Origin: a virus
DNA: 50,471 bases
Virus record (IMG/VR): IMGVR_UViG_3300047333_000047
Location: 1-50,471 of that record
Strand: one strand, 5' to 3'
Shown here: positions 1 to 50,471 of the stretch, piece after piece
Layout: every line of letters starts with the position of its first letter
Numbering within the stretch: the first letter of the stretch is position 1
Position numbers and translations under genes: made by a program
Notes under the pieces: model-generated
The model's database searches: none
Seen by the model: only the letters and a program-made list of their open reading frames with translations
What the model was told of the DNA's origin: nothing

Positions 1-121
1 TCAAAGTTGCGAAGCAACTTTGCGAGCTGACGGCCAAAGAGCCCCTCACGCTCGTGAAGCGGCTCACGGCTCGGAGCTACGTGTGGGACTTCGTCCCACA
101 CAGCTCCCTCGGGTAGAGCCC
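1..121 (+). other. Structured non-coding leader with serial hairpins
   Basis: No convincing gene is visible. The stretch holds consecutive perfect inverted repeats with short loops: 2-22 (CAAAGTTGC, loop GAA), 81-101 (GTGTGGGAC, loop TTC, extended by outer GGAGCT/AGCTCC arms), and about 109-124 (CTCGGG/CCCGAG). If the contig is circular, this is the 3' untranslated part of the transcript that carries the small gene at 50206-50460, and it runs into the terminator that follows. Circularity is inferred from gene orientation; no terminal repeat is visible. Confidence 0.5.
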
Positions 122-159
122 GAGTGCCCTCCCCCTTCGGGGGGAGGGCTCTTTTTTTT
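122..159 (+). terminator. Rho-independent terminator
   Basis: A strong stem GCCCTCCCCC / GGGGGAGGGC with a TTCG-type loop is followed by eight T residues. It would end plus-strand transcription entering from the window edge. Confidence 0.85.
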
Positions 160-183
160 GCAAAGAGTCGCTGGAGATCGAGC

Positions 184-363
184 ATGAAGCCTTCAAGCCA
201 AAGCAACCTAAATGCGCTATTTGCCAGGAAGCCTACAAGGCTGCAGATGTGGCTAGCTTTCAACACTCAGGATCAGCATGACATTCGCAGCATAGCTTGC
301 GAAGAGGTGCGGCAGGAACCCTTGGACGTCTCGAAGCCTTTGAAGGCTGTAGGACCTCAATAA
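184..363 (+). CDS. Possible small protein, unknown function (59 aa)
   Basis: ATG at 184 has GGAG (173-176) seven bases upstream, the main support for this frame. The product is not recognised and its composition is unremarkable. An overlapping frame (about 165-281) without a normal start codon encodes a piece with a CAIC dicysteine motif, so the real frame here is uncertain, and a frameshifted remnant is possible. It lies between the terminator and a structured intergenic region. Confidence 0.3.
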   Translation: MKPSSQSNLNALFARKPTRLQMWLAFNTQDQHDIRSIACEEVRQEPLDVSKPLKAVGPQ

Positions 364-482
364 GTGGCGTTTCGTAGGTCGAAAGTCCTACGCCCGAGAG
401 GCCGATCGGCCCTATCCGATCGGTTCTCGATCTGCCATACTAAAAGCCGGTTCCGAACCCAAAGCCTTAGCCTCAAGTGGCA
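364..482 (+). other. Structured intergenic region
   Basis: No gene is seen. Two hairpins are visible: 371-390 (CGTAGG/CCTACG) and about 393-431, where CGAGAG-GCCGATCGG pairs with CCGATCGG-TTCTCG. Together with the tRNA-like element that follows, they form a folded 5' leader for the small genes at 548 and 625. Confidence 0.45.
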
Positions 483-529
483 TGGGACTCCTGGTTGGCT
501 GTGATGTGGTTCGATTCCACATGGTCCCA
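483..529 (+). ncRNA. tRNA-like (T-arm/acceptor-like) element A
   Basis: GGGAC (484-488) pairs with GTCCC (524-528). A 15-nt linker (489-503) follows, then a six-pair stem ATGTGG/CCACAT (504-509/517-522) closing the canonical T-loop TTCGATT (510-516), then a single G at 523. The stacked helices total 12 bp, as in the acceptor/T-arm half of a tRNA, but the anticodon arm and a normal D-arm are missing. The linker contains CTGG at positions 3-6, which could mimic the D-loop GG that docks into a T-loop. Element B at 2018-2062 has identical spacing. It lies 19 nt before a start codon. Function is unknown; it is not a normal tRNA gene. Confidence 0.6.
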
Positions 530-547
530 ACGAAGAAAGGCTACAAG

Positions 548-625
548 ATGCATATGGTTCTGCCCATCGAGATCGGTCATGCCGTCTTAGTGATCTACCA
601 TCTCGTCGTTACGCTGGGTCGCTAG
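548..625 (+). CDS. Tiny hydrophobic peptide (25 aa)
   Basis: ATG 548 is preceded by AAAGG at a good distance. The peptide is mostly hydrophobic (about residues 3-23, with V, L, I and few charges) and could form one short membrane segment. Its stop overlaps the GTG start of the next gene (TAGTG), which suggests either a leader peptide for coupling or a small membrane protein. No family is recognised. Confidence 0.45.
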   Translation: MHMVLPIEIGHAVLVIYHLVVTLGR

Positions 626-909
626 TGAACGCACAGGATCAGAGAACAAGAGCGATAGAACTCGCTATTCACGAAGAGCTCGTAGCTGAAGCTTACGACG
701 CTAACGATAGCATGGCTTCCCATGCAAAAGATCAGCGCATCGTTGCTGCGGCACTACGGCTCTATGCTGCGATGGTTGACCCACAGGAAGCCTTCGTAAG
801 GCAACTGTACTATGCTCACGACGATATTAGGACGAAGGATGCGGTTTTGGGCATCCTACAGGAAGCCTTACGGCTCGTGGATGCTCCGGCTGTGATCGAG
901 TCGCCATAG
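625..909 (+). CDS. Small helical protein, unknown function (94 aa)
   Basis: It starts at GTG 625, overlapping the stop of the 25-residue peptide, so translation is probably coupled. The sequence is rich in A, E, D, R and L and looks mainly alpha-helical, with no cysteine or recognised motif. It is one of several small early genes that in phages often act on host functions. That role is only inferred from position. No homologous family is recognised. Confidence 0.6.
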   Translation: MNAQDQRTRAIELAIHEELVAEAYDANDSMASHAKDQRIVAAALRLYAAMVDPQEAFVRQLYYAHDDIRTKDAVLGILQEALRLVDAPAVIESP

Positions 910-1049
910 AAACTCGTGTGGGCTCACACTTTAGGGTGTGAGCCTTCCAGACTAGCTATTGGTTCTACACTTTCGCTAGCTCCGGCTGCGAACGAGTCGA
1001 AACTTCACCCAATAGCTAGTCTGGAGGGCTCCCTCCAGAAAGGCACAAT
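910..1049 (+). other. Structured intergenic region with long inverted repeat
   Basis: No gene is seen. Contents: a hairpin at 921-942 (GGCTCACAC/GGTGTGAGCC); a perfect 16-bp inverted repeat 947-962 / 1008-1023 (CCAGACTAGCTATTGG and its complement) enclosing 45 nt; and a palindromic hairpin 1020-1037 (CTGGAGGG CT CCCTCCAG) that shares bases with the long repeat, so the two cannot form at once. The region ends with AAAGG before ATG 1050. Such competing folds may control the downstream genes. Confidence 0.5.
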
Positions 1050-1295
1050 ATGATTCCACAGTATCCTCCGACTCCCATGATGCAGTTGGTCGATGTGGTA
1101 CGATCGGCAAACGAGGAGTGTCAGAACCTCCTGGACTCGAAGCCGAGCCTCACATCGGTCACGGAAGGCATCCTCATGCCGGATGGCAAGACCCTTGCAA
1201 GCATCGCTTGCAAGCGCTCCAAGACGGGTAAGATCACCGTTACTATCAGAGCGCAAGCTCTGACGCTGGAGGCAGCAAAGGATGAAACACCCTAA
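1050..1295 (+). CDS. Small protein, unknown function (81 aa)
   Basis: ATG 1050 follows AAAGG and the hairpin-rich leader. The product has a proline-rich start, a helical middle, and a C-terminal part whose alternating hydrophobic pattern (residues about 60-72) suggests beta strands. No family is recognised. Its last 14 nt overlap the start of the next gene at 1282, so the two are probably translationally coupled. An early-gene role is inferred only from position. Confidence 0.6.
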   Translation: MIPQYPPTPMMQLVDVVRSANEECQNLLDSKPSLTSVTEGILMPDGKTLASIACKRSKTGKITVTIRAQALTLEAAKDETP

Positions 1296-1923
1296 CTACG
1301 AACCGGATGTGACGGGGCCGCTCGAAGGCGAGCGGCTCCTTGTCCTCCTCGGGCTTGCGAAGCCCCAAAAATACGAGATTTACTCAGAACCCTCACGATA
1401 CAACGACGGCGTGGTGTTCAAAGCGTTCAAGTTTCCAAGAGAACGCTACGCTGCGGCATTTTACGCACCAGATAAGCTGGTGCAAGAAGTCAAGGGACTA
1501 GGCAAGGAAACCTTCAAGCTCATTGAGGCAAAGGGCTTCGCTGCCTGGGGCACCATATTATTCCCAAGACTCGCCGGTCGTTCCGTTTCCGATCTTCCGT
1601 ACGAGTCATGGCAGATTGCCGAACACGAGCATGACGAGTGCAATCCCGACAACTGCCCTGTAGGGTATCACGTTTGCGGTGTATGTGACACTGAAGTCGA
1701 AGGTTCTCTCAGCGGGCATAGCTGCACGTGGTACTGCGATACCCATGACAGAAACATGTACGTCGATGACGTCTGCCCCGGCTGCGAACACAACAACGGC
1801 ACCTGTGAGCCGTTGTACTGCGGCGAAGGCGCTCATACTTGTGACCGTCAAGGCTGCGATACGGTCATAGACGGCTCGACGTACAACCACGTCTTAGACG
1901 TTCACCACCGCACAAGCCGCTAA
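1282..1923 (+). CDS. Cysteine-rich putative zinc protein (213 aa)
   Basis: It overlaps the preceding gene by 14 nt, with GGAGGC upstream of ATG 1282. Residues 1-115 look like a compact domain of unknown fold. The C-terminal half (about 118-208) is rich in Cys and His arranged as pairs (CNPDNC, CGVC, CTWYC, CPGC, CEPLYC, CDRQGC), typical of several zinc-binding knuckles. Such proteins often bind nucleic acid or other proteins, but no specific family is recognised. An unusual T-arm-like RNA element follows downstream before the next gene. Confidence 0.65.
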   Translation: MKHPNYEPDVTGPLEGERLLVLLGLAKPQKYEIYSEPSRYNDGVVFKAFKFPRERYAAAFYAPDKLVQEVKGLGKETFKLIEAKGFAAWGTILFPRLAGRSVSDLPYESWQIAEHEHDECNPDNCPVGYHVCGVCDTEVEGSLSGHSCTWYCDTHDRNMYVDDVCPGCEHNNGTCEPLYCGEGAHTCDRQGCDTVIDGSTYNHVLDVHHRTSR

Positions 1924-2017
1924 TAGACTTGGAAGGGGCTGTTGACGCTCGGTAGCCTTGACGAGTATTGCAGTGTTAAACACGAGCCGCACCGTGTCCC
2001 GATAGTGCGGCACCTAT

Positions 2018-2062
2018 CGCTCAGCTGGAGCTTGTAGCCTTGGTTCGATTCCAAGGAGAGCG
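2018..2062 (+). ncRNA. tRNA-like (T-arm/acceptor-like) element B
   Basis: CGCTC (2018-2022) pairs with GAGCG (2058-2062). A 15-nt linker (2023-2037) precedes a six-pair stem CCTTGG/CCAAGG (2038-2043/2051-2056) closing TTCGATT (2044-2050), with a single unpaired A at 2057. Segment lengths (5-15-6-7-6-1-5) match element A exactly, while stem sequences differ, which indicates selection for structure. CTGG again sits at linker positions 3-6. The element ends 15 nt before ATG 2078. Just upstream, GCCGCAC/GTGCGGC and CGATAG/CTATCG are mutually exclusive hairpins (1986-2021). Confidence 0.6.
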
Positions 2063-2077
2063 TGTTAAGGAGTTTAT

Positions 2078-3664
2078 ATGGCGATTCTCGTAGCGAGCCA
2101 TTCGGGTGACCCGATCGAACTCCTCGGTCGCAAGAAACCAAGCGATAAGTATATGCGCTATGGTGCTGAGATCGAGACCGGTTGGAGAAACAGCACAGAC
2201 TACATAGGCTATCACGAAGCCCTTAGTGCTGCAGGACTCGATAACCTCGTGGTATCCAAAAGCGACGGCAGTATCTCTAGCTCCTATGGGGCTGAGATCG
2301 TAACCGTTCCCCTCAAACTCGAAGAACTCGTTGAAGCGGTAGGCCGCATAGGCGACGTCTTTGAGGCACAGCACAAGAAGGCACAGATCGGCGGCTGTGG
2401 CGTTCACATTCATGTGAGTGCTAAGCCGCTGACCGAACAGGCACGGTTTCGTGCTATGTCGGCCGTGATGTTCGACGCATTGACCTGGAAGCGCTGTGGC
2501 AAACGTGCCCCAAACGGACACGAATTGAAAGTTGCAGAACTCAATGCGTTTTGGGACCTCGTTGCTCTTCGTGGTAGTGAGAACTACTGCTCCAGAGTCT
2601 CGATGGGTCGATCGGAACTCCTGCGTAACTCTTCGCATAGCTACGCAGCAATTCAGGGGTATAGAAAACCCACGATCGAGTTTCGCATCTTTAAGACCTC
2701 ACGGTCTGCGAAGGTGTTGCGTAGCTATCCGGAAGTAGCAGCCGCTATCACAGCGTTTGCTGCATCGAACATAGCGATGCCGGAACCCGAAACGAACGAG
2801 GGAGGCATCGACAGGAACGCCTTTGCCGAGAAGTGCATGGAGCTCTATGCAGCAGAGCTGTGGTCGAATACCGACATGGTACCTATTCTTCAGGCTGCAA
2901 ACTGCACGAGCATGGCAGAAGCGATGGTGCGGTTCGGAATCAACCAGGGGCACTATAGCGAGAGTCGGGGAGTACAGACGAGTCTTTGCAGTCCTCATTA
3001 CTGCATTAATTACCAAGAACACGCTGCAGAACGCGTTAGGTGGTATCACAATCACGTCTACCAGCCGAGTTTCCTCGCTGCTATCAAGAACGTGTCGCAG
3101 AACTATGGCACGTTTTCGTGGGGCTTGAACACAGAAACGATCAAGGGGCTCTTTGCCAACATCGCAGATATGCCGGAGAGTGAGAGCACTGCGACCTACC
3201 CTTCGGCTAATACGGACCTGTGCTGGCCGTTGATTTTGGGTAGCCACCAAGAGTTTCAAGCAGCACTATTTTACAGTCAATCGGCCGCAGGAGGTATGAT
3301 AGCTCTGCCGTATGTCGGTGGGTTGCTGCCGGTGCGAGAGTTTACGGGATTCGTTCTCGATCAGCGCAGTAAGTATCCCAACTTCGCACGGCGCTTAGAT
3401 TTGGAGCGTTTCGCTCCATATCGTCCCGGTGGTACGTTCGTCACCGTTCCCGACTTCGACGGGACGCAACCCCACGACGATCTGCGAGTTGGCTGCAGAC
3501 TAGAGAATCAGTATTCGGAAGAAGTTGCCCGGGTGATTATCACAGACGATAAGTACCAGGCCAAGGTTAAGTACGAGAACGCAACCAACACGGCGTGGGT
3601 CAGTTTGCACGACTGGAATCACGTTTGCGAAGGCGCAAGTCGCCTAGAAAGCTGGGCAGAGTAA
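2078..3664 (+). CDS. Amidoligase-family enzyme (Amidoligase_2, GS/GCS-like fold)
   Basis: AAGGAG sits six bases before ATG 2078. The N-terminal half carries the motif series of the putative amidoligase family, which has a glutamine-synthetase-like fold: GAEIET (29-34), DGSI (63-66), GAEIVT (71-76), GCGVHIHVS with the HxH signature (106-114), and TIEFRIFKT near 198-206. These enzymes are predicted to make amide bonds between a carboxylate and an amine at the expense of ATP. The C-terminal 250 residues are not assigned. The next gene abuts directly (stop 3664, GTG 3665) and encodes a class II glutamine amidotransferase, which could release ammonia from glutamine. The substrate is unknown; cell-wall or protein modification is a family-level inference. 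Confidence 0.8.
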   Translation: MAILVASHSGDPIELLGRKKPSDKYMRYGAEIETGWRNSTDYIGYHEALSAAGLDNLVVSKSDGSISSSYGAEIVTVPLKLEELVEAVGRIGDVFEAQHKKAQIGGCGVHIHVSAKPLTEQARFRAMSAVMFDALTWKRCGKRAPNGHELKVAELNAFWDLVALRGSENYCSRVSMGRSELLRNSSHSYAAIQGYRKPTIEFRIFKTSRSAKVLRSYPEVAAAITAFAASNIAMPEPETNEGGIDRNAFAEKCMELYAAELWSNTDMVPILQAANCTSMAEAMVRFGINQGHYSESRGVQTSLCSPHYCINYQEHAAERVRWYHNHVYQPSFLAAIKNVSQNYGTFSWGLNTETIKGLFANIADMPESESTATYPSANTDLCWPLILGSHQEFQAALFYSQSAAGGMIALPYVGGLLPVREFTGFVLDQRSKYPNFARRLDLERFAPYRPGGTFVTVPDFDGTQPHDDLRVGCRLENQYSEEVARVIITDDKYQAKVKYENATNTAWVSLHDWNHVCEGASRLESWAE

Positions 3665-4732
3665 GTGTGCGTCATCGCTGTCGTTAATCCTGGGATCGAG
3701 ATGCCCGATAATTGGATTAAGCTCATGACGGAGCGTAATCCAGATTGGTGGGGCATGAGCTTCAAGAAAGACGGTGTCCTCCATGTTCGCAGAGGACTTT
3801 CACTCCGGAGCGCTTTGCGAGCATGGCGCAAAGCCCCACTAGATTCGGAGCGTATCTTTCATGCAAGAATCGGGACCTCGGGGACAAAAGACATCCGCAA
3901 TACCCACCCGTTCGATTGTGGGGAGAACGGCGGGCCAAGACGTCTACTTTTCCATAACGGAATGGTCGGAGTACCGATCGTTAAAAGAGAGTATTGCGAT
4001 ACGTGGCACCTGGCGCAGTCTCTACGAATCGGAACGAACGCGGAGATTCAGGAAGCGTTAGTATCCTACGCTGCAAGCGAACATAGCAGGTTCGTCGTTC
4101 AGAACCAGGACCCCGACGTGCAGACGTTGATGTACGGTCGTTGGGAGAAGAAGCAGGGAATCCACCTCTCAAATACGATCTTCCTGCCGTATGAGAAGGG
4201 GATGTACAGCTTTGGTGGCTATGGCTACCAAAGCCCTTCACCCTTAGAGACGATGAAGTCCGAAGAGGACGAATGGATTGAGTACGACGGTCGGTTTCCT
4301 AGTCGCTATCGAGGTGCGTCGGTACAGACGTACAACTCGAAAACCGAGCGGTGGGAAGAACGACTTAGTATTCCCAGTGAGTCGTCCTCAGAAGAGGAAG
4401 TCCTTGCGTTCTTTGCTCGGCTCGATCGTGAAGAGGACGAAGCACAGGCTGCCTTAACCGGTTCCATGATGCCTCGGGGCACACACAGCAACCGACGCAT
4501 CGAAGCACAGATCGACCTTGCAACCGATGCTGCAAGTCTGTATCGCATATCCGATCAGGATACGGTGTACGAACGGACGTACAACCATCTCCATGCGATG
4601 ACAGATGCAGAGTTTGAAGAGGTCGAGAGAGCAGCAGGATACGGTATCCATGCTCTCGAAGCTATCGTGGATGAGGCATACGAGAACGTCGAGCAACACT
4701 CGTACCTCTACCCAGCACCCGAGAAAGACTAG
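3665..4732 (+). CDS. Class II glutamine amidotransferase (Ntn hydrolase)
   Basis: The protein starts Met-Cys (GTG start immediately after the previous stop), so removal of formyl-Met would expose Cys as the N-terminal nucleophile, the hallmark of class II GATases. Other family motifs are present: FHARIGTSG (65-73, matching the H-x-R-x-x-T-x-G glutamine-binding loop), NTHPF (79-83) and LFHNGM (95-100). The expected reaction is hydrolysis of glutamine to glutamate and ammonia. Residues beyond about 200 are acidic and unassigned. No synthetase domain is fused, so the partner is most likely the adjacent amidoligase. Start choice is firm because any later start would lose Cys2. Confidence 0.85.
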   Translation: MCVIAVVNPGIEMPDNWIKLMTERNPDWWGMSFKKDGVLHVRRGLSLRSALRAWRKAPLDSERIFHARIGTSGTKDIRNTHPFDCGENGGPRRLLFHNGMVGVPIVKREYCDTWHLAQSLRIGTNAEIQEALVSYAASEHSRFVVQNQDPDVQTLMYGRWEKKQGIHLSNTIFLPYEKGMYSFGGYGYQSPSPLETMKSEEDEWIEYDGRFPSRYRGASVQTYNSKTERWEERLSIPSESSSEEEVLAFFARLDREEDEAQAALTGSMMPRGTHSNRRIEAQIDLATDAASLYRISDQDTVYERTYNHLHAMTDAEFEEVERAAGYGIHALEAIVDEAYENVEQHSYLYPAPEKD

Positions 4733-4743
4733 TCGGTAGCTAG

Positions 4744-4812
4744 AAAGCCCCTTCGGGGGCTCGTCCGCACAACTCACCGCCCCTTTGCGGACCTGATGAC
4801 GGAGGGGCTCTT
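4744..4812 (+). terminator. Terminator with interleaved pseudoknot-like stems
   Basis: The hairpin AGCCCC-TTCG-GGGGCT lies at about 4746-4761. It is followed by GTCCGC (4763-4768) pairing GCGGAC (4787-4792), and GCCCCT (4779-4784) pairing AGGGGC (4803-4808) before TCTTTT. The last two stems interleave and could form an H-type pseudoknot. The second stem plus U-run also works as an intrinsic terminator for the amidoligase operon. GGAGG inside the last arm could act as a Shine-Dalgarno for the alternative TTG at 4813. Confidence 0.55.
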
Positions 4813-4830
4813 TTGCAAAAGGAAAGTAAT

Positions 4831-5106
4831 TTGGAACTCTTGAAAGCGGAGTACAACCAGCTCCTCTCGACCGCCCGGTCGGCTCTCGCTGGGGCTGCGG
4901 CCCTTCGGGATCAGATCGTGGAACAGGACCCGGACTTCGCCGGGCCTTCCCAGGACCGCCTCGAAAAGGCGATTAAGAACGCCTACAAGGCTCGTACCTT
5001 CTCGGGTGTCCCGCTGGACCTTCCGGCCTCGGCGAATACCTACCGGAAGAACACGAAGCCCGGTGGTCGTAAGACCCGTGACCGGATTGCAGGGAGCGTT
5101 TCCTAG
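4831..5106 (+). CDS. Small basic helical protein, unknown function (91 aa)
   Basis: Two TTG starts are possible. TTG 4831 has AAAGGA (4818-4823) seven bases upstream and is preferred. TTG 4813 would use GGAGG inside the terminator stem. The N-terminal half is a predicted long helix, possibly coiled coil (L and A at regular spacing). The C-terminal third is rich in K and R, suggesting nucleic-acid contact. No family is recognised. It follows the amidoligase/GATase terminator and precedes the HNH gene. Confidence 0.6.
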   Translation: MELLKAEYNQLLSTARSALAGAAALRDQIVEQDPDFAGPSQDRLEKAIKNAYKARTFSGVPLDLPASANTYRKNTKPGGRKTRDRIAGSVS

Positions 5107-5111
5107 TAGTA

Positions 5112-5150
5112 AACTGGGGTATGCCTAGTCTTACTGCAGACACCCCAGTT
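5112..5150 (+). promoter_or_regulatory. Hairpin occluding the HNH gene start
   Basis: AACTGGGGT (5112-5120) is perfectly complementary to ACCCCAGTT (5142-5150). The stem holds the only Shine-Dalgarno-like bases (GGGG), and the ATG at 5121 directly follows the 5' arm inside the loop. Translation should be repressed when folded, as known for T4 homing-endonuclease genes. Confidence 0.6.
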
Positions 5151-5540
5151 CTCATAGATGAGTGTGACCGAGAGCTTTTCGAGGCTCATACTTGGTATGT
5201 GAATCACGGAGCGCTCTTTAATAGCCGAAAGGGATTATTCCACAGGCTAATCATGGATGCTCCACCCGATAAGTACGTTGACCACATTAACGGGAACAGA
5301 CTCGATAACCGTCGAGAGAACCTGCGTCTCGTGACCCCTAAGGGCAACAGTGGCAATGTACACCGTAACAAGCGCAATACCTCGGGCTACCGAGGAGTGT
5401 ATTGGAACGGCAGGGAATGGGTTGGAAATGTGCAACACGAGGGAAAGCGGAAGAGGGTGTGCTCCTCTCCTTACCTTGAGTTCACCGCTGCACTAACCTC
5501 TACGTGGAGAACTCTCTACATGGAAGGAGCAGTGAGCTAA
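5121..5540 (+). CDS. HNH endonuclease with AP2-like DNA-binding domain
   Basis: The HNH core lies at residues about 52-72 (VDHINGNRLDNRRENLR: H55 and the spaced Asn residues). It is followed by an AP2/ERF-like three-strand module at about 87-112 (SGYRGVYWNGREWVGNV). This two-domain arrangement is typical of free-standing phage homing endonucleases, which cut DNA lacking the element and spread by repair. At 139 residues it is of normal length. The start lies in the loop of a 9-bp hairpin. It is flanked by unrelated small genes, as expected for an intruder. Confidence 0.85.
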   Translation: MPSLTADTPVLIDECDRELFEAHTWYVNHGALFNSRKGLFHRLIMDAPPDKYVDHINGNRLDNRRENLRLVTPKGNSGNVHRNKRNTSGYRGVYWNGREWVGNVQHEGKRKRVCSSPYLEFTAALTSTWRTLYMEGAVS

Positions 5541-5541
5541 C

Positions 5542-5778
5542 TTGCATCCATATTTCCGGCTCAACGATGACGAACGAGACGCCTTCGACCACGATGGTCT
5601 CATCTCGTTTGCACACGACGAGGAGCTCACCTCTCGTCAGGCTCACACGGTCCTCGATGCTCACAAGCGCATCTATGGGGATACAAGCAAATGTCCGTAC
5701 TGCGTCGAAACCTTACTCCGTAGGGCTGAACGTAGTTACGAACGACCCGCTGCAGAGCCCGTCCGCCGGAGCGACTAA
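5542..5778 (+). CDS. Small acidic protein with CxxC motif (78 aa)
   Basis: It begins at TTG 5542, one base after the HNH stop; AAGGAG lies 13 nt upstream, a long spacing. The product is rich in charged residues and has a single CPYC motif near residue 52, compatible with half a zinc knuckle or a redox-type pair. No family is recognised. It ends just before a strong terminator, so it is the last gene of its transcription unit. The choice over an overlapping frame rests on composition and start position. Confidence 0.5.
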   Translation: MHPYFRLNDDERDAFDHDGLISFAHDEELTSRQAHTVLDAHKRIYGDTSKCPYCVETLLRRAERSYERPAAEPVRRSD

Positions 5779-5795
5779 TTCCTAGTAATCACTCA

Positions 5796-5829
5796 GGGGG
5801 TCTGGAGCCTTTCCAGGCCCCCTTTCTTT
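5796..5829 (+). terminator. Rho-independent terminator
   Basis: GGGGGTCTGGA (5796-5806) pairs with TCCAGGCCCCC (5812-5822), with one G-T pair, and is followed by TTTCTTTG. Confidence 0.8.
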
Positions 5830-5843
5830 GTTTGAGGACAAAA

Positions 5844-7160
5844 ATGTTCAACCTCGCCGCACAAGCCTTCACGAATGGAGTACCGGCTTGCATCCAGATT
5901 CTAGCTGGGACGGTGTCTTTGGCCGCGTGTCAGACGCCGACCCCCTCCCCCACCCCAACACCCTCGCCGACCCCGATCGTGAGTTTTTCCCCCTCGCCAT
6001 CTCCTACGCCTGCTCCCTCTCCGACATCGACCTCCACACCCTCCTCGTCGCCGTCTACGCCACCTGTGAGTACAGGGCTACCCTACCCGCAGCAATGTAC
6101 TGTGCTGTACCCGAAGAGCGTAGCGTTCTGCTCGCCGCTTCCAGCGAATCCCGTAACGAGCTCCAGTAGCTCCACTTGGGATTCGGCACAAGGTAGCGGA
6201 GGGGCTATTTCGCCGATTCAGGTCTCTGAGATCGGTGATCCCCCGAATGACGGCTCGTTCCCGACTGTATACGGGACATATACGCCCCTCGTATCGGTAG
6301 CAGTAGACTGCGACCTCGTATCGTATGGAGCGTACACCTGCCTTCAGAAGGGTGGGAACCCTAATAGCACCTTTACCTCCCCCGTCATGCTCCCCGAGGA
6401 GCTGATCGTCGAGGGAACGACCGACGCACATTTCAACTACGGGAACCTTTCGCTCAAGGCGACGTTCTCGTGTTGGCTCTGCGGCACAAAGAGCGGTGCC
6501 GAACCCTCGAACCCGATCAAACTCACGGCTGGTGAGACGTTCAACGTCGGCACGGCTGGCGTTTGCTCTTGGAGCGGAGACGGTACGGGATGCTCGGGGT
6601 CCTATGCGACCTACATCGCAGGTGACCTTGGTAATCTCGACCCGCTAGAACTCCTTGCTGCTCTTGCAGTCCCCGATGGTTACATCCATCACGCCCTCAA
6701 GATCACTCCGGTATGCAACGGTACGAAGTTCGTACTACCTGCTACGGCAAGCGATGGGCAGTGCGAACGTGGGACGAACGGTGCAAACATCGCAACCTCT
6801 TCGGGTTTACCCGAAGGCTCGCGTGGTTTGTATCCGCTGACGTTCGCACAGATCGACGCGCTAGCAATCCCGGACTATCAGAAGGTCATCCTGCGCACCT
6901 GGCATATGTACGGCGTCATCGACTCCGATACGGGATGGGGTGGCAGCTCGTATGCCGCAGCATCCGCGATCCAAGGTGCCCAGGCGTACCTGCAGATGGG
7001 TCTGCCCGATGCTTGGGCTACCCTTGCGAAGTACGAACAGTCCGAGGGTAACGGCAAGTACGTGCAGACGAACAACAACGGGCCGCAGAGTTACACGTTC
7101 GACATGAGCGGACTGAGCTTCTCGAAACTCCTATGGTGCAACAACCAAACCTGTTCGTAA
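5844..7160 (+). CDS. Predicted secreted lipoprotein with Pro/Thr/Ser linker
   Basis: ATG 5844 has GAGG six bases upstream; an in-frame TTG at 5832 would add R and K to the signal-peptide n-region. A hydrophobic stretch ends in a perfect lipobox LAAC with C29 (ATG numbering), predicting lipid anchoring after export. Residues about 31-80 are a low-complexity TP/SP linker, followed by a cysteine-containing ectodomain of about 350 residues. Near its C-terminus is the pattern VILRTWHMYGVIDSDTG, which resembles a motif in secreted proteins of soil bacteria (recalled, not checked). The layout, lipid anchor plus extended linker plus domain, suggests a protein displayed on the infected cell, for example for superinfection exclusion. 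That role is inference. Confidence 0.7.
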   Translation: MFNLAAQAFTNGVPACIQILAGTVSLAACQTPTPSPTPTPSPTPIVSFSPSPSPTPAPSPTSTSTPSSSPSTPPVSTGLPYPQQCTVLYPKSVAFCSPLPANPVTSSSSSTWDSAQGSGGAISPIQVSEIGDPPNDGSFPTVYGTYTPLVSVAVDCDLVSYGAYTCLQKGGNPNSTFTSPVMLPEELIVEGTTDAHFNYGNLSLKATFSCWLCGTKSGAEPSNPIKLTAGETFNVGTAGVCSWSGDGTGCSGSYATYIAGDLGNLDPLELLAALAVPDGYIHHALKITPVCNGTKFVLPATASDGQCERGTNGANIATSSGLPEGSRGLYPLTFAQIDALAIPDYQKVILRTWHMYGVIDSDTGWGGSSYAAASAIQGAQAYLQMGLPDAWATLAKYEQSEGNGKYVQTNNNGPQSYTFDMSGLSFSKLLWCNNQTCS

Positions 7161-7197
7161 TACACTAGGGACTAGCATCCCTGCTAGCGAAACAAGA

Positions 7198-7225
7198 AGC
7201 TCCTACCGAAAGGTAGGGGCTTTTT
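7198..7225 (+). terminator. Rho-independent terminator
   Basis: AGCTCCTACC (7198-7207), loop GAAA, GGTAGGGGCT (7212-7221), then TTTT. It separates the lipoprotein gene from the beta-helix gene. Confidence 0.8.
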
Positions 7226-7245
7226 GTATTTTAGGAGGACTTACT

Positions 7246-8058
7246 ATGGACTTAGAAACAAAACTCGCCGAGGCTCTTGCAAAGATGTTTGTAAACAGTC
7301 AACGGGCCCCACGAACCTGCGTCGAAGGGTTCGACGCAGCCGCCGCTATCGCTCGCGAGGTCGTTGCGAAGAGAGACGCTGAAATAGCCCAAGCATTGGA
7401 TGATCTTGCTAGATGGGAGTCAATAGCCCGCGACAGCATAAAGTACGGCTTGAAGAAAGACGCGGAGGTTGAGAGACTTGTCCAATGGCTCGTGGAGAAA
7501 GACGAGGAGATTGCGCGTCTGAAAAAGGACGCAGAGAACGCGGCCGCCGAAGCGCTCACCGTTACGGCGTTTGACTTCGGCGACGGTAACGGGCCCGTAC
7601 CTGCTCACAAGCACTCCAATGGTGGAGGCTGGGTAGCTGATACCGCGAAGGTTGACAATACAGCCTACGTCGGACGTGAGGCGCGGGTGTTCGGGTACGC
7701 TCGGGTGTCCGAGAACGCTCTTGTGTTCGGGAACGCTCGGGTGTTCGGTAACGCTTGGGTGTTCGGGGACGCTTGGGTGTCCGGGGACGCTCACGTGTAC
7801 GGGGACGTTCGGGTGTTCGGGAACGCTCACATGTTCGATAACGCTAGGGTGTCCGGGTATGCTAGGGTGTCCGAGAACGCTTCGGTATACGGGGACGCTT
7901 GGGTGTACGGGGACGCTTGGGTGTCCGGGGGCGCTCAGGTGTTCGGGGGCGCTCAGGTGTTCGGGGACGCGGCGGTGTATCAGAACGCTCGGGTGTTTGG
8001 GAACGCTCGGGTGTACGGGTACGCTCGGGTGTTCGAGGACGCTCGGGTGACGAAATGA
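7246..8058 (+). CDS. Coiled coil plus left-handed beta-helix hexapeptide-repeat protein (270 aa)
   Basis: GGAGG precedes ATG 7246. Residues about 35-105 are heptad-like and charged (coiled coil). Then comes a short HKHSNGGGWV segment (about 119-128), followed by exactly 23 hexads of the form xxxAxV (residues 131-268; for example FGNARV, SGDAHV, YGDAWV). This pattern is that of left-handed parallel beta-helices such as trimeric hexapeptide transferases and YdcK-like proteins, but no acetyltransferase catalytic loop is seen. Phages carry such repeats in structural or cytoplasmic scaffold-like proteins; the role here is unknown. It lies early, upstream of replication genes, not with tail genes. 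Confidence 0.75.
   Translation: MDLETKLAEALAKMFVNSQRAPRTCVEGFDAAAAIAREVVAKRDAEIAQALDDLARWESIARDSIKYGLKKDAEVERLVQWLVEKDEEIARLKKDAENAAAEALTVTAFDFGDGNGPVPAHKHSNGGGWVADTAKVDNTAYVGREARVFGYARVSENALVFGNARVFGNAWVFGDAWVSGDAHVYGDVRVFGNAHMFDNARVSGYARVSENASVYGDAWVYGDAWVSGGAQVFGGAQVFGDAAVYQNARVFGNARVYGYARVFEDARVTK
7636..8049 (+). repeat. 23 tandem 18-bp coding repeats
   Basis: The 414-bp block encodes 23 consecutive hexapeptides, each 18 bp, of which many match gtgttcgggaacgctcgg closely. Because 18 is a multiple of three and the repeat lacks stops, long spurious open frames appear on both strands. Tandem identity makes the array prone to gain or loss of units. Confidence 0.9.
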
Positions 8059-8092
8059 GTGACCTAGAGGAGGAGCCGGGGTAGTTGGGTAG

Positions 8093-8157
8093 AAGTGTGA
8101 TGTGTGACCCCAACGATTTCCTATATACCCTGGGGTCACACATCACAGGTCACACTT
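8093..8157 (+). promoter_or_regulatory. Palindromic element upstream of primase-helicase
   Basis: A perfect 15-bp inverted repeat TGATGTGTGACCCCA (8098-8112) / TGGGGTCACACATCA (8131-8145) encloses an AT-rich core containing CCTATATA. Outer arms AAGTGTGA (8093-8100) and TCACACTT (8150-8157) are also complementary. A related element lies directly after this gene at 9835-9900. Candidate operator, origin or initiator site. Confidence 0.55.
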
Positions 8158-8167
8158 AAGGAATTAA

Positions 8168-9841
8168 ATGAACAATTTACCTGATTCTACAAAGGTTTTT
8201 CCGCTACAAGCAGGTTCCAAAGTCCCCCGACCGGGCTCCCGAGGACACTTCGATGCGAAGCCCCTCGATCAGTTCAACTTCTCAGTCGTCCCCGAGTACT
8301 ACAACTACGGGATCAGTCTCGACGGGCAGTATGCCTGTCTCGATATTGACGATCCCGACAAGTTTCACCTGTGGCGCGAAGCGAACGGCTTTGACATTCC
8401 TGTAAGCTGGAATCAAAAGACTCGCCGTGGTACCCATTACCTTTTCAAGTGGACCGGCGGCGGAACGAACCAGAAGCTCGAAGGTGCGGACCTCAAGGTT
8501 CGCGGTTACATCGTAGGGCCAGGGTCTATAGTCAAGGGGTATCAATACACCTATATTGGCGGAGACGTCGTGGAGCCCACGGGATGGATCGTTGAAGCTT
8601 TGCAGCGCGACCCAGAGCCCATCGTACCCAAAGGTGTCGAAGCAAACGGCATCGCTTCTGGCGAGCATAATGAGGCTTTGTTCCGTATGTCGTGCTGGCT
8701 GCGTGGGCAGTACAACCTCTCAGAAGAAGCTATCGAAACCTTTTTGAAGCGCGGCCCTATGTCGATCCTTAAGGACTACGACCCGGAGCGCCCGTTCACA
8801 GAACGCGAACTCAAACGCATTGCCCGTTCGGCTGCAGGCTACGACATCGAGGAGAAGGCGATCCTCGCGTCCTCGCTTCGCCGTGGGTCCGATGTTCGTG
8901 AGTATGACGACGACGTGCGCTTCATCCTACCCGGCTTCGTGCCCATCGGCGCACTAACAATCCTGTATGGAGACGGCAAGATCGGGAAGTCCTCATGGCT
9001 TAGTTGGCTTGCGGCTCGTGAATCGAAGCATGCCAACGTCATCTTTATCCCTTCGGGCGAAGAGACGTTCGAGCAGTTCGTTCGTCGCTGCCGCCTCAAC
9101 GGCGCAAACGACAGCAACCTGTACGAGTACGTCTCCGATGGCCCGCTCCTCCCGAAGCGTACTGCGGCCCTTGAGAAGGCGGTCTCGACAGCAGGGAACG
9201 TCTCGCTCATCGTGATTGACGCCCTGTATTCACACTTCGAGTCCTCGAGCGGTGAGAACGAGGCAACCCGTGCCCGCTCGAAACTTACCCCCCTCGCTGA
9301 GTTCGCTCGCGAGTATAACATAGCCGTCGTCGGCACGATTCACGAGAACGCAGGCGGTGGGCTGCTCGGCTCCCGCGAGATGCGCAACGTCTGCCGCAGC
9401 ATGATCCACGCGGTTCGTAAGGGGAAAGGCCCACTGACAATTTGGTCAGAAGGCGCAAACGCCTGGTCCCCCGACTACGGCGTCACGTTCCCCGGCACCG
9501 CAATCCCGAACCTCGACCGAGACGGGAACCCCGTTGTGTTCAAGGACCTCTTTGGGGAGGACGTGTACTCTGCGACCTGGAAGCTCGACCTTGGCGGTAA
9601 AGCTGGAGAAGAGAAGCCCGATTCGGGTATCGTCTATGAGGACGGAATCCCGCGCACGGGACTGGATGAAATCTACGAGCCGACCATCGAGGATCATGCT
9701 GTATACTACCTACGACGAAATCCGGGAGCGACCTGGAAAGAGGTCGCTGACGGCATTAACGCGAGTCACACTTACATCCGAAAGATCGGGACCAAGATTC
9801 GCGAAAGAGTAGATAAAATAAGGGATTTTGAGGATGTGTGA
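8168..9841 (+). CDS. Bifunctional PrimPol primase-helicase
   Basis: AAGGA lies five bases before ATG 8168. N-terminal PrimPol-type primase: CLDIDD (57-62, metal-binding Asp), RRGTHYLF, and KVRGYIVGPGS (about 108-118). C-terminal RecA-fold helicase of the RepA/AAA_25 type: P-loop GDGKIGKSS beginning at residue 268, Walker B VSLIVIDAL with D351, and a GTIHENAGGG motif. A winged-helix-like tail (about 505-555) may bind DNA. It should unwind DNA and synthesise primers for the polymerase at 13019. Its gene is bracketed by two similar palindromic elements, which may mark the origin or its regulation. Confidence 0.85.
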   Translation: MNNLPDSTKVFPLQAGSKVPRPGSRGHFDAKPLDQFNFSVVPEYYNYGISLDGQYACLDIDDPDKFHLWREANGFDIPVSWNQKTRRGTHYLFKWTGGGTNQKLEGADLKVRGYIVGPGSIVKGYQYTYIGGDVVEPTGWIVEALQRDPEPIVPKGVEANGIASGEHNEALFRMSCWLRGQYNLSEEAIETFLKRGPMSILKDYDPERPFTERELKRIARSAAGYDIEEKAILASSLRRGSDVREYDDDVRFILPGFVPIGALTILYGDGKIGKSSWLSWLAARESKHANVIFIPSGEETFEQFVRRCRLNGANDSNLYEYVSDGPLLPKRTAALEKAVSTAGNVSLIVIDALYSHFESSSGENEATRARSKLTPLAEFAREYNIAVVGTIHENAGGGLLGSREMRNVCRSMIHAVRKGKGPLTIWSEGANAWSPDYGVTFPGTAIPNLDRDGNPVVFKDLFGEDVYSATWKLDLGGKAGEEKPDSGIVYEDGIPRTGLDEIYEPTIEDHAVYYLRRNPGATWKEVADGINASHTYIRKIGTKIRERVDKIRDFEDV

Positions 9842-9900
9842 CCCTGTTACCTATATATTAGACTATAAGGGAAAATTATAGGGTCACACAGTCACACTTT
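9835..9900 (+). promoter_or_regulatory. Second palindromic element, downstream of primase-helicase
   Basis: TGTGTGACCCT (9835-9845) is an exact inverted repeat of AGGGTCACACA (9880-9890). The core is AT-rich and again contains CCTATATA. GTCACACTT follows at 9891-9899, as in the upstream copy. Another GTCACACTT lies inside the gene at 9765-9773. It overlaps the stop codon region of the primase-helicase. Confidence 0.55.
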
Positions 9901-9931
9901 AGTAAACCAACTAACTTATTTGGAGGTCAAA

Positions 9932-10135
9932 TTGGACCAAAAACTCATCGTCGGGAAGCGCTACAAAACGGGCTTTGACGGAGCCTGGGTCAACCAGGTT
10001 CTCGGGGTCTATCCTGACGGCAGCGTCAAAACGAAGCTCATTGGGGTCCCTGAGGGCTGCGAGTACCAATCTGGGGACACTATCTACTGGGCACCGGGGG
10101 CTTACCAGGCCCAGAGTCCGACGCCGCTTGGATAA
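9932..10135 (+). CDS. Small beta-rich protein (67 aa), unknown function
   Basis: GGAGG lies five bases before TTG 9932, the preferred start. The sequence has regularly spaced beta-prone stretches and glycines (KRYKTGFDGAWVNQVLGVYP, and SGDTIYWAPGAY near the end), suggesting a small SH3- or OB-like barrel. That is only a composition-based impression. Its stop codon overlaps the start of the SNF2 helicase (TTGGATAA), so the two are coupled and may work together. Confidence 0.6.
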   Translation: MDQKLIVGKRYKTGFDGAWVNQVLGVYPDGSVKTKLIGVPEGCEYQSGDTIYWAPGAYQAQSPTPLG

Positions 10136-11516
10136 CTACGCCTGGCAGACCAAGGAGATCGAGGAGCATGGGGCCGACCCCAAGCGGGGCCTCTTTGCCG
10201 ACCCTCGCCTCGGCAAGACCCTCTGCGCCGTGCGGCAAACCGAGCGGTGGGACCTCAACGGCCCCATCCTCGTGGTCGCTCCGCTCTCGGTCTGCCCGAC
10301 CTGGGCTTCTACAATCGACGTAGAGGGGTCTACAATGCCCTACAAGGCCCCCGAAGCCGTCTTAGGCTATATTGGTACCTCCAAGGCCCGAAACGCGCTT
10401 GTAGGTCAAATTATGGGGCAAGTGACAAAACCCACATATAGGCAGTTCTTCCTTACCAACTACGAGAGCCTCTCCTGGCTACCAGCCGCGGGGTGGGGGG
10501 GTGTCATCTTCGATGAGAGCCACTATATCAAGGGGCCACGGACCGATCGGGGCTTAGCAGCCCGCAGGATTGCCAAGTGCACGAAGTACGTCAGACTCCT
10601 GACCGGGACGCCCGCCCCGAACCATTACGGCGACCTGTGGGGCCAATTAGCAGCTCTCGACCCCAAGGAATGGGGCAGCTACTCGGCCTTCCGGCGGCGG
10701 TACCTCCTGTGCCACCCCATGTTCCCGAACAAAGTCCTTGAGCATATCAACACGGACGAGCTCCAAGCTCGGATGCTGAGATATGTGTCAATAGTCCGGC
10801 GAGAGGACGTTTTCGGCCCCGACACCTGGCAGACCATCCACCGCCGGGTGGAGCTCCCGCCCAAGGCGAGAGCCCTGTACAACAAGCTCGCGACGGAGTG
10901 GATTGCCGACGTCGAGGGAGGTTCGGTCGATGCTGCTCATATTCTTAAGCGTCTCATTCGTCTTCAGCAGGTGGCTGCTGGCTACGTACCGACAGAGGAC
11001 GGGGAGATTGTTGACGTCCACAGTGCGAAGCTGGAGGCCGTTCACGCGGACCTCCTTGAGATCGTCCAGTCCCGAGAGAAAGCCGTAATCTTCCATCGCT
11101 TCACCCGCGAGGGCGAGGCATACTTAAAGTTAGCAGAGAAAGTTGCCCCATGTGTAATTCAAATAAGTGGAAAAACCCCAGTCGAAGAGCGCGAAAGCCA
11201 GCGCCTGAGGTTCCAGAATTACCCCGGCGCTGCGATAGCTGTGGTGCAGACCCAAGCGGGTGGTATTGGGATTTCTTTCTCGGAGGCTACGCATGCCCTC
11301 TTTGTTTCACGCAGTTTCAGCTACGTGGAGGACAATCAGGCCCTAGCCCGAATCTATAAGCCTGGAGCCGTCCGCGTGGCGACGTACTACGAGTGCGACC
11401 GTACCGTGGACGGCTACATAGCACAGATTCTCAACAGTAAGCAGAACGTCCATGAATCAGTTACCCACGCCGACCACCGAGCGATGGTCTACGGTGAGAT
11501 ACGAGGCAGGGGCTAA
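10128..11516 (+). CDS. SNF2-family (superfamily 2) DNA helicase/translocase
   Basis: TTG 10128 overlaps the previous gene by 8 nt. The upstream part of the open frame is not protein-like, so this coupled start is preferred. Motif I is FADPRLGKT (23-31); motif II is DESH at residue 129; motif [12 protein letters not shown]; then motif V/VI (QAGGIGISF, and [10 protein letters not shown] near 405). The 462-residue length fits minimal phage SNF2 helicases that lack accessory domains. These translocate on double-stranded DNA and take part in replication or recombination. Neighbours are primase-helicase and polymerase genes. Confidence 0.85.
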
Positions 11517-11545
11517 TCCGCCCGAAGCAGGAAGGTTAAGCCAGG

Positions 11546-11614
11546 ATGGGCAAGAAGACTCGCTGGAAGACAGTTGTGTCGAAGACTGCCTCGGGCCGGA
11601 TGACCCGGGGGTAG
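11546..11614 (+). CDS. Possible basic micropeptide or gene remnant (22 aa)
   Basis: A short basic frame (start [11 protein letters not shown]) begins at ATG 11546, with a weak AAGG about ten bases upstream. It sits between the SNF2 stop and the HNH gene. Together with the basic protein at 12005-12193 it could be the beginning of a gene interrupted by the HNH intruder. No direct proof of either reading. Confidence 0.3.
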
Positions 11615-11634
11615 GCCCGTGGGTATTCGATTTT

Positions 11635-12096
11635 ATGATTGACCGCTTCAACTCGAAAGCAGCACCCGGAGAGAACGGGTGTTTGGAGTGGTCAGCCAGT
11701 AAAAGTAGTGCAGGCTACGGCCAGTTTTGGGTCAACGGTAGGTCGCGTCAGGCGCACAGAGTTGCCTACGAGCTTCATCACGGGCGGATTCCAGAAGGGT
11801 TGTTTGTTTGCCACAAATGTGATAATCCGCCCTGTGTAAACCCAGATCATCTGTTTTTAGGTACGGCTAACGACAATAATCAAGATAAAATGCGCAAAGG
11901 CAGAGGGCCAGACTATACCAAAATGGTATGGACTAAAACCCCTGGCCCGCCAAAACAACTAATATGTAGAAACGGCCACCCTATGGAAGGAGATAACATC
12001 TACTATGACCAAGAGAATCGTCGTTGTAGAACCTGCCGTAACGAATGGCAGCGTCTCCGAAGAAGCAGAAGTCGTAAAGTTGCTTGCTGCGACTAG
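11635..12096 (+). CDS. HNH endonuclease (HNH_3 type)
   Basis: Core motif at about residues 61-82: [20 protein letters not shown], the classic HNH_3 pattern with structural cysteines. A C-terminal zinc finger (ICRNGHP ... CRTCRNEWQ) follows, also typical. The start is uncertain: the frame is open from 11452, but homolog-like sequence begins at ATG 11635 (MIDRFNSK), which has no clear Shine-Dalgarno. A free-standing homing endonuclease inserted between replication genes. Its 3' end overlaps the next gene by 92 nt. Confidence 0.8.
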
Positions 12097-12193
12097 GGGA
12101 GCCCCGACCAACATACGGCCCGCGGGGGCACACCGAGACAAACGGCGCAAAACCCGCGCCGAGCAACTACGACAGGAGTTAGAAGATGAATGA
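12005..12193 (+). CDS. Small basic protein (62 aa), overlaps HNH gene
   Basis: ATG 12005 has AAGGAG twelve bases upstream. The first half overlaps the HNH zinc-finger coding region in another frame; the second half is basic ([16 protein letters not shown]) and probably helical. Its stop overlaps the start of the next small gene (GATGAATGA). The continuous chain of coupled small genes supports it. The long overlap suggests that the HNH gene arrived later and took over part of its 5' region. No family is recognised. Confidence 0.5.
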
Positions 12194-12296
12194 CGGCGGC
12201 GACGAGGAGTTCAGCCAGGGTGACCTGGAAGGTTTCCTATTCATCCTGTGCGTATTTATCTGGGTCGTAGCCCTCACACTACCAGGAAACATTTAG
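12186..12296 (+). CDS. Small single-pass membrane protein (36 aa)
   Basis: AGGAG sits seven bases before ATG 12186. An acidic N-terminus ([13 protein letters not shown]) is followed by one clear transmembrane segment (about residues 16-33, FLFILCVFIWVVALTL). It is too short for the usual gene finders. The stop overlaps the Shine-Dalgarno AGGAGG of the next gene, so it belongs to the same unit. Function is unknown; small early membrane proteins of phages often affect the host envelope. Confidence 0.65.
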   Translation: MNDGGDEEFSQGDLEGFLFILCVFIWVVALTLPGNI

Positions 12297-12307
12297 GAGG
12301 ACCTATC

Positions 12308-12733
12308 GTGTTAGCAACCATTGCCCTCGCCACACTGTTGGCGCAGGTATCCCAGCCCACGAGCAAGGGGCTCGACTTATGTGCGGCGTCCAATGACATC
12401 AAAGTCTGCGACGACGCTATTCACGGATACTATGAGAACTACGCCGACGCCCTGAAGTACAACGATAACGATACGGCCTGCAAAGATATGCTCTACGGCC
12501 TGGGCGCGTATCTTTACATTGGCGGCATCGACGTCGCTAAGGGCAAAGACCCGACCGAGGACGCCGAGCGTTCTGAGTCCCTTATGGACGAGATCGAGGA
12601 CGACTGCGACATTACTTACACAAGTAAGGTCGATGACATCGTCGTCGAGATCAAGAACTGGAAGGCAGGCGACCTGCCCATCCAAGTCCAGGCGCTCAGT
12701 ATCATTGAGGGCCACCCGGTACAGAAGTCGTAA
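12308..12733 (+). CDS. Small secreted four-cysteine protein (141 aa)
   Basis: GTG 12308 follows AGGAGG at ideal spacing; sequence upstream in this frame overlaps the membrane-protein gene and is discarded. The N-terminus MLATIALATLLAQVSQP looks like a short signal peptide. The mature part has four Cys (LCAAS, KVCDD, TACKD, DDCD), probably two disulfides, in a helical, acidic context. The spacing of the first Cys, GYYENYADAL and the later Cys is loosely like Rap1a/Tai-type periplasmic immunity proteins. That resemblance is weak. A periplasmic role such as superinfection immunity is inference. Confidence 0.6.
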   Translation: MLATIALATLLAQVSQPTSKGLDLCAASNDIKVCDDAIHGYYENYADALKYNDNDTACKDMLYGLGAYLYIGGIDVAKGKDPTEDAERSESLMDEIEDDCDITYTSKVDDIVVEIKNWKAGDLPIQVQALSIIEGHPVQKS

Positions 12734-12900
12734 TGTTCAACTGTTTCTTAGGACATATTGGCGAATGGGTTGATGCAGAACTAGTCAGGACGTTTACGCC
12801 CGGTCTGTTTAATCAGTCCCTGGGTGTTCAGCAAACCTACGTTAGAGGCCAAAAGCGCCGGTGTATACGCTGCGGCAAACTAGAAATCAGACAGGTATAA
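12733..12900 (+). CDS. Small zinc-ribbon-like protein (55 aa)
   Basis: The start ATG 12733 overlaps the previous stop (TAATG). N-terminal C4 and H8 (NCFLGH) with C-terminal CIRCG form a Cys-His-Cys-Cys set often seen in small phage proteins that bind one zinc. A basic stretch (RGQKRRC) suggests nucleic-acid contact. No specific family is named. Confidence 0.6.
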   Translation: MFNCFLGHIGEWVDAELVRTFTPGLFNQSLGVQQTYVRGQKRRCIRCGKLEIRQV

Positions 12901-13026
12901 TTGCCCAGACGCCCTAAGTCTCAGGAGGACAAACCCCTCGTGAAACGGTATCGTATCATTCCTCTCGAAGAGGCCAAGAAGCGCCTCTTGGACGACCTGC
13001 GTGAGCAGGGAAAGATAAATGACTGA
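12901..13026 (+). CDS. Small basic protein (41 aa) before polymerase
   Basis: The frame directly follows the zinc-protein stop, with TTG at 12901. An in-frame GTG at 12940 has AGGAGG about eleven bases upstream and is the alternative start. The product is highly charged and helical (PLEEAKKRLLDDLREQGK). Its end overlaps the polymerase start by 8 nt, implying coupling. Unknown function. Confidence 0.5.
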   Translation: MPRRPKSQEDKPLVKRYRIIPLEEAKKRLLDDLREQGKIND

Positions 13027-15532
13027 GCCATGCACGAAATGCCCCCTTTGGAAATCCGCTACCACGAATTGCCTCGGTGGTGTGGGCCCCTCAGGGGGCA
13101 TTATGGTCGTAGGGGACTATCCATCGGAGTCAGACGATGCCTTCGGTGAGCCCTTCACAGGTCGAAGCGGCGCAATTTTGCGGGATATGCTTGCTGCTGC
13201 TGGCATTGAACCGGATTCCGTTCGTTACACTTTGGCGGCACGTTGCCGCCCCGCTAAAAAGCGCAAGCCAACGCCTAAGGAGGTTAATACTTGCCGTGAG
13301 TACCTACTATCAGAAATTGCGATTCATCGCCCTACACAAATCATCGCTTGCGGGGATGTCGCATTGCGAGCGCTTCTTTTCTTCGGGGGTGTCACGCGAC
13401 ATCGTGGTCAACGGTTCGAGTTTGGCGCTAGCCAAGGTAATACACTGGCACCTGAGTATGTGCCAACGGTGTTGTCTACGTTACACCCAGGCGCTGTGCT
13501 ACGAACACCCGCACTCTATGACACCGTTGTGTCAGACCTTAAGCAACTTGGTCATCCCGTCGTCGCACAACCCGTTTCCGCGGGTGAGACTCAGCGCACA
13601 GAATTGGTCATTGAGTTTTTCGACTATGGCAACGATGTTGCGAGCTTTCACGGACTGGTACGGCCCGGAGCCATTGTCGCCTGGGACGTCGAGACCAGTT
13701 ACTGGCAGGACGGCGGAGACCGCGTCATTCAATGGGCCGCAACTATCTACAGGGGAGGCGTGGAGACAACATTATGCAGCGATGACCCAGCTCTACTCGC
13801 AGAGCTTGCAGCGTACGCCGGACCCCCCGATGGTATTCTCCCCAGCGATGGCGGAGTCAGCTTGGCAACTGGGCTACAGGGAGTACAGCGGGGAGTCGGC
13901 GCTGCCTCTGCAGGCTTCCCCGGACGATCTACCGGAAACAGAAGCAGTGCCGAACTACAATGTCAGGACCCACCCGTACCGGGGGTGGCGCGGGATAGCG
14001 GATTCGCGGGGGGCGTAGAGTATGTTGGTCATAACTCGTGGCAAGCCGACATACCCTGGATGGCTAAGATGGGGTATCCAATGCCGCGTGGGCGGGATAC
14101 TATGGTCCTTGCGTACCTCATGGATGAGACCCAACCCCTTGGACTTGAACCTCTCGCTATGCGCTACCTTGGAGTTGCGGGGTGGAAAGACGAGGGCCGT
14201 ACGGCTGAACCTGGATCTTTCGAGTTCCAGCTTTACAACGCCCGAGACGCCCTTTACACGGCCCGCCTTTACAAGATCTTCAAAGGAGAACTAGGTGAAA
14301 GAATCAAAATCGCCGACTACATCATCGGGCCCGGACAGCAAGCTCTCGCTGCTTGCTCCGCACGGGGGCTACGTGTTTCTCTTCGGGCCGTCGAGGAGGC
14401 AGAGCGATTCTATTCGGATCGAGCCCGGGCAGCGCGTCACGATCTCCAACTTTGGGGAATCGAAAACCCAAACGCAACCCGCCAGCTCACCGACTGCCTT
14501 GTTAGTCAAGGGTACGACCTCACCGAAGAAACTGAAACAGGCGAGCTGAAGCTCGACAAGGAGGTCCTATCAAAACTGCCGCAGACACCACTGGTCGAGA
14601 GTATCCGCGAGTACAAGTTCGCCGAGAAGCGTCGGCAGATGGTCGAGCCCTATCGCCTTGCCGCCCTCTCGGAGGATGGCAGGGTGCATCCAGAGTATAC
14701 CGTTGTCCGCACTGCCACGGGGCGTACTTCTGCACGGAAGCCGAATGTGCAGCAGGTAGCTCGCGACCCCATTATGCGAGCTATGTTACCGGGCGGGCAG
14801 GCCGACTACTCAGCTATCGAGTTCAGACTAGCTGCATGGATTGCCCGCGAGGAAGGCGTCTTAGAGCGTTTTCGCCAGGACCCATTTTGGGACCCGCACC
14901 GCTGGTTCGCCGCCTTGTACTACAACATTCTGGAGGAGGAGGTAACCGATGACCAAAGGCAAGTTGCGAAATCTGCTAACTTTGGACTGCTCTTTAAGGC
15001 CCTCCCTCCCACTCTCGTGGACTACACCCGTGCAACAACAGGGATCGTCTTGCCTTTGGCAGAAGCGGCTCGCATTCGGCAAGCTTGGCTTAAGGCTCTC
15101 CCTGGATTTCCACAATGGTGGGGACGGACCGAAACTTTCATTAAGAAGCACGGTTATGCTGAATCCCCCACTGGACGACGGAGACACTTCGGCCCCCCCA
15201 TCATCGTCAAGCGAAGCTACAACCTTGCCGAGTTCGTTCGTGAGGGAGTCAATTCGCAGGTACAAGGATTCGCCGCCGACGTCGCTCTACTCGGGCTTCA
15301 CGGCGCACATATCAACGGATTGCCCATCACAGGGTTCTACCACGATGCCATATCTTTTGACACAGAAGTTGAGCCTGAACTTGTGGCGAGGAACATGCTC
15401 GCGGTGCCCAAAAGTATTTTGGGCGACCGCTTCGGAATAGACCTCGACATCCCACTCGCAATCGAACTAAAACAGAACGGAGAGAAGCACACTATGTCCT
15501 ACCTCAACGGAGAAGTCGTGTGGAAGAATTAA
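13019..15532 (+). CDS. DNA polymerase: UDG-like + 3'-5' exonuclease + family A polymerase
   Basis: Three domains in 837 residues. Residues 1-185: family 4-type uracil-DNA glycosylase fold with four cysteines for a 4Fe-4S cluster (C5, C8, C76, C92), motif A-like VVGDYPSESDD (30-40) and motif B-like LHPGAVLR. Residues about 215-400: DnaQ-like exonuclease with DVETS (D223, E225) and GHNSWQADIPWM. Residues about 450-837: PolA palm with DYSAIEFR (D596), AKSANFG, and HDA (H775, D776). Residues about 270-330 (13829-14013) are low in protein character; another frame, bounded by C6 and G6 runs, is more convincing there. UDG-polymerase fusions are known in phages. This is the replicative polymerase. 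Confidence 0.85.
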   Translation: MTEPCTKCPLWKSATTNCLGGVGPSGGIMVVGDYPSESDDAFGEPFTGRSGAILRDMLAAAGIEPDSVRYTLAARCRPAKKRKPTPKEVNTCREYLLSEIAIHRPTQIIACGDVALRALLFFGGVTRHRGQRFEFGASQGNTLAPEYVPTVLSTLHPGAVLRTPALYDTVVSDLKQLGHPVVAQPVSAGETQRTELVIEFFDYGNDVASFHGLVRPGAIVAWDVETSYWQDGGDRVIQWAATIYRGGVETTLCSDDPALLAELAAYAGPPDGILPSDGGVSLATGLQGVQRGVGAASAGFPGRSTGNRSSAELQCQDPPVPGVARDSGFAGGVEYVGHNSWQADIPWMAKMGYPMPRGRDTMVLAYLMDETQPLGLEPLAMRYLGVAGWKDEGRTAEPGSFEFQLYNARDALYTARLYKIFKGELGERIKIADYIIGPGQQALAACSARGLRVSLRAVEEAERFYSDRARAARHDLQLWGIENPNATRQLTDCLVSQGYDLTEETETGELKLDKEVLSKLPQTPLVESIREYKFAEKRRQMVEPYRLAALSEDGRVHPEYTVVRTATGRTSARKPNVQQVARDPIMRAMLPGGQADYSAIEFRLAAWIAREEGVLERFRQDPFWDPHRWFAALYYNILEEEVTDDQRQVAKSANFGLLFKALPPTLVDYTRATTGIVLPLAEAARIRQAWLKALPGFPQWWGRTETFIKKHGYAESPTGRRRHFGPPIIVKRSYNLAEFVREGVNSQVQGFAADVALLGLHGAHINGLPITGFYHDAISFDTEVEPELVARNMLAVPKSILGDRFGIDLDIPLAIELKQNGEKHTMSYLNGEVVWKN

Positions 15533-16353
15533 TCCTAAGTAGCTCTAGCTTGAAGCTCTTTCGAAACTGCCGGAACGCCTACAAGCTAGGGTACGTCTAC
15601 AACCTCGACCCGATAGGCACGGAGTCCGAAGCCGTCGAGAACGGTACGGCCATCCACGCCTACTTGGAGCGAGCCGCTAAGGGCGATGACGAGTGGATGC
15701 GTGGGGACACAGCGGTTGACCAGAACGGATTGGTAGCCCAATACTTTTTGGAACACCACCCTCTGCCCCCGAACATCATTATGGCCGAGGACCGTGAGTT
15801 CTTCGTGAAGCTCCTTGATGACGAGACGTGGATCCGTTGTACGTTCGATCTCGTGTACGAGCGCAACGGCGAGATCGTGATTCGAGACTACAAGACCTTC
15901 TCGCGGGCCCCCTCGCTCAACCTCGACCTGGACTTTCAGGCCCGCTTCTACATCGCAGCGGCGCAGAAGCATTTCCAGAAGCCCGTGTCCTTCGAGTACG
16001 TGTTCATCCGGCAGACCCCGCCCGGTGTCCCCAAGGACAAGGCGGGCAAGTGCTGGGAGCCCGAAGAGTGCTACCTCTTCTATCCGCTCGACATACCGCA
16101 GCAGGAAGCCGACCGCGTATGGGCCGAGGCCCAATGGACGGCAACGGACCTGGAGCGCGCCTTGGAAGACTCGGAGGAGTCCGGTGCCGTGTGGTATCAT
16201 AACGACCGCAAGGGCTTCGGCGGGTGCGACTCGTGCTTCTACAAGCGCCTGTGTGCGGCCGAGAATCAGATGGGAAGCCTTGACGAGGAGACGATCGCCC
16301 AGTTGTCGAAACCAAGAGAACCACTCGTCCTACCAGAAAGGTACCGCCAATGA
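15520..16353 (+). CDS. PD-(D/E)XK exonuclease, Cas4/RecB-like, with Fe-S cysteines
   Basis: GTG 15520 has GGAG seven bases upstream and overlaps the polymerase end by 13 nt. Cys17 (FRNCRNAYKL) plus the C-terminal trio C236, C239, C245 (GCDSCFYKRLC) match the 4Fe-4S arrangement of Cas4/AddB-type nucleases. The catalytic core is TFDLVYERNGEIVIRDYKTF (FD ... DYK). The length of 277 is normal. It probably degrades or resects DNA during recombination with the Sak4-like ATPase and SSB-like protein downstream. Confidence 0.85.
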   Translation: MEELILSSSSLKLFRNCRNAYKLGYVYNLDPIGTESEAVENGTAIHAYLERAAKGDDEWMRGDTAVDQNGLVAQYFLEHHPLPPNIIMAEDREFFVKLLDDETWIRCTFDLVYERNGEIVIRDYKTFSRAPSLNLDLDFQARFYIAAAQKHFQKPVSFEYVFIRQTPPGVPKDKAGKCWEPEECYLFYPLDIPQQEADRVWAEAQWTATDLERALEDSEESGAVWYHNDRKGFGGCDSCFYKRLCAAENQMGSLDEETIAQLSKPREPLVLPERYRQ

Positions 16354-16754
16354 ATGAAGACAATCGCCCAAGCCTAAGTGTGGACGGTGAAACGTTCCGC
16401 AAAACCATCGTTAACGCGACCCAGGTTGCGGCTAGGGAAACCCTAGAGTCCGTGCGCCGGTCGCTCAACGAGTCGTACAACACCTTTACGCAAGCTCAAG
16501 ACCTTACGTCCGTCGAGAAGGAAGAGCTCGCAACGATGACGCGCCTGCGTTTCCAGCAGTTTCAAACAGTTGTAGCCGAGACGCTCACGACGTTCCTTGA
16601 CACGTTCCTAGCCGACCTCATGGCACTGGAGACGCCCGCAGGGGCCGTGTCCGCCTCAACTGGCGAAATTATTCCTCCGCCCCCGGCCACAGGCGAACCG
16701 TCCTGGCAGAAGCTGCACGACATTATCGGCTATAAGTCTGCCGAAGCTAAGTAA
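16350..16754 (+). CDS. Helical protein of the recombination operon (134 aa), unknown
   Basis: ATG 16350 overlaps the exonuclease stop by 4 nt, with AAAGG upstream. It is predicted mostly alpha-helical (residues 15-95, regular hydrophobic spacing, few glycines). A short proline-rich linker (IIPPPPATGEP) leads to a small C-terminal segment (WQKLHDIIGYKS). No recognised family. Tight coupling between the exonuclease and the ATPase suggests an accessory recombination or replication factor. Confidence 0.65.
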   Translation: MNEDNRPSLSVDGETFRKTIVNATQVAARETLESVRRSLNESYNTFTQAQDLTSVEKEELATMTRLRFQQFQTVVAETLTTFLDTFLADLMALETPAGAVSASTGEIIPPPPATGEPSWQKLHDIIGYKSAEAK

Positions 16755-16764
16755 GGAGAAGCCG

Positions 16765-17589
16765 ATTATTTACCTACTGAACGCCGACCGCGGCTCGTAT
16801 GGGTCCGTGAAGCCACTTGTGGACGCGGGCCGTGTTACTCTTCTTCCGTGTGCCACGTATACCGCCTTTGAAGCCCACACCAAAGCTCTTCGCGAGAAGG
16901 TCGAGTGGGTAGACGGCGTCAACGAGGCGGGCGACCCTTGTAAGGTCGTCAAGCCACACGACGACCTCGTTATCCTCGACTCCGTTAGCCGCATGGCAGA
17001 CTCGACGCGAGGAGACTTTAAGCTAGGACCGGACGAGACGGAGTTCTGGGGTAAGCGTGACATCTATTACAAGGGTGACACGTATAACTTCGGAGCATAC
17101 GAGGCGGCGGGTAACTTCATCATGCGGCACCTCCGAAACCTTAACGTCCGGGGTTACCGCATTGTGGCTATCTGTCACGAGGACGAGCAGAAGGACGAGA
17201 ACGAGGGTATCAAGAAGCGTGGACCGGCGCTGAACCCCGCCTTTTGGCAGAGCCTCCGAGCGACGAGCTCGGACATCTACCGCCTCACCGTGGTCCCGGA
17301 GGATACAACCGACGCCGAGGGGAACCTCGTCGCTCGGGCCGGAACGCGACTCTTGCAGACGACGCTCGATGAGATCGCCATCTGCAAGTACACGGCACCC
17401 CCGACTCTTGAAGGAGAGTTCAAAGTCGTGCCGAAATACTTAGCGAACCCCACCATGCGGAAGATCACCCGCATGCTAGGCGTTCAACCAGACTTTGTCA
17501 CCCTATACGGTGACCCGGGCGCGGGTAAGACCACGCTCGCCTGCTCCGACGCATTCGATGTTAAACCAAGAAAGAAGACAAATGAGTAA
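16765..17589 (+). CDS. Circularly permuted Sak4-like (AAA_24/RecA-fold) ATPase
   Basis: Sak4-type ATPases normally read P-loop, second strand, Walker B, C-terminal strands. Here the order is rotated: the protein opens with the second strand (IIYLLNADRGSYGS), then Walker B DLVILDSVSR with D72, then AICHEDEQKDE and GPALNPAFWQ elements. It ends with a canonical first strand and P-loop VTLYGDPGAGKTT (P-loop 249-257 of 274). AAGGAG (16753-16758) lies six bases before ATT 16765, so ATT seems to be the start codon. GTG 16807 would remove a core strand. The fold should still close. The SSB-like gene follows with an overlap. Expected role: single-strand annealing or recombination. Confidence 0.8.
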   Translation: MIYLLNADRGSYGSVKPLVDAGRVTLLPCATYTAFEAHTKALREKVEWVDGVNEAGDPCKVVKPHDDLVILDSVSRMADSTRGDFKLGPDETEFWGKRDIYYKGDTYNFGAYEAAGNFIMRHLRNLNVRGYRIVAICHEDEQKDENEGIKKRGPALNPAFWQSLRATSSDIYRLTVVPEDTTDAEGNLVARAGTRLLQTTLDEIAICKYTAPPTLEGEFKVVPKYLANPTMRKITRMLGVQPDFVTLYGDPGAGKTTLACSDAFDVKPRKKTNE

Positions 17590-18154
17590 CGAAGTACAAA
17601 CGACAAGCCTCGATGAGATTGATGACATCGTAACCCGCCCGGAGGTCGGCCGCTATCGCGGTAAGCTCTTGCAGGTTACGGGTGAAATCTCGTCGGGCAA
17701 GAATCCGATGATTACCCCGATCTACGTTATCACGGAGGGCAACTTCGAGGGAGCGGAGACACGCCAGTGGCTCACGCTCTTCAAGAAAAAGTCCAAGAAG
17801 AACCAAAAGACCTACGCCTTCGGCCCGATGGAAATCAAGCGCATCTTCGCGCTCGTCGGTAAGCCGCTCCCGGCAGGTTTCAAGTTCCCGATGATCGACG
17901 CGGACGACCCGAACGTTGACGAGAACGACAAGCAGAAGGTTGCGGACGCAGCGGCTTCGCTCTTCGCGAAACGCCTTGCGAATCTCGATCTTGAGATCGT
18001 AATCTCGGACGATGGCGAGTCGGATAAGATCGACGAACGCACGGGTAAGCCGTACCGGCGCACCCGCACGAGCATCGCGGGCCTCTTTAAGAAGGCCGCA
18101 CCCGTAGTCGCGGCGGATGTCAAAGACCCGTACGACGACGATGAAGACGAGTGA
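17582..18154 (+). CDS. SSB-like protein with acidic C-terminal tail (190 aa)
   Basis: ATG 17582 overlaps the ATPase stop (ATGAGTAA). The body has beta-rich segments (YRGKLLQVTGEISSG ... QWLTLFKKKS) compatible with an OB-type fold. The protein ends in an acidic tail (DPYDDDEDE), as bacterial and T7-like single-stranded DNA-binding proteins do for partner recruitment. It is placed directly after a Sak4-like ATPase, a usual partnership. The family is not certain from sequence alone. The 3' end overlaps the nuclease gene. Confidence 0.65.
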   Translation: MSNEVQTTSLDEIDDIVTRPEVGRYRGKLLQVTGEISSGKNPMITPIYVITEGNFEGAETRQWLTLFKKKSKKNQKTYAFGPMEIKRIFALVGKPLPAGFKFPMIDADDPNVDENDKQKVADAAASLFAKRLANLDLEIVISDDGESDKIDERTGKPYRRTRTSIAGLFKKAAPVVAADVKDPYDDDEDE

Positions 18155-18461
18155 GCTTGAATCCGTCCTCCAGAAGCGCGTCCTTAAACGTCTTGACGCT
18201 TACGGCGGTTTCTGGTCAAAGACCTGGGGTGGGCCCTACGCCCGTCCTGGGGTCTTTGACATCGTGGGTTGCCTTAACGGGAAGTTCGTGGCAATCGAGC
18301 TCAAAGCGCCGGGCAAGTACAAAACCCCAACGGCGGGGCTTACCCCGGCACAGTGGAACTATCTCTCACAAGTAAGAGCGAACGGCGGCTACGCCATCGT
18401 TGAAGACAACGAAGAAGCGCTCTTCGAGAAGCTCAAAGAGATCGACGCGAAGCCTAGCTAG
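18141..18461 (+). CDS. VRR-NUC-type nuclease (106 aa)
   Basis: ATG 18141 overlaps the SSB-like gene; an in-frame ATG at 18117 is possible but no better supported. Conserved VRR-NUC features: an N-terminal helix (ESVLQKRVLKRL), WSKTWGGPYARPGVFDIVG with the catalytic Asp, and AIELKAPGK (E-x-K), then TPAQWNYLSQVRANGGYAIVED. Stand-alone VRR-NUC proteins are phage structure-specific or Holliday-junction nucleases. It is the last plus-strand gene and converges on the late operon with a 4-nt overlap. Confidence 0.85.
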   Translation: MKTSELESVLQKRVLKRLDAYGGFWSKTWGGPYARPGVFDIVGCLNGKFVAIELKAPGKYKTPTAGLTPAQWNYLSQVRANGGYAIVEDNEEALFEKLKEIDAKPS

Positions 18462-18472
18462 AAGCTAGGCTT
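18450..18472. terminator. Bidirectional terminator at convergent gene ends
   Basis: AAGCCTAGC (18450-18458) pairs perfectly with GCTAGGCTT (18464-18472) across the overlapping stop codons of the VRR-NUC gene and the giant minus-strand virion gene. A T-rich run (TTGCCTTTT) follows on the plus strand. The fold is embedded in both coding ends. Confidence 0.6.
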
Positions 18473-21400
18473 TGCCTTTTCCAGCATGTCGATGTACGGC
18501 TTTGCTGCTTTCTCGTACATCTGCAACACCGCTTGCTGCTTCTGTGGGTCGTTTCCAGCAGCGTAGTAGAGTTGCTCGAACCCGCCACCGCGACCTCTGC
18601 CTTTCCACAATTGAATCATGCCCGTGCGGGCCACATGGATTGGCCCCGGCTGGTACATGTTGTTTCGGAAGCCGGTGAGCTCGTTCCAATTCGCGAGCGG
18701 GTCGTTTGCCACGTCGGCCATCGCTGTCGCCAACTGAGGCGTAGCTGCCTTAGCAACGCCCTGCACCTCATCATCGAAAACTTGGCTGTTAGATTTGGGC
18801 ACGGTCGGGCCGTTCGGACCGAGGTCCCAGGTGTGCTTCGCGGAGTCGATGAGCGGGCGGAACTGAACGGCCACCTGACCCTGTAAGTGGGTCTTCGTGA
18901 ACTGATCGAAGTTCATGAAGCCTGCTGGGTCGCCGAGGAACGACTGCCCGATACCTTCAATGATGCCCTGCGCCGCGCCTGAGTAGCCCATCGTGGGCGG
19001 CTCGACCTGCGTCGAGCGCTGGATGCCGGTCTTCGGGTCGATGCCGTCGTCCATCTCGCCGTACTGCACCTGGCGGGACGTCTCCTGGTTGTCGGGGTTG
19101 TTCGAGTCTTGCGAGTACAGGGCTGCGTTAACTGCACCGCCCATCGCAATCGTGCGGGGGTTGTACGCTTTTTGGAAACCTTGGCGCATCTGCGTCTTGA
19201 ACCAGTTGAAGAACCACAGGTTCCGCTGGAAGACCTTATCGCCCGCCGTGATGTTCTCGCGGTCACCAAATACCTTACGGACCTCACGCGCCGCACGTTC
19301 CGGGCTGTAGCCGCGTTGTAGGAGCTTACCGAGCGCCATTGCGGTGAAGGCATCCTCGTGGATACCGAAGACCGTATCCTGCGCGAACTTGTCGCCGTGG
19401 TAGTAGGCAGAGAGTAGAGGCGACCAGAATGTCGGCTCGGCCATGAGCTTACGCCCCTGGTTGAGGCGGTTGTGGGCATCGAGAATTGCCTTCATACGCT
19501 TCGGCGTCTCGGCGAGGTTCTGATACTGGTTCATGTTCGGCTTGCCCGCGAACTTGTCGTTCGTAGCTTGCCGTATTTGCATTGACGTGATGCCGAGACC
19601 CGGAGCTCCGCGGAAGCGCCAGGTGAGCCCGTGGTCCTCTGCCATCTTCAGAAGCCTAGGATCGACGTCATGCGGGGCGATGAACCCGCGAGCAATGTCC
19701 TGGGGAGCTAAGTACCCGTACTCGAACGCCAAGGCAGAGACGTTGCGGATGATGTGATACGGCAAAACCGACATGAAAGCGTTGCGTGTCAGCCCGTTAA
19801 GAAGGTCTACGGCCATCTGCAACTTGTGTTCGGGTGTAGGATCGGCCAGGATGTCGCCGTTCATGCCCTTGTCTTGGAACGCCGGGTGAATGTCGTGAGC
19901 CGCATCGACGATGTACTTGGGAAGCATCTTGCCCTCGAAGTCATCGACCTTCGTGAGCTGGTCCGTGTTCCAGGTCCAGCGGGTGTTCTTCGATTCCCAC
20001 TGAGCTTGAATCCGCTTCATGAGCCGGGCCGTCTCGTTCGTGACTTCTTTCTTGCCCTCTTCGGTTGCCTTGCGGGCACCCCAGTTCGATCCGTAGCGAG
20101 TGCCGACCGTCTTCTCCGCTTGCTCCGCAACCGCTTTCATCATGTTCTCTTTGCCAGCAAGACCCTTCGTGGGTCCGACGCCAAGCATTACGATCCCTGC
20201 CGTCGCTTCTTTATAGTCGATGTCTTTGAGGTGAGGCAGCATATACTGCAGGTAATGCGCCAGCATGTTCGACTTGTTCGCTTGATTAATCATCGAAGCG
20301 TACGGGCTCGCCTTCTTGTTGATCTCCTCACCCGCCGTAATCGCCTCGGCAATCGAGTCGTAGTTGCGGTGCATGGTGTTCATGAGTCCGCCCCCGGCTT
20401 TCTGTTGGTCGGGCTGCTTCGGGTCACCGGGCTTCGGTTCTTTCTCGAAGAGGCCGGGGGAGATCGCGGTCTTACCGCGAGGGAAGATACCCTCGCGCAT
20501 CTTCGCAGCCATGCGGGGGGCCAATGCCTCGATCGGGTCATCGAAGAGGTGCTTCTTCGCCATCGTAGTTTGGAACGTGCGCTCGTCTACGGTCACGCCC
20601 GTGTCTCCGAGCGGCGTGTGATCGCGGGCGACTGTGTCCATGTCGTGCCCGTAGATCATCTTGCCTTCCTTGGGGCCCGGGACTTCGCCAGGGTTCTTTG
20701 CCATGCGCACGAACACGGGCACGACCGTACCACCGCTGGAGAGGCGGCGGCTTTCGATGCCTGCGAGGTACATCTTGGCGGATGTATCCTTGAACGCTTT
20801 GATCTGGCTCTTCGTCATGCCAGCGGTCTGCGTGTCGATGTGCTGCGCGAGGGCTTTGACTTCCGCAAGATCGGAATGCTCGTACTGCATGAGGGCGGTC
20901 GTAATGTCGCCATTCTTCATCGCCTCTTTGAATGCTTTGAAGTGCGGGCCGGTTGGGCCAGTTGGGAAGAGTTCACCCCAGTTCTTGATTTCCTTGGGCC
21001 GAATCTCGTTGTTAACGTGGGCGTACTCCAAGTGGTCCGCGTAGCTTTTAGCGTCGAGCTTGCCGCCACGCTGCATGACGAGCGCCTTCGTGTGCGGGTC
21101 AACGTGCAGGGTACCGCCCGCGTGGGGGTCGTGAACGTGCGCCGTGAAGGTATCGTTGTAGAGCTTGTCGTGGTACATTAGGATCGTGTGATCGTCCTTA
21201 CCCGGGACGATACCTCCACCGCCCTTGTTGCCTTGCAAGAAAACGTCCGTCACGACGCCAGGGGACGCGGCCATCTTGCGGGCAGCTTCGGCGTGAACTG
21301 CAGCCGCCTGCTCTCCGAACTTCTGTTTCTGCTCCTCGGTCCACTTCTTACCCGACTCCGCTTCCGCGTGGTCGGCCGCGTTGACCTTCGTCTTGTAGAA

Positions 21401-22702
21401 GCGGTCACCCATCGGCATCTTGGAAACCCAATGCGTGTACGCAGCCTTCGCTTCGCGGTGGCTTTGACCAAGCGTACTCGTATCTTCTACGGCTGCACGT
21501 ACGCCCGCCTTCACGAGCTTACCGCCAGCGCCAACGAGCAGACCCGGCACCTTGTTCGCCGGGTTGAACCACCCTACTCCGAAGGCCAAGAGGTCACGAA
21601 CGTGAGGCATGTCGAAGACGCCCTGCGAGATCGTTGCGTAGATCGACGCTGCAGCTTGCAGGGGAACTTGTACGGGGTCGTTCGTTTGGATCGCGCCTTT
21701 GGAGAGGATGCCCGGGCGGGTAACCCAGTACGCTTGGTCCGGCCCACCGAAAGGCGTGTACTTCGCGTTGAGCGCCGCCATGATCTGACGAGCGTGGGCC
21801 GGGTCGCGCAGCGCCTTGATGAAGTCTTTGCCGAACTCCCCAAGGTCTTCGTTACCGCGTAGCGCTGCGTCAGCAAGCGACGGGACAGAGGCAACCATCT
21901 GGGCTACCGTACCTACGCCGCCAAGCGCGTACTGGGCGGGCGCTGTCTGCACCATCTTGGTGAGCTTCTCTTGATCGTCTTTGGGGAGTTTCTTCCAGGC
22001 TTCAGTGCCCATGTACCGAGTGAATACCTCAGCCGGTACGACCGCTTTACCAGCGATGTTGCCGATGGTGTTGATCGTATCCATGTCAGCCTGCGCCTCG
22101 GCGTCGAGGATGTTCTGATCCTGCTTGCCTTTGTCGGCAGCCTTTGGGAGAACTTTAACAGTGAATGTACTCTTCTTGTCGGGCGGCTTACCGGCGGCGC
22201 GGTTCTCTAGATCGGCGAGGTTCGCTTGGGCCTGCTTTGCGTAAGCGATGCCATCCTTCGGGATGTTCTCGTCGTAATGCCCCAGGTTGTAGGCGGCGTA
22301 AACTTTGAACATATCGCCGTTGTAGTCGGCGATGAGCTTCTTAACGAGACGGGCCGACGCCGTGATGTTCTCCTCGGGGTCTGTGATACTCGCCCCCTTG
22401 TCCGCCCAATGCGTGAAAGTGTCGGGCTTCATCTGGTCAAGACCTACCGCCCCGTGCGGGGAGATAGCGTTCGGGTCGTCGCTTGCATCTTCGGTGTAGT
22501 GCAACGAGCGAAGAACGTTTGGGTCGATGCCCGCTTCTTTAGATGCCCGCACGATAATGTCGTCGTACTTCGAGGTGTAGTTGCCGATGTTCGGCGCGGG
22601 CATAGGGCCTTGCTCCGGGTCCGTCTTCGGGCCGGGGGCGTCAACAAACTGCGGCGAGGGTGCAGCAGTTTGAGGGCCTGGGGCATCGACGAACTCAGCC
22701 AC
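18458..22702 (-). CDS. Giant internal virion protein with lytic transglycosylase domain (1414 aa)
   Basis: The start is GTG overlapping the previous stop. Residues about 40-165 form an SLT/lysozyme-like domain: IVRASKEAGIDPNVLRSLHYTEDAS, ISPHGAVGLDQMKP, and AYNLGHYDENI. This is the pattern of soluble lytic transglycosylases, although the usual E-S after the first helix reads TEDAS. The rest is helical with A/K-rich stretches and no named domain, as in T7 gp16-type ejection proteins. It likely sits inside the head, is ejected into the cell envelope and opens peptidoglycan locally. It is the last gene of the late block. Confidence 0.75.
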   Translation of the reverse strand: MAEFVDAPGPQTAAPSPQFVDAPGPKTDPEQGPMPAPNIGNYTSKYDDIIVRASKEAGIDPNVLRSLHYTEDASDDPNAISPHGAVGLDQMKPDTFTHWADKGASITDPEENITASARLVKKLIADYNGDMFKVYAAYNLGHYDENIPKDGIAYAKQAQANLADLENRAAGKPPDKKSTFTVKVLPKAADKGKQDQNILDAEAQADMDTINTIGNIAGKAVVPAEVFTRYMGTEAWKKLPKDDQEKLTKMVQTAPAQYALGGVGTVAQMVASVPSLADAALRGNEDLGEFGKDFIKALRDPAHARQIMAALNAKYTPFGGPDQAYWVTRPGILSKGAIQTNDPVQVPLQAAASIYATISQGVFDMPHVRDLLAFGVGWFNPANKVPGLLVGAGGKLVKAGVRAAVEDTSTLGQSHREAKAAYTHWVSKMPMGDRFYKTKVNAADHAEAESGKKWTEEQKQKFGEQAAAVHAEAARKMAASPGVVTDVFLQGNKGGGGIVPGKDDHTILMYHDKLYNDTFTAHVHDPHAGGTLHVDPHTKALVMQRGGKLDAKSYADHLEYAHVNNEIRPKEIKNWGELFPTGPTGPHFKAFKEAMKNGDITTALMQYEHSDLAEVKALAQHIDTQTAGMTKSQIKAFKDTSAKMYLAGIESRRLSSGGTVVPVFVRMAKNPGEVPGPKEGKMIYGHDMDTVARDHTPLGDTGVTVDERTFQTTMAKKHLFDDPIEALAPRMAAKMREGIFPRGKTAISPGLFEKEPKPGDPKQPDQQKAGGGLMNTMHRNYDSIAEAITAGEEINKKASPYASMINQANKSNMLAHYLQYMLPHLKDIDYKEATAGIVMLGVGPTKGLAGKENMMKAVAEQAEKTVGTRYGSNWGARKATEEGKKEVTNETARLMKRIQAQWESKNTRWTWNTDQLTKVDDFEGKMLPKYIVDAAHDIHPAFQDKGMNGDILADPTPEHKLQMAVDLLNGLTRNAFMSVLPYHIIRNVSALAFEYGYLAPQDIARGFIAPHDVDPRLLKMAEDHGLTWRFRGAPGLGITSMQIRQATNDKFAGKPNMNQYQNLAETPKRMKAILDAHNRLNQGRKLMAEPTFWSPLLSAYYHGDKFAQDTVFGIHEDAFTAMALGKLLQRGYSPERAAREVRKVFGDRENITAGDKVFQRNLWFFNWFKTQMRQGFQKAYNPRTIAMGGAVNAALYSQDSNNPDNQETSRQVQYGEMDDGIDPKTGIQRSTQVEPPTMGYSGAAQGIIEGIGQSFLGDPAGFMNFDQFTKTHLQGQVAVQFRPLIDSAKHTWDLGPNGPTVPKSNSQVFDDEVQGVAKAATPQLATAMADVANDPLANWNELTGFRNNMYQPGPIHVARTGMIQLWKGRGRGGGFEQLYYAAGNDPQKQQAVLQMYEKAAKPYIDMLEKAKPSF

Positions 22703-24096
22703 TATTGTCCAGCTTGCGGCGGGGCCGTGTAGTACTTACCATTCGGGTGGAGGTAGTACATCTTGCCGTTGTGCATCTGCGTCGGCGGGTCACTATGAGA
22801 GGGCGGTTTTTGGTTGGGAGGCTTAGTACCGGGCGGTTGGGCGCTCGGCGGCTGGGCTTGCGTCGGCTGCACGGCTCCGGTAAGCGAGTTGAGCTGCTCC
22901 TGATAGCCGTTGAGCTTAGCCTTGTAGACCTTCTCTTGGGTGTCGATCTTACCTAGTTCAGCGTTCATTTGGGTTTGTGCCTGACCTGCAACCGCATAAC
23001 CAACAGAACCCATGATACTCCGCTTTGTCGCTTCAGCATCTTTGATGAGTCCAGCCATGGCATCCATGCCACCCTTGAGTGCCTGCACTGCAGGACCGAG
23101 ATCGCTGCCGTCAATGTTGCCGCCGTTCTGCGCTTGCTGAATCCGCTCTTGGTAGAAGTCGGCCTCAGAGGCCGCCATGTCTGCGCCCGCCATGTCACGC
23201 GCATACATTGCCGCGAGCTGTGCAGCCTTAGGGCCGACGAGTTTGTTAAGGCTGTCCGTTGTGGCTTTCATCTCGTCGATGTGCGCTTGGAAGTAATTCA
23301 CTTTTTCCGGCAACAGCTTCACGATCTCTTGCGACATCGCATCGTTCTTGCCGACCGTGGAAGCCATGACGCGCAAACGCTCCTGCTGCATTGGGCTAAG
23401 CTCACCGACTGCAGATTGAAGGTACGCATCGAACTGGTGTGGGTCGAGGTTGAAGCGCGGGGCTTCCTGTTGCCACTGCTGCACGGCCGCTCTGATCGTT
23501 GCGAGGTTCGGGCCGCTGGACGCCGTGCCAAGCCCCTGCTTGAGCAGCGTTACGGTGTTCTTCTCGAACGTTTCTTGAGCCGTCTCGTTCGCCCGCGTAG
23601 ACGCGGCGTTAGGAACGTACGGCAGCTGCTCGATGATCTGCGCCTGCTGCGGCGTCATCGGGATGCCTGCCGCCTGGGCAATCTGCCCACGACTACCCTG
23701 GGGGCTCGCCATGATTTCAGCCTGGTTCTTCTGGAACCAGGCGGGGAAACTCTCGCCTCCAAGACCTGAAGCGCTGACCTGCGGGCCACCAGGCCCTTTT
23801 GTGATAGGCGGGGCGATGCCCGTACCTTGATAAGCCTGCTGCGTTTGACGCAGCATACCCTTCGAGCCAGCCAGAGTTGGATCGTTCTGAATCGCGTTGA
23901 GTAGGGCTTGCCGCTTGGCTTCAGCCGCCTGGTAGATCGCAGCTTCGGTTTCGGACCGCTTGAGTTGAGCCTGCTCCATCGCCTCTGGGGTGATCGAGTT
24001 CGCGAGCATGCCAAGAAGCCCGAGCTGTCCCTGGGCGGGATTGGCTGCGCTTAAACCGGAAGTATTGCCCGTGGGGCCGAGAGCTGGTCCTGCCAT
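22702..24096 (-). CDS. Internal virion protein, helical with Pro-rich tail (464 aa)
   Basis: The product is A/Q-rich and mostly helical (coiled-coil-like 35-90 and 260-400). It ends in a proline-rich linker and a short C-terminal motif (MHNGKMYYLHPNGKYYTAPP). Position next to the transglycosylase-bearing protein suggests an ejection or internal core protein. There is no Shine-Dalgarno before ATG; instead TATAAT (24104-24109, minus strand) lies seven bases upstream. No homologous family can be named. Confidence 0.55.
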   Translation of the reverse strand: MAGPALGPTGNTSGLSAANPAQGQLGLLGMLANSITPEAMEQAQLKRSETEAAIYQAAEAKRQALLNAIQNDPTLAGSKGMLRQTQQAYQGTGIAPPITKGPGGPQVSASGLGGESFPAWFQKNQAEIMASPQGSRGQIAQAAGIPMTPQQAQIIEQLPYVPNAASTRANETAQETFEKNTVTLLKQGLGTASSGPNLATIRAAVQQWQQEAPRFNLDPHQFDAYLQSAVGELSPMQQERLRVMASTVGKNDAMSQEIVKLLPEKVNYFQAHIDEMKATTDSLNKLVGPKAAQLAAMYARDMAGADMAASEADFYQERIQQAQNGGNIDGSDLGPAVQALKGGMDAMAGLIKDAEATKRSIMGSVGYAVAGQAQTQMNAELGKIDTQEKVYKAKLNGYQEQLNSLTGAVQPTQAQPPSAQPPGTKPPNQKPPSHSDPPTQMHNGKMYYLHPNGKYYTAPPQAGQ

Positions 24097-24103
24097 TACT
24101 TAG

Positions 24104-24109
24104 ATTATA
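24104..24109 (-). promoter_or_regulatory. TATAAT box 7 nt before start codon
   Basis: Read on the minus strand: TATAAT, seven bases, ATG of the gene ending at 22702. No SD is present. The box overlaps the stop of the ATP-grasp gene. No good -35 is visible. Fits a -10 element giving leaderless or nearly leaderless mRNA. Confidence 0.45.
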
Positions 24110-25424
24110 GCAGGTCCGTATGGACGGCGAATCCGGCCTTGCGGACGGCCTTGGCGTCATCCATGAGAACCTTCGCCCCGTCCGTCCGATACAGGAGGGA
24201 TGTGGGCCGTAGGGCCTTTGCGGCATCTTCGGCCTTCTTTGCTAGGGCTTCGATGGGTTTGCCCTGGGCGTAGGTAATACCAACGATGCCTTCGGGAGAG
24301 GCCACCTGCACCTTGTCGTCTGCGTACATGAGCTGGCACCCAATGAAGTCCTCGCTCCACAGGTCCCCAATCTCCCCCGAAATCATCTGCCCTTCGCAGG
24401 TCTTGGTCATACCTTTGGTATGCTCGTAGGGGTACGGGGGTATACCGATCCGTAAACCGTACGCGAGGTCCTCCGAAGGGGAGGGAACTTCGCCGCCCGT
24501 GGCTAAGGCATAGAGATGATCGAAGAGACTGGGAAACAGCCGGAAGCTCGTGAGCTCGCTGTCGTACCCGAGGCGGGGTGTCCACTCCAGGAAGTATGCG
24601 TTCCCATCCTTGGCGACGAGCGCGTTCATGTCGTATATGCCAGCGGGAGCGCTTTTATCCCGAAGCACCTCGGCAAGTTTATCGTAACCAAGTGCCCCGG
24701 GTAGAGGACTCTTGCCTGCGTGATCGAACCAGATCGCATTGAGCGCACACCCGGTCGCAGGACCGACGTCGCCGTTAAGGAGTTTCTTGTGTTCGATAGT
24801 GAACTCGGCGGGGCCAACCCAGGCCCTGCCATTCCACCAGCGCGCCGTGCTGATTGGAACGCCGTCAATCTTTTCTTGAATGATACATTTGCCATTACCA
24901 CCGAACTCGCTGATGAGTTCGGTGAGATATTCGACCATGTCCTCGGCATTCTCAGCGCCGTGGGTAGCATCCGAAGTGAGATAGCGGTCCGACTTAAAGT
25001 AGGAAGCTGTATCGCCGAGCCCTTTCGCGAACTCCAGGGCCGCGTCGAAGCTCTCGAAGGACTCATAGGCTGGGAGCATAGCCCCTATGCTCTCCGCAAC
25101 GTTAAATCCGAACTCACGGTCCTTCTCAAGGCGATCCATAAACTTGCCCCCGCACACGACGGGTATACCGGCGTTAATTGCAGCGTCTGCCAACTCCCCC
25201 TTGCCGGTGGCATCGAAAAGGACGAAAGCTTTTTCTCCGCGAACATGGCCTTCTCGGACCCAGCGGATGAGGTCGAGGACATCCCCCCCGACTTGGACGA
25301 ATCCCTCGCCGACCTTGCGGCTCTCTTTAGGTTCTATCCAAACACGGACCTCCGCACCCTCAGATCGGAGTCGCAGCCACCAACTTAGGCTACACGCGAA
25401 GCCGGATACAATTCCGACTCGCAT
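24105..25424 (-). CDS. ATP-grasp ligase, PurD-like
   Basis: It resembles phosphoribosylamine-glycine ligase in layout: N-terminal Rossmann-like start (MRVGIVSGFACSL), VVCGGKFMDRLEKDREFG (pre-ATP-grasp), ATP-grasp core with YFKSDR, CIIQEKIDGVPIS and GDVGPATGC, then GIYDMNALVAKDG ... YFLEWTPRLGYDSE (metal-binding E plus the R-x-G pattern). ATP-grasp enzymes join a carboxylate to an amine through an acyl phosphate. A purine-synthesis role is unlikely in the middle of virion genes; modification of a peptide or virion component is more plausible but unproven. ATG directly follows the preceding stop; no SD is seen. Confidence 0.75.
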   Translation of the reverse strand: MRVGIVSGFACSLSWWLRLRSEGAEVRVWIEPKESRKVGEGFVQVGGDVLDLIRWVREGHVRGEKAFVLFDATGKGELADAAINAGIPVVCGGKFMDRLEKDREFGFNVAESIGAMLPAYESFESFDAALEFAKGLGDTASYFKSDRYLTSDATHGAENAEDMVEYLTELISEFGGNGKCIIQEKIDGVPISTARWWNGRAWVGPAEFTIEHKKLLNGDVGPATGCALNAIWFDHAGKSPLPGALGYDKLAEVLRDKSAPAGIYDMNALVAKDGNAYFLEWTPRLGYDSELTSFRLFPSLFDHLYALATGGEVPSPSEDLAYGLRIGIPPYPYEHTKGMTKTCEGQMISGEIGDLWSEDFIGCQLMYADDKVQVASPEGIVGITYAQGKPIEALAKKAEDAAKALRPTSLLYRTDGAKVLMDDAKAVRKAGFAVHTDLL

Positions 25425-26285
25425 TTACCAGACGCCGCCAGCCGCCATTGGGTTGCCACCCCATAGTCCTGCGTCTTCCGCCCCACTACCTGTAAGGCTT
25501 CCGGCTCCCCCGCCACCGAGCAGGCTTGCGCCACCAGTGAAAGGTGCCGCCACGAGAGATTCAATACCGTTTGCTGCGCCGCTGAAATCGGACATTGCCG
25601 TGTTGCGATCGTTTTGTGCAGTGTTTGCAAGGCCGCTAGCCATGCCTGCATACTGACCGCCCATCTGACCGAGGCTTCCCATACCCGCCGAGAGCATACC
25701 GGATTGCTGACCCGTCGTGCCGAGAAGGCCCGAGATCATCTGACCGAGGTAGTCGAGGTTCTGATTACCGAGGCCCGTATAAATGCTGCCCGCGGATTGA
25801 AGCCCTTGCAGCTGCTCGTTCGCCGCCTGATTCCCCATCTGAACACCGAGTCCCATCGTAGCCTGGTCGTTCTGACCTACGAGGCTTTGGATCAGGGCGT
25901 TGTTGTTCGCGCCGCCACCCATCGAGTTGCGCATCGTGTTGATCTGCGACTGACCGGCATTGCTTGCGGTCTGCTCTAGGCTCGCGAGCTGTGCGGGCTG
26001 GAGGCCGTTGAAGTTCGCGAGTTTACCCGCAACGCCAGCGGCGTCCGTAGAGTAGGGGTTCTGATAGCCCGATTGCAAGCCGCCTTGCAAGTAGCTGCCG
26101 AGGCCGTTGAGTAGCGATGCTCCACCGCCCTGTCCGTAGTATTGCGAGTCCGCGTTATTGACGATACTCCCCAGCTGGTTGTACACCTGGTTGAGGGAGT
26201 TGGTATCCTGTTGAGCTCCTTGCGCGGCTTGGTTTGCAGCGTTGTTGGCGCTGAAGCCGCCAATGATGTCGGAGATGAAGCCTAT
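25425..26285 (-). CDS. Gly/Gln/Asn-rich virion-associated protein (286 aa)
   Basis: The frame is open upstream of GTG 26186 and gives a convincing N-terminus (GFISDIIGGFSANNAANQAA), typical of phage proteins that begin with a short hydrophobic GFxSDxxGG segment. The only codon before it that can serve is ATA at 26285, overlapping the preceding stop (ATAG). The body is low-complexity G, Q, N, S and A with helical parts. Probably an internal or tail-tip virion protein, to judge from its neighbours. The start remains uncertain. Confidence 0.55.
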   Translation of the reverse strand: MGFISDIIGGFSANNAANQAAQGAQQDTNSLNQVYNQLGSIVNNADSQYYGQGGGASLLNGLGSYLQGGLQSGYQNPYSTDAAGVAGKLANFNGLQPAQLASLEQTASNAGQSQINTMRNSMGGGANNNALIQSLVGQNDQATMGLGVQMGNQAANEQLQGLQSAGSIYTGLGNQNLDYLGQMISGLLGTTGQQSGMLSAGMGSLGQMGGQYAGMASGLANTAQNDRNTAMSDFSGAANGIESLVAAPFTGGASLLGGGGAGSLTGSGAEDAGLWGGNPMAAGGVW

Positions 26286-26728
26286 GGGATGCGTGCCTCT
26301 AGGGAGTAGTGAAGGGCTGTCGGCTCACATCCGAAGATGCGGTCGATTGCTTTCTGGAAGGTCTTGTTAGAGTACAAGCACGTCGCAACCATTTGTCGGT
26401 ACACGCCACGAGCCAGGGCTCCGCGTAGTACAGAGAGGGCCATGTAGATAGCAGCAGTGCCTTTGCGGCCTTTGCCGGGGAGTGGGTAGAGATCGGTGAC
26501 TTCAATGACGTCCTCATCTAGGAAGCGTTCGCCACACACAGCCAGGAGCTCGTCTTTGTCGAAGACGCCTAGCCAATAAGCAGCAGAGGGTTTGGCGGTC
26601 GGGGGCAGGTGAAAGTCCTGCCGGTATTTCTCCACGGCATCTTCGATGCGCGGGTCGCCAGGCATAAGGTTCTCGAAGCGGAAATTGCGGGAGAGTTTTT
26701 CAACGTGGGGGAAGGTCGTAGCTTTCAT
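26282..26728 (-). CDS. GNAT-like N-acyltransferase (148 aa)
   Basis: AGGAG lies four bases before ATG 26728; the longer frame upstream is low complexity and belongs to the shadow of the neighbour. The pattern YWLGVFDKDELLAVCGERF, VIEVTDLYPLPGKGRKGTAAIYMAL, then GVYRQMVATCLYSNKTFQKAIDRIFG matches the beta4/helix3/beta5 layout of GNAT folds, with an Asn and a following Gly near the end. Many phages carry such proteins next to virion genes with unknown substrate. It might act with the ATP-grasp ligase in the same unit. Confidence 0.55.
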   Translation of the reverse strand: MKATTFPHVEKLSRNFRFENLMPGDPRIEDAVEKYRQDFHLPPTAKPSAAYWLGVFDKDELLAVCGERFLDEDVIEVTDLYPLPGKGRKGTAAIYMALSVLRGALARGVYRQMVATCLYSNKTFQKAIDRIFGCEPTALHYSLEARIP

Positions 26729-26735
26729 GTGTCTC

Positions 26736-27173
26736 CTAGAAAAGGTGCATGTTGCCCGTACGGGCAACCTGTCCGCCTGTGGGGGCTGGGTTTGTAGCGG
26801 CGGACCCGGTTCCGCCTGACTGTCCGGCCGGGTTGGACATGCTCGACCAGGGGTTCTGAGGGCCCATAGCGCCCGCAAAGCCCTGACCCATTCCCTGGAA
26901 CCCCTGGCTAAGTCCTAGGACTCCGCCGCCCAGGTTCCCGTACTCGGGTCTGCCGTTCATGTAAGGGTTGGACGTGACCTGACCCGAGCCCAGGGGGGCC
27001 TGCAAACTGCCCCAGGGGCTCTGAGACTGCTTCAAGTTGCCTTGACCGTTCTGCCCATACGACTGGCCCTTCATAGAGTTGCCGCCCATTTGGTTCTGTT
27101 GAGGCTGCATCTTCATGTTTGTGCTGTTCCCGGCAGCCCCTTGGTTGGCTTGCCCGGCTTGTCCAAATCCCAT
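26736..27173 (-). CDS. Gly/Gln/Asn-rich low-complexity protein (145 aa)
   Basis: Almost entirely G, Q, N, S, M and P with no globular signature (MGFGQAGQANQGAAG start). It may be disordered in solution and ordered in the virion. A TATACT box (27182-27187 on the minus strand) lies eight bases before ATG, with AGG between. Neighbours are virion genes. No function is recognised. Confidence 0.55.
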   Translation of the reverse strand: MGFGQAGQANQGAAGNSTNMKMQPQQNQMGGNSMKGQSYGQNGQGNLKQSQSPWGSLQAPLGSGQVTSNPYMNGRPEYGNLGGGVLGLSQGFQGMGQGFAGAMGPQNPWSSMSNPAGQSGGTGSAATNPAPTGGQVARTGNMHLF

Positions 27174-27181
27174 CTCTACCT

Positions 27182-27187
27182 AGTATA
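27182..27187 (-). promoter_or_regulatory. TATACT box 8 nt before start codon
   Basis: On the minus strand: TATACT, AGGTAGAG, ATG. It lies in the short gap between two virion genes. Candidate -10 of an internal late promoter. Confidence 0.4.
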
Positions 27188-27688
27188 TCAGGTTGAGGAC
27201 GGTACGCCCAGGAGGATGGCCTGGACGCCGAGGTAGAGGGTGAAAGCCGGAATCGAAGCCGTGGAGAAAGCGGTGACCTCTCCGTACAGGGAAAAGCCTG
27301 AGTACGTCCGGCCCGCACTCAGGGTAAATGAGGACCTGCCCCCGGTCTGCTGCGTAGCGGCACCCCCACGCACCTGAAGAAGGAGGTAAGGGATACCGAT
27401 GACAGGAGTTGGAGAGGGGAATTGGGTAAGGTAAGTTGAGACGTTGACGATACCTGAAGCCCCGCTCGGCAGGGTTACCTGGGGAAATCCAAGGTTAACC
27501 GTGAAAGTCTGGCTAGACGGCCCACCGCTAAACGTCGGGAAGGCTATGGGGACGATGCCGTTGTAGACCCCCCCAATCTGCCAGGTGAGGTTACCGAAGA
27601 GGTTGCTCGGGGTAGCCACAGCGGCCGGGATTGCCAGCCGTGCCCCACCTTGAGGGAACGTGTAATAGGAGGCTTGATCGGTTGCCAT
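27188..27688 (-). CDS. Beta-rich virion protein (166 aa)
   Basis: The sequence is rich in S, T, G, P, V and aromatic residues in alternating patterns, typical of an all-beta tail or head-decoration protein. ATG overlaps the stop of the nozzle-like gene (TAATG), so the two are coupled. No family is named. The C-terminal stretch (FTLYLGVQAILLGVP) is hydrophobic. Confidence 0.55.
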   Translation of the reverse strand: MATDQASYYTFPQGGARLAIPAAVATPSNLFGNLTWQIGGVYNGIVPIAFPTFSGGPSSQTFTVNLGFPQVTLPSGASGIVNVSTYLTQFPSPTPVIGIPYLLLQVRGGAATQQTGGRSSFTLSAGRTYSGFSLYGEVTAFSTASIPAFTLYLGVQAILLGVPSST

Positions 27689-29718
27689 TAGGAGGGCAGT
27701 ACCAACGTTCTCTCGTAGGTGCCAAGAACGGCAACATCGTAGATCGCGATAGCCGAGGGCTGCTCAACTGTGTTCGTGATGCTCACGCTGAGCTGTGCTT
27801 GGTAACCGCGTAGGTCGGGGCTTACTCGGAAGATATGTCGGGTCTCAGGCTGCGCGTACGTCGAACCCGAGAGGTCGATGACGGGCGTCGTGAAGACCTG
27901 GGGTGCGTTCGGGGTGCCTGTGTTTCCCGTGCGGGAGGGGTTGTTCGGGTCAATGGTTAGCGTGACCTGAGCCGTGCCTTGCTGGAACGGGGCGCACAGG
28001 ACGATGTAGCTGTACGTCTTCTGGACGTGAGGCTTACCCGAGGACGTAAGGGGCGACGTCCACGTTGCCGTGACCGGCCCCCCCAGGTCTGTTTCACCCG
28101 TGTTCCAATTGTCGATAGAGGGGGCGTACGCACCGGCGCGAGCCGCAATAGCTTCACCCTGGTTGTACGGGTTGGCTGTTAGGGTTGGGTAAAACATTCT
28201 CGGGTTCGCGGAGCAGAAGGTCGCAGCAGTGACCGCGTAGTTGAGGTACGACCAGTCGCCCGTAGGCGTGAAGTACGCGAGCGTGAAGTTGCTAGCGGGG
28301 AACGAGAGGTACCAGGTGAGCCCAATAAAGAAGCTCACGGCGTTGATGCGATCGCTGTACGGGACGGAGCCTATAAGCGAGCGCACGGGTAAACCGATGT
28401 ATTGGGGACCGTTACCGGCAAACGTGTAGGGGCCCTCAGGCGCTAGCCACCACGCCTGGCCGAGACCGTATACGAGAGTCTGCGGAGCGATGCAGCCAAC
28501 ATTGAACGCCTTAACGACGTAGTAGTTGTCCGGGTTGTTGCCGAAGAGCAGATAGCCGTTGCGGTTCGACATGACGAGGGCCGTGCCGCCCATCGAGATA
28601 CCGCCTGCGGGGTTCTCCCCGTAGCCTGTATATCCTTGCCCAGAAGGCACGGTGACACCGTCGCCCACGAGGATAACACCGTCCACCTGATTGAACTGCC
28701 ACGGGATACCGAGGCCACTCCACCACAACTGGTTCTGCACGACGTTGCCGTCACCCGAATAATCTACGGCGCTGAAGACAAACATGCGGTCTTGGTGTGA
28801 GAATATGTAACCGGTGCCGCCACCAAAGTTCGAGCCGAGTGGAGGGGGGTCTTGGTTGAAATCAAGAATCGCGTTCTGTTCGTAGTTTTGATCGGTCAGG
28901 TTATCCGTAATGGTAATCGTGCCGGTGCCCGCGCCCGCTGTGTTAAAGGCGAAGTACCATTCGTCGGTAAGTGTGGACAATCTGTAAACATTTGTCGAGT
29001 AACTCAAACCATCCGACGTCGTCCCGTTAAAAATTCCCGTCACATGGTTACCTTGACCGCCGGGGTTGATGACACCGTATGGGTATAAGAAATAGTTTGG
29101 CCCCGTGACAGGAGAAAGGCCGGTGCTTCCAACAGGCGTTGTCTCTTGAACATTACCCGATCCCGGCATAGTAACGGTTTGCGTAAAGGCGTAGTAGTAC
29201 GTAGCGGCAGGGAATCCGGCAACGACATTGCCCGCAAGGGTGATTGCGTAGCCCTGCGTCGTGCCGTTGGGGGCTGGGTATTGCCACTGGTACAGGGCGT
29301 TGCCTGTGTTGAGGTAGTTGTACTGCAGCCCCGTGTTCGTGTACATCGTCCCGTTGAATTGGACGGCCTGCGTCCACCCCACGGTCCCAGCGTTGGAGAG
29401 GATCGTGTCGGTATTATTGAGCTCGTTGTACGTTATCGCATAGACGCCGCCCCCGTAGACGACGGAGAAGAGTATTACCTGATTCGTGCTGGAGACTTCG
29501 TAGGCATCCAGGCCGGTCACGAGCCCGCCGGGGTACGCGGCTAGGGTGGTGAGGTTCGTGCGCCCTTTCTCGGTCGAGAGAGCTCCTTGAACTCGCCACG
29601 GGTTTACGTTGGCGATAGCCGATGCGTAGCCGGGCGCGACGTAGTCGCCCGCCGAGGTGCTGTCGAGACCTCGGGCATTTGTGATTGCAATGAGTGGTTC
29701 GTACTTGTCAGAAGCCAT
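27688..29718 (-). CDS. Tail nozzle/hub protein, T7 gp12/P22 gp10-like (676 aa)
   Basis: A large all-beta protein with repeated aromatic- and glycine-rich strands. The segment WWLAPEGPYTFAGNGPQYIGLPVRS, then YSDRINAVSFFIGLTWYLSFP and TLAYFTPTGDWSYL, matches the beta-propeller layout of short-tail nozzle proteins (known as tubular protein B or packaged-DNA stabilisation protein). The length is usual for that group. Its place next to the tailspike and adaptor supports the call. ATG is coupled to the preceding gene (TAATG). Confidence 0.65.
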   Translation of the reverse strand: MASDKYEPLIAITNARGLDSTSAGDYVAPGYASAIANVNPWRVQGALSTEKGRTNLTTLAAYPGGLVTGLDAYEVSSTNQVILFSVVYGGGVYAITYNELNNTDTILSNAGTVGWTQAVQFNGTMYTNTGLQYNYLNTGNALYQWQYPAPNGTTQGYAITLAGNVVAGFPAATYYYAFTQTVTMPGSGNVQETTPVGSTGLSPVTGPNYFLYPYGVINPGGQGNHVTGIFNGTTSDGLSYSTNVYRLSTLTDEWYFAFNTAGAGTGTITITDNLTDQNYEQNAILDFNQDPPPLGSNFGGGTGYIFSHQDRMFVFSAVDYSGDGNVVQNQLWWSGLGIPWQFNQVDGVILVGDGVTVPSGQGYTGYGENPAGGISMGGTALVMSNRNGYLLFGNNPDNYYVVKAFNVGCIAPQTLVYGLGQAWWLAPEGPYTFAGNGPQYIGLPVRSLIGSVPYSDRINAVSFFIGLTWYLSFPASNFTLAYFTPTGDWSYLNYAVTAATFCSANPRMFYPTLTANPYNQGEAIAARAGAYAPSIDNWNTGETDLGGPVTATWTSPLTSSGKPHVQKTYSYIVLCAPFQQGTAQVTLTIDPNNPSRTGNTGTPNAPQVFTTPVIDLSGSTYAQPETRHIFRVSPDLRGYQAQLSVSITNTVEQPSAIAIYDVAVLGTYERTLVLPS

Positions 29719-30329
29719 TAGTAGTTATCCGACTCGCGCAGTTGAATGTAGACGGTGTAGCCCGAAGACCCGGTACCCAAGGCCGGGAAGTACGCCCGCA
29801 ATTTGTCGCCTGAGTTCACGGTCGTCACCGCAAGAGAGGCGGGGTTCGTGGTCTGCTCGTAGGCGTTCGCAGCGATGGTAACGGCAGTCGTGTTAATGTA
29901 ACCGGTGTTGCTGAAGGCACCCGTGCCGGTGTAGCGTTGGACTTGCACTTGGGACTGGGTCGTGCCGGTCACCTCTTGGCGGAAAATGATGTTGACGACC
30001 GTCCACGCGACAGAGGTCAGCGTGTTCTCGCTCAGGTCGTAGGGCACGATCTGGGTGCTGGCGGCGAAGTTAGCGCCGACGCCGGGGGTCTGCCCTGCGT
30101 TGCAGAGCTGCAGGATACACGTACGCCCGTCGAGCTTCGTGTAGACGAGGTTCCCCTGACCGTTGAGGCGTAGTTCGTAGAGCCCGCCTGGAGGGCCGGA
30201 AAGGTAGAACAAGTTGCCGACGAGGGCGCTTGCCGGGGTGGGCAGGGCCGCGACCACTTGGTACTGCTGGCCCGGAGCTCCGAAGGTTGTGTTACCCCCC
30301 CAGGGGTAGTCGATCTCAGTCCAGCTCAT
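29718..30329 (-). CDS. Beta-rich tail-associated protein (203 aa)
   Basis: An all-beta composition (T, V, G, S, Y) with a C-terminal strand set (VNSGDKLRAYFPALGTGSSGYTVYIQLRES reads as a jelly-roll edge). It lies between tailspike and nozzle genes with overlapping starts and stops (AAATGAG), so it is probably a tail accessory or chaperone-like part. No family is recognised. Confidence 0.55.
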   Translation of the reverse strand: MSWTEIDYPWGGNTTFGAPGQQYQVVAALPTPASALVGNLFYLSGPPGGLYELRLNGQGNLVYTKLDGRTCILQLCNAGQTPGVGANFAASTQIVPYDLSENTLTSVAWTVVNIIFRQEVTGTTQSQVQVQRYTGTGAFSNTGYINTTAVTIAANAYEQTTNPASLAVTTVNSGDKLRAYFPALGTGSSGYTVYIQLRESDNY

Positions 30330-32948
30330 TTAGCTATCCGCCGCAAACTGTTGGCACGTAGGCGCTGTCGTGCCGTTCACTTGGAACCAGGAGCCCGCGG
30401 CCACATAGAGCATACCCGTTGTTTGCCCCGTGGCCGTTAGACCGCCTGAGGTTCCGCCGAGATAGATGCCGGTTACAGCACCCCCGTAGAAGCTGTAGAT
30501 ACAGTCGAAGCCCGTCGTGTTCTGGGTCGCGGTGTTGAGGGTGATCGTAGGCGTGGCGATCCATCCCCGGTTGACACCGAAATTGCCTTTGATACGAACG
30601 CCCGCACCAGTAGCCGATAGCAGAATAGCGGACGTGCTGTTGGCAGTAGTGCCCGTACCAAAATCGTTCCCCGAAATGAGTAGGCTCGCGGGTGCCGTGT
30701 TAACGACGATACCGTACGTCTGCCCGGTATACGTCGATCCGCCCGGCAACGTGTCGTTGCCAATGCGGTTGCCAATAATGGTAACGTCATTGTTGGTGTT
30801 AGCCAAGATGATACCCGTGCCCTTATTGCCGATAATCATCGAGTTCGAGATGTTGATGTTCGTGCAGCCGCCCCCGAGGAGCCAGCCGTACGTGTTCGAT
30901 ACGGTCGAGTTGTTTAGGCAGCGTTGCTGAACGAAGCTGATCGTGTCGATAATACAAGCGTAGTTGTTTGGATTCATCGAAATGCCGACGCCTTGCGACC
31001 CCGCGGACCAGCAGTTCGTAAAACAAATCTGATAGATTTTTGCGGTCGAAGAGTTTGCCGGGTTCATGTAGACGGCTGAGCCACCCGAGAGGTCGCAGTC
31101 CATATCGAATATAAAACCGTTGTAGCACGATACTCCGGATGGGGGGTCGATAAGAAGGCCGTAACCGTTTTGGAAGATGTCTACAAACCCGATGTAGAAC
31201 CCCTGCGCGTTCTGCAGATGGATGCCGGAGTTGTTACCTGACTGTCCGCCAAGCGTGCATGCGTAAATCCAGACGTCCGCGCACGAGTACGTCGAGCTGA
31301 CAACACCGATCGAGATGCTGTCGTGGGATGCCGCGCCCGAGGAGAAGTAGCAGCGGGTAATTATGACACCGAGGCAAGCAGCCGTCGAGTTGCCGTAGAG
31401 TTCGATGCCGTTCCAGTAGGTCTGGGCAAACGTGCACTGGTCGATGTAGAGATAATTGTTGGCGTTGGGGGCCGTGATGCAACCGCCCGACGTGCAAACG
31501 TTTTGCGGGTTGAAGTAGATGCCGGTGATCGTGTTGTATACCGCGCCGGACGAGAGCTGAACGCAACTCGTCGTTGTCTGCGTGAACGCGAAGACCGACT
31601 GGTCCGCCCCCTGCCCGACAAGCGATACTTTGCTTGGCAACGTTAGCGTGGTGCTGAGCTTGTACGTTCCTCGCGGAATCCAAACCCAACCGCCGCCAGC
31701 GGTCGAGCAGGCGTTGATCGCATTCTGGATAGAGGTCGTGTCGTCAGTCGAACCGTTGCCGGTCGCGCCGTAATCCTTAACCGAGAACCAGCTCACCTGG
31801 TTGAGGGTTGAAGCGGCACCGAGCGTAAGAGTCTGATTCGGCCAGGTGCCCGTAACGGCAATGCCGCCCGCGCCCGTAAGGTTAGCGGTGGTCGAGCCCG
31901 TTCCGCCGTAGGTAACGGCCAGAGGGGTGCTTAGGCCGATGACCGGGTTCGTCGCCGTGCCGGTGTTCGTAATCGGTCCCGTAACGGCAAGAGAGTTGAC
32001 GGCTCCAGTATCCGTTAGGACTCCAAAGCAAGGCGTACCGTTGACTGTAACGGTTTGATATAGTCCGCTCGTCGTGTCGCCTGTTGAAGACGTCAAGTTT
32101 GCATACGCAACACCGCCGAGGTATACGGCATAGGCAGCCGTGCCGTAGCCGTGACAGTCCACAATTTTCGTGAACATAGGCGAGAGGTTGACCGTCGTGC
32201 TGACAGGGAACGTAAAATTAGATGCCGTCACATAGAAAGGGTCTGCTGCGTTCGCATTGAAACCCGTACACGAATCAAGCATCGTGTTGTAACAGGCGCG
32301 ATTGACCGCAACAGTGGCTTGACCCGTGTTACCCGTCACGCGGCGGATTAGTGTGTCATACGAATCCCAAACCGAGATGCCTTGAATGAACCCGTAGACT
32401 CCGACGTTATCAACGGTAAATCCCGATACCGCGTTTAGCATGAGCCCATACTGCCGAGAACCCCCAGGGTTTGTATCTGCAATGAGGTTGACGTTGATGA
32501 GGCTGCCGCCATTTGCGAGCGACACAGGGCTTGCCGGGTTGAACGTGTTATACGTGTTGCCGCCGAGCGTGAGGCTGCGGTAGTTGATCGCGCAGATCGT
32601 GACCGGGTCAGAGGCGGTAGCCGTCAGAGGTGAAATAACCCAGTTCAGCTGCGAGCCGGGTACGACCGTGATCGTGACGCCCCCGGAAGCTCCAACGAGG
32701 GAGACCCCAGAACCAAGCACGATCGTGCTAGAGACGTTAAGGGTGCCGGACTTGGGAGGCGGCAAGAACGCCACGCCGCCCCCAGCCGTTGCGGCAGCGT
32801 TGCAAGCAGCTTGGATCGCTGCCGTGTCGTCGCCGCCAGTTCCGTACGAGGTGCTGTAAGCCTGGGCAGAGAAGATGCCAAGGGCAGCGTTAGCCGGTAA
32901 CGAGACATTCGCGTTGAACGCGTAGTCGTTAATAGCCCAGCTACTCAC
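30330..32948 (-). CDS. Tailspike with two tandem pectate-lyase-type beta-helix modules (872 aa)
   Basis: Module 1 starts near residue 30 with TGGDDTAAIQAACNAAATAGGGVAFLPP. Module 2 starts near 390 with VKDYGATGNGSTDDTTSIQNAINACSTAGGGWVWIPRGTY. Both are the signature of the Pectate_lyase_3 family that begins right-handed beta-helices of phage depolymerases. The N-terminal 25 residues probably bind the tail; a linker around 300-385 is G/T-rich. Such proteins bind and cut surface polysaccharide. Two full starts in one chain is unusual. The gene ends in a short C-terminal domain. Confidence 0.8.
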   Translation of the reverse strand: MSSWAINDYAFNANVSLPANAALGIFSAQAYSTSYGTGGDDTAAIQAACNAAATAGGGVAFLPPPKSGTLNVSSTIVLGSGVSLVGASGGVTITVVPGSQLNWVISPLTATASDPVTICAINYRSLTLGGNTYNTFNPASPVSLANGGSLINVNLIADTNPGGSRQYGLMLNAVSGFTVDNVGVYGFIQGISVWDSYDTLIRRVTGNTGQATVAVNRACYNTMLDSCTGFNANAADPFYVTASNFTFPVSTTVNLSPMFTKIVDCHGYGTAAYAVYLGGVAYANLTSSTGDTTSGLYQTVTVNGTPCFGVLTDTGAVNSLAVTGPITNTGTATNPVIGLSTPLAVTYGGTGSTTANLTGAGGIAVTGTWPNQTLTLGAASTLNQVSWFSVKDYGATGNGSTDDTTSIQNAINACSTAGGGWVWIPRGTYKLSTTLTLPSKVSLVGQGADQSVFAFTQTTTSCVQLSSGAVYNTITGIYFNPQNVCTSGGCITAPNANNYLYIDQCTFAQTYWNGIELYGNSTAACLGVIITRCYFSSGAASHDSISIGVVSSTYSCADVWIYACTLGGQSGNNSGIHLQNAQGFYIGFVDIFQNGYGLLIDPPSGVSCYNGFIFDMDCDLSGGSAVYMNPANSSTAKIYQICFTNCWSAGSQGVGISMNPNNYACIIDTISFVQQRCLNNSTVSNTYGWLLGGGCTNINISNSMIIGNKGTGIILANTNNDVTIIGNRIGNDTLPGGSTYTGQTYGIVVNTAPASLLISGNDFGTGTTANSTSAILLSATGAGVRIKGNFGVNRGWIATPTITLNTATQNTTGFDCIYSFYGGAVTGIYLGGTSGGLTATGQTTGMLYVAAGSWFQVNGTTAPTCQQFAADS

Positions 32949-33786
32949 AATAACCCCAGCCGCCGCCCTTGTTGTTACCCTTCAGATACTTGCGGCGATA
33001 GGTGAAGAGCTTCGGGCCGTTCTGATAATCACCCTCGAACTGCTTACGGTCGGAGCGTAGCTTACGAACTTGCGCTTCGTACTTCTGACTTGCGGCCTGG
33101 AACTGGGCACCAGCCCGGTCGCCGTCGTTGGAGAACGAGGCGTACTCTACGATCTTCCAGGCAAGCCCGGCTGCGTAGTTACTCGGTAACGTCACCGCGT
33201 CCGTGAGGTTCACGTACTGGCTCGGGACGCGGACGCCCTCAACGACCAGGTCGTAAATACCGGCAGGAGCCGGAACGATACCGATAGAACCCCCGCGCCA
33301 GTAGTACACCGGGCGCTGACCGTACTGGTAGATGCCAACGCCGGGAGCCGGGGCTCCCTGGGTATTAGCAATGGGGAAGGTCTGTGGAGACGTTACGTTC
33401 CAGGTCGGCGAGTACGGCCCGATCGTACCTGGAGGGCCGCCACTACCCGGCGTTTGCACCGGAGTCGTGGCGTCGTATCCGCCCGCCAAGCCTTGATCGT
33501 AGTCCTGCGTCTGCTTCCCTTCGAGGAGGTCGATCGACGTGCGCGGAAGAAGTTGCCCTGCGAGGTAAACCCGCTGCGGAGCAAGGATGAGCTCGGGCGT
33601 TGCGTATTCCTGCTGGTTCGCAACGGTCTGGGTGTACAGACGGGAGACTGGGAACTCACAGTCGCGGACCATCTCCTGGCAAGCGTCGTTGAGCCAGGAG
33701 ATGAGCTGGGTATCGGAGTAGCGTCCGACAGAGGAGGGGTCGTTGAGGAGCCCGCGGGCCCTGGTGGTAACGTAGGATACGATCAT
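32941..33786 (-). CDS. Head-to-tail adaptor (P22 gp4/T7 gp11-like)
   Basis: N-terminal pattern ARGLLNDPSSVGRYSDTQLISWLNDACQEMVRDCEFP is the helical signature of podovirus adaptors that sit below the portal. The middle is a glycine/proline insertion (about 110-160), followed by beta strands and a C-terminal basic helix with QFQAASQKYEAQVRKLR, also typical. It overlaps the tailspike by 8 nt. This protein joins the portal to the nozzle. Confidence 0.7.
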   Translation of the reverse strand: MIVSYVTTRARGLLNDPSSVGRYSDTQLISWLNDACQEMVRDCEFPVSRLYTQTVANQQEYATPELILAPQRVYLAGQLLPRTSIDLLEGKQTQDYDQGLAGGYDATTPVQTPGSGGPPGTIGPYSPTWNVTSPQTFPIANTQGAPAPGVGIYQYGQRPVYYWRGGSIGIVPAPAGIYDLVVEGVRVPSQYVNLTDAVTLPSNYAAGLAWKIVEYASFSNDGDRAGAQFQAASQKYEAQVRKLRSDRKQFEGDYQNGPKLFTYRRKYLKGNNKGGGWGYCE

Positions 33787-34128
33787 TTACATTCCTAGAA
33801 CGTGGAAGCCGTGAGCGGTGAGGATCGGCTGTAAGATAACATAAATTTGCCGGACGACGAGCAGAGCCAGGCCGCTGCCGAAGGTCCAAGCGGCTTTCGT
33901 GAAGTTGTCGTTCCAGCGCTCGTCGCGGATCGCCTTAGCCCGCTCGGCTGCAACACGCATAGCATCGCGCTTCTCAAGGGCTTCAATGCGGGCGAGGGAG
34001 TTCTCCGTGGCCTTGACGAGCCCGGGGATGACTTCGTTTACAAGGTGACGGATGACGTGAACAATCCCTTCTTCTTGGGGAGAACCCCAGAGAGTTTCAC
34101 GGTTAGCCGACTCCTGATCTTGGGGCAT
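33787..34128 (-). CDS. Small membrane protein with coiled coil (113 aa)
   Basis: A helical, charged N-terminal part (residues 20-75) precedes one transmembrane segment near 85-105 (GSGLALLVVRQIYVILQPIL). GGGGG lies near the ATG. Such proteins in phage late regions include holin accessories and i-spanin-like proteins. The gene is far from the lysozyme, so the lysis role is only a guess. Confidence 0.55.
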   Translation of the reverse strand: MPQDQESANRETLWGSPQEEGIVHVIRHLVNEVIPGLVKATENSLARIEALEKRDAMRVAAERAKAIRDERWNDNFTKAAWTFGSGLALLVVRQIYVILQPILTAHGFHVLGM

Positions 34129-34136
34129 AGCGCCCC

Positions 34137-34622
34137 CTACGGCGTAGCGAACCCGACGACGGTGATGACACCCGCCGGGGTGGTCGTAGCCGTGACGACC
34201 GCGCGTACCGCGACCAAAGGCCGCGAAGCTAGCATAGTTGGGTTAGCAGCAACCATAGGGTTCGCATCCACGCCCGTGCCCGCCTCAGAGGACGGAGCAG
34301 GCAGGAGGAACCATGAGGATGCCGGAACGATAAGCGCAAGTGCCTGCGGAGTTCCCGCAGTGCCCGGCGTATCGAGGTACTTGAAGAGGGCCGGGTCGAG
34401 GGTGCCATAAACAGACACGGAGTAACCCGTGCCGCCGCCGAGAACCTGAAACCCCCACTTGGAAAAGCCGATGCCTTCCCACATGATGGGGCCCGAGTCC
34501 GAAACGCCAATGGTGCCATACCCCGTTAAGGGCGTGGCAACAGCGGTGACGCCTGTTGAACAGGACAGGAGCGGTCTGCCCCCGTACTGTCCAACTCTAT
34601 TTAGACCTGCGCCCGAAGCCAA
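34137..34622 (-). CDS. Beta-rich virion protein (161 aa)
   Basis: It starts at TTG with AAGGGG seven bases upstream. G/A/T/V-rich with alternating strands, no charged clusters, as in head-fibre or decoration proteins. Not assigned to a family. It lies in the capsid-to-tail interval. Confidence 0.55.
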   Translation of the reverse strand: MASGAGLNRVGQYGGRPLLSCSTGVTAVATPLTGYGTIGVSDSGPIMWEGIGFSKWGFQVLGGGTGYSVSVYGTLDPALFKYLDTPGTAGTPQALALIVPASSWFLLPAPSSEAGTGVDANPMVAANPTMLASRPLVAVRAVVTATTTPAGVITVVGFATP

Positions 34623-34633
34623 GGGTTAACCCC

Positions 34634-34801
34634 TTACGCTACGGAAGACTTGGTCAGGGTGAGGGTGAAGGCAGGGATTTCGAGGGCGAACGTGCCCACG
34701 CCCGACACCGGCACCGAGATCGTCTCGGCTTGGATGGGGATAGAAATCGAGACCGGAATGAGACCGGAGACGAATTTGAGGATGGTCGAAAGCATACTCA
34801 T
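34634..34801 (-). CDS. Small hydrophobic protein (55 aa)
   Basis: Two in-frame ATGs: 34801 and 34795. TATAAT directly precedes the first and lies six bases before the second, so a leaderless mRNA starting at the second ATG is plausible. The product alternates hydrophobic and hydroxyl residues (LKFVSGLIPVSISIPIQ) and has few charges; it may be a small beta-type virion protein or a membrane peptide. Not recognised. Confidence 0.5.
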   Translation of the reverse strand: MSMLSTILKFVSGLIPVSISIPIQAETISVPVSGVGTFALEIPAFTLTLTKSSVA

Positions 34802-34809
34802 ATTATACC

Positions 34810-35439
34810 CTAGTAATCCACGCCCGGTACAGCGCCGTATACTTCCCCGATACCAGTGGACTGGCGCAGGGGCATCGGAACGATAGCCAAGGCGATGGTG
34901 AGGTTGGTGATCGTGGTGGTACCGTTGGTCGTGGCACGAAGCGTCAAAGGAATACCCGCCGGGTACACCGCGTCGTAATTCGTGGGAATCAGGATACCGT
35001 AGCCGCCGGTCGTGGAGGCGTTCGGGAAGTTCGCAACCGTGAGGCCGACGTCAGCCGCGAAAACCGCGTTGCCAGCAACTGCGACGTTCGTCGGATAGCC
35101 AAGACCGCCCAGCACCGCGCCTGTGTTTGCGATGCCGTTGATACCTACGGTCGTGGCTGCGTTCGGATCGAAGGAGTTGTCGTTACCGGCAACGTTGCCT
35201 TGGGTATAGGCACCCGTTCCAACCACGAGGTTGAACGTCGCACCGAGGGCTACAGTCGCCGACCAGTACACAGCGATCTTGCGAATCTTGTACTGGACCG
35301 GGGAGATGTACGCCCCTTGGATAGCCGTATTCGCCTGCGAGACCGCAATCGTAATAGGCCCGTAAGGCTCGGTCGTCGAGACCGCGCTCAGCGTATCCGA
35401 GCGCGGGGTGACGTTGATCCCGTCGAGGGTTAACGCCAT
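34810..35439 (-). CDS. Capsid-associated/decoration-like protein (209 aa)
   Basis: AGGGAG lies six bases before ATG. All-beta composition with T, A, G and N repeats. It follows the major capsid gene by one base in the same unit, the usual location of a decoration or head-completion protein. No family signature is seen. Confidence 0.55.
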   Translation of the reverse strand: MALTLDGINVTPRSDTLSAVSTTEPYGPITIAVSQANTAIQGAYISPVQYKIRKIAVYWSATVALGATFNLVVGTGAYTQGNVAGNDNSFDPNAATTVGINGIANTGAVLGGLGYPTNVAVAGNAVFAADVGLTVANFPNASTTGGYGILIPTNYDAVYPAGIPLTLRATTNGTTTITNLTIALAIVPMPLRQSTGIGEVYGAVPGVDY

Positions 35440-35440
35440 G

Positions 35441-36391
35441 TTAAGCTCCCTGCGAGCCTACGACTCCGCGCCAGCCGAGGAAGGTGTAAGCCGAGCGGTA
35501 CGAGGTCTTCATGTTGAAGCCGCTGGTGAGCGGGTCCATCCAGGAAGCAACTCGGTTCTCCCACTTGTGCGCAACCACGAGTTGGTGGCTGTCGCCCTCG
35601 ATGTCGCCCGGAGCGGCCGAAACCATCCAGAACGTCGGCGAGGTGAAGTACCGGACGACCATCAGCTTCACGGTCTCGTGTTCGACGTTGATCGTGTTCT
35701 GGTTGGTGTACGGGGCATACGGGCTGCCGAGGATTTCCTCAGCCGTCTTTGCAAGCTGCGGGCCGCAGAGAAGGTGAACCGGGGTCCGGCGAGCCGGGAG
35801 GCCACGATCCGAGAGGAGCGTCTCGAAGAGGATGTAGGCTTGCTGCAGGGCTTCCGGCGTCAGCTGGGTTGCACCCAGGCTGTTCGAGAAAGTCTGACCG
35901 ATGGCCGAGTAGACGCCCGTGGGGGAGGCTACAGGTGCGAGCGGGTGAACCGTCGAGAAGAGCGGCTGACCGTCCGTACCAAGCACGTTCGTTGCGTAAC
36001 CGAGGTTAATCGTGTTCCAGAACGTGAGGTCCTTCGTTTGCTGCTCCGAGTCCGCGAGCATGGCCGGAATCTTCCCCATGAGGTTCAGGGGGTCTTCGAG
36101 CTGCGCCTCTTCCGTGATCGACACGGCCAGGGCGTAGGTGAAGTAATTCAGCGTTGCCGGGATGAGCTCGAAGGGCTGGTCGAAGTTCGGGGCTCCGCCT
36201 TCTGCCTTGAAGTTCAGGGTGCCAAGTTCAGCAATCGGCAAGAACGACGCGAAGGATCGCTTGACGTCGGTCGTGATGATGTTGAAGTACTTGGTGTAAA
36301 GCGGCGGGACTTTCTGGGCGCGATTGGTATACGCCTTTTCGAGAACCTTGCTTTGGGCTTGTACCGATGTACGGGTGTTGACGGTTGCCAT
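35441..36391 (-). CDS. Major capsid protein, HK97-fold likely (316 aa)
   Basis: The N-terminal helix (TSVQAQSKVLEKAYTN) and the segment LFSTVHPLAPVASPTGVYSAIGQTFSNSLGATQLTPEALQQAYILFETLLSDRG match the spine-helix and P-domain pattern of major capsid proteins (STxHPL ... SN ... L). The terminal part with WMDPLTSGFNMKTSYRSAYTFLGWRGVVGSQG is also typical of capsid A-domain ends. Length and position (downstream of scaffold and portal) fit. Confidence 0.8.
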   Translation of the reverse strand: MATVNTRTSVQAQSKVLEKAYTNRAQKVPPLYTKYFNIITTDVKRSFASFLPIAELGTLNFKAEGGAPNFDQPFELIPATLNYFTYALAVSITEEAQLEDPLNLMGKIPAMLADSEQQTKDLTFWNTINLGYATNVLGTDGQPLFSTVHPLAPVASPTGVYSAIGQTFSNSLGATQLTPEALQQAYILFETLLSDRGLPARRTPVHLLCGPQLAKTAEEILGSPYAPYTNQNTINVEHETVKLMVVRYFTSPTFWMVSAAPGDIEGDSHQLVVAHKWENRVASWMDPLTSGFNMKTSYRSAYTFLGWRGVVGSQGA

Positions 36392-36394
36392 TTC

Positions 36395-37372
36395 TTAGAT
36401 GATTCCCCCGTTGAAGTACGCGAGTACGCGCTTGCCGGAAGTTTCGGAGCCGTTACCGACAACCGAGGCGACACCGTCCACCGATCCATAGATCGTCATG
36501 ATCTTGTTGGACTGAGTCGTGTCGAGGGCAAAGAACCCGTTAGACTGGATCGCAAGTCCTGCGGTCGTACCAACGAGTGCGGGGTTGTATGCCTGCACCA
36601 GGGAGACCTGATACAGCTGGTTGAACTGCGGACGGATGACGTACTGCAAGAACGTCTCGGCCGGTTGGAGCGGCGGATACTGATTCGATGCGCCAAAGAG
36701 AGAGTTGACACCCACAAGGAACGAGCCGCCGGGACCGGTGAAGTAGTCCGAGAGGCTGTCTTCGATCGCAAGACCGATGACGTTCGTCGCCTGATTCGTC
36801 GCAGCGCGGTTCGCACCGCGGTAGTTGGCGAGCGGGAACGAAGCCGAGAAGGCCGTACCGGTTGCCGTGGTCGTGGTCGTCGCTTGCTGCAGGACCTCGA
36901 ACGACGGGTAGATCGAGGCGTAGAAGGCGTAGTTGGTTGCGCCCGCCGGTGCCGTACCCGCGGGGACGTTAACCGAGAAGACGTAGCCCGGAGCGCAGTT
37001 TACAACGAACTCAGCGCCGGTCTGAGACTCAGCACCGGTAGCCGTGTAGGTGAGCTGCACGTAGTACGAAATCGCCGGTGCAGACGCCGAAGCGACACCG
37101 GTGATAGTAACCGTGCCTGCAGCGTTCGTCTGAGCGGCCGTCGAGCTCACAGAAACTGGAGCGCCAAACGTGGGGCCTGCAGCAGTCGCGAGAGCGCCCG
37201 TTCCGCCTGAAGGCGTCACGATGCTCGTGCCGTTGGTAAGCTGCGTTACGAGTTGGAGGAAGTCGCCACGCCGCCAAGCAGCGTTCGGAACCGGGACGTA
37301 GGGAGCTTCGATGAACGCTGAGCCGTTTGCGAACGGTCCCGCCATCGGCTCGAAAACTGGAATAACTGCCAT
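36395..37372 (-). CDS. Virion protein with Ig-like domain (325 aa)
   Basis: Residues about 70-180 look like an Ig-like beta sandwich (repeated T/A/G strands, YYVQLTYTATGAESQTGAEF). The C-terminal half is capsid-like in style (FLVGVNSLFGASNQYPPLQPAE ... VIRPQFNQLYQVSLVQ). It lies just upstream of the major capsid gene, so it is likely a head or cement protein. A terminator and a promoter-like site lie before it, which would allow separate expression of this and the capsid gene. Confidence 0.6.
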   Translation of the reverse strand: MAVIPVFEPMAGPFANGSAFIEAPYVPVPNAAWRRGDFLQLVTQLTNGTSIVTPSGGTGALATAAGPTFGAPVSVSSTAAQTNAAGTVTITGVASASAPAISYYVQLTYTATGAESQTGAEFVVNCAPGYVFSVNVPAGTAPAGATNYAFYASIYPSFEVLQQATTTTTATGTAFSASFPLANYRGANRAATNQATNVIGLAIEDSLSDYFTGPGGSFLVGVNSLFGASNQYPPLQPAETFLQYVIRPQFNQLYQVSLVQAYNPALVGTTAGLAIQSNGFFALDTTQSNKIMTIYGSVDGVASVVGNGSETSGKRVLAYFNGGII

Positions 37373-37382
37373 TAGTGGTATA

Positions 37383-37412
37383 AGTGTAGCAGGACCTTCC
37401 TGCTAGTTGCAA
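37383..37412 (-). promoter_or_regulatory. Capsid-operon promoter candidate
   Basis: On the minus strand: TTGCAA (-35, 37407-37412), 18-bp spacer, TACACT (-10, 37383-37388), then TATACCACTA and ATG. The -10 and following bases TACACTTATAmCAC are shared with the site at 41436-41465. A perfect hairpin TAGCAGGA-AGG-TCCTGCTA sits in the spacer. Confidence 0.65.
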
Positions 37413-37418
37413 CCCCCC

Positions 37419-37451
37419 AGAGAAAGAGGCCCCCGCTTTCGCAGGGGCCTC
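37419..37451 (-). terminator. Rho-independent terminator before capsid genes
   Basis: On the minus strand GAGGCCCC (37451-37444) pairs with GGGGCCTC (37433-37426) across a GAAAG-type loop and is followed by TTTCTCT. It separates the packaging/scaffold genes from the capsid genes. Confidence 0.75.
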
Positions 37452-37500
37452 CGCTCTGGTTCGAGCCGCTCGGGCCTTATCCCGAACGACGACCAGCTCT

Positions 37501-38037
37501 CTAGGGCTTCGCCGTTACCGTCATCTTAGCCTCAGCACCGACGTTTCCAAACTCGCTTTGGATCGCGGCAGGCTGTTGGACAAGGCGGCTGATAGCCCAT
37601 TCCTCGTTTGCCAAGTAGATTTTCTTGACCCACTTAGGCGGCATCGCAAAGAGGGAGAGCGACTCCCACGTCACGTATGTGTTGGTCCCGGTGACGTCGG
37701 CTGAATACTCAGCCATGGGGTTCGTATCATCGACCTCGTCCGGGTGAATAGCGATGAGAATGCCGGAGCGTTCCCACGCCATCGTTTGGCGGTCCGTACG
37801 TTTCTTCCAAACGTACTTCCAGCCGGGCTTGGGGTCCTTGAGGATAGAGGCAGGGTCCCCTAGCATCTTCGTTGCATCCATGCCCTGGTAGCGCATACCG
37901 ATATACGGGGTCGCACTGATGCGCGTCCCGTTCGGTAGCGCTACCTTGGCACCTGGCTTCTGACGTTCTGCATGCTCCACAAGGGCACGTTCTTGAATGA
38001 TCTCAGCCTCGGTCATCGGGGCCACGTTCTTAGCCAT
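37501..38037 (-). CDS. Head-region protein, unknown (178 aa)
   Basis: GGAG lies eight bases before ATG. A mixed alpha/beta protein with no known signature (WKYVWKKRTDRQTMAWERSG in the middle). It lies between scaffold-like and capsid genes in a chain of overlapping genes, so a head or assembly role is likely. The last gene before the terminator. Confidence 0.55.
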   Translation of the reverse strand: MAKNVAPMTEAEIIQERALVEHAERQKPGAKVALPNGTRISATPYIGMRYQGMDATKMLGDPASILKDPKPGWKYVWKKRTDRQTMAWERSGILIAIHPDEVDDTNPMAEYSADVTGTNTYVTWESLSLFAMPPKWVKKIYLANEEWAISRLVQQPAAIQSEFGNVGAEAKMTVTAKP

Positions 38038-38780
38038 TAGCTATTCTCCAGTTCGATGTCAGCTAGGATAGCTGCCATGTCCTCGTCAGAGAGGAGACCC
38101 TGACCCTTGAACTTGTTGAAGAGGGCTGCGGTCTTGGGGTCCTTGTCGAACACCGTCTGGGGAGGGGTGGGAGCTCCTGTCCCGCTCCCACCCCCCATGT
38201 TGGGGGCCTTTTCCCGCTCGGCGCTTTCAGCGGCTTTGCGATAGACCTGGGCGGCTGCCGCATCCCAACGCAAATTGAGCTCGCGGTTGCGAGCCCCTTC
38301 GTTCATCTGGAGGAGAGCCGTACGGTTGACGTCCCGAATCTGCTGCTCGAAGACCGGCAGGATCGTTTTGAACAGCGGGTCCGAGCTCTTGCGGCTCTTG
38401 AAGTTGTCGATGAAGAGGTCGCCCGTTGCGGAGGTATACGGGGTGAATTGCTGGGCTGCTTGACCGATCTGGGAAGCTGCGGCCTGACGGGCGATCTCGG
38501 CTGCCATCTGCGCGGGGTTCTGCCAGAACTGCTGGTTGAGCTCGTTAATCTGCTCTTGGGTCAACTGCGGAGGCGGTTGCTGCCGCTGGTGCACCTGGTT
38601 CGGGTCATCGACCCGGCCTTCGAGCGCTGCGCGCAGATTGTAAATCTTGGAGGGGTCGGCCTCTAGCCGATCGGGAATGTCTCCCAAAGCGTCGAATCGC
38701 TTCGCCTTCTCGCGGAGGGCTTCCATTTCCGCGTTGAGTGCGGCGGCTGCCTGGGCTACTTGGTCGTCTTCGTCGGCCAT
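38037..38780 (-). CDS. Scaffolding protein candidate (247 aa)
   Basis: Highly charged and helical, with acidic N-terminus (MADEDDQVAQAAAALNAEME), a Q/P-rich linker (HQRQQPPPQLTQEQ), helices rich in A/Q and an acidic C-terminus. This composition, and the place between portal and capsid genes, is characteristic of scaffold proteins that guide procapsid assembly and then leave. There is no sequence signature to prove it. Confidence 0.65.
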   Translation of the reverse strand: MADEDDQVAQAAAALNAEMEALREKAKRFDALGDIPDRLEADPSKIYNLRAALEGRVDDPNQVHQRQQPPPQLTQEQINELNQQFWQNPAQMAAEIARQAAASQIGQAAQQFTPYTSATGDLFIDNFKSRKSSDPLFKTILPVFEQQIRDVNRTALLQMNEGARNRELNLRWDAAAAQVYRKAAESAEREKAPNMGGGSGTGAPTPPQTVFDKDPKTAALFNKFKGQGLLSDEDMAAILADIELENS

Positions 38781-39034
38781 TATTGGAACATCCTATTAAC
38801 TGATTCGGGAACATCTATCCCGGCTGCGGTGTAAATGGCGCGGACCACAGCCTTTGCTCCCTGTAGGTAGCTGACATCTGTGCGCGTCCCACTAAGTATA
38901 TCACGACGAATAGGAAGTACAACTCTTCCTATTTCGCTAAGGACGAGGTCCCAGGCTTCGGTCGTGTAGACCTCAGCTAGACCTTCTTGGAGCTCGCGTT
39001 CCTCAAGGGTGCGGGGCGTTTGGGTGCGGGGCAC
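38780..39034 (-). CDS. Small head-region protein (84 aa)
   Basis: GTG start with GGAGGAA upstream. It overlaps the portal gene's 3' end by 32 nt. Helical and charged, no signature. Position between portal and scaffold suggests an assembly factor. Confidence 0.6.
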   Translation of the reverse strand: MPRTQTPRTLEERELQEGLAEVYTTEAWDLVLSEIGRVVLPIRRDILSGTRTDVSYLQGAKAVVRAIYTAAGIDVPESVNRMFQ

Positions 39035-40988
39035 TAGGCTTTCCTCCTGAAGAACCTTTGGTTGGGTTCTCTCCGTGCATGGCTTGGATCATTTGAATCT
39101 GCTGCTGGAACTCCTGCTGCTTCTGTGCGGCCTGGGCTTGCTGTTGGCCGCGCTCTTGGGCTTCCTGCTCGGTTCCGATGAGCTGGGTTACATCTGGTCT
39201 GTTGAAGGATTCTAACATCATACGTACGACGTTGTAAGACTTGGCCTGGTCCTGACCGATCCACGGTACCTGGAGCAGCATCTGCCCGAGGCCCATGTTG
39301 TCGCGGCGTCGTTCCATCGAGTCGAGCGGGTCGGAAGACCCGGCGATGTCGAGCTGGTAGTCCTTCGCCAGGACCTCGCGGGGCAGCGTGAACTGCTCGC
39401 CCCCGTCCTGGAACTGGGGATCGTCGGGCAGATACTGGAGCTTGAGCCCGTGGATGAAGTTGAGGATGACTCGGCAGACGATACGAAGGCGCAGGGCGAT
39501 CGTGTCGTTCCGGGTCGTAGTCGAGGCCATCTGGGAGCGCATTTCGGTTGCCGAGCGCTTGCCCGAGCTCTGAGCTCCAAGGGCAGGAGCCGCCTGGCCC
39601 GTGAGCTTATCCACGTAGGAGTTGAGCATCGTCTCGTTTTGGAAGGAGGCGATGGGGACGTTCGGGAACTCCATCCACTTGACCGACGTGTTGGGGTCTG
39701 TTACAGACCATCGGGCACCCGGAGCGAACATCTGCTCGTTGTTGTCTAACTCTTCGCCATCCTTGTACAGGAGGGGGACCTGGAGCATCAGGTCGATAAG
39801 GTTGTTACGACCGTTGTACATCGAGTTGATCTCGGCCTGGATAGGAGCGAGACGCTCGCAGAGCGAATAGCCGTAGAACCGTAAGGGTCTCGGCATCGGG
39901 CTGAACGCAAAGTAGGGACGGCTCGGAACGATGTACTTATAGTTATCGAAGCCAAGGAGGCGCTGACTTCTTTCGTGTACGTAGAAAACATTCTCCTCGG
40001 GAACACCGTCGAGGTTCATGTCGTACTGCCGACTGTTGATCCGCCACACCTTAATTGGCCCGCGGTTACGGAAGAACTTCGACGTTTGGGCTCCTTGCCC
40101 GAGTCCGATGTTGATCTCTTCCGTGATATTACGATCAAGCGAGCCCTGTCGGTCGCTCGCGAAATCGTTATTGCCGTTAGGAACGTAGTCGAGCGCGAAG
40201 TTTACCCAATACTCGTCAAGGATGCCTTCGCGAACCATTGCCATGAGCTGGTCTTCGTAGAGGAAAAGAGCACGACCTACACCTACGGCAGCGTCTATAG
40301 ATTCCGCTTCGTCGGGTATGAGGATGAAATCCCGAAGGAGAACCGGAGTGAGCTCGACGTCATCGTAGTCCACGGTTGTGACGTCTGTGACCTGCCGCTC
40401 CGTGCGAGGTTTCCCGGTTGTCATGTCGAGAACCGGGACGCCCTGTGGGTCTTTCTGGGGCGTGAATGTTACGATTTTGCGCTTTGTTTCGGTCCGCCTC
40501 CAGAGAGCCTCCATTATGGCGGTGCCGTCTCTGAGGCTGAGATGCAGCCAGGTGAGGTACTGATCGTACCACGTTGTGTTGCCTCGCTGGCGGACGAGCT
40601 CGGCGTTATAGTAACGCTCGACGTCGTGAGCGGTAGCCGCAGCATCCTCAGTATTGCCAGTGACGATGTAGAACCGGGGTACGAAAACCTTGCTGGAGAT
40701 GTAGGAGAAAAGGGCATCGAGCTGGGCTGGAATGATGGGAATGAAAACGTTTGAAGCACCGGGCCACGGGTGGTCGGTGTCTTCGACCTTCATATCGTAG
40801 AGGTCGGTCCAGTCCTTGAGGTTCTGCTCTAGCGCTTCGCGTGAGGAAAGGGATGCGTTGATCCCCTGCCACAGATCGTTTGAGAGCTGCTCCCAGTCAT
40901 CACGACTTAGGGAGACGCCCCCGGTGGTATAGGCGGCTGGAGCTTGAGGCGTCGAAGTTGTCTTCGACGTCAGCTTCCGCTTACCCAT
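39003..40988 (-). CDS. Portal protein (661 aa)
   Basis: AAGGA precedes ATG. Pattern typical of portals of podovirus type: N-terminal WTDLYDMKVEDTDHPWPGASNVFIPIIPAQLDALFSYISSKVF, central LAPIQAEINSMYNGRNNLIDLMLQVPLLYKDG (long helix with the RNN region), and a Q-rich C-terminal tail of helices (QERGQQQAQAAQKQQEFQQQIQ). It forms the dodecameric ring for DNA packaging. Downstream of terminase as usual. The size is at the upper normal range. Confidence 0.8.
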   Translation of the reverse strand: MGKRKLTSKTTSTPQAPAAYTTGGVSLSRDDWEQLSNDLWQGINASLSSREALEQNLKDWTDLYDMKVEDTDHPWPGASNVFIPIIPAQLDALFSYISSKVFVPRFYIVTGNTEDAAATAHDVERYYNAELVRQRGNTTWYDQYLTWLHLSLRDGTAIMEALWRRTETKRKIVTFTPQKDPQGVPVLDMTTGKPRTERQVTDVTTVDYDDVELTPVLLRDFILIPDEAESIDAAVGVGRALFLYEDQLMAMVREGILDEYWVNFALDYVPNGNNDFASDRQGSLDRNITEEINIGLGQGAQTSKFFRNRGPIKVWRINSRQYDMNLDGVPEENVFYVHERSQRLLGFDNYKYIVPSRPYFAFSPMPRPLRFYGYSLCERLAPIQAEINSMYNGRNNLIDLMLQVPLLYKDGEELDNNEQMFAPGARWSVTDPNTSVKWMEFPNVPIASFQNETMLNSYVDKLTGQAAPALGAQSSGKRSATEMRSQMASTTTRNDTIALRLRIVCRVILNFIHGLKLQYLPDDPQFQDGGEQFTLPREVLAKDYQLDIAGSSDPLDSMERRRDNMGLGQMLLQVPWIGQDQAKSYNVVRMMLESFNRPDVTQLIGTEQEAQERGQQQAQAAQKQQEFQQQIQMIQAMHGENPTKGSSGGKPSAPHPNAPHP

Positions 40989-41224
40989 TAGTCCTTAGGT
41001 CTGTGGAACCCGATGTTCGCCGAGTGGAACGGGCCGCGCGAACCTTTGTCCATGTGCTTGGCGTCGTGCATCGGCTTGATGTGGTCGATGTGGCCGGAGG
41101 TCTGGGGCTTGGCCGAGAGGCCATGCGTGTCGTGCTTGAGCTTCGAGGTGTGCATGCCGCCCTCCACGGTCTTGCCGTGCTTGAAGTCTGAGAAGCTGGT
41201 CGTGATCTTTTTACCTTTCGCCAT
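40988..41224 (-). CDS. Small His/Lys-rich basic protein (78 aa)
   Basis: Very rich in H, K and G (MAKGKKITTSFSDFKHGKT start, HIDHIKPMHDAKHMDKG). Overlaps neighbours by one base on each side (TAATGG-type junctions). Probably disordered or DNA-binding. One of a series of small basic genes in the packaging region. Not recognised. Confidence 0.55.
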   Translation of the reverse strand: MAKGKKITTSFSDFKHGKTVEGGMHTSKLKHDTHGLSAKPQTSGHIDHIKPMHDAKHMDKGSRGPFHSANIGFHRPKD

Positions 41225-41427
41225 TATTGGCCCATCTGATTGCGGAGACCGTGGACGACCTGACCTGCGTCATAGCCCCCACCCTGGTTCATCTGCTTGG
41301 AGAGACCCGACTCCGGCGCACCGTTCGAGTACCCGCCCCCCTGGTTCATTGCCTCAGAGAGCTTGGTGAACGTCGGCTTATCCAAGCCGCCGCGCTTTTT
41401 CTGTTTGAAGACGGATTCTTTACCCAT
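41224..41427 (-). CDS. Small basic protein with MNQGGGY repeats (67 aa)
   Basis: A lysine-rich start (MGKESVFKQKKRGG) is followed by two copies of MNQGGGY with similar flanks (a short tandem duplication). No SD; TACACT lies eight bases upstream with a TTGGAC at -35 distance. Not recognised. Confidence 0.55.
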   Translation of the reverse strand: MGKESVFKQKKRGGLDKPTFTKLSEAMNQGGGYSNGAPESGLSKQMNQGGGYDAGQVVHGLRNQMGQ

Positions 41428-41430
41428 GTG

Positions 41431-43035
41431 TTATAAGTGTACCCCAAGCTGGGCCGAGAGTCCAACCCTCACCCCGGAAATCTTGCCGCGCTTCGCCACT
41501 GCTGGGGGACCATCAGGACCCCAGCTAAGGCGCTCCTCCAGCTCCTCGTTGCTCTGCTCCTGATCGTAGATCGTCTTGTCCTTGCACCGCCGCACGTAGG
41601 CCCGCTGCATTGCCAAAGCGTCTAGGACGTCGTCGTGGTCGAGCGATCCGTAGCCGTCGAGCTGGCGCAGGAGTTCCCGGAACGTTGCCGAGCCGCGTAC
41701 GAACTTGATCTTGCCTTCCCGGAAGAGGGGTTCCAGGGCCTCAATACGGGCACCCTTGGAGCGCTGCCCCTTAGCCTCGTACTGGGTCGCCATGTAGGAG
41801 ACGATAGCTGTCCGACAGTCCAGGTCCTTGAGACCTTGCTGGATACGGGCGACCATGGCGGGGTCCGCCATGCCCGTCTCGATGGCAAGGTACTCGGGGG
41901 CAAAGACGCGAACGATGTCGCAAAGGTAGCGGCCTGCATCCGAGGGGACTCGCTTGAAGTCCTCAGCCCAGAGGATGTACCAGTTCTCTTGGTAGTCCGT
42001 ACCAACAACGGTGACGCCGGTAAAGTCGGAGTATTTGCCCACGGTAGGTGCTGGGTCTACAGTCATGGTCACGCGCAGGGGGATGTACGTCCCATCGGGA
42101 AGTTCTAAGTGCGGTCCCGGTGACCGATAGAACTTCGCGTCAATAAAGGACATATGATGTTTTGGAAAGAGCTTAGTACCGATCTCCTCTGGGGAGTTAT
42201 AGTACCAACTGGAAAAGAGCATCATCTGAGTCCGCAGGGAACGTCTCTGCTTCTCAATGAACTCTTCACTGAGGACACTTGGGAAGAACCATTCTCCATC
42301 GTTTACGACAGCCCGGATGTACTGATCCCATTCGCGGACTCCTGTCTTTTCGTAAAGTTCGGCGTCCTCGCCGAGGACCCAACCGTAAACGTCGTTGTGA
42401 GCCCAACGAGTGCCGCAGAGTATCACCGATCCATGAGGCTCAAGAACTGGGTAGACAGATTGGAGAAGAGTCCGGCTACGCTCGATTGCCTTCTCAGAGC
42501 GGTAATTAACATCAGTGACAAGGTCGTCCAGGATTACAAGGTCTGGATGAGCCCCTGTCAACGTGCGGCCGAGTCCTGTGGTAGCTATGGTAGCGTCGGT
42601 GAGATTTGCGTTGGGCCGGGAGAGGACGATCTGCTCTTCGGCCCAAATGAGTGCGCTGTCTTCGGGATTACCGAAAAGACGGACGAGGGTTGGGTTATTC
42701 TGCATGGCGTTCTTTACGGAACGCAAGACGCCCGCAGCATCCTGATCGTTAGCGCGGCCGTATACAATGCGGATGTCGGGCCACTTGTAGATGCAATAGA
42801 CCATGAACGCCTTGATTAGAGACGTCTTGTACGAACCGCGAGGTGCGAGATAGACCTTCTTTTTTTGGCTCTTGCTTCCAAACTCCGGTACCTGGGATTC
42901 CAGGTTGTCGCACATCTCATCGTGCGGCTGCTCCTGGTAGTCGGGTACCATTCCGCTGTGACGCGCGAACGTTTTGAAGTCGCGCAGAATGAACGCCTTT
43001 TCCTTCTCCAAGAAGGTCCGAGCCTGGTTAGCCAA
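41431..43035 (-). CDS. terL: Terminase large subunit (534 aa)
   Basis: TTG start with AAGG upstream. ATPase: VYLAPRGSYKTSLIKAF (Walker A-like, residues 61-77), IRIVYGRANDQDAAGVLRS (adenine-binding region), PDLVILDDLV (Walker B, about 165-174). Nuclease: MTVDPAPTVGKYSDFTGVTVVG, LAIETG, and YGSLDHDDVLDALAM with acidic metal ligands. It packages DNA through the portal. Packaging mode cannot be read from sequence. The preceding gene is the likely small subunit. Confidence 0.9.
   Translation of the reverse strand: MANQARTFLEKEKAFILRDFKTFARHSGMVPDYQEQPHDEMCDNLESQVPEFGSKSQKKKVYLAPRGSYKTSLIKAFMVYCIYKWPDIRIVYGRANDQDAAGVLRSVKNAMQNNPTLVRLFGNPEDSALIWAEEQIVLSRPNANLTDATIATTGLGRTLTGAHPDLVILDDLVTDVNYRSEKAIERSRTLLQSVYPVLEPHGSVILCGTRWAHNDVYGWVLGEDAELYEKTGVREWDQYIRAVVNDGEWFFPSVLSEEFIEKQRRSLRTQMMLFSSWYYNSPEEIGTKLFPKHHMSFIDAKFYRSPGPHLELPDGTYIPLRVTMTVDPAPTVGKYSDFTGVTVVGTDYQENWYILWAEDFKRVPSDAGRYLCDIVRVFAPEYLAIETGMADPAMVARIQQGLKDLDCRTAIVSYMATQYEAKGQRSKGARIEALEPLFREGKIKFVRGSATFRELLRQLDGYGSLDHDDVLDALAMQRAYVRRCKDKTIYDQEQSNEELEERLSWGPDGPPAVAKRGKISGVRVGLSAQLGVHL
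41436..41465 (-). promoter_or_regulatory. Late promoter candidate inside terminase 3' end
   Basis: On the minus strand: TTGGAC (41460-41465), 18-bp spacer, TACACT (41436-41441), TATAACAC, ATG. Same spacing and TACACTTATA core as the promoter at 37383-37412. Confidence 0.6.
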
Positions 43036-43720
43036 GCAGAGCCTTCATCTTGTCGGGGCCGATCTGATCTTGGATTATTCTGAGCTGCAAAGCTATCTGC
43101 TCGTCCGTCAGTACATCAACCGCCTCGCCTTGCTCCAGCTCTCTGCGAGCCTTAACGAGACCTCGGCGAGTCCGCTCCACGCGCTCCTGGATGTCCTCGT
43201 CGGATACCATCTTCATGAAGGAGAGAGCCGCCTTGGCGGCTAAGGTCTTGTCCTTAATGGGTACGTCATCTTGAGCAGCAGCAGCGAGCATATCCTCGAT
43301 GAGGAGAGTTGTGCGATTTGTTATGCGCGCCGCAGCTTGGCGAGCGGAACGGTACCGCAGTCGGTCAAGGAGAGCTTGGACCGCATCGTGCTTGATAGCC
43401 TTCATGGCTCCGGCGCGAGCCTGTTCGCTGTCATGTTCGCAGTTGGCCGCTATGGCATATGCTTCGACCATGGTTGCGCCTACGTGAGCGCGGGCCTGCA
43501 TCGTAGTCAGGTAGTCGAGGGCGCAGACGAACCGTGCGAGGGTCTCATCGCCCTGATAAATGACGGAAAACTCCATACGATCTTCCTCGGGGAGGGCCCG
43601 CCACCAGCGGTGGAAAGCGGCCTCGGGGAGGTCCCACCGCTCACCGGCGGAGGACTGGATAACAGCTAGAGGAGCTTGCCCCTCAGGCTGGAACGGCGTC
43701 TCCGCGTCCAAGGCTCTCAT
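43028..43720 (-). CDS. Terminase small subunit candidate (230 aa)
   Basis: Directly upstream of the large terminase with an 8-nt overlap. Helical and charged throughout (YRSARQAAARITNRTTLLIEDMLAAAAQ), with an acidic/amphipathic C-terminus (VDVLTDEQIALQLRIIQDQI). No DNA-binding motif was identified with confidence, so the call rests on position, size and helical nature. Confidence 0.6.
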   Translation of the reverse strand: MRALDAETPFQPEGQAPLAVIQSSAGERWDLPEAAFHRWWRALPEEDRMEFSVIYQGDETLARFVCALDYLTTMQARAHVGATMVEAYAIAANCEHDSEQARAGAMKAIKHDAVQALLDRLRYRSARQAAARITNRTTLLIEDMLAAAAQDDVPIKDKTLAAKAALSFMKMVSDEDIQERVERTRRGLVKARRELEQGEAVDVLTDEQIALQLRIIQDQIGPDKMKALLG

Positions 43721-43877
43721 AGTCTTGGATCAGCTTCTCGAACACAGTACGGGGTAAAGCAATGGACTCGGGAACCTCCGGGCCAATGGCCCACGACAGC
43801 GCCACTAAGTCCTCGTCCACGGAGACCGCGGCTGTGCCGAAGAACTTGTTTCGCACGTAACGCATCTCTTTCGTCAT
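43683..43877 (-). CDS. Small protein, unknown (64 aa)
   Basis: ATG overlaps the previous stop (TAATGA). It overlaps the small-terminase candidate by 38 nt. Mixed composition, no signature. In the packaging region. Confidence 0.55.
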   Translation of the reverse strand: MTKEMRYVRNKFFGTAAVSVDEDLVALSWAIGPEVPESIALPRTVFEKLIQDYESLGRGDAVPA

Positions 43878-44074
43878 TAGGACCGACCCTTGTTTTTGGG
43901 CCTACGGTGTCCGGCTTTTCGGATATTGGCTTCGGCACTCTTGACAGCTTTCTCTTTGTCTTTAGGGGCGGTGAGGATATGCTTGTACTCGGCCATGTGG
44001 TCGAGGTCTCCGAGCTCGCCCTTACCTGGGCGCGTCATGTCGGTGCAGAAGCAGGCCGAGTCTTTCTTCGCCAC
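43877..44074 (-). CDS. Small basic protein with Cys pair (65 aa)
   Basis: GTG start overlapping the previous stop. N-terminal CFC (MAKKDSACFCTDMTRPGKG) and a basic C-terminus (NIRKAGHRRPKNKGRS). Possibly DNA-binding. Not recognised. Confidence 0.55.
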   Translation of the reverse strand: MAKKDSACFCTDMTRPGKGELGDLDHMAEYKHILTAPKDKEKAVKSAEANIRKAGHRRPKNKGRS

Positions 44075-44253
44075 TACTTCTTCTTGCCTTTGGTCTTGGC
44101 TTTGCCCTTCATGAAGAACGGGGGCTTCTTGCCCGGCTTCACAGACGTGGCTTTTTCGGCTGCCTTCTTCGGCATCTCTTCGCCCTCAGGCGGCTCACCC
44201 TTCTTGCCCTTACCCTTCTTGGCAAAGGGGTTGGCTTTGGCGGCTTTCTTCAT
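44074..44253 (-). CDS. Lysine-rich small protein (59 aa)
   Basis: About a third of residues are lysine, with P, G, A and E (start MKKAAKANPFAKKGKGKKG, end KGKAKTKGKKK). Too basic and simple for a globular enzyme; a DNA- or RNA-binding or packaging-associated polycation is likely. No SD; TACTAT lies seven bases before ATG, and a poor -35. It is short and would be missed by length cut-offs. Confidence 0.55.
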   Translation of the reverse strand: MKKAAKANPFAKKGKGKKGEPPEGEEMPKKAAEKATSVKPGKKPPFFMKGKAKTKGKKK

Positions 44254-44260
44254 TGTGCTA

Positions 44261-44266
44261 ATAGTA
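44261..44266 (-). promoter_or_regulatory. TACTAT box 7 nt before start codon
   Basis: On the minus strand: TACTAT, TAGCACA, ATG of the lysine-rich gene. No SD. Candidate -10 element. Confidence 0.4.
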
Positions 44267-44273
44267 CCATAAG

Positions 44274-45197
44274 CTAGCTCTTTTTGAGCTTGCCTTTCTT
44301 GGCGAGGTTGGCCTTCAGCCGGGCCTTAGCGTCCATCGCCTTCTTGGTAATGGCCTTCTTAGCCGCCTCGTCAGCAGCCTCGTCCGCTTTACTCTTAGGC
44401 TTGGGCGCAGCTTTTGGAGCTGGCTTGCCCGCTGGCTTAGTGGGTTCAGGAGCTTTCTTAGAAGCGGTTCCCTTCTGGGCCTCGCTCAATTTACCGCGGC
44501 TCGCCTTTGAGGGGTTCTTGCCTTTCGCATTGCGGACTGGAGCTTTGGGTTTAACCTTCTCGGCTACCTCAGACTTGGCCTCAGACCCGGTCTCTTTCGT
44601 GACCACGCGCTTGGCCGCTTTGGCTGCCGTCTTCTTGGCCCCACCCGATCCCCTAGGCTTAGTGCGCTTCTCGGCTTTCGGTTTGGGCTCTTCCTTGCGG
44701 ATGGGCTTGTTGACCCGGTCTGGAGCCTTGGTGCCGGTCTTCTCAACCGACTTCGCGCTTGCGAGCTTAGGCTTCGGAGAGCCACGCTTGACCTGGCCGT
44801 CAGCGGCCTTACCGACCACTTTGCGGCCGGTAGACGTCATCTTGTTCTCGGCCTTGGCTGCTACGTCGGACTTGCCGGTTACCTTACCGGCAAACTCTGA
44901 AGCTCCCTCCGCAACCTTGCTTCCAAGTTTCCCAGCGATCTTTCCGAGTGCAAACTTGCCAAGGCCGATCCCGGCATCAGCGACGAGAGCATCAGGGCCA
45001 GCAACGTTAGCCAGGCCAATCTTGTCCACAACATCTGTATCGGTGTAGCTACGAGGCTTTCGTCCGAGCTTCCCATAAATCTTGGAGACGGTATCTCGCG
45101 CTCTAGAATCACCCTCGTCTGCCCTTTCCTCGGCGTCCAAGCGCTGCTTGGTGTAATAAGCCTTTTGCCTTGCCTTCTTGTCTTTGTCGTCAGCCAC
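44274..45197 (-). CDS. Histone H1-like Lys/Ala/Pro-rich protein (307 aa)
   Basis: Residues about 65-125 contain a hydrophobic Gly/Ala stretch (VADAGIGLGKFALGKIAGKLG) and may be membrane- or lipid-interacting. From about 130 onward the chain is K/A/P/S-rich with motifs such as PKPKAEKR, KKTAAKAAKR and PKAAPKPKSK, very like eukaryotic H1 tails or bacterial AlgP/HctB-type proteins. It would bind DNA strongly. GTG overlaps the previous stop. Role in packaging or host DNA condensation is inferred. Confidence 0.6.
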   Translation of the reverse strand: MADDKDKKARQKAYYTKQRLDAEERADEGDSRARDTVSKIYGKLGRKPRSYTDTDVVDKIGLANVAGPDALVADAGIGLGKFALGKIAGKLGSKVAEGASEFAGKVTGKSDVAAKAENKMTSTGRKVVGKAADGQVKRGSPKPKLASAKSVEKTGTKAPDRVNKPIRKEEPKPKAEKRTKPRGSGGAKKTAAKAAKRVVTKETGSEAKSEVAEKVKPKAPVRNAKGKNPSKASRGKLSEAQKGTASKKAPEPTKPAGKPAPKAAPKPKSKADEAADEAAKKAITKKAMDAKARLKANLAKKGKLKKS

Positions 45198-45655
45198 TAG
45201 GGGGCCTGCTGCGCGCCCTGTTGGATGCGCTGGACGGGTATTGCCCCATTAGGCCCGAACGCTGCGTTCATGTCCTGGCCGACTGCATCCTTCACCTGAC
45301 CGGGGATGGAGGCGGCTCCCTTCTGGTAGCCCTGAGCCTCCTGGCCCATCTGCTGCTTGGCGTGGTCGAAGAGTATCTTCGCGCCGTGGGCGGCACCCAT
45401 GAGGTAGGATTCCAAATGGAAAGGACTGGAGTCCCCTTTCGGGGACCCAGCCTTTACCTTCGTGCTAGAGGCCGGTTTGGACGGCTTGGTTCGCGTCTTG
45501 CTAGGGGTGCTCGCCTTGGCGGCAGAGACCGCCTTAGCCTTGCTCGCCTTAGAGCCTTTATCGCCTGTTACGGAATAGGACTTCCCATCGACCTTGTAGT
45601 CGTAGGACTTCGCCGGTTTAGGCTTGGCCTTCGGGGCGGGTTTCTTCATAGCCAT
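45197..45655 (-). CDS. Lys/Pro/Ser-rich basic protein (152 aa)
   Basis: The first 70 residues are a basic low-complexity tail (MKKPAPKAKPKPAKS ... KASTPSKTRTKPSKPA) with one short KVDGKSYSVTG segment. The rest is a helical domain (SPFHLESYLMGAAHGAKILFDHAKQQMG). Overlaps the H1-like gene by one base, so the pair is coupled. A TAACAT box lies eight bases before ATG without a clear SD. Confidence 0.55.
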   Translation of the reverse strand: MAMKKPAPKAKPKPAKSYDYKVDGKSYSVTGDKGSKASKAKAVSAAKASTPSKTRTKPSKPASSTKVKAGSPKGDSSPFHLESYLMGAAHGAKILFDHAKQQMGQEAQGYQKGAASIPGQVKDAVGQDMNAAFGPNGAIPVQRIQQGAQQAP

Positions 45656-45658
45656 TGG

Positions 45659-45817
45659 CTATAATGTTATCACATGTAGAAGGTCTAGTACGATCAGGAG
45701 CCCGATCCAGAAGGCGAGGCCGGGGAAAGCGTAGCCGCGCCATGCTCCGCCGTTACCACCGTAGGTGAAAAGACTGAAGACGATACCTACAACGATGAGG
45801 ATAACTAAGAGATGCAT
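45659..45817 (-). CDS. Two-segment small membrane protein (52 aa)
   Basis: ATG 45817 lies six bases after TATACT and after AGAAGG. Two hydrophobic segments (about 2-18 and 32-51) are separated by a Gly/Arg turn (YGGNGGAWRGY). It lies next to a holin-like gene and the lysozyme, so it may be a holin or antiholin. Only in part of the late block; shorter than usual length cut-offs. Confidence 0.6.
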   Translation of the reverse strand: MHLLVILIVVGIVFSLFTYGGNGGAWRGYAFPGLAFWIGLLIVLDLLHVITL

Positions 45818-45823
45818 CCTTCT

Positions 45824-45829
45824 AGTATA
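45824..45829 (-). promoter_or_regulatory. TATACT box 6 nt before start codon
   Basis: On the minus strand: TATACT, AGAAGG, ATG. Ideal spacing for a leaderless start, although AGAAGG could also be an SD. Confidence 0.45.
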
Positions 45830-45837
45830 CCCTAATA

Positions 45838-46032
45838 TTAGGCACTGGGAGTGATGTAACCACAGGCGAAGGCGAGAATTGTGGACAGGGCTCCCGCTTC
45901 AGCCGGGGTCGCCGGGATGTTGAAGACCCAGATGATGAGGGTTGCTAGCGCCGCCCCCAGGGCCGCGGCCGTAACCTTCGGGTGAATCTGATCGGCGGGT
46001 AAGGGGTTAGGCGGTGTGGGAAGCTGGAGCAA
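45838..46032 (-). CDS. Holin-like membrane protein (64 aa)
   Basis: TTG 46032 has AAGGAG seven bases upstream inside the lysozyme gene. Two hydrophobic segments (about 22-38 and 46-62, with PATPAEAGA between) give a class II holin-like topology. It overlaps the lysozyme gene by 26 nt. It would form pores that let the lysozyme reach the wall. Confidence 0.65.
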   Translation of the reverse strand: MLQLPTPPNPLPADQIHPKVTAAALGAALATLIIWVFNIPATPAEAGALSTILAFACGYITPSA

Positions 46033-46456
46033 AGAACAACTCCTTCTCGGCGGCTCGCCGGGTAACGAGGCCTGGCTCTACATTGCCGTTGGCGTCGTGG
46101 ACGTACAGGCTGAAGTGATACTCCCAGGCATCCTCAAAAAGGTTCGAGTTGATGCAGGCAAGGCCGGGCGACCCCGCCAGGGCTCCCGTGTTGTACTCGA
46201 ACGAAACGAGCGCCGAGAATTGGTTCGGGTTTAGTACGACCTCGACACAGGAAGCTACGACACCCGAGGCACTGGCAACGTCGGCCGAGAGGTAGGCTTG
46301 CGCTTGCTCCTGGGTGATTGTCATGCCGGGGTGAACGTCGGGTCCGGTGTGGCCGTAGCCAATCGTCCAGATGCCGCCGCCATCCTGATACGCCGTAAGT
46401 TCCAGCCCCTCGAAGTGTTCGATGAGCTGCAACCCGGCTTCGTTAATCTTTGGCAT
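46007..46456 (-). CDS. GH24 endolysin (T4-lysozyme type, 149 aa)
   Basis: Catalytic triad with T4-like spacing: E16 (HFEGL), D25 (YQDGGG), T31 (IWTIGYGHT). Later VLNPNQFSALVSFEYNTG is also a family hallmark. No signal peptide is seen, so release depends on a holin. Overlaps the preceding gene; GGTAGGA precedes ATG. Confidence 0.9.
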   Translation of the reverse strand: MPKINEAGLQLIEHFEGLELTAYQDGGGIWTIGYGHTGPDVHPGMTITQEQAQAYLSADVASASGVVASCVEVVLNPNQFSALVSFEYNTGALAGSPGLACINSNLFEDAWEYHFSLYVHDANGNVEPGLVTRRAAEKELFFAPASHTA

Positions 46457-46691
46457 CGGGTCCTACCATCTCAATCCCATACTGACCATCGGGCTGCATG
46501 ACGGCACCGTGTTCCAGCCGCTGAAAGATCGCTTCGGCAATAAGGTTAACCACATCGGGAGTGATAACAGCAACTGCGACTTGTGGAAATGCAATAGACT
46601 TTCCATCCTGCGTGAGCATGACGATAGCTGAGGTTTCGGGTTGTGCTTGGGCTGCTGCGCCCATGCCATCGGGTAAGTAGATTTTACTCAT
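46443..46691 (-). CDS. Small beta-rich protein (82 aa)
   Basis: ATG 46691 has GGAG seven bases upstream and TATACT eleven bases upstream. The product has beta-prone stretches (TSAIVMLTQDGKSIAFPQVAVAV) and a helix. No family. Placed between the GroES-like protein and the lysozyme. Confidence 0.6.
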   Translation of the reverse strand: MSKIYLPDGMGAAAQAQPETSAIVMLTQDGKSIAFPQVAVAVITPDVVNLIAEAIFQRLEHGAVMQPDGQYGIEMVGPDAKD

Positions 46692-46959
46692 AGTCTGTCT
46701 CCAGTATACCGGCCACTGCTGCCTCGGCAATCACTGCGATTTCTCCTTGGGTGGAGGAGCAGATGTCGAAAGCATAGGGTCGGAAGATAATGTGGTCTTT
46801 AGGTTTGATGTCCTGGCAGTCTTCGGAGACGGCAAGGACCACGCCGAGGACTGGGGGGAGCTTTTCGTTGAACTGTACAAATATACCAGACTGAGTAAAG
46901 CCGTCACCAAGATAGGGATAAATAAAAGCGGTTCTGGGTTGAACAGGAACAATGGTCAC
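46684..46959 (-). CDS. GroES-fold-like small protein (91 aa)
   Basis: Best start is GTG 46959, overlapping the TGA of the previous gene (GTGA). The longer open frame upstream is out of frame with a better gene and is dropped. The pattern TIVPVQPRTAFIYPYL ... GIFVQFNEKLPPVLGVVLAVSEDCQDIKPKDHIIFRPYAF parallels GroES (N-terminal strand, mobile loop region, G-x-V-x-A-V, GDxVxF). The mobile loop is altered. May be a diverged co-chaperonin or an unrelated small beta barrel. Confidence 0.5.
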   Translation of the reverse strand: MTIVPVQPRTAFIYPYLGDGFTQSGIFVQFNEKLPPVLGVVLAVSEDCQDIKPKDHIIFRPYAFDICSSTQGEIAVIAEAAVAGILETDYE

Positions 46960-47300
46960 TTCAACGCGATCTGAGTGGAACTCACGACGGTGATTCCTCG
47001 GACGAGACTTGCCGGTATCCACATAGGTCCAGCAATTGCAAAAGGAGAGGCAGCCGTTCTGTCGTCGTCCGTACATACACAAACAACGTCTTTGGTGCGT
47101 CCCGCCCAGTATCCGGTGGTGCGTCTGATACAGGGGGTATAAGAGGCAAGGGTAGCTGCTGGGGACTCGTGTTGTTGGCTTCCACTGGCTGTAGCGTCCT
47201 CCCACTCTACGACAACAATGTCGAAGGCTTTAGGTTTTTGAGGGGGTAAAGGTTTCTTCTTCACAGGGGGCGGTTCTCCCAACTTGCGCAGTTCGTGCAT
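46956..47300 (-). CDS. Small phage protein, unknown (114 aa)
   Basis: A proline/lysine-rich N-terminus is followed by a compact segment: IVVVEWEDATASG, PCIRRTTGYWAGRTKDVVCVC, MWIPASLVRGITVV. This strand order is often seen in small phage proteins of unknown role that begin V-x-W-x-D-A. Overlaps both neighbours. Confidence 0.6.
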   Translation of the reverse strand: MHELRKLGEPPPVKKKPLPPQKPKAFDIVVVEWEDATASGSQQHESPAATLASYTPCIRRTTGYWAGRTKDVVCVCTDDDRTAASPFAIAGPMWIPASLVRGITVVSSTQIALK

Positions 47301-47947
47301 TGGTAACGCTGTTGTTGGTTCTTAAGTTTGGTGATGGCTATACCCCGCTTGATGAGCTTGTCCTCGCCACAGGTACGGCACGGGCCGTAATCGTTAACTC
47401 GCGGGTGGTTGCGAACCAGGGGTCTCATTCTCTCATAAGCTTCTGTCGTCATCTTGATGTCGGCGACACAATGTGCAACGACAGCTTTAATTGCCGGGGC
47501 ATACCCTACTGCAGCTCGTCTCCAATGCTTCGAGTCCACTGGAGTCTTAGACGCCTTGAAATCGCCAAGCTCGGAGATGTTCTTAAGGGAGTTGCCCCCC
47601 GCATGGAAGTTGGCCTTAGCCGTAAAGCACAAGTCGATCTGCGTGACTGGGGCTAAGAATGGCAGGCGGTACTCCAATGCTTTAGACTGAAGCCACTTGC
47701 GGTCGAACATCGAGTTGTACCAGCCAACCACGACGTCGGCACTGTTATACACCTTGATAAAGTCTCGCAAGAGGGGCTTGTCCGCTGTAGTCATATCCTT
47801 CATTGCACTTGGGTAATCAAGCACGGAGGGGCAGTGTACTTTCTTTTCCCCGTACCACTGGTACCCGACGCATATCAAAGTCCCCCAACGAGAACGCAAG
47901 TCAGTAACCTCAATATCATAAACTAAGATGCGGGCTGGATTAGGCAT
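47261..47947 (-). CDS. DEDD-type exonuclease (RNase H-like) with C-terminal zinc ribbon
   Basis: N-terminal VYDIEVTDLR (D11, E13) starts an RNase H-like 3'-5' exonuclease; VVVGWYNSMFDRKWL gives the second motif, and HCVADIKMT the third. C-terminal CRTCGEDK ... QRYQCTNCASW is a zinc ribbon (two CxxC pairs). This matches stand-alone ribonuclease H-like/DnaQ-type proteins in phages. The proofreading domain of the polymerase is separate, so this may process RNA or DNA ends. It is placed in the late strand, unlike other nucleases here. Confidence 0.75.
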   Translation of the reverse strand: MPNPARILVYDIEVTDLRSRWGTLICVGYQWYGEKKVHCPSVLDYPSAMKDMTTADKPLLRDFIKVYNSADVVVGWYNSMFDRKWLQSKALEYRLPFLAPVTQIDLCFTAKANFHAGGNSLKNISELGDFKASKTPVDSKHWRRAAVGYAPAIKAVVAHCVADIKMTTEAYERMRPLVRNHPRVNDYGPCRTCGEDKLIKRGIAITKLKNQQQRYQCTNCASWENRPL

Positions 47948-48425
47948 TGGGGGTATCCTCCGGTGCGGGCATGACCCTGCTGGGTGTCAAAGCCCCGAGC
48001 GGGAACTCTGAGTTTTCCAGGAGCTTCTCAAACTGTGAGACGACCTCCTCCTCTTCGCTTACTTCTTCGAGAGCTGCTTGAGTGTTTCGTACTCTAGTGA
48101 GGAGGCTTGGCGCTGCTCTAAGAGTCGCAGCAGTGCGGCTCGGACTTGCGAAAGGAGCAAACTCGGGGGGAAGGTCTTTGTACTTTCGGACGCCATCAGT
48201 CAGACACTGGCGGATCACTTGGATCACCGGGGTATGAAACTCCTCCGCCAGTTCCACTATCGCCTTGTACAGGTCCAGTGATATACGCCCGGCTATAGGA
48301 ACGGTAGTCTTCGCCATCGCAGCCGCTGCAGAAGCCCTCTTGCGGAGCTCCGCTACCTCGTCCCGCTTTGTCGCGGCGCGCTTCGGGGGTTTCGTTATCT
48401 TCGGGGGCGTATCCCATTCACTCAT
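47940..48425 (-). CDS. Ribbon-helix-helix-like regulator (161 aa)
   Basis: Residues about 40-75 (TTVPIAGRISLDLYKAIVELAEEFHTPVIQVIRQCLTDGVRKY) follow the beta strand plus two helices pattern of ribbon-helix-helix DNA binders. The flanks are charged and probably disordered. ATG 48425 overlaps the previous stop; an in-frame TTG at 48431 is possible. A likely regulator of transcription in the first part of the late operon. Confidence 0.6.
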   Translation of the reverse strand: MSEWDTPPKITKPPKRAATKRDEVAELRKRASAAAAMAKTTVPIAGRISLDLYKAIVELAEEFHTPVIQVIRQCLTDGVRKYKDLPPEFAPFASPSRTAATLRAAPSLLTRVRNTQAALEEVSEEEEVVSQFEKLLENSEFPLGALTPSRVMPAPEDTPNA

Positions 48426-48663
48426 CTCCAAATCCTAAACTTTGTAAGTAGCCCGGGTAAACTTCCCGGGGCGGGTCGGGCATCCTGCCAAAGGGTCCTT
48501 GAAACAACGGGTCATCAGGCGGTGTGATCGCGAGAACCCAACTCACCAGCACGTCGCGCACGAGCTCGCTCATAGACACGTTACGCTCGAAGGCGTGGCG
48601 GCGCATGGCCTCGTGCTGTGCGGGCGTTACGCGAATAGCCAGGAGTTTAGTCGGACTGGGCAT
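48418..48663 (-). CDS. CopG-type ribbon-helix-helix protein (81 aa)
   Basis: The RHH core LLAIRVTPAQHEAMRRHAFERNVSMSELVRDVL occupies residues about 6-40, with the strand and the helix-turn-helix typical of Arc/CopG repressors. A proline-rich C-terminal tail follows. GGAG lies three bases before ATG 48663; an in-frame TTG at 48672 is the alternative. Probably a transcription regulator; candidate for the TGGTACCA sites in the control region. Confidence 0.7.
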   Translation of the reverse strand: MPSPTKLLAIRVTPAQHEAMRRHAFERNVSMSELVRDVLVSWVLAITPPDDPLFQGPFGRMPDPPREVYPGYLQSLGFGDE

Positions 48664-48925
48664 AGACTCCAATAACGTTCTTGGTTGGGAGTAGCAACAC
48701 CTTCTCCCCGTCGATCTCCAGTTCGCAAGCGCCGTACGCTTTGAACACTACTCGGTCGCCGATGCTAATGCGGTCGGTGCTGATCCCATGAGCTGCGAGA
48801 CCGATAACGTACCCTTCGTCTGCCTCAGCAGTCCGGACAGTGTCCGGCAGGATGACGCCTCCGGCAGACTCTGTTGGGCGTTCGGCTCGACGAACGAGGA
48901 TGTGATCGTTGATGGGTGTGAGCAT
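48647..48925 (-). CDS. GroES-like co-chaperonin (92 aa)
   Basis: MLTPINDHILVRRAERPTESAGGVILPDTV is a canonical GroES N-terminus with mobile loop (residues about 17-35); GYVIGLAAHGIS, IGDRVVFKAYGACEL and EKVLLLPTKNVIGVY complete the barrel. Phage homologs (T4 gp31 type) replace host GroES for folding the capsid protein. An AGGAG lies thirteen bases upstream. A start at ATG 48925 drops a non-conserved extension of the open frame. Confidence 0.9.
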   Translation of the reverse strand: MLTPINDHILVRRAERPTESAGGVILPDTVRTAEADEGYVIGLAAHGISTDRISIGDRVVFKAYGACELEIDGEKVLLLPTKNVIGVYAQSD

Positions 48926-49107
48926 GGTGTTCGCGGGTCTCCTGTCGTGCTTTGGATGATGTAGGGTGGAGTAAGGGTGCGCAAGGGCGGGAACGGGCCC
49001 TGGGGCTGCCACGTTTGCGGGGGCGGGCTTCCGCCACTGCAGCGAGGGCACACCTCGATCTTCGGATTAATTGCCGTCCCACACTGAGGACAAATCCAGC
49101 CGGTCAT
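48748..49107 (-). CDS. Small zinc-ribbon protein (119 aa)
   Basis: AGAGG lies five bases before ATG 49107. The first 30 residues form a zinc ribbon (WICPQCGTAINPKIEVCPRCSGG). The remaining part is P/T/S-rich and overlaps the GroES-like gene in another frame over 178 nt, so only the N-terminal part is strongly supported. Small zinc ribbons like this are common in phages. Confidence 0.5.
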   Translation of the reverse strand: MTGWICPQCGTAINPKIEVCPRCSGGSPPPQTWQPQGPFPPLRTLTPPYIIQSTTGDPRTPCSHPSTITSSFVEPNAQQSLPEASSCRTLSGLLRQTKGTLSVSQLMGSAPTALASATE

Positions 49108-49304
49108 ACGGACCTCTGGCGGGCGCTGAAGCCGGAGCAGCTCTGGTTTGGTGCGCGGCACTCCCGGCACTTCGAGTCAGACGGCGTACGGGCGTCGTTG
49201 AAATGGGCGAACTCGTCGTGGCCGCAAACGCACTGCGGGTTAAACTCCGGAAGCGGCGGCTGCGGCCGCGGATCGAAGATCGTCTCGGGGTAGTGCGTAG
49301 GCAC
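49104..49304 (-). CDS. Small zinc-finger protein (66 aa)
   Basis: Pattern CVCGHDEFAHFNDARTPSDSKCRECRAPNQSCSGF has a C-x-C-x-H ... C-x2-C ... C arrangement seen in small phage zinc-finger proteins. The stop overlaps the next ATG (ATGA). Function unknown. Confidence 0.65.
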   Translation of the reverse strand: MPTHYPETIFDPRPQPPLPEFNPQCVCGHDEFAHFNDARTPSDSKCRECRAPNQSCSGFSARQRSV

Positions 49305-49577
49305 TTACGCTTCCTCCGCCATGAGCTCCTGCGTACGCAGGCCAATCTCAAGCAACGCGACCACGGTTCTTACCGGCGGCTCTTTTGAGGCGATAGCCAG
49401 CTTCAGTATCCGTTTCTCCAGGTGCTTGGGTATCCGCGGCCGGAATGCTCCCCTGCTCTCCACTTCCGCTTTGGCGAGGGCCGCTCTCGTGGCTTGTTGG
49501 ATCGTTCTGGCTGCTGTGAGTCGCGAGGTGACTAACCTCCGAGGCGCGGGCGTTGAGCTGCTGTCGCTTGTAATCAA
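49305..49577 (-). CDS. Small basic helical protein (90 aa), possibly frameshift-joined
   Basis: The frame from TTG 49577 has a good C-terminal part (RPRIPKHLEKRILKLAIASKEPPVRTVVALLEIGLRTQELMAEEA), which resembles a small DNA-binding or RHH-like domain. The N-terminal part is less protein-like than the overlapping frame 49348-49611 (MKSEDERAVEDLDYKRQQLNARASEV). A single-base frameshift near 49500-49535 would join two good halves into one protein of about 100 residues. Confidence 0.5.
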   Translation of the reverse strand: MITSDSSSTPAPRRLVTSRLTAARTIQQATRAALAKAEVESRGAFRPRIPKHLEKRILKLAIASKEPPVRTVVALLEIGLRTQELMAEEA

Positions 49578-49611
49578 GGTCCTCTACGGCCCTTTCGTCT
49601 TCTGATTTCAT
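49348..49611 (-). CDS. Overlapping N-terminal frame of the first late gene
   Basis: ATG 49611 has AAGGA eleven bases upstream. The first 25 residues are helical and well formed; the remaining part is low-complexity S/G/T/A. It may be the 5' half of the gene annotated at 49305-49577, or a separate overlapping gene. It would be the first gene behind the leftward promoter. Confidence 0.35.
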   Translation of the reverse strand: MKSEDERAVEDLDYKRQQLNARASEVSHLATHSSQNDPTSHESGPRQSGSGEQGSIPAADTQAPGETDTEAGYRLKRAAGKNRGRVA

Positions 49612-49613
49612 GA

Positions 49614-49712
49614 TGGTACCATTCCTTCGTGGCGCGTGATTTCCTGCATACCGTGGTACCAGGCTGTGTTGATATTGTACACGTTGACTGAGTTAACGTC
49701 TAGTGGTACACT
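49614..49712. promoter_or_regulatory. Divergent promoter region with palindromic operator-like sites
   Basis: Plus-strand promoter: TTGACT (49684-49689), 17-bp spacer, TACACT (49707-49712). Minus-strand promoter: TAGACG (49702-49697), 17-bp spacer, TACAAT (49679-49674). The two overlap. GTTGACT-GAGTTAAC (49683-49697) is a near palindrome lying across both. TGGTACCA occurs at 49614-49621 and 49654-49661, with TGGTAC at 49704-49709. This fits a switch between early rightward and late leftward transcription. Confidence 0.6.
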
Positions 49713-49718
49713 TTAGCC

Positions 49719-49794
49719 CTAGCCTTCCTGACCGGTAGCAGGAGGATCGGGAGCCCCCCAGGAGCTGGGCGCTAGAATCTACCGGGCTCCTTTT
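49719..49794 (+). promoter_or_regulatory. Attenuator-like leader or small RNA
   Basis: A transcript starting about 49719 meets a terminator: GGAGCCC (49750-49756) with GGGCTCC (49784-49790) then TTTT. CCGGTAG (49732-49738) is complementary to CTACCGG (49779-49785), which competes with the terminator 3' arm. The mutually exclusive folds resemble a transcription attenuator; alternatively this is a roughly 76-nt small RNA. Confidence 0.55.
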
Positions 49795-50090
49795 CTTTGC
49801 GATTTTTGTAAAACTTTTCGCGCACAAAGAGGAGTACGGACAGGTAAAGGCGGCCCCCTCCGCCGGGGAGATACCCCCCCTTGGGGGGTAAGGTTGCGAT
49901 TTGCAGCGTCGCATCTAGGCATGCAGAGCTATGCTCTGCATGCTGTTGTTGTGCGTTGTTAGTGTCAAAGACACTAACTCCTCGCGAGGCAGCTTTTGGA
50001 GCCGATGCGGCGAGTAGATTCACGCGCGATTCTACCGGGTGCGCGCCTGCGTAATTGAGACGCGCGATTTTTGCTTCGCAAAAATGGCCG
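49795..50090 (+). other. Hairpin-rich intergenic region
   Basis: No credible gene. Contents: a TACCCCCCC-TT-GGGGGGTA hairpin near 49872-49890; a perfect stem GCATGCAGAGC with loop TAT near 49919-49943; GTTAGTGTC-AAA-GACACTAAC near 49957-49977; and ATTTTTGC-TTC-GCAAAAAT near 50068-50086. Many stems share three-base loops. Confidence 0.5.
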
Positions 50091-50119
50091 TTGACAAAAA
50101 ATCCGAGATCGGTTACGGT
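50091..50119 (+). promoter_or_regulatory. Early promoter
   Basis: Consensus -35 TTGACA (50091-50096), 17-bp spacer, -10 TACGGT (50114-50119). It drives the gene at 50206, and the window's plus-strand early block if the contig is circular. Confidence 0.7.
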
Positions 50120-50192
50120 GTTTGGGCCGACCCGGTTCGACGCCGCCGGGTCCCGGCATCACACGGCGTCACGTCGGCCCCAAAGGGGCCAG

Positions 50193-50203
50193 GAGCAAAG
50201 CTC
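50193..50203 (+). promoter_or_regulatory. Mini-hairpin over the SD of the 50206 gene
   Basis: GAGC-AAA-GCTC overlaps AGGAG (50191-50195), the only SD for ATG 50206. A neighbouring hairpin GGCCCC-AAA-GGGGCC (50176-50190) stacks upstream. They may tune translation. Confidence 0.4.
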
Positions 50204-50205
50204 AC

Positions 50206-50460
50206 ATGGCACAAGCGCAATTCTCGCTCGAGCAGATCATGAGCGCCTGCAGCAGCAAAGCTGCTGCAGCAACCCCGGGAGCGGAGTGGGTCAAAGCCGC
50301 CGATCTCGAAGCCAAGCCCTTCTCGATACGTAGTATCGAGAAGAGCAAGAGTGCCAAGTTCGGCACGGAGCAAATCGTGTTCACGCTGCTCTTCGAGCAG
50401 CGGGAGGTCAAGCTCGGCGTGGGGGCGAACGGGCAACAGGGGGAAAATCAAAAAAAATAG
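50206..50460 (+). CDS. Small early protein, unknown (84 aa)
   Basis: ATG 50206 has AGGAG ten bases upstream. Residues about 27-75 look beta-rich: VKAADLEAKPFSIRSIEKS, FGTEQIVFTLLFEQREVKLGV, suggestive of a small OB-like fold seen in early phage proteins. The end (NGQQGENQKK) is abrupt. The gene carries four perfect hairpins in its coding sequence (50247-50269, 50321-50341, 50351-50366, 50385-50401). First gene behind the consensus promoter; would lead into window position 1 if the contig is circular. Confidence 0.65.
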   Translation: MAQAQFSLEQIMSACSSKAAAATPGAEWVKAADLEAKPFSIRSIEKSKSAKFGTEQIVFTLLFEQREVKLGVGANGQQGENQKK

Positions 50461-50471
50461 GCACCAAAAAT

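Follow-up and report, generated by a model that had tools for sequence, protein, structure and literature searches.

What kind of protein carries the motifs of a RecA-type ATPase with the P-loop at its C-terminal end? The question is raised by a gene at positions 16765-17589 (+) of the window, by which we mean the whole stretch of DNA analyzed here, a virus record of 50,471 bases without end repeats. The reading frame is open and its motifs occur in the order IIYLLNADRGS (strand 2), LVILD (Walker B), later strands and then the P-loop. An initial annotation, made from the sequence alone, had described this order, with strand 1 and the P-loop (Walker A, GDPGAGKTT, residues 249-257 of 274) in last place, and had interpreted the protein as a circularly permuted Sak4/RecA-like ATPase. 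The order held; it is real and chance is excluded. The interpretation is supported by sequence rotation, by relatives and by a predicted structure, and we consider it very likely (probability about 0.9) that the gene encodes a naturally occurring, circularly permuted form of Sak4, a phage recombinase with a RecA/Rad51 core. The features of the gene are the following:

16765-17589 (+): very probably a Sak4-like ATPase in circularly permuted form; 274 aa, with ATT as start and a stop that overlaps the start of the next gene
16765-16788 (+): strand 2 (IIYLLNAD), now N-terminal; its last residue is the invariant acid D8
16966-16980 (+): residues 68-72, LVILD, the Walker B motif; D72 is invariant, whether the protein is permuted or canonical
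17428-17478 (+): residues 222-238, VPKYLANPTMRKITRML, the former C-terminus; homology to the helix at the C-terminus of canonical Sak4
17479-17493 (+): GVQPD, a new linker between the former C- and N-termini, in the region of the rotation optimum (residues 238-244)
17494-17535 (+): residues 244-257, FVTLYGDPGAGKTT; strand 1 and Walker A P-loop, moved to the C-terminal end

Searched against PHROG 124 (Sak4-like ssDNA annealing protein), the protein matched with E = 6e-16 in two pieces of reversed order, and against Pfam AAA_24 with E = 2e-7. The homology to Sak4 spans the whole core, with canonical N and C fragments aligning to both halves. The C-terminal Walker A is the sole one: neither the window protein nor any of the five relatives described below contains a second P-loop. 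The Sak4 hallmarks Walker A and Walker B Asp are present, with the P-loop glycines, the Lys and D72 invariant in six of six permuted proteins, and an invariant His-Glu pair (H138-E139) is kept across them as well. What is absent is the canonical linear order, in which the P-loop stands ahead of strand 2 and Walker B; because the order is permuted in all six proteins, we file them as permuted derivatives of Sak4 and not as ordinary members. D8 occupies what we take to be the catalytic-acid position of RecA/Sak4. Strand 2 ends in an Asp throughout the permuted proteins (6/6), one alignment column off the canonical Glu, which was found at the end of this strand in 15 of 15 canonical Sak4 proteins sampled. 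The AAA-ATPase of Microbacterium phage CaptainRex, a protein of canonical order, also has an Asp (SADRG) at the strand-2 end; therefore, Glu may not be strictly defining for Sak4.

The segment preceding the P-loop, VPKYLANPTMRKITRMLG, had been taken in the initial annotation for a normal N-terminus. This part of the claim failed, and the segment is the old C-terminus: VPKYLANPTMRKITRML can be equated with the canonical Sak4 C-terminus because relatives carry PEYIVNPTYDKIL or LENPTYEKII at the C-terminus. The old N-terminus comprises no more than GVQPD, a short linker, and strand 1. A profile search with a rotated sequence, which had been proposed as a check, came out for permutation. Against a profile built from seven phage Sak4 proteins of canonical order, we scored all 274 plain rotations of the window protein; the best rotation, cut at residue 243, reached 44.1 bits vs 24.8 bits for the native order. 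When the gap in the rotated sequence was bridged with the KEKP codons located just upstream of ATT 16765 in the same frame, the score rose to 50.2 bits in a single domain, vs 24.8 and 15.8 bits in two pieces of inverted order for the native sequence. The rotation optimum coincides with the predicted junction at residues 238-244.

A second check proposed at the outset was whether related phages share the permuted order, and five other viral contigs do, which argues for an inherited protein and against a sequencing mix-up. Four of these contigs (L159, L160, L166 and L168) were among the 29 stretches that a DNA pattern for the junction (Asn-Pro, a fixed gap, Tyr-Gly-P-loop; expectation 0.00 in shuffles of the window) returned from IMG/VR, and a profile scan added the fifth, L286. 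Identity between the relatives and the window protein is 31-49%, 33 alignment columns are invariant, and all six permuted proteins passed the AAA_24 cut-off. Each relative starts at strand 2, ends about 15-35 residues past the P-loop and has an open reading frame with an ATG or GTG start. A hidden N-terminal P-loop further upstream was considered and rejected, as an in-frame stop lies right before the strand-2 start in L159, L166 and L168. At the level of whole contigs, the match to the PHROG 124 core (C-part) was located upstream of the P-loop match within one open frame in each contig, and a canonical Sak4 copy, or any other Sak4-sized match, was found nowhere else in the six contigs.

Other searches yielded no additional members. 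The fixed-gap pattern returned 112 stretches from 84,980 bacterial and archaeal genomes, none of them encoding a permuted Sak4. Using tblastn, the proteins of the window, L160, L166, L168 and L286 had no match in 50,697 phage records, in which a rotated query gave weak canonical matches only. Scans of viral and genome contigs with single window proteins (Sak4, SSB, DNA polymerase) found no relative, an earlier junction pattern of variable gap returned mostly PhoH-like and canonical proteins, and alignment A1 contained no stretch conserved enough for use as a search query.

A tree of 48 proteins places the six permuted sequences in a single clade with 100/100 support, separate from the 42 canonical Sak4 proteins, to which they are connected by a long branch of 1.8 changes per column, and the permuted state needs a single change of state. 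Homologs of the terminase (29-55% identity) and of the portal protein (31-57% identity) of the window are present in all five relatives. One permutation event followed by vertical descent is the parsimonious reading of these data, and it is an inference. Duplication plus trimming is the usual route to circular permutation; here, tandem duplication or fusion and subsequent trimming in the ancestor of the lineage may have been the route. Tandem duplication and trimming had already been put forward in the initial annotation and remain inferred, and no duplicated or fused intermediate was seen. The closest relative seen, judged by a terminase 87% identical to that of the window, is a 10.9-kb fragment (L002, IMGVR_UViG_3300047326_000023); it lies on the side of the structural genes and, if its genes are arranged alike, does not extend far enough to include those for recombination.

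Given no rows other than the six permuted ones, AlphaFold2 produced a poor model (pLDDT 59.7, about 30 in the P-loop block). When N-terminal and C-terminal pieces of canonical proteins, taken from 15 phage contigs, were added as separate rows, the model reached a pLDDT of 90.2 and a pTM of 0.87, with residues 231-260 (the P-loop block) at a confidence of about 96-97 and strand 244-249 hydrogen-bonded in a sheet. The predicted model is one compact RecA-core domain without an apparent separate second domain. An extra domain formed by the C-terminal P-loop, together with a second P-loop in the first 100 residues, had been named as an outcome that would refute the permutation; a single domain is predicted and no second P-loop exists. 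It has to be considered that the fragment rows supplied the P-loop piece in the permuted register and that these rows contain no coevolution between the halves. Among solved structures, VIA-align placed phage Sak4 8rc5 first (Z 13.9, 3.1 A over 172 residues), followed by Rad51 paralogues (Z about 10). Model residues 1-240 were aligned with chain positions 50-257 of 8rc5, i.e., with the portion that follows the P-loop in the canonical protein. Any alignment method bound to chain order would be expected to omit just the moved P-loop segment, as was observed. Foldseek alone placed the model poorly, with no listed BFVD match above TM 0.61 by query length, which is expected because a sequential aligner here meets a permuted chain. 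That the P-loop joins the RecA-core sheet is a prediction of the model, resting on model confidence and secondary structure and not on a superposition.

The gene is part of a recombination cassette, the other members of which are:

13019-15532 (+): family A DNA polymerase with N-terminal uracil-DNA-glycosylase domain, at the head of the cassette
15520-16353 (+): PD-(D/E)XK (Cas4/RecB-like) exonuclease; Pfam PDDEXK_1 E = 1.7e-19; phrog_1218/69
16350-16754 (+): 134-aa protein of unknown function, between the exonuclease and Sak4
17582-18154 (+): SSB-like protein with the acidic C-terminal tail DPYDDDEDE, adjoining the Sak4 gene
18117-18461 (+): small endonuclease / Holliday-junction-resolvase-like protein at the cassette end; phrog_93 E = 2.6e-18

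In those contigs that were examined, the gene for DNA polymerase A is followed in turn by those for exonuclease, permuted Sak4 and SSB-like protein, and canonical phages have polymerase, exonuclease and Sak4 at matching places. The SSB-like protein of the window is 35% identical (E = 5e-22) to the phrog_378 SSB of L166 and is likely the partner of Sak4. An endonuclease of the same kind as that of the window also follows the SSB gene in L160. Between the 134-aa protein and a 123-aa protein at the same place in L166 (5521-5892, -), no similarity was detectable. Separately, we observed that the window polymerase contains about 87 residues of odd composition at 13763-14023 (SDGGVSLATGLQGVQRGVGAASAGFPGRST...) vs about 18 in L166; it was not resolved whether this difference represents an insertion or compensating frameshifts.

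Purified HK620 Sak4 binds ssDNA and performs ATP-dependent annealing, which is stimulated by the adjacently encoded SSB via the SSB tail (PMC5928155), and the Sak4 of phage 52A forms Rad51-like filaments (PMC11846896). Because Walker A and B, the strand-2 acid, H138-E139 and the exonuclease and SSB neighbors are all kept, we infer the same job for the permuted protein. In the mechanism we propose, the old C-terminal helix would pass through a linker of about 5 residues into the old strand 1 and P-loop, and the new chain ends would fall in the connection from the P-loop helix to strand 2. The protein would fold as an ordinary RecA core, bringing Walker A, Walker B and the strand-2 acid together in one ATP site. 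By analogy to HK620 Sak4, the protein would bind ATP, load on ssDNA coated by the neighboring SSB and anneal strands resected by the neighboring exonuclease during phage replication and recombination. ATP-dependent, SSB-assisted single-strand annealing is in our inference the most likely function; ATP binding, filaments and annealing have not been shown for the permuted form. What is shown for permuted Sak4 is the order, its conservation in six phages, the single clade, the conserved catalytic motifs and the exonuclease/SSB partnership, and the fold is predicted. Points against our explanation are the lack of biochemistry, the Asp in place of the catalytic Glu and the missing conventional start in the window copy.

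The latter point concerns the codon at 16765, which is ATT. In the window frame, there is no ATG, GTG or TTG upstream of strand 2. GTG 16807 is the first start codon of a conventional kind, and a protein begun there would be without this strand. The ATT aligns with the ATG or GTG starts of the relatives (window ATT ATT TAC CTA CTG vs L160 ATG ATT TAC CTC CTG) and is preceded by a ribosome-binding motif:

16752-16758 (+): Shine-Dalgarno sequence TAAGGAG, 6 nt before ATT 16765, overlapping the stop of the upstream gene (16752-16754)

Inferred from these letters, a start of translation at AUU 16765 is the reading we favor for the window copy. A single-base point mutation or a sequencing error at this codon remains possible and cannot be excluded.

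The rival explanation that survives best, unlikely as we consider it, is a working permuted RecA-fold ATPase that is no longer an annealase and, e.g., regulates or loads the neighboring exonuclease or SSB. The long branch to the canonical proteins and the replacement of the catalytic Glu in all six sequences speak for it. Against it stand the cassette position between exonuclease and SSB, which is that of canonical Sak4, the SADRG motif in the canonical-order CaptainRex protein, and the fact that no other Sak4-family recombinase was found in these contigs. Much less support remains for a decaying pseudogene consisting of permuted Sak4 fragments that no longer work. The ATT at the expected start and a first conventional start that drops strand 2 would fit this idea, but 33 residues, including Walker A, Walker B, D8 and H138-E139, are invariant at only 31-49% identity, the relatives have open frames and ATG/GTG starts, another Sak4 is missing from each of the six contigs, and a strong Shine-Dalgarno sequence lies 6 nt before the ATT. 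Finally, a canonical Sak4 gene shuffled by metagenome assembly error or chimera formation would agree with a metagenome-derived contig, the lack of a close relative covering the region and the unconventional start, but it is all but excluded, as the reading frame is intact across both junctions and five further contigs with the same order, a conserved junction and the same flanking genes in effect refute it.

Read as a permuted Sak4, the protein resembles the Sak4 proteins of HK620 and 52A (PDB 8rc5) as a RecA-core ATPase with Walker A and B, a C-terminal 'NPTxxKI'-type helix, exonuclease and SSB genes as flanks and, in the predicted model, a RecA core only (274 aa), without an extra domain; 8rc5 is also its nearest solved fold. 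Unlike in Sak4, strand 2 leads, strand 1 and the P-loop trail, and Asp replaces the catalytic Glu. The predicted core fold is likewise that of RecA, Rad51 and RadB, but the protein is permuted and possesses neither the C-terminal domain of RecA nor the N-terminal domain of Rad51. The YRG family and cpRAS are natural circularly permuted GTPases (PMC2430557); to our knowledge, natural circular permutants of other P-loop NTPases are not known. With these GTPases (YRG family, e.g., YjeQ/YqeH; cpRAS), the protein shares the character of a P-loop NTPase with rotated motifs and a kept fold, but it is a RecA-type ATPase, cut elsewhere and from a different P-loop lineage. Sequence and fold searches with the permuted protein gave no match to a GTPase family, and the matches were to Sak4/AAA_24 and RecA-type proteins.

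We recognized no description of a permuted Sak4/RecA-type protein in the open-access literature searched, consistent with the initial annotation, in which no such recombination ATPase was known as described; this absence is not proof. In a bolder reading, which we regard as likely, no natural circular permutation had been described before for a recombinase of the RecA/Rad51 fold; the permuted protein is conserved in a phage clade and tolerates Walker A at the C-terminus, apparently without loss of its role. The use of an AUU start codon by the window copy is a possible addition to this reading. A permuted recombinase in six phages constitutes a natural experiment on the connections within the RecA fold with regard to ATP binding, filament formation and co-translational folding. 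Where annotation depends on motif order, such proteins come out as a truncated AAA_24 match and a stray P-loop; therefore, others may be overlooked. Moreover, the satellite SaPI2 attacks Sak4 filaments (PMC11846896), which makes a topological variant an obvious test case for inhibitor recognition.

Elsewhere in the window, a 270-aa protein of unknown function (7246-8058, +; phrog_7964/5070) is encoded by a gene with tandem 18-bp repeats at 7764-7966, e.g., CGGGGACGCTTGGGTGTC, and an amidoligase-like enzyme is encoded at 2078-3664 (+; phrog_7469, E = 1.6e-6).
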